Of a stretch of DNA of 64,000 nt, positions 1-64,000 are shown piece by piece. Positions within the stretch are counted from its first letter, which is position 1; each line of letters begins with the position of its first letter. The notes under the pieces were generated by a model. It saw only the letters and a program-made list of their open reading frames with translations, ran no database searches and was not told where the DNA came from. This stretch comes from Siphonodentalium dalli (lineage: Eukaryota > Mollusca > Scaphopoda > Gadilida > Siphonodentaliidae). The translations under genes and the position numbers were made by a program. The stretch lies in the NCBI GenBank assembly GCA_032622095.1, contig CP136066.1, forward strand, positions 111,497,319 through 111,561,318, read 5' to 3'.

Positions 1-822
1 TATGTGGTAACACACATTTATATAGTTGAAACATAAGGTTTTATTGATACTTCCACTCAATCGGGGAGGAGTGGAACGCGGTGTCGATCCATAGGGCCCA
101 ATTCTAATCTGACAAAATAATTAAAAAACGTTCTGTTGGGTGTCTACATGTAGAAGATAAAAGCCACCAGGAATGGTATTTTCCAAAGATCTGCTCAACT
201 CTACATTACTGTTACTAACCGTCCCAATGTACACCAAGCCATATGTCCCACTCTACCCCGACATGGTCATGTATCGGTTGATTCAATATTCTAGCAACAT
301 GCCTATGCTAACCTATTGAAACAGATATGCAATTTGAAGCTTAAACACAGTTGTTTCAGAGCTCAAGAGTCGGTAAGAAAATATCTCTCATATGTACTTT
401 GAATATTTCAAAATGTTGTGTTCGGACAAAATTGCTCAGATTCCATCAAAACCCTTTTTTTCACATAAAAAATTGAATATGCTTGCGACACGTTTGATTC
501 ATGTCATATGTGCATGGGACATCTTATGAGCATCAAATGAATCCATACAGATGAGGCAACTCATCGATGTTATGGAGTTATCTCCACTGTCCCACAGTAC
601 CCATTGTCCCACTCCACCCCAGTTTCCCCTATGGTTTGAAACGTTGCGCCTAACCTGATAGCCGCATGCGTCAGCAGCAGGTCTACATGTACAAGCAGAT
701 AGACGCATTCGTTGACCGCATGCGTCAGCCGCAGGTATGTGGAAGCAGCTTTTAGAAACATTATTTCCGGATAAATAAAGCAAGATGGAAAAGAAACTGC
801 ATTTAACGACATTGGACAATAA
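1..822. other. Intergenic sequence, no gene seen
   Basis: No coding exon is supported here. The only structure noticed is a short direct repeat: the motif CCGCATGCGTCAGC followed by a GCAGGT core occurs at about 661-683 and again at about 717-738. Short overlapping minus-strand reading frames in this stretch show no recognisable domain. Confidence 0.6.
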
Positions 823-1246
823 TAAAGGCCAGACTTAATTTTCGAATGCCCAGATTATACACAAACATATTCCATATTATATACATTTGGAAGAGGAACC
901 AAAAATATATATATTACACCAGAATATGGAACAGCTGCACCAAGTGATAGAGATTCGCCCCAAGACTTCTCCCGTTATTTAACCCATGCAAAATGTATCA
1001 TAATTCACAACTAATAGATAGAGTTATTCCCCTTCTGTTGGGAATAATAAACTGGCAGTACAGACCAGATCGAAATTCAGCACAGAACACACGTCGGTAC
1101 CTTGACAAAAATAACCCTTTCACAGTTTAATCGATCGGATATATTGATAATACCATGTTTTGGAGCTTCCTCTTTCAAATAGTTTATATTATGGAATATA
1201 TTGTATATAATGTGATCTGCTGATTAGAAAATTAAGTGGTCCTTTA
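823..1246. mobile_element. MITE with ~85-bp inverted ends, Kolobok-type TTAA target
   Basis: The left end (AGGCCAGACTTAATTTT, then an ATTCCATATTATATAC segment and a GGAAGAGGAACC segment) is the inverse of the right end (GGAAGCTTCCTC-like, ATTATGGAATATATTG, AAAATTAAGTGGTCCT). The right end is followed by TTAA and the left is preceded by ATAA, a one-base variant of TTAA. Termini beginning AGG beside a TTAA target are typical of the Kolobok superfamily. There is no coding capacity. A partial relative lies at about 2375-2632. Confidence 0.55.
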
Positions 1247-1295
1247 AGAAAGCACAACCGATGGCGAAGCTCCATACAAAATATCAGTGAGTCCT

Positions 1296-1332
1296 ATAAT
1301 ATGGGGGCGACCGCCCCCCCCCCCGAAACATG
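1296..1332. repeat. GC-rich palindrome with C tract
   Basis: The sequence GGGGGCGACCGCCCCC forms a small perfect stem that runs into a longer C tract. It lies between two MITEs and has no coding role that can be seen. Confidence 0.5.
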
Positions 1333-1367
1333 CAGTATTAGTTGGAAATGTTTTACCAATTATAGGT

Positions 1368-1869
1368 TTAAAGGTACGGTTGGCCTTGGCGGTGGGTATC
1401 CTGTGAAAATATTTCCACCCATCAAAAACCGCCACAAACAGAAAGAACAACAAAATGTAGACAGACTTTGTCCGTATACAAATAAGAAATATCGCATAAA
1501 CAGTATGTTATTGTCATATCTTTGACCATTGTTATATAAACAAAAGCATAAAAAGTTACTTTTCTGGTGTTTGTTTATATTATGATGGTAAACATAAAGA
1601 GCGTTCTTTGTTGGTGAATTCCTGATATGGAACGAATAAAGAGCGTTTATGCCATTTGTGTGTGATTAGCCAGCAGCATTGTGCTGTCTTCTGTAACACA
1701 ATCAGGCTCTTGCTTAGGTAAAATATAGTAAATCTTTATGATAACATGCTGTTTACGCGATGGTCATGGTATATATGAACGAAACTGTATGCGTTTTAAT
1801 GTTTTTCTGTTTACAGTGATTGGAACAAATATGAATATTTTCGACAACTAAGGCCTCACGTGCCTTTAA
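1368..1869. mobile_element. Kolobok-type MITE, family A copy 1
   Basis: A 502-bp block that recurs in the same orientation at 14046-14547 with only scattered substitutions. Its ends form an imperfect inverted repeat, TTAAAGGTACGGTTGGCCTT against the inverse of AAGGCCTCACGTGCCTTTAA. Taking TTAA as the target duplication leaves an element that starts AGGTACGG and ends CGTGCCT, which fits the Kolobok pattern. It contains two copies of an ATAAAGAGCGTT motif. No transposase frame is present, so it is non-autonomous. Confidence 0.65.
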
Positions 1870-2374
1870 CTCGTTCTGCATGGTACCAACAAGTATTTCG
1901 TGTACTGTATTAAAACCAAAATTTCGAATACTTTTCCAAGTTTTGGACTGAAATTGCAATCCGTTGGAGGGCGAGCTAGGTTGGAAATTTTCAACGGTTG
2001 GAGTTTCAGGTAGCAGTTGGAAAGACATCCATCCAATGGAATATCTGTGACTTGGATATTACGGTCTGTTTCAATGGGATGCACACAGGAACTTCCCAAT
2101 GTGGATACCACCACTTAACAAAAGGCTCTATATATAGCCATGTACATGTGTGGCTGAGATATCTGCAGGACGCACAATCTATGCCATAAAATATGATTAA
2201 AATACTATAATTTATCACCATTTGAAACGTCTGTGTCTTAGAAGATGCTCATAGTGAAATATGAAAACAACTGAAATCATAGAAAGATTACCCCCGTTTT
2301 GGGTCCCAGAATGCAACAGAATTCAAACTAAAAATGTATTTTCAATGGAAGGGAAATAACTCTATCTTTAGGAT
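1870..2374. other. Intergenic sequence, no gene seen
   Basis: Overlapping short frames on both strands show no domain. A GTTGGAAATTTTCAACGGTTGG segment near 1979 resembles similar GTTGGAAAAT stretches at 29.9, 50.4 and 51.6 kb, so part of it is probably old dispersed repeat. Confidence 0.5.
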
Positions 2375-2632
2375 TTAGAGTTATTCCCCCTCCATTGAAA
2401 ATAATACAATTTTATCTACAATCCAGATGAAAAAAAACACGTCAGTAACTGAACAAAAACAACATGTTTATTACACCGGATAAGTTGATAATACAATGTT
2501 TTGGGGCTTCCTCTTTCAAATGGTATATAATATGGCATATATTTTATATAATGTGATCTGGGGGTTCATGGTATATAATATAGCATATAATTATATATGT
2601 GATCTGGGGGTTAGAACTTTAAGTGGGCCTTT
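2375..2632. mobile_element. Partial copy of the 823-1246 MITE family
   Basis: It shares with the 823-1246 element the ordered motifs AGAGTTATTCCCC, GATAATAC-ATGTTTTGG, CTTCCTCTTTCAAAT and a terminal AAGTGGGCCT followed by TTAA. An internal GGTATATAATAT...GTGATCTGGGGGTT segment is duplicated in tandem. No matching left inverted end was found, so the copy looks 5'-truncated. Confidence 0.5.
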
Positions 2633-2780
2633 AAGACGATTTGAATTTTTGTCAGTCGAGCAAACTTTCCAATGATCGTCTCTTGCTTTCGTTTTCCAAA
2701 AACATGTATTATTAAAGAGCGTTCATTGCTTTCGTATCCTAAGAGCGGTAGGTTTTAAATAGCGATCTCAATTAACATAA

Positions 2781-3270
2781 TCACGGTGGTGAATCACGTG
2801 GTTTCGAGTTGATGATATCACGCTTTCAAAATGGCCGAGACGATCGAAAACGCGACCAGCAACGAGGAAAAGGGTAATAAACTATATGATAGATATATAT
2901 TACATATATAGTAATTTGGCAGCTGCGAGCATATGCCACACTATTTTCCAAACAAGCTGTTTTGTTGTGTCCAAGTTGTTTGCTATAACATTCTGACCAA
3001 AGTTGTCAGTCGAAGGATCCTAGATGTATGGACTGGTGTATTCACGAACATCCTACTGGCAGCTTCGGTCAGAATGTTATAGAAAACTACCGCGTATTTC
3101 GGAACAAATAAGGTATGAACTTAAAAATAAACTAGGATATGCTCGTAATAATCAAAATGCTATGTTTTGTACACACGTGTCAGTTCCTCATATCTTGTGT
3201 TTTTGTGCGTTTGCATATTTTGAATGCGTGGTACTCACCAATTTCGAAACCACGTGATTCACCACCGTGA
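2781..3270. mobile_element. Harbinger-like MITE with perfect 27-bp inverted ends
   Basis: Positions 2781-2807 and 3244-3270 are perfect 27-bp inverted repeats beginning TCACGGTGGTGAATCACG. TAA sits directly outside both ends (2778-2780 and 3271-3273), matching the 3-bp TWA target of PIF/Harbinger elements. Inside, a second inverted pair (CTATAACATTCTGACC near 2980 and its inverse near 3070) flanks the centre. The element also holds a small ATG-led frame with a possible splice donor. The superfamily call rests on TSD length alone. Confidence 0.65.
2831..2874 (+). CDS. Exon-like ATG frame inside a MITE
   Basis: ATGGCC in good initiation context opens a frame reading MAETIENATSNEEKG and then meets a GGGTAATAA donor-like sequence. 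It lies wholly inside the perfect-TIR element at 2781-3270, so it may be a captured first exon or the remnant 5' exon of the parent transposon. No domain is recognisable in 14-15 residues and no partner exon was identified. Chance is a serious alternative. Confidence 0.2.
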
Positions 3271-3377
3271 TAATCATAAGATAAGATGATTTACTGCAAT
3301 ATATACACCAATGGAGGCAGTTGCAAATAACAGTTAATGCATGAACAGTTACACATTAACATTAAATACATGTAATA

Positions 3378-3978
3378 CCTTACTCGTATTTAAATTCGCG
3401 CGGTACTATTTTTCGCGCACCCAATGTTGCGTGAATTTAAAACTGAGCGAAAAATAGTACGACTCCGAAGTTTAATCTAAACCACAGTCATATGAAATAC
3501 AAGATGGCTATGTTGCTGAAATTACATATATTATGAACGGTTGAATAGACAATTAGCCTGTACATCATGTATGCATAAATTTACATTCGGCCAACCGCTA
3601 TCAAGACCATTGCTCACAATGGCAAGCGACAAATCATGGTAACATACAGGCCCCTGGGGAAAATCACTAAAATACCAATATAGACTATAGTCTATACGGG
3701 TATTTTAGTAATTTTCCCCAGATGTGTGTGACAGAGACATTGTTGAAATGTTTGTATAAGAAATACTAATATTGCAGGTCGCCACAAAATTATGATGTAT
3801 TTAGCAATGTCTAAGAACCGAAACTTCATCAGTTTCAAGATATACGAAAATATCACGGAAATATTACGAAAATAGTTTTGTCAGTTTTGAATTCGCTCAG
3901 CTAGGTGCGCGAATTTAAAGTACGCGAATTCAAAACTGAGCGAAAAATAGTACAGCGCGAATTTAAATACGAGTAAGG
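3378..3978. mobile_element. 601-bp TA-target element with ~39-bp TIRs
   Basis: The left end (CCTTACTCGTATTTAAATTC...) and the right end (...GAATTTAAATACGAGTAAGG) are inverted repeats of about 39 bp with one mismatch. Both are flanked by TA (3376-3377, 3979-3980), as in Tc1/mariner-type elements. Each terminus also has a subterminal inverted copy of the GAGCGAAAAATAGTAC motif, so each end can fold on itself. A central hairpin is listed separately. There is no transposase frame. Confidence 0.65.
3654..3721. repeat. Long hairpin
   Basis: CTGGGGAAAATCACTAAAAT is matched on the other side by ATTTTAGTAATTTTCCCCAG, giving about 23-bp arms with one mismatch around an AT-rich loop that itself contains GACTATAGTC. 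It lies near the centre of the 3378-3978 element and may be a second, nested foldback sequence. Confidence 0.6.
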
Positions 3979-6730
3979 TATAGGCATATGTACGATCAAT
4001 AATCCTTAGTATTATAAATTAATACTTTCAACGTTTATTTCCCCATATTGACATTCTGTCTTTTTAGAAAGAATAACCGGATCATGTTGCACACGGAATT
4101 GATTATTTGTTTGTCGTTGTTTTTCATTATGAAGATGAACGTATCATCATCACTCATGTTTATGAAATCTATGCTATAATTTTAGCAATATTAGAGTCAG
4201 CGTACGCACTGCATTCTATAATAAAATGTTTTTTTGTCTGTTTCAACTTCATGTTCATCAGACATGTGACAAATTCTGTCTTTTCATGGCGTTTTCGGTT
4301 GCGTGTGTCGACCTCATTGTAAACATATTACTGATTGATGCTGTTGTGAATTTTCGCGATGCATGACGTGCGATATTAATGATGGTGATTGCAAATATTT
4401 TTGCTATCTTTTTCCTGATCATTTGACTAATTTGGAGTCAATCGGACATGTAACGCATATAACGACCCTCTTTTGAAACATGGCTGGTCCATCTGTTCGG
4501 ACGGACATAAATCCATTATTTCCAAATAAACAAGGAATGCTAACTCTATATAAGGGTAATTGTGAACAACGTCTCTATATGTCCTTTTTTAAACACTCAT
4601 GAAGAAGAATCTTATTATATCGGTACCAAATTTAATTCAGATCCGATAACCCATAACTCAGATACCGTTTCGCTTGATCAGTATATCATGGCATAATAAA
4701 GAGCCCCCTTATTAACAGAGACCCACTACCCACGTCTCTGCAGAGCAGTAACAAAGAACCCTTAATTCATTGTTGTCGTATATCATGAATAGACTAACAA
4801 CGAACTTATTGTTACATGCTTTGTGCGATTCTGAAATATGTGGTGATAACGATTAATTCAGCTCTAATATATGACATTTATAACGTACATGCGCAGTATT
4901 CAGATTATGCCATTTTGTTCTTGTATTAAGAAAATGATTTGTTTTTGGGCAAACATAAGTCGAAAATTTCTTTGATTACATAGATTCATTTGACCACCTC
5001 CCTCCCCAATATTATGCTAGCAGCTTGAAATTTATGATTCATCTCACACTAATAATCAGTTCTCTTGAAGTTCACAACTTCTTATTAATTACAGCTGTGA
5101 TCATTATAATAAATACAATATGTCATTGATGCTAGATATGTTTTTTGATCATAGTTACATATTAGCAAGTGGGAGAGGCGGTATTGCCCTCCACCTCCTT
5201 GACAATATATTTTATTCACGTTGAGTATTGGTGGTTTACGTTTATAATAAATACTAGTAGCCCATTTGAATCTGAACTATAGTTTGTTGTCAATGAATAC
5301 ACTTATCCTTTGAATGCCCCTCTTTGCCTTGAATATATACATACTTACGATTCTGAAGAACATAAATATTAATATGAGATCAGAGGGAGAAAGGGAAAGA
5401 AATAGAGAGCAATATTTGAGATAGAAGAAAATTTATGTGGATAATATGATATAGACATATTTTGGAGAGCAGACCTAGCCTCTGAGCGATATCGCACCAC
5501 CGTAACAGTTCACAAAGAATTCGAATTTGACAACGGGAGTGTTTTCTAATGTGATATGGTTGTAAACTAACTTATGTTCAAAACTCGCTTCGCTCGACGA
5601 ACATAAATGATTTAAAAAATAACAACGACTAATGAGTTTATATAATGTTTATTAGGATAAACTCAGGTCTGCCGCAAACCGGCCCGAAATAACGGTTATG
5701 AAAAATAACAATAACAGTATACGAATTACCCTGCAACGGTGTCAGCCATGTTTTCAATGATCAGCTATTTGAAGGATTGAATGTTAGATGAGAAACGATA
5801 CATCTCTGACCGAAAATAGCTGTCGCTTCATGGGTCGGAGGGGATGGGCTTTAATCTGAGCGTACAATGGCAAGACTATGCTGTCTTGGCCATGCATGTG
5901 GATTCGGGTGATTGATTAGATCCGTGAATCATGCGATGAATAGGTTCTGAGCTGATACTCGCTGTACACTGATTGATCTGGCCTGATCTATCTGACCGAC
6001 GGAGCGTACATCTATAAACCCATTTCATGCCAAATCTCAATCGTAGTTGCACTTCATTAAATAAATGCATTGTTGCATATCGTTCGATTTGATTTGGTTA
6101 CTATGCGCGGGTGTGGTCATTTGCCCAACACCAACTGAATTTATTAGGTCACTTCAAATCTTGTTTCCGACAATGTCCTCAACCCATGGACCCATCGCTG
6201 CTCAACCTAAGGGTACGTTCATACATTGACTAGTTTGCAAGACACTCTTTTGCGGACATTTCGGCATAGAAAGCTACAATATGCAAGAAACCGAGAATAT
6301 ATCCTTATACCACAGCTAAATACACGAGAAGTTAAAAAAAAAACTACGTAGTTCCACTAGTATAAGCGATACTATCGAAACTTGCATGTAAACAGCATGT
6401 AAGTAACTCGCAAAATTGAATCATACAGGTATTTTACGGCAATGTGTTAGTAGCACCGTTTAAATACAGGTCGAACTACCGAAATTGTACTGCTCATGTC
6501 GTTAGCTTTGGTAAACATGCGTTTTATATGCATGTTGCCGTTCACATTCTGGAAACATATAGGGTTGTCTATGAGAAAATGCCTGAAAGAATGCAATACG
6601 ACCTATAAGGCTTATAAACAGGCTTGTTTTCTATGATAACATGTACCGATTTTACTTCAGCCGTACAAATTAATACATGGAATGAGACGTGACACAAGAG
6701 ACACTACCTCATCTAATATTGAATGTTATA
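3979..6730. other. Intergenic sequence, no gene seen
   Basis: No exon or complete repeat unit is supported. A purine-rich stretch lies at about 5380-5425. The segment at about 4330-4400 (TTTTCGCGATGC, then GATGGTGATTGCAAATATTTT) resembles 26780-26850, so it is a low-copy dispersed repeat. Confidence 0.5.
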
Positions 6731-6734
6731 TCTA

Positions 6735-6878
6735 TTTTCTGACGTGATCTGAGTTGATGGACATTTCAAAGTTCCATTCTGGTCGATACATGACATTTCT
6801 GATCAGAAATGAGAATTTGTTCGTGCGCAAATTGAAACAATGAACAGGCTCTCACATTGAGCCAGTGCCGCCATAAAT
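6735..6878 (-). repeat. SINE-like repeat fragment, group B
   Basis: It shares the order CGATACATGAC, GATAAGAAATGA-like, TTTGTTC and GAGCCAGTGCCGCCATAAAT with 9799-9900 and 39680-39785. This copy lacks the tRNA-like portion seen near 9700, consistent with truncation. The orientation is assigned arbitrarily from the alignment. Confidence 0.35.
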
Positions 6879-7041
6879 CTGATTTTTATTGTATATAGTT
6901 TCTATGTTTTAGTAACCAATAATTATTTTGTTAATTTTTCAATAACTAAGATGACATTTTTGGTATGAATAGGGCTAACTGATATGTCTTATTTGGTTTT
7001 CTATGCTTTTTCACAAAACAAATAAAAACTATTACTTTAGA

Positions 7042-7082
7042 TTGTTGTTGTTGTTGTTGTTTTTGTTGTTGTTGTTGTTGTA
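7042..7082. repeat. (TTG)n microsatellite
   Basis: About 13 TTG/GTT units, interrupted once by a TTTTT. It creates a glutamine run in a minus-strand reading frame (7275-6946) that otherwise shows no protein character. Confidence 0.9.
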
Positions 7083-7365
7083 ATTGGAAATCTGGAACCA
7101 TGAATATACCTTTAAATGTATTGAGTGCAAATTGTCGTATAGTGGTAATTAGAGGGGTTAATATAATAGCCTCGTCAAGGTATGCTTCAGCAGATATGTA
7201 CTGTGAGGGCTGTCGTGAATAATTGAATAGAATCCACGCTGAAACACCTCTCAGCAACTCAGTTTCCGACTCCAAGATCTAAACTTAATTACCTTCTCTT
7301 CTATTCGTCAAACTGGAAGATTGTTCGGCTATTTGATCAAATTTCAAGACAATTTCATTAATTTT

Positions 7366-7480
7366 AATTGAAAGTTCGCCGTAATGTGCTCGGTCTAGCT
7401 GATTAGAAGTATGGTTGCTATAAAAAATTAACGTAATTAACCTCAGCTTAAGGCCTCCCAGGGACGTTTGATGGAATGAT
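7366..7480. repeat. Dispersed repeat, apparently unoccupied MITE target
   Basis: AATTTCATTAATTTTAATTG followed by AAAGTTCGCCGTAATGTGCT and about 90 more bases matches 14030-14045 joined to 14544-14660. In the second locus the 502-bp family A MITE sits exactly at the TTAA. This copy therefore looks like the pre-insertion form, although the shared sequence left of the TTAA is only about 12 bp. Confidence 0.5.
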
Positions 7481-7794
7481 ATAGGTCAGACCTTGCGTGG
7501 CAACATTCCGCTGGGAGACCAACACTTTCAATAAGTGCGATACCAATCCGTTATTTGTTCAGTATTTACTGGTTTGTTTTAATAACTGATGGCTTCTATG
7601 AAGATTTTATGGCGGTTTGAACTTAGCATTCTCTTTCTGTTTGATTTCTGACTGCGGGATCAAGGTTTTTCTCTAAGTGCTTCAGAGAGTGGCATATAGA
7701 TAATTCAGACAGTCAATCGCAAGGGGGTGCATAAACTCGGTAGGACTATCGAACAATGAATGGGTACAATACTGTTAATTTGAAAGGGATTTTA

Positions 7795-7996
7795 TTGTGT
7801 CCTTGACCTTGACCTCACTCATATATCCATGTTTTTGGGCCTCGAACGATCCGACTCAAATTCGGTATGTAGGCCTACTTTGATCCCGGGAACAATATGT
7901 GTGGGTCCAATTTCACGTGCGACCGTGTCCTTGACCTCACTCATATATCCATGTTTCTGGACCTCGACCGATCCGACTCAAACTTGGTATGTATAG
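7795..7996. repeat. ~125-bp satellite, left part
   Basis: About 1.6 tandem units, each containing GTCCTTGACC, CTCACTCATATATCCATG, GACCTCGACCGATCCGACTC and GGCCTACTTTGATCCC. The array resumes in the same orientation at 13501-13745, so the inverted-arm element at about 7992-13500 appears to have inserted into it. Confidence 0.7.
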
Positions 7997-9647
7997 GCCA
8001 GGCAAATATGGACATAGGTGTCGCCTCGATGGGGAATTTATGAGACCTACATTTTTGGTTAGCGTAAATACTAAACTTTCGGAATCCGTATGTTGGATTT
8101 GTCAGATAGGCGGACTTTTTTCTCACCACGTGGTTTTCTTGAGGCACCCGATGAAAAAATCGGTCATTTTTTAAATAAAGCCGAGTATTTTCACACACTT
8201 TGAGAAGAAATATTCGTCCAATTTTGATACCTCAGAGTGGGGCGATAACCAGAGTAGGGTAATATATGTAACCATTGAATCTCGGAATTGCAGTCATGAC
8301 ATCATGTGACGTCAAATCATATTTTGGGCGAGACAGATATGACGATTCACGCAAAGCGTTGTCTTTCGTTTCTTTTAAATCATAAAGAAAGACGGGTATG
8401 TCGCATTGTTTTATACCATGGGAAACTAGTGCCAATTGGCTATATTCTGATATATAACTTATCGCTGCAGGCCGCATTATTTTTTATCAGAGGCAGAAAA
8501 ATCAACCCTCCCCCCTAAAGTTAAGATGCGCCATGTTCTGGTATAAGGCACACATAACTCACGGTTACATGTCAATAGGCTTAATTAACACAACGGTCGT
8601 TGAAAGTCTGCTAAAGAATGTAATAATATATAAGTTTCTGTCTACGAACTCGAACATTAAAGTAGAAACAATAGATAATGTACCCCCAGACCCGAAATTT
8701 GAATAAATTTAAGAAATTTTCCTAAAAAATTATATAAAACGGATTTTTTTTATTTTCTGGAAGGCAAAAAAATAAAGGAATTAGTAAGGGTGGACATAAT
8801 TGGTGTATACGGCAATTTCATTCCGCCTTGGGTTAAAAAATGACATACTAACCCAAAATGGCTGCCAATATGGCAGCCGCAATAAAGGTAGATATTGGAA
8901 AATATGTAAGAACGCACAATTACTTGCTTAAATGGCTTAACTAACAAAGCGGTCGTTGATGAACTGCTAAACTATAGTTTAAGGTAAATATCCCGATCAA
9001 CAAACTCGAACAATAAAGTGAAAATATTACACAATGCACCTCCTGACACAAAATTTTGATAAAATTTAGGTATTTTTCTTTAAAAAATAACCTAAAGCCA
9101 TTTTTGTCATCTTCTCGGAAGCCATAAAGCGCAGAATGTAGCGTGGCGGAGATGTTTGGTGTGTACGATAATTCAGTGTCGTTTTTGGATTACAAAATGG
9201 CTTACTAACGCCAAGATGGCTGCCAATACGGTGGTCAGAATAATTGGTAAAATATGTCATGTTTCACTTTTATCGCCGTCATTGCCGCCATCTAATGTCT
9301 CACACAACCCAAAGTATTATATTCATTGTATCATGTTACTCCGCGACATCATGATGCGCAAATCTATTTAAAATTTCTGCCAGAATGGTGCCCATTATTG
9401 ACGAATCTTGCATTCATGAGCATTCGTGCTCAAGTAATATGTGTCCCTTGAAATAGTTGGCAACTTGAGCGAGGTATTTACAGATGAACAGGATTGTTTA
9501 AAACGAAGAACCGAGTATAACAGTAATACATTGAATGCCTGACTGTTATTTATGACAGTTACGTTTGACATAATCAATATGAATTTGCTTAAACCCGACA
9601 ATAGAAGGTCAATCTTTCTCAATGAATATTATTCCAAGTGCTACCAG

Positions 9648-9905
9648 ATATGATGGTACATATGAGGTGGATACCTTTATCGAAGTCTGGGCTAGACGAG
9701 GTTGATGCGGGTTCACACCCCGACTTGATTGGGCGAAACTTGTGACCGATTTTAAAGCTAGATGTGAGATAAAGAACATCGCATTGTGCCATCCGATAAA
9801 TACATGACCACTTCGATAAGAAATGATTATTTGTTCACACTCACTGAAGCAACCGCATTTGAAGCAACGATTTTGATTCTGAGCCAGTGCCTCTATTAAT
9901 GTGTT
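9648..9905 (+). repeat. SINE-like repeat with degenerate tRNA-type B box
   Basis: GATGCGGGTTCACACCCCGA resembles the T-arm and B box of a tRNA. It is followed by GGGCGAAACTTGTGACC and a body (GATAAAGAACATCGCATT, CCGATAAATACATGACCACT, then GAGCCAGTGCCTC) shared with 6735-6878 and 39660-39785. A convincing A box was not found. The three-copy body supports a dispersed repeat; tRNA ancestry is inference. Confidence 0.35.
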
Positions 9906-11402
9906 ATATATATACAATGTACATTTGTTGTACAATAGCTTCGACCCACAGAAGACGGTCGTGATGACACAGAGTGAATTTTTCCAGACCCTAAATCACC
10001 ATCGCCGCTTTCATTGACTAGTGTCCAATAACGCAACGAAGATGAGATTCAGAAAAAGATAGCGCTCGTCGTACAAAATTAGTTCAGATTTTGCATCTTC
10101 CGAAAAATTATCTTATCATTGATAAACATAAGAATAGTCATGTCCAGAATGTGTCTAACTTAATTATGCCGCTTTTGTTGAACAATATCGCCACGAAGGG
10201 CCGCTTTATTTGCAATATATGAACGCGATAACCTTCAGAAATATCAAATGTTGTTTCCAACTTGGTGGAAAAGTAAACTTGTCTACGTTATGTTACATTT
10301 GAACGGGTCATATTCACACCAGGATACCTGCTGCTGTTGCAAGTACCATTGGTGTTTGAAACGTAAAACCCATGTCATTATTGTATCAATCGGGCTGTAT
10401 TCAATATTCGTATTTACAGGCAACACCGGCGGAAAACAATATGGCGAATAATGCCTCGTCCCCATATCGTCCCGTTTGAACAAAGACATATGCATGTATT
10501 CCCCACACGCTGTTCAGTAAATACTAAACTACGGCTATAGTGTCCAGTTACTGATTTCGCTCAGCACATTCGGAGTTGTTATGGATGAGTTATCGTAGAT
10601 CAGGTTCTGGTTTGCACAGAAGTTGTTGCTATATGTCATTTCTGAGATGCAGGGACAAATTACACCAAGACTCGTGATCCCATTTTGTTTTACCCATTTG
10701 CACATCAAACACTACCACAATATAATATCAGGATACGCACTACACACGGTCCACTCACGTCGCGAATAGTGCGAAAACTATAGATACATTTGAATTTAAC
10801 TGTAACCCATCTGGCGTTAGATATGACCGGTAGGTGAAATTATAATGCTTTAATCATGAACGGCCATAATCAAAATATGGTATGTTTTCAGACATCCGAC
10901 CCGCTGGCATCAGCAGGTCCATAACCGCATTATTTTTGGACTTATCTAGAAAGTTATTATACGCTTCATGGTATCAACCTGGGTATGGCATGTGTACAAC
11001 TAATTGCAATTGTCGTCCTTTTCATTTTGTTGTCATAATGAGCTAAAATTTACAGTGGGATACCAAAAGTCCAAAATGTATCAGTCTATACATGATAAAA
11101 CTCCATGCCAATACTCCGATCTATATGCTGTTTTCTGAATGTACAGCCTTCCAGAAGTAGTCCTACCTACTCATCAGCATAGAAAAATATGGGTAATATG
11201 AGTGTTCATCTAGCATGGGATAACTGTCCATATTTGGGGTACCTCGTCTTACAAGCAATTGTTCTGTCACTTCTGGAAAGCACGAGGGCACATGGGGTGA
11301 CACGAGACTCCAGTACATACTATACAGAGTAAGATACAATCGAAATATATAGGAACATAGTCTGACAGTTTTATGTGATTTACCACATCGCTGGTATTTT
11401 CG

Positions 11403-11639
11403 TTGTTGGAAATGTCGCTTGGAGCCTTGACTTTGCTTTGCAACTTATTTACTACTAGTACAAGCAAATACATCCCATCCGTTAAGCAGCTGACAAACTA
11501 CAAGAGGAAAAATCAACCGGGTTTTCATCTCCTTGTGTGCGAAATATGTGTCATGGAAAATAATCCGGTAAATGTTAGAATAAAAAATTCAAAGAGTCTA
11601 TTGCGTGATCATGAAACTCAACGAACCTGTATGGTGTGA
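11403..11639 (+). CDS. Unassigned short ORF with Cys/His spacing
   Basis: A 78-codon frame inside the inverted-arm element. Its C-terminal half contains C-x2-C followed about 21 residues later by H-x5-C, in a lysine- and arginine-containing context, which could be the remains of a zinc-binding finger of a transposon protein. The spacing matches no finger I can name with confidence. Background frames of this length are common in the window, so it may be chance. Confidence 0.15.
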   Translation: MLEMSLGALTLLCNLFTTSTSKYIPSVKQLTNYKRKNQPGFHLLVCEICVMENNPVNVRIKNSKSLLRDHETQRTCMV

Positions 11640-13500
11640 CGGTTTGATAATTTGCTGGATACGTCCTCTTGCGGACTGGGCAGCAATTGCTATTGGTCAA
11701 TGAGATCCATTTAGACTTACTTTTAGAACGGTATACATGAGACCCAATGTATCAGCAGCTCCGTTCTTGTAACCACGCCTCGTTGATAGAGGGTAACTAA
11801 CGATTCGTGTCAACATGAGTTATTTTATGAGATATATATCCGAATTGGTTAATTGGTTAATTCTGTTATTCGCGGTCGCATTTTGTTACAAATAGCCGTA
11901 GAGTGCCAAGTATGCTTAAATGCCGTGTTAGATTTAATATAACCTACATAATTCCCTTATTCTTTTCGCAAAGATAGTCAGACAGCCATCTGCCTTCAAT
12001 CAATAATGTTTATTGTGAAATAATTTGCACGACATGCCACCGATTTCGAAGAACAATCCTACTTGAGCGCGAATGAATGCAAAATTTGTCGATCCGCTCA
12101 CTCGTGGGTACCAATCTGGTTGTCATTGTAATAGAACTGGCCACTGTTTCGCCCTAGTATTGCAAAATGGTATGAATATAATAGGACTATTGGTTTTATA
12201 ACACATTGCATTGCATTGCGATGGTGGTGTTATTTGCGACATGACAGATTTTACAATTTTCATCCATATACCGGCAACCGTATTGGGGTTAATATGTCAT
12301 GTAGTAACCGCCGACGGCATGAAATTTTCGTACGTATACAAATTATATCCACCCACGATACATTATTGTCTTTATGCATTTCGAGAAGATGGCAAAAATA
12401 GGTTTTCGATTAGTTTCGGACTAAACTAATTAAATATTTTATAAAAAAAATGGGACCAGGAGGTGCTTTGTGTACCGGTTTCACTTAAATGTTCTAGTAG
12501 ATGAATCGGGATATATATATTACACAAAACTGTAGCAGTTTATCAACGGCCGTTGTGTTAGTTAAGCCACTTTGGCAAGTAATCGTGCGTTCTTACAAAT
12601 TTCACAATTCCCACCTATATACCGGCCACCATATTGGCAGCCATCTTGGGTTATTAGGCCAGTTTTTAAACCAAGACGGAACAAAATTACCGTATACACT
12701 AATTATCTCCACACTTAATACATTATTTCATTTTTGCCTCCCGGAAGAAGACAATATGCATTTTAGATTATCTTTTTGGGAAAAAATCTAAAAAATGAGT
12801 CAGGATGTACATTATGTAATATTGTTACTTTAATGCTCGACTGTGTCGATCGAAATATATATATGACACAATGCCTTAGCAGTCCAACAACGGCCGTTGT
12901 GTTAATTTGGCACACAATCGTGCGTTCTGTGTGCCTTACACACAGCCTGCCGCCTCTCATCTTTAGGGGGAGGGTTGATTTGTCTGCCTTCGATAAAAAA
13001 TAATGCGACCAACAGCGATAAGTGATATATTAGAACGTAGCTAATTGGCAGTAGTTTCCCATGGTATAAACTAATTGGGCATAACCATCTTACTTCTGAT
13101 TTTATAAGAAACGAAAGACAACACTTTGCGTGAATCGTCATATTCTTCTCACCCTAAAAATTATTTTACGTCACATGACATGACTATCATTCCGAGATTC
13201 AATGGTTTCATGTATTACCTTACTCTGGTTATCGCCCCATTCACAGGCATCAAAATTGGAAGAATATCTCTTCTCAAAAGGTGTGAATATACTGTCAATT
13301 ATGTCGGCTTTATTTTAAAAATGACCGATTTTATCAACATGTGCCTCAATAAAACCACGCGGTGCGAAAAAAAAAGTCCGCCTATCTGACAAAGCCAACA
13401 TACGGATTCCGAAAGCAAAGTGTTCATGCTAACCAAAAATGTAGGTCTCATAAATTCCCTCTCGAGGCGACACATATGTCCATATTTGCCTAGACTATAG

Positions 13501-13745
13501 TAGGCCTACTTTGATCCCGCGGGAACAATATGGATGGGTCCAATTTCACGTGCGACCGTGTCCTTGGCCTTGACCTCGCTCATATACGATCATTTAGGTA
13601 TGTTTCTGGACCTCGACCGATCCGACTCAAATGTGGCATGTGGGCCTACTTTGATCCCGAGCACAATATAGGCGGGTCCAGTTTCACGCGCGATCGTGTC
13701 CTTGACCTTGATCTCGCTCATATACGCTCATATATAGGCATGTTT
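13501..13745. repeat. ~125-bp satellite, right part
   Basis: Two units continuing the array interrupted at about 7992. Both begin GGCCTACTTTGATCCC and carry GTCCAATTTCACGTGCGACC or GTCCAGTTTCACGCGCGATC, GTCCTTG-CCTTGA and CTCGCTCATATACG. Because the unit stays open in one frame it yields a repetitive plus-strand ORF (13530-13757), which is not taken as a gene. Confidence 0.7.
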
Positions 13746-14045
13746 CAGCTAGTATGATATAAGTCAAAGTCCCACGGTCCGATTTGACACAACATAATTC
13801 AGTTTCCTGCGCCGATGTTAAATATAATGAAACATACTTGCAGTTACCATCATTGGTTTCACACAGGCATCGCGAAATCTCACCAGATCATCCAGAAGTA
13901 ATACGTCGATAAGGATCATAAGAGCTCGTATCTGAGAACGCTCTTTATTATTTACCGCTTTTGTGCATCGGAGGAATGGACGCTCTTTATAAGAGGCGAT
14001 CATTGTCTCCAAAATGTTTTCCGGACAAAGGCAATTTCATTAACT

Positions 14046-14547
14046 TTAAAGGTACGGTTGGCCTTGGCGGTGGGTATCCTGTGAAAATATTTCCACCCGT
14101 CAAAAACCGCCACAAACAGAAAGAACAACAAAATGTAGACAGACTTTGTCCGTATACAAATAAGAAATATCGCATAAACAGTATGTTATTGTCATATATT
14201 TGACCATTGTTATGTAAACAAAAGCATAACAAGTTACTTTTCTGGTGTTTGTTTATATTATGATGGTAAACATAAAGAGCGTTCTTTGTTGGTGAATTCC
14301 TGATATGGAATGAATAAAGAGCGTTTATGCCATTTGTGTGTGATTAGCCAGTAGCATTGTGCTGTCTTCTGTAACACAACCAGGCTCTTGCTTATGTAAA
14401 ATATAGTAAATCTGTATGATAACATGCTGTTAACGCGATGGTCATGGTATATATGAACGAAACTGTATGCGTTTTAATGTTTTTCTGTTTACGGTGATTG
14501 GAACAAATATGAATATTTTCGACAACTAAGGCCTCACGTGCCTTTAA
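14046..14547. mobile_element. Kolobok-type MITE, family A copy 2
   Basis: The same 502-bp element as 1368-1869, same orientation, a few percent diverged. Its flanks (AATTTCATTAAC on the left, TTGAAAGTTCGCC on the right) match the uninterrupted sequence at 7366-7480, which identifies TTAA as the duplicated target. It is non-coding. Confidence 0.65.
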
Positions 14548-14660
14548 TTGAAAGTTCGCCGTAATGTGCTCGGTCTAGTTGATTAGAAGTATTTATAGTA
14601 TGGTTGCTATAACAAATTAACGCAACTAACCTCAGCTTAAGGCATACCAGGGACAACTGA

Positions 14661-16800
14661 CTTTCATTGACACAGGTACAATCAGTTGTGTATTAGAAAA
14701 GCCAACAGTTAAGATAAAAGATACGGGCGGCTTTCCCTGTGGATATAGGTTTTAAAATGATAGATTATCCACCAGAAAGCCGCCTAAATATTTTGAATCA
14801 GCAAATCGAAAATATATTATATTCCATCGTAGAATACGAATCACGTGTAGTGATCTCCGCTTGGGTATATATGATAATTATTGCCGATATACCCCCAATA
14901 TGCAGATGTGGATATGAATATTAAAGCGATATGTACTTTTTCCTCAATTGCCCATTATATAATGCACAAAGACTATAGAACTCTACTGTAAGCTGGATAA
15001 CCACAACATTTAAATAGTGATTTCAAGCATTTTCTTTGGGGAATTCCAAGTGAAATTCATCGAGAAATAAAAAGATGTTCCATATCGTGTAGGCAAGTGT
15101 ACCTGCAACAAAGCGTTCTGGACCGGACTAACTTTCAACGAATACGTAAAATTATTGACCATTCACATCATATCCGATCACCGAGCCTATATCAATACAG
15201 ATGCAGAAAATATTGAATACATAAATACGACCACTGCATGATTTACATTTTACTGACCGAACAAATACAATAAATATATCACACATATATACCGGTTATC
15301 AATATCTAAAGGCCAATATACAGTTTATATCTATACTCAGTTTTGATATTCAGAGAGAGAGATGGGCCTGGCAAAACACCAGAAGTAAAAGGACATGCAT
15401 AACCGGACTATTACACACTCTTTACACCAACATTGCTATTTTGTGTTGGCCAAATTTATACAACATCGGCATCATGAATATATTCTCTGTCATCTAAAAA
15501 ACAAAACAAATTAAATTCATGTAAACGGTTGCGGAGGACAATTTACAAAAAAAAAATGTTTTTTTTCTTCAAGTGGCTTGACATCACAAGGCTAAGAAAG
15601 GAATTCCCGTGCGATTTATATTGGATCTAAAATATACATTCTCAACTCAAGCCTAATCTTTTTGAAAGAGGGAAGTAAATAATTAACAATAACATTGCCA
15701 AGCATATCGAGTGGCTATAATCTTTGCAACACAAATACCAACCACCGATGCATTGATATCCTTGAAGCAAACATGAGATAGAGTTGTCCCCCGATAACCA
15801 CGCCGAACTGTGACACGTGTGTCGTTGGGTTGAATATCTGCACGCAGATTAGCCCATGGCATAAATTAGCTATTTGGTGAGAATAAAATTAACCTGAAAT
15901 AATTCGACACTAATTACATAAGGTACCATGCACGACGAGAACGGCCGGAGGGGGCAACCACACGGTACTATTTATTACAATATTTCCGCCAAATATTATA
16001 GGGCAGTGTATATCGGTCGGAAAATATGACTTGATCCCGCGCTGGCGTGGAACAAGTTTAGACTGAATATTTCCAAGCAGCTTCACACGACCAGGCAACA
16101 GAAATCCAGAAATGTTACTATACAACAAATCTTCGAAATGCCAACTTTTTCAGAGGTTTTTTTTTTTTTGCCAAAAAACTTGAAAATATGTTCTCGTGTA
16201 TAAAAAACAAACAAACAAACAAAACCCTCACGCGCGCACTTTACTAATCACCGTATGACATGTGTGTGCCTATAGTTCGTCCCTCATATACCGCCACAAC
16301 ACAAAGTAGAAGAAACATATCCAGTTGATGCTAAAATGAGAAACAACCAGGTGTTATTTGTCGAAAAAAATTGAAAAATGTGTACGAATGTTTTCAGTCA
16401 ACCGCAGTGTATTCGACTGACGTTCTGTAAGGTCAAAGACGCTCCATAATATGGTGATGATTTAAAACTTAGGTCCTGCACAAGCAGTGGCGCAAGTAGG
16501 CAAACATGATTGTGGCACAAGAGGTTGATTGTCGTTATGAAAATAACATAAATAAAACACATGTTGTCACTTTAACACCGGCAACTGTATACATATTTCA
16601 CCTTTGTATATGTGCGGTTATAGTCTATTATTATTATTATGCACTAACTTCCGTGGATAAAACCGATTTATAAGTTAGTATCCAAACGCTATCTCCACTG
16701 GAAGGATGCAGCAATCAACAAAGTTTATCGAAAAATCCATCCACATTTCAGAGATCACAACGTTTGAACTACGAACAAATGTAAATATTTACTTCTTTAT
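14661..16800. other. Intergenic sequence, no gene seen
   Basis: AT-rich sequence with homopolymer A/T runs near 15540 and 16157 and a short TAT run near 16623. The reading frames present are short and featureless. Confidence 0.5.
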
Positions 16801-16801
16801 T

Positions 16802-16860
16802 CAGGGGGCGGATAAAAGAATAAAAAGTGCGACACACAATCCCCCCCCCCCCCCCCGGTG
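16802..16860. mobile_element. hAT-like terminus plus C16 tract
   Basis: CAGGGGGCGGATAAAAGAAT resembles the inverse of 24745-24772 (CAGGGGGAGGGCGGATAAAA read on the minus strand), so both are probably ends of one family. A run of 16 C residues follows at 16841-16856. CAGGG termini are common in hAT elements, but no TSD was identified. Confidence 0.3.
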
Positions 16861-16946
16861 GGTGGGTGTTCGGTTGCCAAAACAAGTATTCTCTTATATC
16901 ATGCAATTTGTATCCAAATACAATATTTTACTTTGGTTTTAATTTA

Positions 16947-17446
16947 AAGGTACTCAATCAGAACAGACGCTCCTAAATTACTATTTCTTTGACTTCGGGG
17001 GTAAAAACTATTTGATTCGAGTCGAGGAACCCACCCATCAAAGCTCATAGTGATCAGATATCGATTTTTGAAGTTTGTTATTTCTCGAGATGTGTAATAA
17101 TATGTGGCCCAGAAACTCCTGGTCAAACGGAGGGTCTAATAATATGTAGCCCAGAAACTCCTGGTCAAACGGAGGGTCTCGGGCAAAATTGTGGGTGAAG
17201 ATGGATAACTCTAAAATCATGTGGTAATACGGTCAAATTCGTGATACTTGAGTGATAATACGGCCATATTATGTTGAACAAAATGTTGATAAATATCAAG
17301 TTTTGGGAAATTGATACCATAGTCGACAGTGGTTATAGCACTATTTTGTTGCAATAAATAGATTCTGATAACTAAAGCGTATTTTGAAGAAATGTTATTG
17401 TTGTATCTTGTTGTTATGGGGACCATGTGATCGGATTGAGTACCTT
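16947..17446. mobile_element. Kolobok-type MITE, family B copy 1
   Basis: It starts AGGTACTCAATC after TTAA and ends GATTGAGTACCT before TTAA, a perfect 12-bp inverted end with a 4-bp TTAA target. Internal landmarks shared with the other three copies are GCTCCTAAATTACTATTTCT, CATCAAAGCTCA, GATCAGATATCGATTTTTGA and GAAATGTT followed by a GTT-rich run and GTATCTTG. A ~41-bp segment (ATATGTGGCCCAGAAACTCC...) is duplicated in tandem at about 17099-17180, unlike in the other copies. No coding capacity. Confidence 0.7.
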
Positions 17447-17450
17447 TAAA

Positions 17451-18322
17451 ACAGCTGTGTTCTAATATTCTCTGTTGACTTGAAATGAAGCCTTCAAATA
17501 TTTTTTTCACCCTCCTGATAGGTGATAACATTGATGAAATTCACTATAAACTAATGTTGAAAGGGGGTATGTAGGTGTCTCTCTGTGAACGGAAACAAAT
17601 TGCATATGCAATAATTGTCTTTGGTCGAGATATGTACACAAAATATGGTTATTTTCTGGTTATTTCTCTATCATCTATTATGCATGCAAATATGTCACTA
17701 TGATGCTTGCTATGTTGTTGCTATGAATGAATGGTGTTGGGGTGTGATTGTGACCGATAGCTCTTCTGAGCTGTCAACATGGTTATTTAAGAGTTGTTAA
17801 GAATAATGTCAATTATCACAGGTTTATCATATTTTAATAAAGACTAGATTCTGGTAGACTAGACAAACAATTTCCTGTAACATTCAATGGCATTCAGTTT
17901 CATTACACGTCAAGAGTGAAAACGTTGTCTTTAATATGTATATATCTGCATACATCAGTGCATATATGCAGACCGGTACAACTGTAATGACTTTGCAATA
18001 GCACAGCCAGACGGCCAGTTGATGTTACCGATTCGTATACGAAGAGATGGGGTTACATTTGGAATTGCACTACTTTGTGGTGGTGTGATTGGACAAGATC
18101 CCTTAACTTAAGCACGCAAAAACATGCAATTGAAACCCAAAGGTAACCCATTTTCTCGAACTTTGAATAAGTAACTTTCAACATTTGGTGCTATTGTAAG
18201 ATTATGCCAGGACAAGAGTGTACACGTGTAGTATATATATTTATAGAAATAATTAGGTTGATCAAAATTGTTAATCATATCAAAAGAACACGAAACCAAC
18301 CATTTGTTTCATAGCAGATATT
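17451..18322. other. Intergenic sequence, no gene seen
   Basis: No exon, tandem repeat or element boundary was recognised between the family B MITE and the Mutator-like element. Confidence 0.5.
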
Positions 18323-18865
18323 ACTCTAGTAGCTCATGGTGGTTTTGTATGCACTTGTATGTCCAGAGCAAAACTCTTCATGAATCCACTAATTGAAGGT
18401 ACACAAACAATATTTGGTTGGTAACACATTTCCCATTGACGGCGAAATGGGTCAAATGGCCACGCCCCTTTTTGCGCGAAGTACTACCACCCGTCGTGAC
18501 TATATCTCCAGAACCGTTGGACATAGGGGGTCGTGTGACCACTCAAAATGTGCGGAATGGCCACATTATTGGGGGTCAGTAATACATTTTCATATCCAAA
18601 AGTCAATGGTTTTTAAGATAATTGCCAAAAACCAAAAAAATTTTGGGCTTCAGCACTTTTATCTCAAAGCTGAGCCCCCAATTAGAATTTTATTTATCTA
18701 TATCCATCGGTGCCACATATAGGTATAATTTCTGTACCATTATCGGATGGGATTGACCTTCAAGGAGCTTTTGACCCTGAAAATCCACATTATGGGGGGT
18801 CAGTAATACATTTTCATATCCAAAAGTCAATGTTTTTTAAGATAATTGCCAAAAACCGATTTCAG

Positions 18866-19072
18866 CATGTAATGCACCACAAGTATACAATACCACAAGG
18901 ACACTTTTTAAAAGAACTATCCACATTCTCTGATCAACTTAAGAGCACAATTGACCACACACAATGGGATTAGCTGGAAATTGCTGCTGAGGATGTGTTG
19001 ACCCCGACACACAACATGAGCTCTTCCCGACTGAACATGCCTTGGAAACTGGTGTGCTTTACCAAAAATCAG
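18866..19072 (+). pseudogene. Exon-like open frame with one internal stop
   Basis: A 69-codon frame bounded on the left by TTTCAG and on the right by CAG followed by GTAACA, so acceptor and donor both fall on codon boundaries. It is broken only by a TAG at codon 36 (18971-18973). The residues look protein-like (for example DHTQWD before the stop and SSSRLNMPWKLVCFTKNQ at the end), but no family is recognised. It lies just inside the left TIR of the Mutator-like element and may be a decayed transposase exon or a captured host exon. Confidence 0.25.
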
Positions 19073-20650
19073 GTAACAATTGTGCTCTAATCAACAGAAA
19101 TGTACAGATTGAACAAAACAGGTTTTCAAAATTTGTTATCAACATTTAACAGACGATCTGATTTAAGTGACCAAGCAATGAAAAATGCTAAACACTTTTA
19201 CTAAATGGAATGACCAGCTGTTTGCTTCATGCAGCAGCCACATGTTGCGATCTTAAAATGGGTATTGCATCTGGGCATAGTAAAAACATGTTGTAATCAG
19301 ATGAGAGATGACCATAAATACCAGTATATATTTCAGAAGTAATCAATTCTTCCAAAAGGACACCTCATCTCACAAAAAGTTTTAGGAAATGATGGAATCA
19401 TCACTATTCAATCAATAGTAGAATGAGCATTTGTCGGTCCCACATTAGTTTTCATTGGCCATGATAGTTTCAGGTTGGAGAAGATGAGGGTGTATAATTT
19501 CACTAACATAATTCTTCATAATAGCTAATAGCCCTCATAACTTACCATGTTAAAGATATTTTCATTTTCAATACCACCCCAGGTTAAGTGGTCCTGCTAA
19601 TTTTATATTTTGCTGATGGGTACTGCTGGATTGCTATGATCGATGTTTGTAGGTCAATGTGATTCTGTTAAGAAATAGTACCATCATTTTACCTAAAGTT
19701 GTTTCTTTTTGCATTGTTTGGCTAATCCGAGCAATTTGTGCAAAAGTCAGTGTCTGTGTGAAACATTCAAGAACATATATACTTCAAAATATTTAATGTG
19801 TACGCTGATGTTTGGTAAACAACAGGAATAGTCATCTCAATTATGGCCAGTTTGTAAAAACCAGCACCCATTATTAAAATATTTCACAATATACATGTTT
19901 TTTAATGTACACTACACATAGTGGCTTATCCTTGATTTGTTCAGATCGCTTTGTTCTACCTGACTATCATACCAAATTTATTAGTATCACCACTAAACTT
20001 GGGATGAATACTGCCAAATGAATATATTGTGATATATAGGGTAATGGAAAAATAATGGTTGAGTCTTTTCTAAATATAATTCTAGTAAAACCTACACAAT
20101 ACCGTCTTGGTCTGATAAGACTCAGAGTCATGTTTATTTAGGAGTATAGACATGAAGTCCACCAGTCTCATGAAAATTAAATGGGCTCTGCACTAGTAAC
20201 ATCTGGGCTCCTGGGATCCATTAATATTTACAAATGCAACACAAATGAAAAACACATAGTAACTTTCCTCAAACACAGATTATAACCTGACAATCATTGT
20301 GTTATAATCAGTGTACATATACATGTTTATGTAGGCATGACCATATCATGTTTTTGAAATACTGCAGAGTGCAGACCATAAATTTCACTAGATTATACAT
20401 GTAGTTACTGCATGTACATCACACACATAAGGCGACTGACACACATACACGTACCTGCAGAGTTCACAATATTTGACATGTAAAGTATATATATATATAT
20501 CTCCTGTGCCTATAACATCAAACCGAACGGTTTACAGTACTTTTACTGACATTTTTGGAGTGGCACATATACATACATAAAAAATAAAAATCAATTTAAA
20601 GGGACGAAATGAAAAATAAATTTGTGCAACTATAATTGAGATCTATATTA

Positions 20651-20712
20651 CATTACAACATCCACAAATCTACAAAATCTACAACATCCACAAATCTACA
20701 AAATCTACAAAA
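20651..20712. repeat. Short tandem duplication
   Basis: AACATCCACAAATCTACAAA with the following ATCTAC is present twice head to tail inside the Mutator-like element. It has no visible function. Confidence 0.6.
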
Positions 20713-21542
20713 ACATCTGACTATCATAGTCATTGGTAATGTGATAATTTTTCCTTGATAAGTTGAAACATGAGGGAGGATTGCATAGCATGCATGGCTA
20801 CCTGCAGAATGTAGATTTGTATGTATTTTTATCTGCATATCAACTGATGCTTGTATTTTTCTTCTAACTCACTCTGAGCTCACAACGCAACAGGATTGCA
20901 TTCGGAATCCACAAAGCTAGACACTTTAGAATCAAGCTTGCCAAATAAATTTCCATGAACCTCACATGAACTCACTCAGTTGAACACAAGGAACGATAAT
21001 CATTGTCAAGTTGGAAAATATTCTGTATGTATGGAAGCCCTATATTTTTAATGTGTGGATTTATTATAACTGGACTAAAGCCCTTATAAAATAATCTGAA
21101 GGATTATTTTAGTCTTTATTACTGGATATCACACCAATAATCAATAGACATGTATTTGTTAGTTTTGAACAGGACAATATATTTTAATATTACTGCAACT
21201 GCATCTTTCTTATGACTTATTTTCTTACAAACTCCCAAATTTGAACCAGAAACAATTTAGGGCAAATATACGGGTATATCCTGTCTACCCGGCAGGCAGA
21301 GATTAACGACTTGGCCGGCGGAGATTATAGTCCATATCAAAACACATGCGGTCCAGTGTTGTCACAGTCCATAACTGTTGGTGGTGAATAACGTTTAATA
21401 GCGTGAGCCACATTCAGTTTATTTATTTTACACGTTTTATTATTTGTTTGTAAAGATGTATTATGAATTATTATCAGTGTTTTAAGTTGAGTTCACTACT
21501 GAATATATATACTGTTAGATTCCCTGGTCTGACATAAACACG

Positions 21543-21797
21543 ATGGCAAGCACACAAGTGAACGTAAATTATATTCCAAATACTAGAGGTGGAAAGTATC
21601 TGGTATATGATGACTACAAATTCTCCGTTAAATCAAGGAGAAATGATCGAATTCATTGGCGATGTTGTAAGAAAGACTGCCGTGCAACCACCAACACTGA
21701 GAACGATATGGTGATATCCAACAGCGGCAACCATAATCACGAACCTGATTTCAACCAAGTATTTTCTACGTGTACATATACATATATCAGGATATAA
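21543..21797 (+). CDS. FLYWCH-type zinc-finger protein, N-terminal exon
   Basis: The frame starts at ATGG after a CAC context and reads 84 codons. Residues about 12-69 match the FLYWCH finger: a GGKYLVYDDYKF segment (hydrophobic core), W39-x-C41, C41-x4-C46, and H64-x-H66 in GNHNHEPD, giving C-x4-C-x17-H-x-H. FLYWCH fingers bind DNA or proteins and are close relatives of WRKY/GCM1 fingers; they often precede MULE transposase domains. Here the finger lies near the right end of a 4.5-kb long-TIR element. A possible donor (CCAAGTATTT, GT at 21759) follows HEPDFNQ, so residues after about 72 may be intron read-through. No transposase domain follows within the element. The domain call is firm; its role (transposase DNA-binding module or captured gene) is inferred. 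Confidence 0.75.
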   Translation: MASTQVNVNYIPNTRGGKYLVYDDYKFSVKSRRNDRIHWRCCKKDCRATTNTENDMVISNSGNHNHEPDFNQVFSTCTYTYIRI

Positions 21798-22896
21798 ATA
21801 TAGGCGATCATGCCAGACTAGCCATTATTTGTTCTAAAATAATGTACGTGTTAGGGAAATTGTAGAACCTTTATACAAAATGGTGATGCAGCCAATCAAA
21901 ATTGATGTGGGACTGATAAAGACGCAACCTGCTCGACTACCGAATCATACTGATTGATCAAATTGTAGTAACTCAACATCACTAAACCTGCTTGTGAGCT
22001 GAGTATAATTCAATTCAACATTAGAATACCATAAAAACACCCTGTTCTCCCATAAGTTTAAAGAAAATAACACATTGAACTCATTTACATGTATATTGCT
22101 AATGTGATACATGTATATGTCATTCCATTTATAACCATTTTGGCAACCATCTCACATCAAAGGCCATGAAATCTAGATAACAAAAGATGAACTACATTCA
22201 AATTATATCACCAGGTAACCTTTTTGTAGGAGTTTTAGGTTACTGATCAAATACCCTGTAATTGATTATTTCCTCAACATCTTTGTTATTGGGAAAATGT
22301 CTGTTTTTCATTCTACGACCAATATATTCCATCCAAAAACCTTATTTTCAGGGTCAAGAGCTCCCTGAAGGTCAAATCCCATCCGATAATGGTACAGAAA
22401 ATATCAGAAATGATACCTGTATGTGGCACCGATGGATATAGGTCAATAAAATTATAATTGGGGGCTCAACTTTGAGATAAAAGTGCTGAAGCCCAAAATT
22501 GGGGTTCAGGCCCTCAAAAATGGATTTTTTTTTGGTTTTTGGCAATTATCTTAAAAACCATTGAATTTTGGATATGAAAATGTATTACTGGCCCCCCATA
22601 ATGTGGCCATTCCGCACATTTTGAGTGGTCACACGACCCCCTATGTCCAACGGTTCTGGAGATATAGTCACGACGGGTGGTAGTACTTCGCGCAAAAAGG
22701 GGCGTGGCCATTTGACCGTCAATGGGAAATGTGTTACCAACCAAATATTGTTTGTGTACCTTCAATTAGTGGATTCATGAAGAGTTTTGCTCTGGACATA
22801 CAAGTGCATACAAAACCACCATGAGCTACTCTAGTATATAGAGTTATTGTAAATCTTGTTCAGTGTCTTGGGTTTTTTTTTTGTATATATATATTA

Positions 22897-23503
22897 TACT
22901 AGAAGGTGACCCGACTTCGTCCGGGCTTTGACCTTGAATTGTCCATTTTGAAGGTCAAGGTCAAATGGGGTCACGATTTTACCAGTCCAAAAACACTGCC
23001 CGGACAAAAGTACCAGACAAACGTGCCCGTCGAAATCCATCCGGTTTTACCCGATTTGACCTTGAATTGATCATTTTAAAGGTCAAGGTCTGGTCGGGGT
23101 CACGATTTGACCCGTCCAAAACACCCAGTGGACAAAAGTAACCCCACGTATAAAATTTCGTCGAAATCCCATCAAAATTGGCGATTTGACCTTGAAGTTA
23201 CCCGATTTCAAGGTCAAGGTCACGTCGCACGGGCAAATGAATATGCTTATGAGACTCGCCATAAGAAAGTACCCCCACATACCAAGTTTCATCGAAATCC
23301 CGTGATATTCGGGCGTTTGACCTTGAAATGACCCGATTTCAAGGTCAAGGTCATGTCGCACGGACAAATTAATATGCCTATGTTCGTCCCCGGCCGAAAA
23401 TACCCCCACATACCAAGTTTCATCGAAATCGGGTCGGCCGTTTTCGAGTTCATCGCGAACACACAGACAGACAGACAGATCTTCCAAAATATATAATAGA
23501 TAA
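22897..23503. repeat. TGACCTTGA-rich dispersed repeat, copy A
   Basis: It starts ACTAGAAGGTGACCCGACTT and ends with CACACAGACAGACAGACAGA and an AT-rich ATATAATAGATA. It contains four ~130-bp internal units, each with TTGACCTTGAA, a short gap and AAGGTCAAGGTC (near 22929-22957, 23058-23085, 23188-23222 and 23317-23350), and phrases such as CCAAGTTTCATCGAAATC. Similar GACAGACAG-tailed repeats are widespread in invertebrate genomes. The transposon class is unresolved. The long minus-strand frame across it (23508-23083) is a by-product of the repeat units. Confidence 0.6.
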
Positions 23504-23633
23504 AACAACTGGCTGGCCGGACAGAACAGAAATATTACAGAAAGACTCGCTAGCTCCCTTTTGATATTTTATACTTTTATATTTTATATATATGTTTAAA
23601 CGGCAAAACACTGATTTCTGTTTTATATCTATT

Positions 23634-24425
23634 ACTAGCAGGTGACCCGACTTCGTCCGGGCTTTGACCTTGAATTGACCATTTTGAAGGTCAAGGTTAG
23701 GTCGGGGTAACGATTTGACCCGTCCAAAACACTCCCCGTAATTCTGCCTTTTTAATCAAGAGAAATGATGGTACCCGTCCCGTGATGGTACCCGTCCCTA
23801 AAAGAGGTAGGTTTGTGAAATCATGCTACACCTATATATAGGTGTAAAATTTCGTCGAAATCCGCCAGTTTTACCCGATTTTACCTTGAATTTATCATTT
23901 TCAAGGTCAAGGTCAGGTCTGGGTCACAATTTAACACGTCCATGACACTTCCCGTGGGTAGCAAGTTTGAGCTCAATCGTTTCGAGTCTATAAAGAACAC
24001 ACACATATATATGATTTCAAGATGAAGATCACCTCGAGCGGAAAAAAACTGACCCGATGAAAATCTCCCCCGTTCCTAGGAAGCCGTAAGTACGTAAGAA
24101 TCACACAACACGCTCATGTCTGGATACAGTCACGCTCACGTGTGGACCCAGACGTAAGAATCACATTACACGCACGCTCTTTAGCAACGACACTGCGGAT
24201 ACGAACGCTCTTTAACTATCAACGCGATTAACTCCACAGTGCCAATGACGGTCATTTTGGTGACTGAGCGTGGAGAAGGGGTGCTGGGAGCTTCTCCAAA
24301 ACGCGGTAAACACTGCCCGTGGGTTTTTAACCTTAGATTGGAAGTTTGAGCTCAATCGGTCCAGCCGTTTCCGCGGCCATAGCTAACAGACAGACAAACA
24401 GAAGTTACAAATTATATATTAGATT
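23634..24425. repeat. TGACCTTGA-rich dispersed repeat, copy B
   Basis: A second copy beginning ACTAGCAGGTGACCCGACTT in the same orientation and ending CAGACAGACAAACAGAAG with TATATTAGATTAC. Copy B is more diverged. It carries an inserted or replaced middle (about 23740-24290) that includes two GCTCTTTA segments and a duplicated GTAAGAATCACA segment (near 24095 and 24145). The extreme ends of both copies contain short inverted TATCTATTA/TAATAGATA-like sequence. Confidence 0.55.
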
Positions 24426-24744
24426 ACTTTCGCTAGTCAATTATTGCAAACAATATAGATTTAGAAGTCTAAATTTATGTAAATTGAGCAGATAATTGTC
24501 ATTGAAACAGTGATTCAATTTGCAATTCTTAACAGTTCTTTGTTTGGAATTAAACAGGAAGCAACAATAATTGCGGTTAATAAAAAAAATCCAGGTTGGA
24601 ATAGGAGGCGGACGCTTGAATTGACAGAATTTGGAGATGGATATATAGGGGTGGGTGTCACAAATTCGATGGATAAAAATTACACGGAATGGTCCCAAAA
24701 TTCGGAAAACAAAAAGAAAATCAACCTTGTTCTGTATGCACTTT

Positions 24745-24772
24745 TTATCCGCCCTCCCCCTGCTTTGTTCAG
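24745..24772. mobile_element. hAT-like terminus fragment
   Basis: Read on the minus strand it begins CAGGGGGAGGGCGGATAAAA, matching the terminus at 16802. A possible partner end (CAGGTTGGAATAGGAGGCGG at 24592) was seen, but no flanking duplication supports it. Confidence 0.25.
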
Positions 24773-24779
24773 CTTTATT

Positions 24780-26307
24780 CGGGAGGAATTATTGGGCGTA
24801 AACATTACGGTAACGGTTCTGTCAACAGTAGTCATTGCATGTTATTCGAATATATCAATGACGCTGATTTCTCCCTATTTTGATATAAAAAATTTGATAA
24901 TAACTTATTTTGGCAGGATTCTTTGATATTCCGTTTTGAACACCTCAGTGGAGTGTTTCACACCACATTAAGCAAATCCAATTCAAAATTGCAGGCAATT
25001 TATTGTTATTTATCTGGGATTGTTCTTCAGATGGCGTCTATATGTGACCAATTATTCCAACTTCACATAAATATTTGCAAAAATATTCTTCTCCAAAAAT
25101 GGAGGTATTCTGTAACTATTGTTGGATTTCAAAGGGAGACAAACCATACCTCAGTATTGGGTGATATGGTTTGAACAGAAAAAATAGTTATATAAACTAA
25201 ATACAGTCAAACTGTTATCGAATCGTCATGGCAACCACAAAACATGCTAATTGTTCATTTGCAAATTGTGAAAATTTTCAAAATACACTCACTGGTTTAT
25301 TTGTTCAAATATATTCAATTTGTTAGTGAAGATGGATTTTCTTATGAAAACCAGGAAGTGTCGTTTTGAGGAAATGTCTGCATGGATTCCAATAGCACGA
25401 CATTGGAATTGTCCAAAACTGCTTTATTGGTATCTTCCCCGCAAAATAAATCAATGCTTGCACTCTATATAAATCTTCTGGCTTTTCGGTGAATCAATAA
25501 GTTTAAAAATGTAGTTGACATTCTGGAAGATTAAGTTGCTGTAAAGTCCCACTTCTAAGTTCTTGGTGAAACGGTGGCGACAATTTTTACCAGAGTTACC
25601 GCCCTTGTTTGAATTGGAAATTTATTAATGTTGTGTCCGTATTAACTTTTCAGCGTGTAACTTGGGTGTGGATCATCGGATTTGGTTGTGCTTTGGTGTG
25701 TTGATAGCCTAGTTTATGAGGGAATGATACCCATGTATTATGGGGTTCATTGTTTGGACTTTTTGGAATTATAATTATATTGAATTTTCACTATGTACAG
25801 CCATTTTGCATTGTAACTGCATGCATGTAATGTGAATGATCAGACTTGAATTTTATAATGAATGCTATGCTAGACTATAGGATTAATTAAAGGATACTGA
25901 CAAGTTTGGTCTATGTTTTTGTCATTGTCCTTGTTGAAAATACCAAGCTTATCCATCTTTGTTTCACATCTAGCATTGTTACTCAAGTACCAACAGCTAG
26001 ATGGATTTGAACATCTTTGGAATAGTGATATGTGCCTATGAGCGATAGGATACACTGGGTTTTATCCAATGATTTTCCACGTTTGTGATGTTGTACATGT
26101 TAGGTATATGCTTATTTTCCATGCATTATTATAGATACTAGTTTTATAGACATCCATGAGGTTTTAGTAGCCAAAAGAGGAAGTTAGAACACGCTTTGAA
26201 TTTTTGTCAGCCTATCAAAAATTCCAGCAATCGCCTCTTATAAAGAACGTCCATGAATCCGTCGCCAAGAAGCGGTATATAATAAAGTGAGCTTTTGTTG
26301 TCGTTTA
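24780..26307. other. Intergenic sequence, no gene seen
   Basis: AT-rich sequence. The segment at about 26185-26290 (TTTGAATTTTTGTCAG, CCTCTTATAAAGAACGTCC) is related to 2637-2755 and, inverted, to 13930-14010, indicating an old dispersed repeat linked to ATAAAGAGCGTT motifs. Confidence 0.5.
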
Positions 26308-26754
26308 AAGGTACTCAATCCGATTAAACACCCCTAAATTACTATTTCTTTGGCTTCTGGGGTAAAAATATTTGATTCGAGTTGAAGCACCCACCATCAA
26401 AGCTCAGAGTGATCAGATATCGATTTTTGAAGTTTGTTATTTCAATTGTTTGTGGCCCAGAACCACGCCGTCCAATGGCGGATGAAGATGGATAACTCTA
26501 AAAACAAGTGATAATAGGGCCAAATGTCGTGAATTCTGAAGTGATAATAGGCCATATTTCGTTGAACAAAATGCTGATATATAGATAACACGTTTTATGA
26601 AATTTGATACCATAGTTGACAGTGGTTAGCATTATTTTGTTGCAATTAATCGATTCTGACAACTAAAGCGTATTTTGAAGAAATGTTGTTGTTGTTGTTG
26701 TTGTTGTTGCTGTATCTTGATGATATGGGGACCCTCTAGTCGGATTGAGTACCG
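26308..26754. mobile_element. Kolobok-type MITE, family B copy 2
   Basis: It starts AGGTACTCAATCCGAT after TTAA and ends CGGATTGAGTACCG before TTAA. The internal order matches 16947-17446, with a longer (TTG)n run at 26685-26710. Both TTAA target copies are intact. Confidence 0.7.
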
Positions 26755-26758
26755 TTAA

Positions 26759-29700
26759 GCAGTATTACTCGTTGATAATTTTGTGGATAATTTTCGCGAT
26801 GCCTGCATGTATGATAAGAATGGTGGCGATTGCGAGTATTTTACATGTCCTTGTGCCATGCAGGTAAGCGGAAAATTGGATTAGGAAATTCTGCATTATT
26901 CGGTGTCAAATCGGACAGAGCATCTTTAATAGCGAAATAAATACTACTACAAAGACCACCTCTGTATTTTACCACTTGATGTGCATATTTGATTCAACTA
27001 ACATATGTTGTGGACACACACCAAAGAATTCTCCATTGTTAATGTCGAGTGAGGACACTTATTTGGTCAAGGTTGGTTAACTGCCATATGCTGCCACAGT
27101 CCTCCAATTAGTTATCACCTTCCGGTGTCCGATTCGAACAGGTGGGGTCTTGTTAATTATGCAGTGTTAATTTGCAACCATGAGAACTCTCACGCGTGTC
27201 CAGATTATGCAGGGATGTGGGACAGTCACGTGGCATAACAAAACATACCTTGGTCAATATATATATTATGTGTTAGTCTACGTACACAAACCTGACAAAC
27301 TGCCAAAATAGACTGACAATGCTTCATGTATGGCTCGGGTACTTTTTTTTTACTTTTACTTTAAACATATTGTATTCGTATATAAATATACAAAAAGGAT
27401 CGGAGCACAAATTATTTCAACTTAGGTAGCCCCTCTCCCATATACAAAATACATTGTTATAAAATGACAATGAGGCGATAACAGAAACGTTTGTACATGC
27501 ATGGCGAGAACCTAAATTTGAGTTTGCATTATGTCGAATAACATTTTTCAGCGTATGTGTCTAACTGTTTATGGATTACCAATTAAGACCAGTATAAAAA
27601 TATACCTACCTGTATCTGTTGGGACATTTAAGGAAGATGTGAAATATAGATTCCAAGCCATATATATGACTCAAACATGTGACTGTAAGATTAATCTTAA
27701 TTGACATAGTAAAGAATTTCGCGACTGGCAGATGACAGCCTTGGCGGCTCTATATTGCACACTCTTGAATGATGTTTGCTACTACAGAATATGTCTTCGA
27801 TTGTTTTATCGCAAATGAGAGCGATGAATTGCCATGAGTTATTGCGCGATTAATTCTTATAAGATATTTGAAGGCTAATTTCTGGTAAAAATCTGTTGTA
27901 TCACTGCTTATAGAATTACAATGTACATAGATTTCACTGCGTATGCACGTATAGTTTAAAGGATTGCTATCCTGATGAATATAACAAAACACTATCGCAA
28001 AGCCACCCTTACTGTGGTCACAATGATCCAAGTACCATAACAATCGCGTAATAAATAAGCCGAGAAATAAATAAATAATATCACCACCGGTTGTCGGCTA
28101 CCTCCGTCACAAATCCTCATATGACGTCAAATGAGTATAAACTAATTAAAAACACGAACCGGAGTCGGAGTAAATTGTGTCTACCTATATGACGTAATCT
28201 GAGTGGCGATGTAAAATGCGGAATCGACATGAGTTATCACACCAAACCGCTTTACAGCGAATTGACTGGGAAGTTCACAGGCAAACTTGCCAGTGTGTGA
28301 ACGTACCCTTTTGGTGAATATTATACTGACGTCAGCTGCCCGTTGTGGTTTTACCTGGAAACGATTTCAGTTAGAAACCTTGAGGTACAAGTTGGAAAAT
28401 TCAACCTAATAGGTGAAAATTGGATATCCAAGACTTGCAGTTAGCACCCCCTCTGTAACCACGTCCATACATGCAGCTTATCATCTAGATCTCGATTACA
28501 TATATATTCCAGTAGGTGCATATGAACGCCGGAATACTATATATATATACACAATGTGTTAATTTGTGTTAATGTCGCGAAATTTGCTTCCTCGTCCCTG
28601 GTCATGTTTTCTCTTTATTTTGCATACATGTTATGCATTTGAAAGTGGCATCTGTGACGCACCCGCTGAAAATGGTATGCCACTTTCCCATGATCCCGTC
28701 AAATGATTTTTTGACACAACTTTGTTACATCCACTGTGCCAGAACCCTTGGACGCTCCCTCCCCTAGAACTATCAACCCTGTATGCCAGAGTTATTTTCA
28801 ATATTATTCTACATATCATATTCCACGTTGCTGATTTTGCTGAAATAAGCGGCAAAATCAGCAACGTGGTCCGGTGCTTCTTTGATAAGCGTGTTCTGAA
28901 TGAATATTATGCTTGCCATCACATAATATAATACATGTATAGCTAGACATGCCATGTTCACGTGTAATTGTTTACTAATTATTGTTTTATTATGAATTGT
29001 ATTGTTAGCATAATGCCTTTATTATTGTTTATGCAAATAAATTGTATCTCATCGTATTTGTTTATTAGTGATATGAATCTTTTGGTCGCACATTATTTCG
29101 CAAATGTGATTTCAACGAAAAAGCGGGGCATGCATATTACTAAAATTTCGAGTTATATTCGTATTTTACTAATTTCTTGAATTACAGCCAGATCAGTATC
29201 GAATCATTCCAATTTCCAACAATCTTTTAATATATAACTTCGTGCCTTAAATGACCGACTTTTGCAATTAAAATCCTCGATTTTCCATATTTAATTTAGG
29301 TCGCTGTTTTGGGTTACATAATACACCCTTCTGTGCCCACACCTCAAGTTTAAGTTAAAGTTCAATAAAGTTTATTAGATAATCAAGTGTGCCTCTGTAC
29401 ACATTGGTGACATTAACTGCCAACTCAATCAAGATGGTTGCATGCAAGTCAAAAATGGGAATAAAATGTGCATTGAAAACGTATTTTAATGGAAATAATA
29501 TACGATGAATACATACAATACAAAGGATTGGATGACAGATATGACAAGTTCTAAAAACTTACAGGGACTTCCGCTCCCCACAAAATGTATAAACCGCAAG
29601 AAGATAACAACGCAACAAAATATATCAGGCTTTGTATGGCGGGTAGAATAATCACGCCTTCATTGAAGTCAGGGACGTGCATGGTTAGAGGGTCTCAGTT

Positions 29701-30440
29701 TGTTGGGAATGTACTATGTGTGGGAATTTTCAAGTATTTTGCACAGAACAGAGCAGAACCAGACCAAATTTCCAACTTAGAAAATACCATTCTATAACCC
29801 AACACGACCGTAAGGTTGAAAATTTCACAACTGATGACCAAATTAGTAACAAAAATAATTTACACAACATACAGGTTGGAAAATCTAAATTTGATACCAA
29901 TTCAACCTATTTTTGGTGTGAAATATCCAACTGATGTGTATCAGGCATGAAATTTCCAAGTGTTGAATATTTGACAAAAGCTGGGGGTAAGAACCCACAC
30001 CCCCATCCTAAACCACCCATGTCGCCACGTCCCTCATTGAATTCCCGTACAGAGTAATTCCTCGACAACACAAACCTTCTAGTTGCATGCCATGTCCCAC
30101 GTCGAATACACATGTAAATGAAAACTAATCAAACCATTCAAAGTTAAGGTATATAATTTGTCACCAATGTTCAAGTGAGCCTTAGCCGAAATCTAAAGTA
30201 GTTTCTTTATGAATGTCAACAGTCTCGAATGACTAAACACAAAAAGTTCCTTTTGTTCGGCTGTCTATAATTGCAGCGAGAAAAACGGCTTTCACGCCTC
30301 ACACAGAATTACCCTCACTCTATTAATTCCCAATCACAATAAGTTGAATGAGCGTAAGTAGTGGAGAGCTCATTCTGCAAGATCAACCAGGTCCCGATTA
30401 TGACAGAAGTCTTCAATATCGAGAGCAGGCTTTAGGGAGT
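26759..30440. other. Intergenic sequence, no gene seen
   Basis: No exon is supported. A GGCAAACTTGCC...GTGAACGTACCC segment (28278-28310) is the inverse of a similar one at 6209-6245, probably transposon ends. The segment at 29870-30030 (GGTTGGAAAATC, TTTTGGTGTGAAATATCCAA, CCACCCATGTCGCCACGTC) has a relative at 50420-50530. Confidence 0.5.
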
Positions 30441-30539
30441 CTTATCCGTATTTTCCATAAACAAGCAGACTAATCACTAATTCCCTATTCAATTTTGCTT
30501 GTGTTGAAACGGATAAAGATTGGGTCGAAGTTCGGGGCG

Positions 30540-31083
30540 ATTGCGCGTCGATAAATAGTTCGCTGAGTGTGTGTGACGTCACTGAGTGAATGTGCGTGCT
30601 TTTGAATAACAAAATAAACCTATATGCGATAGATGAATAGCGCTTGGTAGATAGTAAAGAGAGCTCTTCGGTGTGCGACTTACACGTGCGATATAATGCC
30701 AACGAGTTAGCGATCGGCTAGCATCGAGCTCACAGTGTTTCAATCGAGCTTTCTCCAGCGGTGTTCATTAGCTGTGTCATACCTGCCAGGCGCTCGAGGC
30801 AGTCGGAAGCTATAGTTGACGCTCCGATCAAGGACCAATTGAGACATCATTTATCAATCGTTTCGAGCTATTGTTTTTTCTATTTCTTCCTTACCTGTGG
30901 ACTTAATTTATAACATTAAGGATGCGGACCTAGCAAGAGAGACACCGCGCGATATTTCATGCGTTACTTTAGTTTACGGAGTTTATTTTGTACAGAAATA
31001 TTTATTTTTTAAAGAAAATTAATTTTTGTCAACCTAGTGCTATAGGGAGAGAATAGATAATAATATATTTATATATAATCGAC
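30540..31083 (+). promoter_or_regulatory. Candidate promoter and 5' UTR
   Basis: A palindromic CRE (TGACGTCA, 30574-30581) lies about 15 bp downstream of a TATA-like GATAAATAG (30551-30559). The segment from there to the ATG is less repetitive than its surroundings and contains no recognised transposon. An in-frame TAG at 31054-31056 precedes the first ATG of the downstream exon. The transcription start site is not determined. CREB-family control is a possibility suggested only by the motif. Confidence 0.35.
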
Positions 31084-31191
31084 ATGAGAACGGATACAAT
31101 GGCGACTTTACCCGTTACAAATCTTACCAACGATACAACGATAGCCTTGTCGCAAAGTATGGACTCTGTCAACACAACGCCGGAAGATGAG
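31084..31191 (+). CDS. Candidate first coding exon, sequon-rich N-terminus
   Basis: Thirty-six codons from ATG to GAG, followed directly by GTAAGT, a near-consensus splice donor in phase 0. The peptide is rich in Thr, Ser and Asn and has three N-glycosylation sequons: N13-L-T, N16-D-T and N30-T-T. It has no signal peptide. Such short sequon-rich, signal-less N-termini are typical of the extracellular tail of rhodopsin-class GPCRs, with the transmembrane bundle in later exons. The second ATG (M6, ACAATGGCG) has a better initiation context than the first. No following exon was found with certainty. The exon call rests on the donor, the upstream in-frame stop and composition; the receptor idea is inference. 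Confidence 0.5.
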
Positions 31192-31938
31192 GTAAGTTTA
31201 TAAACATTATCGTTTGACAATAGCATTTTATTACCTGATCGTTTAATTTTACAGCACAAGCAGTCACACTGTTTTCACATCGGGGAATTTATTGCCCAGA
31301 AATCATTGTTTCGTCTTCCACCGCGGAAATTTGTATAAATCAACTTGGTTCACCGACGACTGGCGATTTCTGTATTTGAATTTTAGCGGGGTTGTTCCAC
31401 TTAGTAGTGTCAAAGTAGAAATTAAGCTAATTAAATAAATGCAATAACATGTTAACAAATTAATATATCAAATTTTCTTTGCAACCAATCAATCATCGTG
31501 TAATATTGACTTAAATATTGTTTTTAAATCTTCATGATAAATTTGTTGTCAATGTTTGGAATAAATATAAGATCGTTAAAGTCCACGTGCTCTAAACCCC
31601 ACCATATACATTAAAACATATTACACCGCTTTCCTGTAATCCTGTGATATGTCGAACACGCACCTTTATGGTGTATATTCATCATAGAACTATAATTCAC
31701 TGTTGTGTTGTGTCCCATGCGACGGGGGCCTTATGTTTTTCTTGAGACGTATCGAGCGTAGTTGTAATTCCGCCGGCATTGTTGAGCGATAGTGTGCGCC
31801 GCGAACTCGTCAATGAAATGGAATTCTCCGTGCGATTTGCATGTACCTAATTGTATCGGCACGGATCAATTTCTCAATGATTGTTAACGAGTCCGTGTGA
31901 TGTTAAGAGTGATCGTGACGGCATCGTTACACCTGTAT

Positions 31939-32210
31939 ATAATGGAACGAAATGCGCAAATGAATAGAGGGGAAAACGAACACACATATATTGATAGACT
32001 ATATATATGTAACGAAAACGAAAATGAATCATTGGAAAACGAACTATGTATACTATATATATACTCGTACACCTGAAAATCGAACGAAATGCGCAAATGA
32101 ATCCGAGGTGGAAACGAACACGTTCTATATACATCGTACATCTGCTTATGGGACCAAATGCTCAAATGAATCGATGGGAAATGATCACGTACAACATATA
32201 TCTTATAAAC
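31939..32210. repeat. Degenerate ~70-bp tandem repeat in the candidate intron
   Basis: The motif CGAACGAAATGCGCAAATGAAT recurs in varied form near 31942, 32020, 32081 and 32151, each followed by a GGAAAACGAAC-like segment and AT-rich sequence. It lies downstream of the candidate exon at 31084-31191. Confidence 0.55.
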
Positions 32211-32493
32211 AGTAAACCGTAACTTGCGTAAGGCATATATTTCCAAGCTATATATATGTATTATGCTTCGATATTGATTCATATGGTGTGTTGGGATTAC
32301 CCATCAATTGTTTTATACAAGTCACTTTGCATGTTATATTTTCAGTTTTTATGTTTAAATTGTTTGACTGACACCATTGTAATGGTTTGGCATCAATAAA
32401 ATATGTATCTTATACAAGCTGATGGCTATACATGACATCCGGTCTGTGCCAGTTTGTCAAACGTATTCATTGTATCCACAAATAATATATATA

Positions 32494-32960
32494 TCATGCC
32501 ACGAATTTCTACTCTGGCTAACGCCCGTAGAGATCATATTCCACCATTACAAACACTGGGATTTTTTTTGTAGTTTTGACGGGGAACCTTCTTTTACTGT
32601 TAGTGAAGGTCCCAACTCGAAATTGCACGATTTAAGTGACTTTGTGAGCGATTTTGCTTTGTGTCGCTTACAATTTTGGAATTTCTCCTGGGTAGTTAAT
32701 TCAATGTTTATTGCGATATATCGACTCACAAATGTCTCCGAAAAGCATGCAATCTCGAACTGAAACCATGCACCCCCTAATATGAAGTAAATTATTGAGG
32801 AAAATGTATTAACAAATAAAGATATTCCCTGCCGCGTTTCATCAATGTTATAAAGTTCCCTGTCAAAACGGGTCTGAACATCGAAAAGTTCCCAGGTTTT
32901 GTACTGGCGGAATATGATCTCTACGGGCGTTAGCCAGAGTAGAGATTCACGACATGATCT
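32494..32960. mobile_element. MITE-like inverted repeat
   Basis: TCTACTCTGGCTAACGCCCG with AGAGATCATATTCC at 32508-32542 is matched exactly in inverse at about 32910-32945. The match extends outward (ATCATG-C-CGAAT) and inward (CCA-TACAAA-AC-CTGGGA) with mismatches. Arms are about 65 bp and the unit about 467 bp. No TSD was resolved. Opposed long frames on both strands (32422-32763 plus, 32990-32547 minus) follow from the structure and are not gene calls. Confidence 0.55.
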
Positions 32961-32990
32961 ACACAAATACATGACGGTATATAACATCAT

Positions 32991-34555
32991 TTACATAAAT
33001 CACATGCATAGAAGACACGGGAGATCGGAACTCAACTTATAAATATAGTTTTAAACTGTCGTCGATAACTTAAGCTTATTTTTAAATTTCCTGATATATT
33101 CCACATTTAGAATAGCCCTGTAATAGCTGAACATTTGCGCATTTATACCGACGTTTTTTCCTAACATCATAATACAAACAATCGTAAGTCCAGACCATCA
33201 AACGACCAGGCCATTCCGTTGCTACAAACGGTGATCCATGAGTTACATTAGCCCCCACCCACCCCCATCGTCTTAAATTCCATGCCGCAGTCATTGATAA
33301 TATTTTTGTTTTATATATCTCCGGCCATTTACTCACTAGAATAAGTAAGTAAATGTGGTCATATATATATAAAACTTGTTCCCCAAGCCCGTTATAAATG
33401 AATTTTCAATAAATTATGTTTAAAGTAAAACGACAAGTTGAACTGTTTTTTTCTATTCAAATATATATAGCGAACGTATATAGATGTGGAAATTCAATTG
33501 CTATAAATGCACAGTATATATGTTCAGAGATGATCTTTCCAATATCTCTGGTTTTGCAGAAATGTTCATTGATGGTAAATTAAGGAAAATATATCATGTG
33601 TATTTCTCTTCTCAATATGTTCTCGAGTTTACCGTATATCAATTATTTCAAATAACAAGTAAATAAATTATTATGCTGATGAAATTCAGCAAATTACATA
33701 GACTTTTGATATAGTTCAAACTTATTGTGTAGAATTAAGTTTTTCCACAAATAATGACAATACATGTACCATATTTCCGTGATAGTGTGTATAGACTTAA
33801 ATATGTAGTTACGGTTCTATCGAAGTCATTAAAGTTATCAAAACTTTTATTTTAAGGTTGCTCAAAGGTATATACCTTCAAAAACCACATGGAAATACGC
33901 ACTCGTGCATATTTTGTTATCAGGAACACCTTCATGTAAACTCATATAAGTAAAAACGCGTATAGATATTGGCAAGCTGCAATCAGTGTCTGGTACAACA
34001 CCATGATTCGACCACGACGACTTACTAATTGGGACTAATTGCTGATAATTAGGGCCTTGTGTGCACACATGGCATTCCATAGCCCTTTGTGTCTGCCCAG
34101 AACAACACTTCACGCCGTTGGTCCACAGGTAGTTTTACCTATACATCCAACAGAGTCATATTAGTTTAATCGATTCCCTGTTTTGTCAGCCTGTTGCCAT
34201 CATTATTGGCTGTGTGTGTTTCAGGAAAACTGTGGAATCATCCAAAATACATTCCCATAAGAATATTGTAGATGTGCAAAGAAGTGACAATGCTAGGATG
34301 TATTTGGCAAAATACGTTGCAAAAGAAAAACCGCAACGTTATGACGTTGGAACAAATTAAAAAAACAATTGTCAATCAAGACCAATTTTGGAGCAAATGG
34401 TTTTTCTCTCAGAAAGCGTTATGTATTTTCAACCTGTTGGATTAGAATCAGTATACAACATCGAACGTATATTTATTATTTTCTGACAAAACTATATATG
34501 CAGTCGTGTTAGTATATTTTTGGTTATCAAAATTAATATCGAGACTCCTGGTTAG
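32991..34555. other. Possible intron or intergenic sequence
   Basis: No convincing exon or repeat boundary. If the exon at 31084-31191 and the frame at 34556-34807 belong together, this is part of a ~3.4-kb intron; otherwise it is intergenic. Confidence 0.4.
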
Positions 34556-34807
34556 TGGTGGGTGTGCTTCGTTTTGGAACTTCTGGTGACTGGTGATGTA
34601 ATAATAAGACATTTACCTTCTGATCAACATGATAAAACAATTCAGGAATTTCGTCTGTCACTGAGGACTCGCGAAAGCAGCAGAAGAACCCGCCTCCTGC
34701 ATGCTCGTCACAACGAGAGGGAACGAGCGCTTGCCAACATACAGTTGGCGATCGTTCGTTTCTTCATCTCTAATTCTTTAAACACAAAGGGAACGGCACC
34801 AATATAA
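34556..34807 (+). CDS. Candidate terminal exon, basic bHLH-like stretch
   Basis: An open frame from a possible acceptor (TTAG at 34552-34555) to a TAA at 34805-34807, followed by AATAAA at 34900-34905. It is in phase with the candidate donor at 31192. The C-terminal half is strongly basic. It includes ARHNERER, like the basic region of achaete-scute-type bHLH proteins, then N-x2-L-x2-VR-x2-I, which follows the helix-1 pattern but with three residues too few before it. The peptide ends before any loop or helix 2. The pyrimidine tract is weak. The match could be chance, and a bHLH reading conflicts with the receptor-like N-terminus suggested for 31084-31191. Confidence 0.2.
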   Translation, partial: WWVCFVLELLVTGDVIIRHLPSDQHDKTIQEFRLSLRTRESSRRTRLLHARHNERERALANIQLAIVRFFISNSLNTKGTAPI

Positions 34808-35631
34808 AGCTGCATAGTTTTCAGGCGTAGCATTTCTTCTTGCCATCAAACATTATCATGTGTTTTTGTCAGTGCTATCTTGTTATATTGATGGATGGAA
34901 ATAAAATATGTTTAAGCCAAGAAGCCGATGATAAACTTTTAAAACACAGACCATAAATTCATGGTAATAGGTTTCCAAGCTTTGTGTCTGTCCGCTGTTA
35001 ATTAATTAGAAACAGCCTATAATACATGTTCATAAACTTCCCACGTGATGACAATTAACTTATATATCTCTGATCTTGTGGATGATTCAGATATCTTGAT
35101 ATAATATTAGCCCGCTACGATGAGTTGAAATCCGTTACTGCTTATACGGCGTAGCCAGCATGGCTCGCTGCTCTTGTAAAGAGACAGAGTAACGATATAA
35201 ATGTTATCTTTATCCTCGATTCATAATTTTATGGTGAAATGAGTGGTTCAAAGGATATGTTATTAGCTATATATCGTAAAGTAGGTAACATATACAGCTT
35301 TTTGAGAGCGCTCGGCTAAATTTGTTGTAAGGGATATAACGTTTGTTGTTTGTGTTGACAAGTAAACATACATAGCATGCTATATTACTTGATTATTTTA
35401 CCCTCGCAAATAAAATTTTTGGATCGCTTTTGGAAGCCTGCACAAGTAATGTTCATGTTAAGATTTATTTTAAACTGTATCTACCCGAATGATGTTGTCG
35501 TGCCACAAGTGTACAGGAATCGATATGCATTCAGATTATCTACCATATACCATGCATATATTGGATGGGATTCGTCTTTTTATGGAGTACAAGTTTTCTT
35601 CGCCTTAAAGCAAGATAGTGAACTCAACACG

Positions 35632-36826
35632 GATAGATACTGTAAAGCAGATATATATACTGTAAAGCACATAGATACTGTAAACCATATATATACTGTA
35701 AAGCACATATATACTGTAAACCATATATATACTGTAAAGCATATATATACTGTAAAGCAGATAGATACTGTAAAACAGATAAATACTGTAAAACAGAGAT
35801 ACTGAACAGATAGATACTGTAAAACAGAGATACTGAACAGATAAATACTGTAAAACAGAGATACTGAACAGATAGATACTGCAAAACAGAGATATTGTAC
35901 AACAGATATATACTGTAAAATATATAGATACTGTACAGCTGATATATACTAGCTATACAGCAGATATATACTATACAGCATATAGAGAGTGTAAACATAT
36001 AGATACTGTAAAACAGATAGATACTGTAAAGCACATAGGTATTATAAAACACATTCAATAAAGCATATAGATATTATAAAATATATAGATACTGCAAAGC
36101 AGATATATATTGTAAGGCAGATGTATACTGTAACACAGATACATATACTGTAAAGCATATATACAGATACTGTAAAATAGATAGATACTATAAAACAGAT
36201 AGATACTATAAAACAGATAGATACTGTCAAGCATGCATATACTACAAACTATATAGAAACTGTAAAGCATATAGATAGTGTAAAACAGATAGATACTGTA
36301 AAGCATATATATACTGTAAAGCATATAGATACTGTAAAGCATATATACACTGTAAAGCATGTAGGATATATATACTGTAAATCATATACATGTATATACT
36401 GTAAAGCAAGTAGATAATGTAAAGCATATAGGTACTGTAAAGCATATAGATACTGTAAAGCAGATAGATACTGTAAAGCAGATAGATACTGTAAAGCATA
36501 TAGTTACTGTAAAGCATATAGATACTGTAAAGCATGTAGATAATGTAAAGCATATATATATACTGTAAAGCAGATAAATACTGTTAAGCATATATATATA
36601 CTGTAAAGCATGTAGATAACGTAAAGCATGTAGATAACGTAAAGCATATAGATACTGTAAAGCAGATAAATACCGTAAAGCATGTAGATAATGTAAAGCA
36701 TATATATACTGTAAAGCAAATAGATACTGTAAAGCATATATAGATACTGTAAATATTATAGATACTGTAAAGCATATAGATACTGTAAAGCATATAGATA
36801 CTGTAAAGCATATAGATACTGTAAAA
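35632..36826. repeat. 18-bp minisatellite, ~65 copies
   Basis: A tandem array of the unit ATACTGTAAAGCATATAG with variants: AGCAGATAG, AACAGATAG, AGCATGTAGATAATG, and a 35.77-35.90-kb subarray with AACAGAGATACTGAACAGAT. The right half is more homogeneous than the left, suggesting recent expansion there. Because the period is a multiple of three, minus-strand frames stay open and give overlapping Tyr/Ile/Leu/Cys-rich ORFs of 69-144 codons. These are consequences of the repeat. Confidence 0.9.
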
Positions 36827-36829
36827 CCG

Positions 36830-38496
36830 ATTTCATTAGCTACTTTACGTCGAAGGAAACTTGGACTACCGTTTACGATGCAAGTTCAAATCCAAAATAG
36901 TGTACTTCATAGCGCGGCGGGTTCCCTTGCGGCGTGGTACTATTTTGTTCAATGTTTAGGCTAACCGTTGTATTTTGTTTATAATATGATTAGTCTCTAC
37001 ACAAACATTTGCATGGTATGAATCCTTTTCATGAAAATTATATTTCCGCTATTTTTACATCTAACGCTGTTAAAGTTCCAATTTGAATTAATAATTAACG
37101 TAGAATCAGATAGTCATCTCCATATATAATTCAGGATCTGAATGCAGTGATATTTTAATCAGCTGTACAACACATTATTGGCCACAGCATTTGTGAAATT
37201 GTTGGACATTCATTATTCAATGTATTCCCTTCCCTCATGGCATGAATCCTGTTGATTCTATTATAATTTCCCATGTGAGACAAACATCAAAGAAAATATA
37301 ATGTAATTATTATTGGTTGGCCATTGTTCACAAACTTCAGCGCAAGCAGGCTATTGAATTGTGTACTACACTAAAACACGACCTTTAATTATCTGTACGC
37401 ACACATGGGAATTATTGGTAGCGGCTGTGATGCTACTATACTTCCGATTCTTTCTCCCATATTATGCGTACTATGCATATCCCTGATATTTTATGAAGGT
37501 AATTTTTTTTTATATCATTTAAAGGGGGGGGGGGGTGTTGAGGGGATTTTTTTTAGTGTTTTTCTCGGTATGCTTTATTGATACAGACAAAACTTTAAAA
37601 TGTATGACATGCAAATAACATATATACGCTATATATACACACTATGTACAAAGTTATTTGGTAGACCCCTCCCTGCAGACGTGTAGGTTTTCTGTGTCTT
37701 TCTGTCAGGCATATGCATAATAAATATATTATGTCTAATATATTTATACTAAGGCCTTAAAATAATATTGGGAAGTTTTTTTCCCCCATCTATCATTTCG
37801 ATTCTTAGTTTGACATTATGATCATTCAATGAGCTAATTCAGCTCCATTCCACAACTATACAATCATTTATTAATAAGACGCTACTCTGTAGGCGATTTA
37901 CATATATACTATATAACTCGTTTCACATAAAGGGTGATATTTTCTATTGATAATAAATTGCCCACGAAACTTCAATTGAATGGTTTTCTAAGATGTATTA
38001 TATATATATGGATTAAACGTGTTCTCGTCATTAGTGTTAATTATCGAGAACCGAAGAATGAACGTGTCTTGACACTCCAACCATATACATATGCATGCGC
38101 CGACAAATTCGCTGGCGAAATTTGAGACGTCGTGGAGCTGGTATATTTTATCTTGGGTTTATATGCGTAAGTCCATGTTATATGTTCACGCGTATTCATA
38201 CCTATCTGATTACATATATATTATGAATAATTCATGGATGTATAAAGATATCGGAACACGTCGTGATAGTGAATGAAATAACGAGCTAATTAATAGATCC
38301 CTAAATACCGTATTGGTTTTCATTATTTTTATGAGAGAGATTACACGGCTATGGTTGAGGTACTCAAACAACGTGTTATATATTGAAATGACTGTCCGTA
38401 TAAATTAGAATTTATAATCATTGGCACTATCCTGCCATTTATGATGTGTATTGAATATAGTGTGCATATATGATTCATTTATGTCAAGATTAATTA
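36830..38496. other. Intergenic sequence, no gene seen
   Basis: No exon is recognised. A G12 tract occurs at 37524-37535 directly after TTTAAA. Confidence 0.5.
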
Positions 38497-38590
38497 CAAC
38501 TGGTCCCCAGTTTATAGCGGAATTTACAAAAGGAGTCCAGTAAATTTACTGGACGAGTTTTGTAAATTCCGCTGTAAGGGGATGAGTTGT
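38497..38590. repeat. Near-perfect long palindrome
   Basis: CCCCAGTTTATAGCGGAATT and ACAAAA on the left pair with TTTTGTAAATTCCGCTG and TAAGGGG on the right, around a perfect 20-bp core palindrome GTCCAGTAAATTTACTGGAC. ACAACT and AGTTGT extend the symmetry outward. This is a compact foldback MITE or cruciform-forming sequence. Confidence 0.65.
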
Positions 38591-40459
38591 ATATTCTACT
38601 TATTACATGATCCAAAACCTCGATAAAACATACTTTACAAATGTGACATGAAACTAACATCGGCTTCTATGAGGCATGCGATGACGTTTCACGTAACCAT
38701 GCGTTGTTTGCCTGCGTAAAGAAATAGTCCCAGATAAATAAAGACTCTTTGACGTATCTGATGGAAGAAATAACATTTCAAACTCTTCATTCATTAGAGT
38801 TTGTTGGAAAATATTGGAAGCTATAGTGTTTTTGAGACGTAGCGTATGCGTTTGTAAACAGACGACAAACCGGAAGTCAAATGTCACGTTTGCGCAACAC
38901 CAATACATTTTTGTTCAACTGGCACTATTTCCTGTTACGCCATGAAAGTTGCATATCACATTTTATAGAATGGGTTTATTGAATGGAATAAGGGTAGGAT
39001 CATGTAATAAATATATATTCGACATTATAAAATGGATTATGTGGCCAAGTAGTACTCAATGCGTTTGGGTCGGTTTTTGTATAAGGTTTTGGTAAGCTTC
39101 AGAAGTTCACCATGATTGATGAAAGAGTGCAAAGATTAGAAAGCGTCCGGTAACATGTTCAACAACTACACTTATATAAGTTTAGGCATTTGTATTCCAG
39201 TCCCAGATTGTGTATGTTCATGTATGTAAATCCGGCTATATACAATATGTCTATAAACTAACAATAAAGTGTCATGCATGAAACTATTTCGAATGCATGC
39301 ATTATTGTTAATTAAGAAATCCCATCAGGAGCATCTGGTGTTACACATATTTCACTTACACGTTTTAAACAAGGGATTTTCAATTGAATCGCAGTTGAAC
39401 CGTGTGTAATGTTCTAAAACGGCGATGTTGTCAGTCTCAGTTCGTGGAAAAATTGGGGGAAACATTATTTCCTACTAACAGAAGCTCCTATTGACTGGCC
39501 TCTGTCTCAAAACTATTATGTCAGATACATTTGAACCGCTTCAGCCTATATTCATGGAAGAGAAACTGTCAACACCATCTTAAAGACTTTATATAATTAT
39601 ATATTATAGAGAGGAATAGTATTAGCGCGAATATTTATCAAACTATTCAATAGCGAAAGATGTCTATTTCAATATGGCATTCCAGTCGTGCCACTATACG
39701 ATAAGATAGTATAATTTGTTCACTCACATTCGAATCAATGAACACATCATGCATACTGAGACGGTGCCGCCACCCATAATGATATATACTTTAAAATGTT
39801 GAATAGATATATACATAACTTGGAACTTACTTGGTCTAGCCAACAAGGTTTCTTTTGACAGTTTATTGCCCTACATATACAGCAGAGGTTGAGATGCGAG
39901 GGGCTTCCTCCCGCGGGGGGAATGTATACGATAATCGACAGTGAGAATCGGTCCATAATTGCCACAACACTCGGTAAATTACTGACAGGCCCAGGAAAGC
40001 AGAATCACATGGGATCTCATTGTCTCGAGTCAATGTGTTCTCGTCATATATATAGCCGAGAATATCCATTTATATAATAATTTCATACAGGAGTGGGTAG
40101 TATTGCCGGAGGCTGCAATTTCACGCCAAGTACAAACGAGCTGGAAAACTGCATGAAAATGGTTTAATGATTCGATAATTCACCTGGAAAAAAAGAAGTA
40201 AATTATCCCTTTATGCGATCAAGATAGATCCCGTTTCTGGCTTAAAATGCAACGAAAATGTAATTTGTTTTTGTTTATATTGTCGGTACATGTATATAGA
40301 TTTCGATGTATGAAACAACAAGCCTGTACGTCTAGAGCTGTAATTTTGAAATTCATATTTTTAAATAGCTATTGTTCTATCTATTAATCCATACATCAAG
40401 ACAAGTTGACACTGCGTGAAGAAGAGGTGACATGTGTGTTACGTTTTGTGTGAAATCAC
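38591..40459. other. Intergenic sequence with one SINE-like fragment
   Basis: The only recognised structure is a group B SINE-like fragment at about 39660-39785 (ATGGCATTCCAGTCGTGCCA, ACGATAAGATAGTATAATTT, GAGACGGTGCCGCCACCCAT). The reading frames near 39750-40080 have no domain. Confidence 0.45.
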
Positions 40460-40463
40460 TTAA

Positions 40464-40831
40464 CCCTTTACCCAACAAACCGGCCAAAACCGGCCAAATA
40501 AAGCTTCAACAGCCTAAAATATCTTCGGTCTGTCTCAATAAAACCATACAAATATGGATATCAATGGAACCGGCTCCTTGACCACATTGTGATGGTTACA
40601 GTTATGCCCTGTGCCAATGCATTCTCTTATATATGCGAGTCGACCATAGGTCGCCTCGCATATATAAGAGAATGCATTGGCCTAAAAAAAAAAGTTCTTA
40701 CATTCTTTAACAATTTTATAATTTTTAATGTGTTAAGCCAATGCATTCTCTTATATATGCGAGGCGACCTATGGTCGACTCGCATATATAAGAGAATGCA
40801 TTGGCACAGGGCCCTTCTGTTGGGTAAAGGG
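40464..40831. mobile_element. piggyBac-type MITE containing two palindromes
   Basis: The element starts CCCTTTACCCAACA and ends with the inverse GTTGGGTAAAGGG, flanked on both sides by TTAA (40460-40463, 40832-40835). CCC/GGG termini with a TTAA target are the piggyBac signature. Inside are two 69-bp units (40613-40681 and 40737-40805), each a near-perfect palindrome (GCCAATGCATTCTCTTATAT...ATATAAGAGAATGCATTGGC) and each also the inverse of the other over about 74 bp. No transposase is present. Confidence 0.75.
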
Positions 40832-41024
40832 TTAATTGGGATAAAACGTGAAAACTAAATCCGGATTTCATTTCTTTCAGACTCTCCATGTAATTTGATT
40901 TAAACATATTTCTAATGAAATAGATATATTGGGGGATTGGAGTTTCTTGAGACTTACACCAACCTCCCCTCCCCGCAACCAATATATGTATATATGGATT
41001 ACAACGTATCACAATAACAATTAA

Positions 41025-41453
41025 ATGTACTCAATCCGATCAGGCGCTCCTAAATTACTATTTCTTTGGCATCGGTGGTAAAAGATATTCGAGCCGAGGA
41101 ACCCACCCATCAAAGCTCAGAGTGATCACATATCGATTTTTGAAGTTTGTTATTTCTTGAGATGTGTAATAATATGTGGCCCAGAAACACGTGGTCAAAC
41201 GGATGGTATCGGACAACATTGCGGATGAATATGGATAACTCTAAAATCAAGCGGTAATACGGTAAAATTTCGTAAACTTTAGCGATAATATGGCCATATT
41301 TTGTTGAACATAATGTTGATAAATAAATTTGATACCATAGTTGACATGCAGTGGTTAGCATTATTTTGTTGCAATAAATCGATTCTGATAACTAAAGCGT
41401 ATTTTGAAGAAATGTTGTTGTTGTATCTTGATGGAATGGGGACGGTCTGATCG
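41025..41453. mobile_element. Kolobok-type MITE, family B copy 3
   Basis: It begins ATGTACTCAATCCGATCAGG after TTAA and has the same internal order as the other family B copies, down to GAAATGTTGTTGTTGTATCT. The right terminus is degraded after GGTCTGATCG, so the right TTAA is not seen. Confidence 0.6.
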
Positions 41454-42400
41454 TATGCCTATAGTATACATGATATTCTATGATTTAGTCATCTGTTAAT
41501 TGTCTCTATCCTATACTCATGCGTTATAAAACATAACATAATTTTATATAACATAACATTATACTATACTGTTATACGACATAATATATATTTTTATATA
41601 TAACGTAACACACCTCTATATATCATATTACTATATATGTATACAGTATACCATGTACCTTTATAAAGCACAATACCTTCGTCTAATTCGATCGTGACTT
41701 GCATGTGTCGCCAAGAAATTGCTTTTGGTTCGTCCTCATTTCGGAACCCTATAATTTCTATACCTCTTGAACCATGAATATATTTCCGCTACTGTTTAAT
41801 CATATAGTTTTCATACATAGGGATTATACACGATAAGTAAATAACAAGGTATTCCATCCGTGTGGCGGATACCACATGGATGAGTACTCGCCATGGCCAG
41901 AAGGCAGATTTAGAGTATAAAAAGCTATTGTTGTACGCCAAGCTGGTTTTGTTTGCGATGTACTCGCTCGTTGACAAATCGAGTCTTCACTCTATATATT
42001 TGTACCCCCTGAATAACGAATGGGGATGTGCTTTGGACGCTTGGGGACGTAATCTGTCAAATCAATGTCTCGAGTTTGTATCAGATCAGATGACACCATG
42101 GGTCTATTATCTAGAGACGCAGTATATACCTCGGGTCATCCCATCAACCGCATCAAAATATGCATCCTTGTATACGTCTGTCGTGTACATTTATGTGGGT
42201 CATGTAGTCCAAATATTCGGAGTAAAATATGTCTATTGTTAAAATGGTGTGAAGTGTATTCTTCAGATTCTCAAAGCAGTTGAACAAATTACAGGGATGT
42301 GGCTAGATTGTCTTGTGGTGGGGTGGAAATTCCAAGTAGGACTGGGTACTACTTTCAGCCATATCCAAATCCCAAACTTGAAGAAATCCAATTTTCACCC
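41454..42400. other. Intergenic sequence, no gene seen
   Basis: An AT-rich ATAACATAA/TATATAT stretch lies at 41520-41660. A 126-codon plus-strand frame (41862-42242) shows no recognisable domain and is no longer than other chance frames in the window. Confidence 0.45.
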
Positions 42401-42871
42401 CTCCCTTCAGGGGGGGGGGGGGGGTCGGAAAAAAAATCCAGGCACGTATGATCATTTTATTTTTTTTTCCGGCCACAGGGGACCCACCCACCCAATTTAT
42501 TCCGTTTCCGGCCTTTTTTTTCCAGGCAATTTTGGACACCCACCCTTTTTTTTCCGTTTCAGGAAGTTTTTTCCGGTCAGTTTTGGACTCCCACCCCCTT
42601 AAATTTGAGAAAAATTATCAATTGAGCTACCAAATAGCTGATTATCCTGCATTATCATAATTTATTGCGCTATATTTGAATAGAACAGTGCATAATGAGA
42701 TAACTATACTATTTGAATTTATCATATAAGTGTCATTAATCAAGGAATGTGTCAACATAATCACATTTCTAGGGATATATAAGGTTTTTATTAACATTCA
42801 TTTTCATAATATATAGTCACATGATCTAGTCACATAATCACATTGAGTATTCTACAGAACACATGATAACG

Positions 42872-44224
42872 TAGCCCAAGTCTTCTCGTACTAAAACCGG
42901 CTAAGATATTGGGATGGAGGTGCCGGTATTTAGTCCGAGTTCGTCCCGTATAGTCTCTTATGACACGACTGAAGCGTTATTGACCCGCTCAAATAAAACC
43001 ACAATTATATGAAATAAAATATCACAATTGCGACAATAAACGGATATTTTCAACAGAAGACATGCTATTTGATCTTAAATCCACATCAGTTGTGAATTGA
43101 AAGCGGTAATTTAATGCGAAAAGAGACATTTATCGCAATGTTTACAATTTTTTTAAAGTATGCGAACTCAGTTGACCTCGCGAACTGTGTTCGGCATTTT
43201 ACGTTGAAAAAATTCCGTAGATTTTGGACTAACAACGCAAATTACGATGAATTCTCCATTGTAATCGTAATTATGCGTGTCAATAAATAAAAAATAAATA
43301 GATTAATTAAACATTGGAGATATAAATGTAATACATTAAATAAATTACGGGAATTACAACCCTCCCAAAGTTTAAAACAGTGTAAACACAACGAGCATTA
43401 GAATCAATAATATGCCTTATATGGTGCTACATTTCACCCACATTTGGTGGACTTCCGCGAAATTAAGATATATACTAAGCGAACAGGGCAATATATACTG
43501 CTCTTGTTAAGCACACAACAAATCAAACAAAATTTGTATAAATTTTGAACCTTAAGTTTGAAAAGTCCCACTGAAACGGAAGAACTATATTTCGAAACTG
43601 TGTGATTCGGTTCTCCGATTATTTTATCAACACACAAGTCAAAATGCACATCACACGCATGGCAAGTCAGACGTAAGAGTTCTAATTTGCTCAAATTTTG
43701 ACAAGTTGCTTGGGAAAATTGTCAACAAAACTACCGTTCTGTCCTCCATTATGTCATTAAGTTTTTAGTGCGGGAATTGTTCTCAAAGCACATAGGAAAC
43801 TGAACTTTGGGGCGATCGGTTTTCGCCATTTTGTTCGGAAAACCCCGCGCTATATATAGAAACGGAAACTAGAATACCCAGCGGATTATGCCGAAGTTAT
43901 TCGGAACAATTCGGCTTTCAGTTAAAACGTGAAAAAACAGAAACAAAGCGCTGTTTGTGGCAATCAACCGGAATATTCTATGTGTAATTTAACGTTAAAG
44001 TTAGATTATTATACACCATTGTGACCATAAGATGTCACCCTTTCCGATGTATATAGCATCACGTATTGATTTGCTAGGTTAATCGAGTAAAATACACCAG
44101 ATTCCCGCCACAGATCCTGGGCGTAAGTCGTGTCATAAGAGACTATACGGGACGAACTCGGACTAAATACCGGCACCTCCATCCCAATATCTTAGCCGGT
44201 TTTAGTACGAGAAGACTTGGGCTA
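42872..44224. mobile_element. 1353-bp element with perfect 99-bp TIRs and 9-bp TSD
   Basis: Positions 42872-42970 and 44126-44224 are identical inverted repeats over all 99 bases, starting TAGCCCAAGTCTTCTCGTAC. ATGATAACG flanks both ends exactly (42863-42871 and 44225-44233). Long TIRs with a 9-bp TSD are characteristic of Mutator-like elements. Perfect TIRs and TSD imply recent insertion. The interior has no transposase. On its minus strand it contains a TATATATAG box followed by an ATGGCGAAAACC start (near 43832) and short frames, including an 86-codon one at 43694-43434. It is therefore a non-autonomous element, possibly carrying captured sequence. Confidence 0.75.
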
Positions 44225-44284
44225 ATGATAACGGTACAACAAATTTCAGATTATTTGATAGTTTGATATTTGCTATGTGATATA

Positions 44285-44419
44285 CAGTAATGCCCTAATT
44301 AATCGACTCCATAACCACAGCAGAATAATGGGTAATTTAATTTTAATTTCCGACTAAATCCTGAAAAAATACCCATTATTCTGCTGTGGTTATGGAGTCG
44401 TTTAATTAAGGCATTACTG
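44285..44419. mobile_element. Mariner-like hairpin MITE
   Basis: Inverted arms of about 50 bp beginning CAGTAATGCC and sharing CGACTCCATAACCACAGCAG, with about two mismatches, flanked by TA on both sides (44283-44284, 44420-44421). The 135-bp unit is almost entirely self-complementary. TA target and CAGT ends fit Tc1/mariner-derived MITEs. It lies 50 bp right of the perfect-TIR element, inside the same hAT-like host element. Confidence 0.7.
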
Positions 44420-46129
44420 TATTGCTGGAACCAAATTGTTTATCAAAACATGTGGAAATACAACTGTTCATCCCAGTTTGAAGAATAATGCTAATACCAA
44501 ACACAACCATGATATACATGCGTGACTCTTCTTGGGGCATCTCAGAAACCAGAACTTAGGAAACATGTTATAGCGTGTGATGGCAGGCTGGTAGCCACTG
44601 CCTAAAGTAATAGGCTTCGTAATAATATTAATTGGGAATAATATGGATGGATAGCCCAATTTCACTTCTTTTTTGCTCACGATATCAGTGACGATAAAAT
44701 CTTCGTTACATTACAAGCTGATCAACATTAACATGGAAAACAATGTGAAATTGTTCAAGCTGGCCCGGCTGGCCTTCAATTTATTTGTTAAGATTTTGTT
44801 TTACGTTGTCAAAAGTCTATTTTATTCCATTATTTATTATATCTTTATTTCCAAGTCACATATGGTCAAGTGTGCTTTCATTTTATTGCTTATTTTCAGC
44901 TGAGTTCTGCATAGTTATTCTTATTTTGTTGTATCAGTAGATGGAATCCTGATTAAATTTTATTTTTCCAATAGCGCAGTGTCTAGTTCTATCAAGTTGA
45001 ATTTGGGTTATTGTTGGCCATTGTGCAACTGATCCAACTTCTGATAACCTCTATATGTAGTATAGCATTAGTATTAACTATATAAGACTCAATAGCAAGA
45101 ATGGAAGAAAAAAATTGGCATATGGAAAAACCTTTTTTTTTTGACCCAAGAGACCCACCCCATCATACGTGCCTGGATTTTTTTTTTCGACCCCCCCCCC
45201 CCCCTGCTCCCTTGGGGGATTTTATAACTCCCACGCTATAACTTTCACGCTATATCCAATTGTTGGAAATTCCAACCTTAGTGTCGGCGCACACGATCCA
45301 GATTGTCTCCGATTAATCCTCACAGTGGATCAACGGACACGAACCAAAACCGGAAGTCGTAGATTTCGAGGTGGAGAAATATCTGTCGACAAATATTTGT
45401 TGACATTTGTTCACGGTTTTTGGGGAAAATAAACGCTTGTATACCATATCTGACCAACTGAAGGTGAGTGAATATTTCTTCGCTAATGTTCGGACACCGA
45501 CGATCAATTTAAGTCAGTTGTCATTGTTCGATCGCGGAAAAAATGTCATTTAATCATCGCCGCGAGACGATTTCTTCCCCAAAATATCCCAGAAAATCAT
45601 ACTGTTCACATTCATCGCAGACAGCTGTCGCAACAACCTATATACGGGTCGAAAGGCCTGTTTTCCCCCCACAAATGCATATTTTGAGTATTTTCACGGA
45701 CTGTCTCAAAATTCCAAATTTCATCTTTTGATGCAGGTACCCACCTCGAAAATACTGTCCGGTTAGTCCTGTACACCCCGGAATTTAGTTGCAATACACC
45801 AGACCCGGCGGACAGTTTTTGTTGTTCAATCAAGAGTCGAAATGGATTAGTTGGTTGGCTGCCTTTCGTTAACAGTGGCACGTTTTTGTGCAACTGCTTT
45901 TCTGTTGCAACTATAGTATACTGATCAAGTTTGGTTACCGAGTACAGTTTGCAATTTGTTCTCATATATTCGTTCAGATCGTGTAAGGTCATTAACCAAA
46001 GAATCATTTATGGAAATATTGTTAGAACAAGAACATTACAATGCCCTCCATGACCAAGGCCGTAGCAACAGGATTGTTTTGATGGTGGGAGGTGTAGATG
46101 TATTTTCCAGTAGTTTGATATTTCAGCCA

Positions 46130-46190
<61 letters not shown>
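46130..46190. repeat. (TA)n microsatellite
   Basis: About 30 TA units, preceded by CAGCCAG and followed by GCGTG. The Tyr-Ile runs encoded on either strand are artefacts of the repeat. Confidence 0.95.
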
Positions 46191-46191
<1 letters not shown>

Positions 46192-46740
46192 CGTGAAATT
46201 TGATACTTAAAAAACAATTAAAATTCGATTAATTTCAGAAAAAACAAATCGGGACCCATGGCTGTTCTTTTTCATTATGGCCACATTCGGGACCCACCAC
46301 CCGAGTTTTGATTACGATTGTATAAAGTTTTAACTGCATTTTTCGGGTATATATACACCCCTTTATTTTTTTGGTTTTAAACTACATGCACCCACCCATA
46401 TTTTGGAGAATTTTCGCTAATATTACATATTATAGCATAGCCATCAAATATGCAGATGATTATTTCCATTTCTATGAGAGGCCAAATTCACATTTCATAA
46501 TTAATTGCAGTTAAGCAATAGCACTTAAGCATAATTATTTGCGATTAAGCGCAATTCATGGTTATACTGTATGTAACTATATGTACCCCTGATGAATAAA
46601 TAGGTGTATCTATAACTAAACCTGAACTCATATTGACATATCACCTCCTTGTTTTCATTGCTTTGGATAGTTGGGATTTTGAACTGGCCTAAATTCTTTA
46701 TCAAAATGGGTGACTCGCGACAGTATTACCTTCTGTTTTA

Positions 46741-47494
46741 GTCGAGTCGAGGAACCAACCCATCAAAGCCCAAGTGTGATCAGATATCGATTATTAAAGT
46801 TTGTTATTTCAATTGATTGCTGCCCAGAAACACGCCGTGAAAAGGGTGGTTTCGGTCAAAATTGCGGATGAAGATGGATAACTCTAAAACAAGTGGTAAT
46901 ACGGTAAAATTTCGTGATACTTATACGGCCATATTTTGTTGAACAAAATGTTTATAAATCACACGTTTTTGGGAAATTTGATACCATAGTTGACAGTGGT
47001 CAGCATTATTTTTTGCAGTTAATCGATTCTGATAACTAAAGCTTATTTCAGGTGGGGGCTGGAAAAAACTCCAGACACAGTGTGGAAAAAACTGTTTTCT
47101 TCGGTTTGGGTACCCCCCCCCCCCCCCCTGCAGTTTTTTTCCACTGACCATTTGCCCCCCCCCCCCCCCCAAGAAAAATCAAATCTACCCCAGCCGGACA
47201 ACAACTCGGTTTGACCGGAAACCGAAAAAAACACCGGAGCATACAATTCACGAGAAGGTGCTTGGTAACTTAGTTTAGATTATTATGACTAAAATGGTCA
47301 TTGTCTACCAGTAGAATAAGGAAATAATTTACGCGTGAATTTTTGACGCCTATGTACCCCCCCCCCCCCCAACCCCCCGGTATGTTGTGTCCCGCAGTTT
47401 TTTTTTCGGCCCCCCCCCCTGCTTATTTTGAAGAAATGTTGTTGTTGTTGTTGTATCTTTATAATATGGGTCTTTCTGATCGGATTGAGGACCT
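46741..47494. mobile_element. Kolobok-type MITE, family B copy 4, interrupted
   Basis: It begins partway through the family sequence at GTCGAGTCGAGGAACC, so its left terminus is lost, and ends GATCGGATTGAGGACCT beside TTAG, a mutated TTAA. The element is split between AAAGCTTATTT and TTGAAGAAATG by a 373-bp hAT-like insertion; the other three copies are continuous at that point. Confidence 0.65.
47049..47421. mobile_element. hAT-like MITE with C-tract interior
   Basis: It starts CAGGTGGGGGCTGGAAAAAA and ends with the related inverse TTTTTTTTCGGCCCC...CTG. GCTTATTT lies at the left (47041-47048) and again at the right (47421-47428, sharing one G with the terminus), giving a 7-8-bp TSD. Comparison with family B copies 1-3 shows the uninterrupted target. 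The interior has C runs of 15-16 (47113-47128, 47155-47170, 47356-47370). Confidence 0.7.
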
Positions 47495-47722
47495 TTAGTT
47501 TAAATTAGCCAAATGCAGATACACCCGGTCATGCTATAATAGTTAGGTTTTATGGGTAGTTACACTTACTCTCAAGCAACTCATAGCGCTTAATCGCAAT
47601 TAATTGCACTTAAGCGCAATTCATTTCAAGTATGCGCAAATGCCATATGTGTGCTTCAGCGCGATATGTGGTATATGCGCTTAAGCGCAATTCATTATTA
47701 AATGTGAATTTGACCTCCCATA

Positions 47723-49210
47723 CAGTTAATTTTTTGTCTATATATATGAACGAGTATGGTCTGTCTGCATGTCTTCTGTCCGCTTAAATTTGAATATATA
47801 CGCGACCATTTGCGTTAAAAACTTCCCAACCAAATTATCCAGTGTGTGAATCAATGTGGAAACAATTAATTATGGCGCGATTTTAATACAACAGGTCAAA
47901 AATCACGTGCCTATATATTTACAAAAGTAACTTGCATCTGGTTCCACATTCAGTTGTACGCTATAGATTGGAATTTTACCCGTATATACATGTAGGAAAC
48001 ACAACACTTCTACATTAATGGACAGCCAAGGTGGGATTAAGAATACAACAACTCGAAAGAACACTGGAGTTTTCCAGATGATGTTTCTATTCTCTATATC
48101 AACCGATAGTACCAATATTTCGTATAGTATTGTATAGTATAGTATTGTATAGTATTTTATTATAAATAATTTTTATATTTTTTATTTTCAATAATTTTAT
48201 TTTCAAACATTCATTCGGGTGTTGTAAAATCCCATCGTCGATTGCATGCCTCAGTGAAGCCGCAAGCCTTTGCCTCACAGTGGTTTCATATATGAAGGCA
48301 GACATGCGATCCTCTCGTCAATGGCACCTGGAATTATAAAATAATATCGCTTATATAGTGGACTTGAACTTAAGCTAATATTAGTAACAGATATAGCTGT
48401 ACACCCCTCCGACTGTATGTTTTAGTCCCCTCCTCATTATTGTTTTAAACCATTGCTGAATATTGAAAACAATAATTTTCTAAGTCGAAAAATGTCATAT
48501 AACTCCACACAAAAAGGTCTGACATATTTCATAATCATATATGTTCGCATGTTCCCATGGTACTAAATATATATATGCCAAGCCAAAAAAAACAAATGAC
48601 CGCAAAACTTAGGAATAAAAACTCGGAAAATTGCATCCACGAAAGGACGAACAAGCCGCTTCCTGATGTATAACCCCACAAGTTGTGGGTCACAACTCGT
48701 TGCGAGTGTATAATCAAATATAAAGGGTAAAAATCGGCACACCGCTGCATTTTTCTGAAAAAAGTTGGATGTAAATCATTTTGTTTATGTCGGCCTTCCG
48801 ACAAATGACCGCAAAACTTAGGAATAAAAACTCGGAAAATTGCATCCACGAAAGGACTCGTGACAAGTTGGATGTAAATCATTTTGTTTGTCGGCCTTCC
48901 GAGAGTGATGACAAGTCAGAGTTAACAATATGACATACATCAAAAGTTATATGTATACCAAACATGTACTTCGTAGTTGGATTTCAGTTACAGTTCAGTT
49001 ATATATATAAGTCACCGCCTGGATGTTATGTTGTACCAGGAGACATATACAACAATATGAACACCAGAACCATTGTGGCCACCCAAAAGTCAAATGAAAC
49101 GCCCATCATCTGCGGCAAAATTGCTTTTTCGACCAGAAATTGAACATGGCAGACCTCGGCAAAATCACGACTAAGCGGACAGATTTTTTACAACTAATGA
49201 TTAAATTTTT
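47723..49210. other. Remaining interior of the 4.4-kb element
   Basis: No exon is recognised. A GTATAGTATTG run lies at 48122-48160. The segment ACAAATGACCGCAAAACTTA...CACGAAAGGAC occurs at 48594-48653 and 48801-48858, and GTTGGATGTAAATCATTTTG at 48762 and 48865, forming a two-unit interleaved duplication. Confidence 0.5.
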
Positions 49211-49705
49211 CGGGACTAACCGGACAGTATTTTCGATGTGGGTACCTACATCAAAAGACGAAATTTGGAATTTTGAGACAGTCCGTGAAAATACTCAAAA
49301 TATGCATTTGTGGGCGGAAAACAGGCATTTCGATCGGTGTATAGGTTGTTGCGACAGCTGTCTGCGATGAATGTGAAAAGTATGATTTTCTGGGATATTT
49401 TGGGGAAGAAATCGTCTCGCGGCGATGATTAAATGACATTTTTTCCGCGATCGAACAATGGCAACTCACTTAAATTGATCGTCGGTGTCCGAACATTAGC
49501 GAAGAAATATTCACTCACCTTCAGTTGGTCAGATATGGTATCCAAGCGTATATTTTCCCAAAAAACCGTCAAAAAATGTCAACAAATATTTGTCGACAGA
49601 TATTTCTCCACCTCGAAATCTACGACTTCCGGTTTTGGTTCGTGTCCGTTGATCCACTGTGATCCTGCTGCATGATAATTCGGGGACAATCGGGACCGTG
49701 TGCGC

Positions 49706-52213
49706 TTAACAATCGAGTCGATTTTTGTCGGATCCGATTTAATCGGACGGATCAAACTGAGTTTGATTTCATCAGGAGAATTCAGCTCGTGACGATGGCA
49801 ACGCGCGTGTTTTGCTTGTCACATGACTGATGGTCACATGACCAAAACCTCATTCAAAATGTCGGAACACTGGTGCTGGCAGTTAGCGGGACCGCTTTTC
49901 AAAATCAAAGTCAAAATTAAATTTTGAAGAATTCTGGTTGGTTGATCGACAAGGAACAACGGCTGGTACTGGTAGACCTGTATAATAATCGCGATAAGAG
50001 AACGGCAGCTGTGTAAAGGTCTATTATGGCTATTCCTCGTGACCTCAACATATTATTTAATTTATTAATATTATTAATAAATATTAGTCTTTAGAAATAC
50101 ATACTAATATAAACCACCATGGCTAGCTATATAGCAACTGGCTAGATAAGAAACTGTTGTCTATAGCATGGTTATATATGACCAGAATGAAAAATCAGAA
50201 ATTCCGACTATATGCGCTGAACCCCCCCCCCCCCCCCCCCCCCGATTTTATCTGACCCGATATATCCAGCAACCGGATTTAACCGGGACAGTCCGGACCG
50301 TGCGCGCCGACACATAGGGGCGGGGTGTCCGGTTTATTGGCCTGTTTAGTCCAAAAAGTTACCGAAAGGTAGGATAATAAGACTTTTGATAAAAGCAACA
50401 ATTTTCACACTGATTACTGGTTGGAAAATCAGACTATGAGACCTATTTCATCATATTTTGGTGTGATTTTTCCAACTGATGGTATGTTAGTCGTGGCGAC
50501 ACCAAAACCACCCCAATCCTGTCGCCACGTCAAATCATTTGGCCCGATTGGTCATTTGGTTGGGGGTTTCGTGTCCCTTCCAATCGTACATGTATCGGCC
50601 TTATCATAGCGTTGTCAGTAAACTATGATCAAGCAAAGTCTTTTATTAATAACTCAACTGTCTTTTAATAATTGATCACATAATAGTATACCCATGTCAA
50701 GTTGAGTGCACGCTAGAGTAAAGAGCACGTTGAAGTAAAGGCGTCTATAAAGGCTATTCTTTACATGTGGACTGCATGCTGGGCAAACTTGGAATCACCA
50801 CATTTAAGTACTCTCAACTCCGAAACCAAAAAAGTATATAATTAAAATAAATACACCGGTCAAGTCAAGAGCACTGATGTCGGACTTTTTTGCATGTACC
50901 TGATAATAAGGTGTGAAACGTTCTTGCACCACTGGTGACTGGGATATATTAATTAACCTGGCATTATTTAGGTTATACGTATGCGTGTGCTTCAATACTA
51001 GGCGGCCGATAGCTAATCGCAACCTAAATTAGTTACTTGATTAGCTCCCCAATAGGAAGGGTTATATACTATAGTGCATGTGTTTACTCGCAGAATGACA
51101 ATTACCTCTGTACTGACCCTGTTGGCATGCATTCGTATACCGAACTCCCACATATATCAGTAATTTACATGCCGCAATAACGGCATGAGGTACACATACC
51201 CAGGCAGTTAGTTACCCTTAACGATACACCCAGCTGATTTTCGTTTCAAACTTTTCTGACTTCTGACACCGGTCCATATTTTATGTTTGCGTTACCCCGC
51301 TGTTTGTAGGATGTTAACTCGATGTGGTATGCCGTTAGGTGTTTCATATCTTAGCGCTTTCAAGTAGTTTGAATAAATATGATTCCGTGTGAAATTCACA
51401 TGAATCAAAAATAGATCAAAGTGGGGATACTTTAACTGTTGAAACATCAAAACCAGGGGAACCATTCCATATAATTATAGACACACGATGTTGGCCGATG
51501 TTCTAACTTTCTGACGACCATAATTCTGATTGCCCACTTGAATTTTTAGAGCAATTTTTAATAAAATCGCCGATTCGTATCATATTCATATTTTCGACTT
51601 GGTGAGTTGGTGTCAAGTGGGAAACCAAGCATCTTCCAATTTGGCCAAGTACATAATGCATATACAATGTAGAGATGGTGGAATAATTAGCATCATATTT
51701 CATTTACCAACTCAACTTCTTACAGTGTGTTTCAGACTTAAAATTTTGAATATATTTGTATTAGGCACCAGTGGAAACAACATTAAAATTCAGTCACAAA
51801 AAATAGAAATCCATATATAATTGCATGTGAGAAGAAAATATATAGTATGTTATGTTGATGCAATCCCATCTTCAAATTGGAAGCAGTCGAATTCCAAAAG
51901 ATAACCATCAATAATGGTTTATAAATGTATAGTCAATTGTACTCCACAAAGTGATGAGTCATTTAATTATTATTTCCTTCTAGGAGACGTCCAGCCATCT
52001 TCAATATTCTAAAATATGGCCCTGTTATCTATACCGCTTAATTTGTTTAAACATTAGTATATATTACCTTAACAAATGATGGCCATTTCTGGCTAAACTT
52101 TTACTTAATGTAATAGTATTGGACTTGATTGTTTTAGCGATCATTATACACTTGTCTTGTCTATCGTCTGCTAATATTTCCTGAACATGCCTCCAAAATG
52201 AATAATGGACCAT

Positions 52214-52218
<5 letters not shown>
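49706..52218. other. Intergenic sequence with C22 tract
   Basis: A run of 22 C lies at 50222-50243, just before ATTTTATCTGACCCG. The segment 50420-50530 is a diverged copy of 29870-30030 (GGTTGGAAAATC, TTTTGGTGTGA, TTCCAACTGATG, CTGTCGCCACGTC). No exon is seen. Confidence 0.5.

Positions 52219-52287
<69 letters not shown>
52219..52287. repeat. (TA)n microsatellite
   Basis: About 34 TA units. All Tyr-Ile-rich frames across it are repeat artefacts. Confidence 0.95.
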
Positions 52288-52289
<2 letters not shown>

Positions 52290-53962
52290 TGGTATAACTG
52301 CATGGGTAAAGAAATGGTTAAAAGGGTTAACATTAAAATCCCCATCCCATGGATATATACCTGTTTGCATGTGTTTATATACGGAACATTGGTCGTTGCA
52401 TATTCTCGTCAATGCTTGCCCGTCACTCAATTCAAAGTTCGAATTCCCTTGGTCACATATTTACATTGTTCGAATGCAAATATTATGCCTGCCCGTTTCG
52501 ATTATAATCTCCTCGTTGGTTTCCGAATCCGCCATTTTATCTAATCGTGACTGACAATTGACGGCGCTTGTCGATATTTGGGCGGTTTGTTGGAAGTTTT
52601 TGTCCAGTGTATATTTACATTATTTCATATAATTCATTAGTAATAATTAGCGCGATACATTGAAAAGGTACTAAGTTATCAGGCTTCGGGCTTGTATGTT
52701 TATTTAGAAATAAAATCAGCATTTTGCTGGTATAGTCTCCGATTCTCAACGATATATCGTATGTAGATATAGGGGTGATGGTACATGTATGCTGTGGCCA
52801 TCGATGTTTGGAATAAACTGATGTTAAACGTACATTGTGTTCTATGGGCAATCGAGTCTATAACAGATAACCCCTTTGACAACTATTTCTAAATTAAATA
52901 ACTTTACACATAACGGCCTGTAACCACTCAGCTTGGGCGATATGGTCAGAGGGCGCACTTGGCGATTAAATGGAACGAAAAAATTAGTGTACGACTCTTT
53001 TGAATCCTCGGCGAAACCGGAAACTATTATAGTTGTTGCCAAGGACTCTTTTATCCACTAAGCAACAACATATAACATGCTTAGATGCTTATCAGTTAAT
53101 CATGCTATGGGCAATATTCCTATATATGTAAATCACGAACAGAATCAATGTTTATGGTCCTTCAATTAACCGTTTGACACCAAGTTATCAAAATTTGATA
53201 AGCTAACTTAAATTTCAGCTGTCCGAGAAATTATAATTGAAATAATTGATTTTTTGCTAAAACACAGGAAGGCCCTTGAACTGTAAGCTTTGTTTGTTCT
53301 GGATGAGATTCCAATTTCATAACAAATAGGTCGAACGCGCAGGAGCATATTGCATGCTACCATCTCCATTCCAACCCGAATTCGATATTGTAAGATATAA
53401 TTTCTATTCTGAATCTTCGATAATTAATTTACAGTCGCATTATTGTCTTCCTGCATGCATACAAACTATAATCGTCTTTATATTGCTTGGACAAGTTTTA
53501 CTACTGCATGGTACCATGCATGTATACATATGACATTGAATATCTATATATAGGTGGAAGCGAGAGATAAAACGAGAGGGGGTTGATTTATGCATACAGT
53601 GCTTCCCTTTGGTCTTCGGAATTGTCCAACATGCAATTTTCAACTGCTCCTTTTCAAGGCTATAATTTTGCAAACTCAGAACTTTAGGAGACAAGGGAAC
53701 TTTGAGGAATTTTTTCACATGCATGGCTAAATTCTCTGGTGTTGCGTGTGTCATTTTTTTTTTATCTCAAAAGCTAATACCGACCGCAAGAATAATAAAT
53801 TCTCGCTATCAGTTGAACGCATATCAGACCCTCTTCACGTGCGCTAAACGCTGTCACTCCGTTAGTAACTATATGGCATCCGTCTGGCGTTTCCGGATTA
53901 ACTTTGTTTTGACTCGTCAAACAGCGAAGGGATACGATACGCGTCAACGGTTTGTCATTATT
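52288..53962. other. Intergenic sequence, no gene seen
   Basis: AT-rich sequence without recognised exons or repeat boundaries. Confidence 0.5.
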
Positions 53963-55001
53963 ATGCCCCCGACTTGAAGTCGGCGGGTATATATATAGTC
54001 GACGTCTCCGTCCGTCCGTACGTACGTCCGTATGTACAAACATTTTGCATTATTGTTCAGCAACCGCTGGGCAGATTTAGCTGATATTTGGTATGGTGAT
54101 AGAGCAGCATGGGGAACAGCTACATGCATAGCGCGGGTTTCGTCCACCCTTTTTCACCAGAGTTATGGCCCTTTTTTTACTTAGAAAATTCAATTTTGTC
54201 CGTCCGTACAAACATTTTGCATTATTGTTGGGCAACCGCTGGGCAGATTTATCTGATATTCGGTATGGTGATAGAGCAGCATGGGGGAACAGCTACATGC
54301 ATAGCGCGGGTTTCGTCTACCCATTTTCACCAGAGTTATGGCATTTTTTTACTTAGAAAATTCAATTTTTTTGTTTTTTTGGTTTCCAGATGATAGCGTG
54401 AGCTTTGGTGGTACGATTGCAAATCCCGTATTTTTGTGGATCAGTTATATGAAAATACATGTCAAGTGCGAATTTGGGTATGATCTGATGATTTTTGCCA
54501 GAGTTATGGCCCTTTTTCAACTTAGAAATCCGTCCGTACGTCCGTCCATACAAACATTTTGCATTATTGTTCAGCAACCGCTTGGCAGATTTAGCTGTTA
54601 TTTGGTATGGTGATAGAGCAGCATGGGGGAACAGCTACATGCATAGCGCGGGTTTTGTCCACCCATTTTCACCAGAGTTATGGCCCTTTTTTTACTTAGA
54701 AAATTCAATTTTGTCCGTCCGTACAAATATTTTGCATTATTGTTCAGCAACCGCTGGGCAGATTTAGCTGATATTTTGTATGGTGATAGAGCAGCATGGG
54801 GGAACAGCTACATGCATAGCGCGGGTTTCGTCCACCCATTTTCACCAGAGTTATGGCCCTTTTTTTTTACTTAGAAAATTAAATTTTGTCCATCCGTACA
54901 AACATTTTGCATTATTGTTCAGCAACCGCTGGGCAGATTTAGCTGATCTTTGGTATGGTGATGCCGTCCATGCTTAATCCGAATTGCTACGGTCGGGGGC
55001 A
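53963..55001. mobile_element. CGTCCGTCCGT-type element with ~173-bp tandem core
   Basis: It starts ATGCCCCCGACTTGAAGTCG (a small hairpin) and ends with the inverse-like GGTCGGGGGCAAAT. The core is a tandem array: CAAACATTTTGCATTATTGT, CAGCAACCGCTGGGCAGATT, GGTATGGTGATAGAGCAGCA, TACATGCATAGCGCGGGTTT and CACCAGAGTTATGGC, then a CTTAGAAAATTCAATTTTGT and CGTCCGT joint. Units begin near 54037, 54207, 54549, 54723 and 54898, with one diverged unit at about 54371-54540. Repeats of this type are common in molluscan genomes. The overlapping ORFs are artefacts of the array. Confidence 0.65.
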
Positions 55002-57631
55002 AATGCCACGCGACAGCGTACCTCTTGTCATATTGTTTTGACAGGCTTTCTCGCACGCTCCCACTTGAATCGCCCCTTTACTCGATTAGTCTGTTGTTAT
55101 ATCAATGAACTTCATGCAATTAGCATTAATGTTGAAACCGAATCATTTGATCGCATATATAAATACTGTTTTGCTGCAATGCCTGGTCGTTCCAAATCTT
55201 ACCCGGGAAGTATGAAGAGTCTATTGTTATCACTAAACAATTATGTATACGGACAGGTTCTTACCCTAGTTATGTATGAAAACTACCTAAGTGCTTTCCG
55301 CTCGTACCGCGGGTAACGATCGAAGTGGTCAGTGAAGCTACTCGTCATTAATATTAATGATCTCAATGACAAACATGGATTGCCAGGTGCGCTGAATAAT
55401 TCATCGACATGAAAGGAGATAGCGCTAATCTGGGGACATATAACCCCCGACGCCCAGATATGTAACCATTAGACCTCCCACGGGCCACGAATGGCATGGG
55501 CATGGAATATGTCGCGTCAGTCTGAACAAAGTTCTGTAGAAAAAACATACAAGCTCAATGTATTGTGAAGGCACATATGCGGGTCCGATGACTCAGTCGG
55601 AGAAGTGCAAAGCGCATTTGCATATGTCATGTCGAATATAATTATGTTCCCGACAAGTGCGGATTTTTGTTCCACACATATTGTGTGGTGATGGGTGGGC
55701 TTATCGGTGTATCTGATAAAGTTTGTCAGTTGTTTGTCTGGAGCCCGTGGTTGGATAAATATATACGTCGTCCTATATATATGCCATGTCCAAGGAAACT
55801 TGGGACTATACATGCATAATATATTATCGTAAAATGTCACCCTCACCCCCACCCCTTTGTGTGGTGACAAGAGGGATATCTACCCACTGCCCTTGATCCT
55901 ATGCACAATGGGAGACAAAAATCACATTGCATCACACAAAAGGAAGAGTATCATTCATGATGCGGAACTTTGGTTGAAATAAACATGGCATATGGCAGTT
56001 AGCATAAACGTGGGAAGGCACACTCACAATATATTGGCGGGGAAATGGCAAGAACATACTTAACTCAATAACTTATAGCAAGATGTTGTATAGATATACA
56101 CGTATATCTGGTGGGAGATGCGTTTCACGCTGTTCAATAATGTATAATGGCACGGCTGTGATCCGCTCCGTATCAAACTTATTCACGAAGCCTGCATTCT
56201 ATGAGGGTTTGTTCTTTCAATTGCCGGCTGTTGCTTTGAATGTAACTCTCTAATTTATATTTTATGTCCTGTTGCTCTGCGAATAGCAAGCTATTGTGAG
56301 TCCGTGTATACTGAGAATATACATACGTCCGGGTCCATGGACGCAATATCCAATATCACGAGACCACACATGGTGATATCATCATGAAATCAACAGGGGT
56401 GGTAGCACTGAAGGACAAAGGGGCTCAATCTTCAGAAGGGAACATTTCCCAATGTAAATTACAGAAGTCCGACAAGGGTATTGGAGATCCTTGTGTGAAT
56501 GTCAATCCAAAGACAATTATATTATGTCAGGCGTATTATTGTTTGTGAGGAACCAGTGTCCGTAAGCGAAATATGTCGGGCTCTAGTATATCTCACGTGA
56601 CTGTATCGCGTTCTGATTGGCTGCACACTGCTATACTATTTTTAGTCGATTTTTTTTTTATAAACTCGGCTTATGGTTTGGCGAGGGACGGTTGGCGGGC
56701 GGGCGATCGGGCTTCCGGGCGGGCGGCAACAAACCTATGTATATAACATATCCGTTTATTGATGGATTCTGACCATGCTTGATGGCCGTTAGCGCGATAA
56801 CTTGAACAAACGTCAACCAATTTCATTCATATTTGGTATATGGATCTTTCACAACAATATCTCTATTGAGTTAGAAAATATTGTTCAGCCTGTTGGCTCC
56901 GTATTATTATGGCGTGTCCCCCTGACGTCATACGTGATACTTATATGTCATGTTCGTCAGAGCACTCTCGTCATGCAAGACCAGAGGCGTAATTTTCCCG
57001 CGAAAAATCAGCACCACTGTGTGAGTTTTATTCGCACAACCATTGTCATTAACGTCCGCATCATGTTCTGTGCCACCTCTTCTGCGAAGTGCGGCGAGTA
57101 GCGTATAGTACATGCCATTTGCGTGGATGTATTCGATGCCGTGTTCGTGGACGACCAATCTGCTGTTGATCATAAGGACACCAATATAACATACCCTACA
57201 AGCTTATATAATTAGTACTGTATTGGGTAAAACCAATTAACACCTATATCGACTCGTTAATATTGTAATTGCGAGCTTTCGATCATGTTTGGGCTTTTGT
57301 CCAGTACCCGACTCGAATAGCTTAGTCATCTTCGCGGCTTTATTTATAGGTTCACTCCAAATATTGTCGGGAGTAGATGTCACGAACAAAGCATGAAGTG
57401 GGTGACCATTTGTGAAGTATAATTAAATTACGTACATGTATATATAGCTATTTAGCAAAGCCATATATATTCGCGTTTTCTATAGATTGACGCAGATTCA
57501 GAGAGTAAAACATGATAAGTGGCCATGTGGGATGCAAACATACGTTATACTTTGATGCATTACCTCTTGTGGGCAAATCTCGCGACAATTCACGCTATAT
57601 CTCATTGACAGCGTCCCGTCTTCTCGAGTAG
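55002..57631. other. Intergenic sequence with GC-rich repeat at 56.7 kb
   Basis: GGCGGGCGGGCGATCGGG and CCGGGCGGGCGGC occur at 56694-56730. They are followed by GCGCGATAACTTGAACAAAC, GTCAACCAATTTCATTC and ATATTTGGTATATGG, phrases that resemble dispersed repeats of the 54-kb type. No exon is recognised. Confidence 0.5.
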
Positions 57632-57850
57632 CTTCCGGAAACTGGAGAATCAATCAGCGCCAGAAGTTCTCACGCGGATCAGTTCTATCATCATGGTGCG
57701 TTCGATTTATCGTCTGGTGTAGTCGAGTTTATCGATGCCTTCGTGCGTACAGATCCCGATAAACAGAGTGGCCTCTTCGTGACAGTTGTCTGTGCTGGCC
57801 GTTGGAAGCTATATCGCCGTCAAGTCAGCTTGCCACATCCTATATATTAA
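57632..57850 (+). CDS. Unassigned open frame, possible terminal exon
   Basis: A 72-codon frame with no ATG, entered from a possible acceptor (GTCTTCTCGAGTAG ending at 57631) and closed by TAA. The local GC is higher than in the surroundings, and the translation looks protein-like, with segments HHGAFDLSSGVVEFIDAFV and GLFVTVVCAGRWKLYRRQ. No family is recognised and there is no nearby AATAAA. A minus-strand frame (58066-57809) overlaps its end and continues to the right, so strand is uncertain. Confidence 0.2.
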   Translation, partial: LPETGESISARSSHADQFYHHGAFDLSSGVVEFIDAFVRTDPDKQSGLFVTVVCAGRWKLYRRQVSLPHPIY

Positions 57851-58210
57851 TCCGTCAGCCATTGATCTGTGAAACAGAGGCCAATGAAAACGATCCCGTG
57901 ACATACAAACAAAACGTGGTCGTATTTCATGATATCCTTCCGGAAAGTCCACTTGCAAGTCTGAATGTTTGACAAAACAGACGCTCACGTCTCTTCCGGT
58001 TGATGCGTCATAACTCACACGTTCTTGATTACGACTTGACTTCACTTTCATCGCCCTTATGTCCAACTTTACTTTGATATATGAGACAATAACGGGACCC
58101 TTTTCTAAACACCCGTTTATTTTACCAACAGCAGCATGGTTTATTGACCCCCATCATATATATATAGGATAGTATAGAATGCAGCTTTCCTGTTAGTTAC
58201 ATGGTTAATA

Positions 58211-58243
58211 ATCAATATATATGTGTGTGTGTGTGTGTGTGTG
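58211..58243. repeat. (GT)n microsatellite
   Basis: About 12 GT units preceded by an ATATAT stretch. Confidence 0.95.
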
Positions 58244-58324
58244 AACACAAAGTGAGTGAAAGATTGAGCGCCCAAAAATAAAGCCCAAAGACAAACAAAA
58301 TATTATATATGATCGTAGGGCTCC

Positions 58325-58432
58325 ACGTCGGCTCACTTTATAATGATCATGGCGCATTAGGCCAAACTAAACCACACAACGATGGCGAAACTGGTTCTAA
58401 TCCCGACGAGGGAGGATTTGTGACACACGCAC
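58325..58432 (+). repeat. tRNA-derived SINE-like fragment, copy 1
   Basis: An A-box-like GGCTCACTTTATAAT near 58330 and a B-box-like GGTTCTAATCCC at 58393-58404 flank GGCGCATTAGGCCAAACTAA. The arrangement, including CATTAGGCCAA, is shared with the minus-strand copy at 62630-62735. The boxes are about 64 bp apart, further than in a functional tRNA gene, so this is read as a SINE or tRNA-derived repeat rather than a tRNA. Confidence 0.45.
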
Positions 58433-61322
58433 AGAGAAGGTAAACCTGTTTTGTGTAGTTTGACAATTTGTTGTCAGTTGCTTTCTGTGGGTCGGTGAAT
58501 TTTACGTGTAATAGCGCGATTTTCCTGTGAAACTAACCTTCTATCCATGCGGTCGTTTTCCAATGCGGAAAAATTGGGAGTTGGATATTGTCTAGTGGCT
58601 CCAATGACGATTTACTGCAATAAACCAAACATATATATATAGTGTATACGCACCAAGTTGTCAAGTAACTGCATGCCTCTAACCACCCCACTTACGCGTG
58701 CTTTCATGTAAAAGGTGTATATTATATGATCTTCATGAGCATCTTGTTAAACATAGATATACTGTTTGTTTTTTTAATAGATGCTATCTTATACAATGGG
58801 AAGCAATAAAAGGTCGAATGGTTGTTTGCGCTGCTGGCCATGTTACCCAGGTTTGCACATTCGAGTGTACTTCTCTTGTGAGTTCGTGTTCTCGTGTGGC
58901 TTCTCAGTTGTTGCATCACTATAGTCGGGTTGCACATTGATGCGCTCTTTGGTATTTCGCGATAACGTTCTTCCTGCGTCCTCATCAGCCGCGCGCTTGC
59001 TTATCTTGCGGCATGTGGTTAGTCTTTTCGTTGCTACGAATGTTAGGAGATATTGTTCATGATCATACATATGTAATGACAGCGAACAGTTTTTGGCATT
59101 TCTGTCGGTCCAAATCCGACATGCAGAAAACAATGAACTACCATACTATCCATACAGAGGCCAGATTGCTTCGTTATCGGCCAAGAACTCAGACACGAAA
59201 GTCTCAGCATGGCGCCTCTACAACTGAGTTTAATGGTTGGATTAGGACGCACAATCTGCATTCCAAATCCTGCATTCCGACGGCCAGCAATATATGGATG
59301 CGATGTCAAAATAGAAAGTGAAAAAAATATATATTCCGTGAGCGATTAGCGGTATATGGCATCATGTCAGACAGCATGTCGCCAGATCGACAACAAGTGC
59401 ATGTTTTGTGAAGTCTACTAAACGGCCCCTGCTATATATATAATTTCAATGGACAATAGTGCAAACAGGTCAGTTGACACTTGTGAATATTTGGAGTGAC
59501 TATACCCCATGCGTGCATGGCCTGTCGAAATCTGAATATATATATATATATATATAGTCTATAAGCTGTGGGCATATGTGAACCCTATGGTTTAATAAGG
59601 GATGTTCATCATTATCATTGTCTTTTTAACTTGGTTGTTTTTCATTCATATTATTTCTACACGATATTCCCAAGATGTCTCAATTGATATCTTATAGGCT
59701 ACCATCATAAAATGGTTTCCAGTTGGCCAACCATTTCCTTTTAGTGTATATATATATGGTTCGACTGGACTATTCAATGTGCTTCTCGGTATATTAGTGT
59801 ATACACATGTTAAACAATTAATACCTCGGTGGCAGAAGAGTGCATAATAATTTGGAGTCATCATACATATTGTGTGTTCACTTTAAAGTCGGAAAGCTGA
59901 GCAGACGATAAAAATACAATCAAAGAGAAATAGCTCACATGTGACAGCATGGGCCAGCTCTAACTGCGTATGTGTCCCAATGTTTACGGCCGAGTGTGTA
60001 TGTGTCGGATTCGAAGATGACTACCAGTCACGCGACGACGCTGTTTGCCATTGCTTGTAGACAATTTCCCCAATATCGGAATTACTGCGGCGAATTAAAG
60101 TATCATGTTATATAGAGACTTTCACGATCCACCGAAAAAGAAGAGTCGGGTGATCATGTCTTGTATCACGTGCACCGATTGTTGGCAAAATATTTTATTT
60201 TATTGGTCTTTTTTTATTTTAAAAGTCATATGTTGTGCATACACAGCTCTTCTCGTTCGGTTTGTTGTATATAATTTCTTCACGCACACTAGTTTTAAAC
60301 GGGAAAACATAGTTTTCTGTCACCATAACACACTACTGACAATAATTATAGCATATATTATTGTGTATATTTCAAACTGAAAATGTCATGAATCTAATTC
60401 GCTCTAATGATTTGGCGCAAATATATTGCTTTGCAAAACTTTAAACGGGCACCATTCGTCCATCCTCTCCGAAAGTGCTGTTCTTCAAATGAATTTCCAG
60501 TCATTTAGAACGAACCCCACTACTGTTTCCAAACTACGGTATAGAACTCGAAATTGTACATCTCCAAGGGAATTTGGCATCTTCAAGCCGGCTGTGTATG
60601 TGAAAACGTGGTATAACGAGCAGGACGAAGTAGGGTTAAGTGACACACCACCGCCATCATGAACTCGGCTTTCAAATCAGACGCTGGCTTGTTACCAGTA
60701 TATCTTTGTTCATAAATTCTCGCCGACAACATAATGTTTCCAGAGCTTATTTATCTTACCGCCCCTCAATGATAAAGAGAAGCGAACTCTGCTCAATGAC
60801 CACCAGACACACAACCAGTGTATCTCTCCAAGTAGCTTCGAACATCATCTTCTCCTGTTCGACGGCTCTAGCAAGCTTAATTACAAACGTGCGCCTCGTT
60901 AAAGCTTGTCAGGTGGTGGAAGTTTTTGGATTCTATGGGTATACCGGTCGAGTGGCGCTCTAAACTGTTCTAATTTGTCATACATGACGTAAAGGCTCGT
61001 CCCTGCACATCAAAGCTGATCCACTCTAAACGCAATTGAAAACTCGAACTCTACAGAATAGTTTATGCGGTGCATAGAAGATCTGCCTCTGAAATCTCGA
61101 ACGCATGTGGTTGATTGCGCTCGAGCCCTTACGGATTTCAATGTATGAACATGTTCTGCCCAGGGGGTCTCTCTTGGATTGCATCTCTGTTTTATTCGTG
61201 TTACAGTACACAATCGACATCTATAACACCAGAACAATCTCAATGCCGATTACTAGTATTGCGTTTCTTTCACTGAACCGTCGGATAAGTTCTGAAATTA
61301 TGTAGCAACATAAAACATGCAC
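58433..61322. other. Intergenic sequence, no gene firmly seen
   Basis: Short (TA)n at about 59537-59560. The stretch 60430-61300 has denser plus-strand frames and a minus-strand frame that would end at a GCGGTAAGAT donor (near 60765), but none has a recognisable domain. Confidence 0.45.
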
Positions 61323-61394
61323 TGATTTGTCGAATTTGGGAAAATAAATTCAGATCCAGATATGATTTGTCGAATTTGGGAAAATAAATTCAGA
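61323..61394. repeat. Tandem duplication, ~39-bp period
   Basis: TGATTTGTCGAATTTGGGAA with AATAAATTCAGAT occurs twice head to tail with no visible divergence, so the duplication is recent. Confidence 0.85.
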
Positions 61395-62629
61395 TGCCAG
61401 ATGTCAGCTTAACAGTTTAACAGTTTAATGACTTAAAAACGTCTACACGAGACCGATGTCAAAATAAATATTAACATATTAAATATAACAATGTTAACAA
61501 TTATTCAATATACTATATATACTAGAGTAACTATTTCATAATACATATCTGTATAATTTGACTATCTTTGAAAAGTGTCACAGGGGTCCGGGTGTCGATC
61601 AGTAAATTGTGTGTATACATGTTATTCTGAGAGTATACTTCAGTCAGACTCTATCGGCTCAAATATATAGTTTATGCACCCTGGTACAAAAACATTATTC
61701 AGACTCTCGGAAAGTTTCTATTCAAGAGATCGAGTTTTGAAATACCTAAGATTAGATCAATAAAAATGTGTGGCTTGATGACAACCATGTCGCAGTATGA
61801 ATGTAATGAGATACCGACCATTCTTTGACGATATGTCCGCCATTTTAAAGGTCAAAACTACACATCTGCAAAGCCAAACGCAGACATATTGGAACAAACA
61901 ATATCGGGAGCGGAAATGAACAACATAATAGTCACAACGGTTAAGTGGAACGAACCAGATGGAGTTTCCGTACTTGCACATATCATTATCCGGGATTAAA
62001 TTGGTCCGAGTACGATGCATGGCCACTCATGGGCTCGTTTGGGAGGCATTCGGGCAATTACGATGAATCGGTGATTGATGTATGTTCCGCTGCGATTCCA
62101 AAGTTAATACCACCGCGGCTGATACGTATAACGAACATCACCACCGAACACAATTACGTATTTAGTACGGCTAAATTATTTCAATGAAATGTCGTTATGT
62201 TCGTATCGATTTTAAGCGTATTTGAACGGTATTTCTGCCGTGTTATCTCGGTGTCATGTTATGATATATGTTCAGAGTCTGGCAGGTATTTATTCTACAA
62301 CGAGTATATCACCTTTTATATCGCCGATAGACAATGCTCCTGTTCATATCAATTATCGAGTTGTGTTGACCACGTGAGACAGTGACTGAGTTGGCATTTG
62401 TGTTTTTGCACTTTGTTCGGCATTGTTTTTTGCGTGTTCGGTGTGCAACATGAGTGGGCGACTTTGGTTTGGTTTGGCCATATCATGGCGTTGGCAGTTT
62501 TATGGAAAGGCCACACAAATGGTTAGTTGCGCCGGTAAATCACAATACTACACGCAGAAATAAACGAGTCCCGGAAGGCAACTGACATACGAATCGGGTT
62601 ATCTTCAAGTTGCGTCGATAGCAAATTCT
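61395..62629. other. Intergenic sequence, no gene seen
   Basis: No exon, long inverted repeat or tandem array is recognised. The short frames on both strands show no domain. Confidence 0.5.
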
Positions 62630-62735
62630 CTCTTATCGGGATTAGAACCTACTTCACGATATAGCTGGACGGCTTGCGTTTGTTGGCCTAATGTGCCATT
62701 CATATTACCAATTGAGCCACCGAGGTGGGCCAGTG
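62630..62735 (-). repeat. tRNA-derived SINE-like fragment, copy 2
   Basis: Read on the minus strand: CCTCGGTGGCTCAATTGGTA (A-box-like), then GGCACATTAGGCCAACAAAC and GTAGGTTCTAATCCCGATAA (B-box-like). It shares its plan with the plus-strand copy at 58325-58432. Box spacing is about 70 bp, too long for a standard tRNA. The A box is better preserved here than in copy 1. Confidence 0.5.
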
Positions 62736-64000
62736 TATGTATACCGTGGTATATTATGATCTGATGGACACTAGTTACATCACCCCTATAGTATATATCG
62801 ATGGTGTCCCAATAAGTGATATCACTTACTCGCGGTGAATCCGCCATTTGGTCTCCGGATGTCAAAGTTAACAAGTAGCATCTATTTTTAGCATATGACT
62901 CCAGTCTGGGAATTCCCAAAATAAAATGGCAACAGGTCGTTACCGAATCGCAGGTGCGAGAACTTCATAAAACTAATTAAACACTCACCCAAGATACATA
63001 CAATACGTAGGTTTCGCACAGTAGATGGATTGGATGTATCACGTATGTTTTTGAGTTATTTTTTTAACCCAATAACTCGCTATTTATCAGTAACTTATGA
63101 GAAGTTCGTTGACAGAAAAGGGCGTCTGAATGTCTGCATCGTCACCAGATCCTAACTCTATAGATGACATGGCCACAAAACAATTCTTAAACACGTAGTT
63201 GACCTTTTACCGGCTTTTACTGGTGGGGTGGATAAAAAGCTAGGAATCGGACCATATGGAACCATCGGCCATCTTGAAAATCGCGAACCAGTAATAAGGC
63301 TTATTGTGGTGTGTTGGGTACATGGGAACGTTCACTTCCTGTTGTATATTAGGGCCCAGCAACGTTTCCAATTTGTACGACATTTCGATTCGCTCATATA
63401 TACCCGCGTTGGTTTGAATCATGCACACCGACTGTGTTTGAAAGGGTATTAAACATTCTACAGATAGATGCTGAAAATATGGACAGTATATATATTGTTG
63501 TCCAGTCTGTGTAAACATCCTGACATACTGAGTCTGTATCGTAGTCTCGTCGACATGTCATTTATCGGAAGCGTGTGGACTTCCCCCAAATTTCGTCACA
63601 CTGTCTTACGTTAATCGTTCCGATTGGCCGCTTTTATCTTGGAGCCACTAAAAATGATTCTGATTGGCGACAATGACTCGGTGAGGGGATCCCGTGGTTC
63701 GGGAAATACAAATTCTACGACATGCAGTTAGTCGGGTCCAGTATTATATATGTGGGTATGACGTTTACTGAGACTGATTGTTGTCTCGAGTGGAATCGAT
63801 TGGAAGCATATATGGCTTTTGTGGAAGCGATTTTGAGTACCAAAGGTAATTTTCGCATACCCGAATGCCGACGTTTTTAATTTGATCTGAAATACCTTTT
63901 CTATATATGAAGTTACCAGAAATATATATCAATTCACAAAAACAGGGCAACTGTACATCCAAACTATAATTTACAATATTTGTTTTTGTAATTGTTCTCG
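62736..64000. other. Intergenic sequence, no gene seen
   Basis: No exon or repeat is recognised up to the window end. Confidence 0.5.

Follow-up and report, generated by a model that had tools for sequence, protein, structure and literature searches.

We analyzed a 64,000-nucleotide stretch of the genome of the scaphopod Siphonodentalium dalli (contig CP136066.1, positions 111,497,319 to 111,561,318), hereafter called the window, in which a sequence-only reading had proposed a Mutator-like element with a FLYWCH finger. The locus holds a DNA transposon with long terminal inverted repeats (TIRs), here named X, which carries within it a short piece of a second, unrelated transposon (Table 1). 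The inverted arms of ~450-480 bp described in that reading were borne out, as a gapped alignment of nt 1-463 of the 5' arm with nt 2-494 of the 3' arm gave 88% identity, and the arms were complementary over stretches of 191 nt (98%), 129 nt (97%) and 96 nt (94%). Arms of this length (463/493 bp) are in themselves not diagnostic of Mutator-like elements. The termini of X are TACT..AGTA. A 73-bp word occurs in two direct copies near the left TIR (18561-18633 and 18785-18857) and in one inverted copy in the right arm (22534-22606). Just outside X, at 23135-23430, units of 131 bp (TTGACCTTGAA...TCAAGGTCAA) are repeated in tandem, and related units lie at 22927-23090.

Table 1. Features of the composite element, in window coordinates.
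Feature	Position	Strand	Length	Remarks
X, the outer non-autonomous DNA transposon with long TIRs	18322..22836	+	4515 bp	nested insert included
Left TIR of X	18322..18784	+	~463 bp	terminus TACTCTAGTAGCTCATGG
Right TIR of X	22343..22836	-	~493 bp	terminus (reverse complement) TACTAGAGTAGCTCATGG
Left target-site duplication of X	18319..18321		3 bp	TAT; identical flanks in 20 of 21 copies and an empty site
Right target-site duplication of X	22837..22839		3 bp	TAT; identical flanks in 20 of 21 copies
Nested insertion, nt 1-490 of a FLYWCH-MULE transposon, 3'-truncated	21272..21761	+	490 bp	starts exactly at the MULE 5' terminus GGGTATATCC
Filler joining the truncated 3' side of the nested MULE to X	21762..21764	+	3 bp	TTT; 1 bp of X lost; sibling site AAATATAC/ATCTACGTG compared with the window copy
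ORF, MULE exon 1 with the FLYWCH finger	21543..21797	+	84 aa	finger at residues 10-66; ~12 terminal codons are filler and X sequence

The open reading frames of the long-armed element are short. When ten ORFs of the region were compared with Pfam, the only domain found was the FLYWCH finger of the 84-aa ORF (PF04500, E = 5.9e-12), with no transposase, so that both the domain call and the remark that no transposase is visible stood up in the frames scanned.

We searched the whole host genome (2.23 Gb, 9 contigs) with the 4.5-kb element as query and found dozens of coterminal X copies at 93-99% identity, most of them 4.03-4.06 kb long. Their mean pairwise divergence was 0.8%, indicating that the family is young. 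Exact X termini numbered 363 in the TACTCTAGTAGC form and 201 in the TACTAGAGTAGC form genome-wide, and the family comprises hundreds of copies. Intact end pairs, matched on C1 and C2, amounted to 49 with a median length of 4040 bp; 41 of them spanned at most 4.6 kb and the other 8 more than 5 kb. Copies sharing the same arms thus exist; the siblings scored lacked the FLYWCH segment, and no MULE sequence was found in X. The siblings matched positions 1-2941 and 3435-4497 of the query head to tail, with the intervening segment missing. By count from the whole-genome match table, ~33 siblings have this uninterrupted site, and 16 aligned base by base read ...GGGCAAATATACATCTACGTG... where the window copy has 493 bp.

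Target sites and termini of X

Identical ACTCTAGT words lie just outside positions 18331 and 22827, which had been taken as the ends of the element, and had been read as a target duplication of 8 bp, possibly 10 bp. The comparison of siblings overturned both points. The 10-mer TACTCTAGTA (its complement if the copy is reversed) stood at both edges of nearly every X copy, including all 21 that were scored for target-site duplications; in one copy (L005), it had a single base change at one edge. Because this 10-mer is nearly palindromic (TACT-CT-AGTA), the flank looks like a direct repeat when a single copy is considered. Its presence at every insertion means that the ACTCTAGT flank is part of X's own end (TACTCTAGTA...) and not target DNA. 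Beyond TACTCTAGTA, the 3-bp flanks were identical in 20 of the 21 copies and a longer match (4-8 bp) was found in none, whereas shuffled flank pairings yielded 2.2 matches on average and never more than 9. The duplicated trinucleotides varied among insertions (TAT, ATG, CTT, TGA, AGG, CAA). One X copy (L011) sits within a satellite array, and its flanks, joined after removal of one ATG, aligned without a gap at the junction with other repeats of the array, which thus represent the empty site, with one ATG only; TACTCTAGTA was absent from all of these aligned empty sites. With TACTCTAGTA internal and TAT duplications outside it, the ends of X are those given in Table 1.

The lone copy of the 21 with unmatched 3-bp flanks (L014, CAT/AGT) has flanks resembling a repeat in another locus (L054), with ~45 bp missing at the junction. 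This arrangement suggests that a deletion may have accompanied the insertion.

An invariant, near-palindromic end can therefore mimic a target duplication in a single copy, just as a nested fragment can pass for cargo; comparing siblings and empty sites resolves the false duplication and the false cargo alike.

The FLYWCH-MULE donor family

The 493-bp difference was also searched on its own. At least 39 other places in the genome contain 490 bp of the segment at 98-99% identity and continue into different sequence, and the flanks that were read at these copies were unrelated to X. Every family copy read starts at the same base, GGGTATATCCTGTC, as does the window fragment, and the family members also share one 3' terminus, ...GGGTGAACAGGACGACCCC, which as reverse complement is similar to the 5' terminus over ~24 bp. 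The family thus defined comprises ~125 copies of 1-2.5 kb with short inverted ends of ~24 bp (exact termini genome-wide: 125 for the 5' end and 127 for the 3' end). Exact 8-bp duplications flanked 19 of 22 copies, and many copies have internal deletions. In the longer ones, a second exon downstream of the FLYWCH exon (PF04500) encodes a MULE transposase domain of the DDE type (PF10551, E = 1.5e-15). Two copies of 2534 bp (L058, GACGAAAT) and 2312 bp (L059, GCCTACGC) run from terminus to terminus between exact 8-bp duplications; as their first-exon frames are both disrupted, we do not claim that they are active. In L058, a tandem insertion rich in GATGATG splits the FLYWCH exon at element nt ~316-534. 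Four other copies (L025, L026, L035 and L036, C7:136.09-136.19 Mb) have common flanks and lie ~15 kb and 89 kb apart, indicating that their locus was duplicated after the MULE had inserted.

FLYWCH and a MULE transposase are combined in the Phantom elements, such as Tm1-A of Meloidogyne (PMC3169594). Judged by its FLYWCH and MULE layout and its 8-bp duplications, the donor family is a putative Phantom-type MULE. Like Phantom-type MULEs, the donor has an N-terminal FLYWCH exon with PF10551 downstream, 8-bp duplications and internally deleted non-autonomous copies; unlike them, it has shorter TIRs (~24 bp) and no tandem arrays. FLYWCH fingers had been presented as companions of MULE transposases; this is true of the family that supplied the inserted piece, but the link does not extend to the surrounding long-armed element.

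The window fragment differs from the consensus of 29 MULE copies at only 3 of 490 positions, indicating a recent nesting event. It breaks off at MULE nt 490, within exon 1, so that the 3' half of the element, the transposase and the 3' end are missing. Since the 3' end and a second 8-bp duplication are absent, the insertion is not demonstrable by a duplication at this site.

Affinity of X

The description of the long-armed element as Mutator-like did not survive. MULE target duplications measure 8-11 bp (PMC6446971), whereas those of X measure 3 bp, and by this test X is not a MULE. Duplications of 3 bp are made by EnSpm/CACTA and Harbinger (PMC12730594) and by Zator (PMC10045372). Non-autonomous elements of all three groups also resemble X in having TIRs and no transposase. 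The termini of EnSpm/CACTA elements follow the CAC..GTG rule (PMC12730594), from which X departs with its TACT..AGTA ends, although its duplication length fits. Transposase_21 (PF02992) matches of EnSpm type do occur in the genome, with long open frames, but none was located near X ends among the ends listed, which cover part of the genome. Ten of these matches share one score and a 909-aa frame and probably form a young EnSpm family of more than 7 kb; two EnSpm copies (L056 and L057) were too long for their termini to be reached. Harbinger elements prefer TWA-like target duplications, whereas the 3-bp duplications of X are not restricted to TWA. For Zator, which shares the duplication length with X, a search for its ISAzo13-like transposase with PF07592 gave no match in this genome and none in the control genomes either. 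We found no citable figure in the literature for the duplication length of Academ.

An autonomous X was looked for among the 8 end pairs exceeding 5 kb on C1 and C2. Four were read whole (L051 to L054) and a 17.2-kb pair (L055) in part, the pairs at C1:84657749, C1:233965748 and C2:197917850 being left unread. All those read proved to be X with other repeats inserted, the 1.8-kb extra segment of L051 being another high-copy repeat, and no autonomous X was found among them. Divergent families sharing the terminal 18 bp of X were not found either, with just 6 scattered matches. As no autonomous partner was found, no superfamily can be assigned, and X is best regarded as a non-autonomous element with TIRs.

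In the 17.2-kb pair, an X copy is split by ~13 kb of other DNA between X ends at C1:128845661 and 128862860. The part read (G000:C1:128850000-128859000) contains a 583-aa frame that begins like a zinc finger and includes a P-loop motif (GPTSCGKT), as well as a partial second copy on the opposite strand. This inner DNA may represent an element with long TIRs that encodes a packaging-type ATPase.

Origin of the composite

The composite almost certainly consists of two independent DNA transposons, a piece of a FLYWCH-MULE nested inside the non-coding, long-TIR element X. The 3-bp duplication and empty sites of X, the exact 5' terminus of the MULE fragment, the 8-bp duplications flanking members of its family and the joint occurrence of FLYWCH and MULE exons within single elements were all observed directly. 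Since no autonomous X was found, we infer the source of its transposase, which would have been supplied in trans from elsewhere when X inserted at a TAT site. A FLYWCH-MULE would later have inserted into this single X copy, an order of events that rests on the siblings scored. Its 3' part and the second duplication would then have been lost, either through a filler-joined deletion or through aborted gap repair after excision, leaving behind the MULE 5' terminus, promoter-side sequence and the FLYWCH exon.

The long TIRs, the FLYWCH domain and the identical ACTCTAGT words outside the ends first quoted had favored another account, in which a decayed or non-autonomous MULE carries the finger as its own gene content and ACTCTAGT is its 8-10-bp target duplication. 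Against it, ACTCTAGT is constant at all insertions, 3-bp duplications lie outside it and the empty site is devoid of the word, while the siblings have no FLYWCH and the first base of the FLYWCH segment is the terminal base of another family. This account, to which we assign a next to negligible probability, is refuted by the empty sites together with the length of the duplication. The proposal of a decayed autonomous MULE falls with it, as the FLYWCH exon is missing from the siblings and came as a 3'-truncated nested insertion. It is also highly improbable that X belongs to an unusual MULE lineage making 3-bp duplications, with both layers of the composite Mutator-like. TIRs of several hundred bp are indeed common in MULEs (PMC6446971), but the same source gives duplications of 8-11 bp where X has exactly 3, and the termini of X are unlike those of the MULE family found in the genome.

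Uptake of a host- or MULE-gene fragment by X during gap repair, in the fashion of Pack-MULEs, would account for a fragment that is present in one copy, ends within an exon and has filler at its 3' junction. Yet the 5' breakpoint coincides with base 1 of the MULE, which is expected of transposition and rare for random capture, and X is not a MULE. Transposition is thus favored by the exact start of the fragment, and we regard such transduplication as very unlikely. The window composite does resemble Pack-MULEs in having a coding fragment between long inverted ends; it differs from them in that these inverted ends do not belong to a MULE, and what lies between them is the end of a nested transposon instead of a captured host gene. 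Compared with Phantom-type MULEs, the window copy keeps 490 bp, without transposase or 3' terminus.

Under the nested-transposon reading, the 4.5-kb sequence represents ordinary nested transposons and not a new FLYWCH-only Mutator element. The idea that the element mobilizes a FLYWCH module found no support, as the segment had not spread with X in the copies examined. We likewise consider it very doubtful that the composite still moves as a unit with the MULE promoter-side region and the 84-residue FLYWCH-only ORF, the protein of which might bind MULE ends as a KP-repressor-like competitor or seed a host FLYWCH gene. Two young transposon families are documented by the locus in one large genome, the FLYWCH-MULE family and the family with 3-bp duplications.
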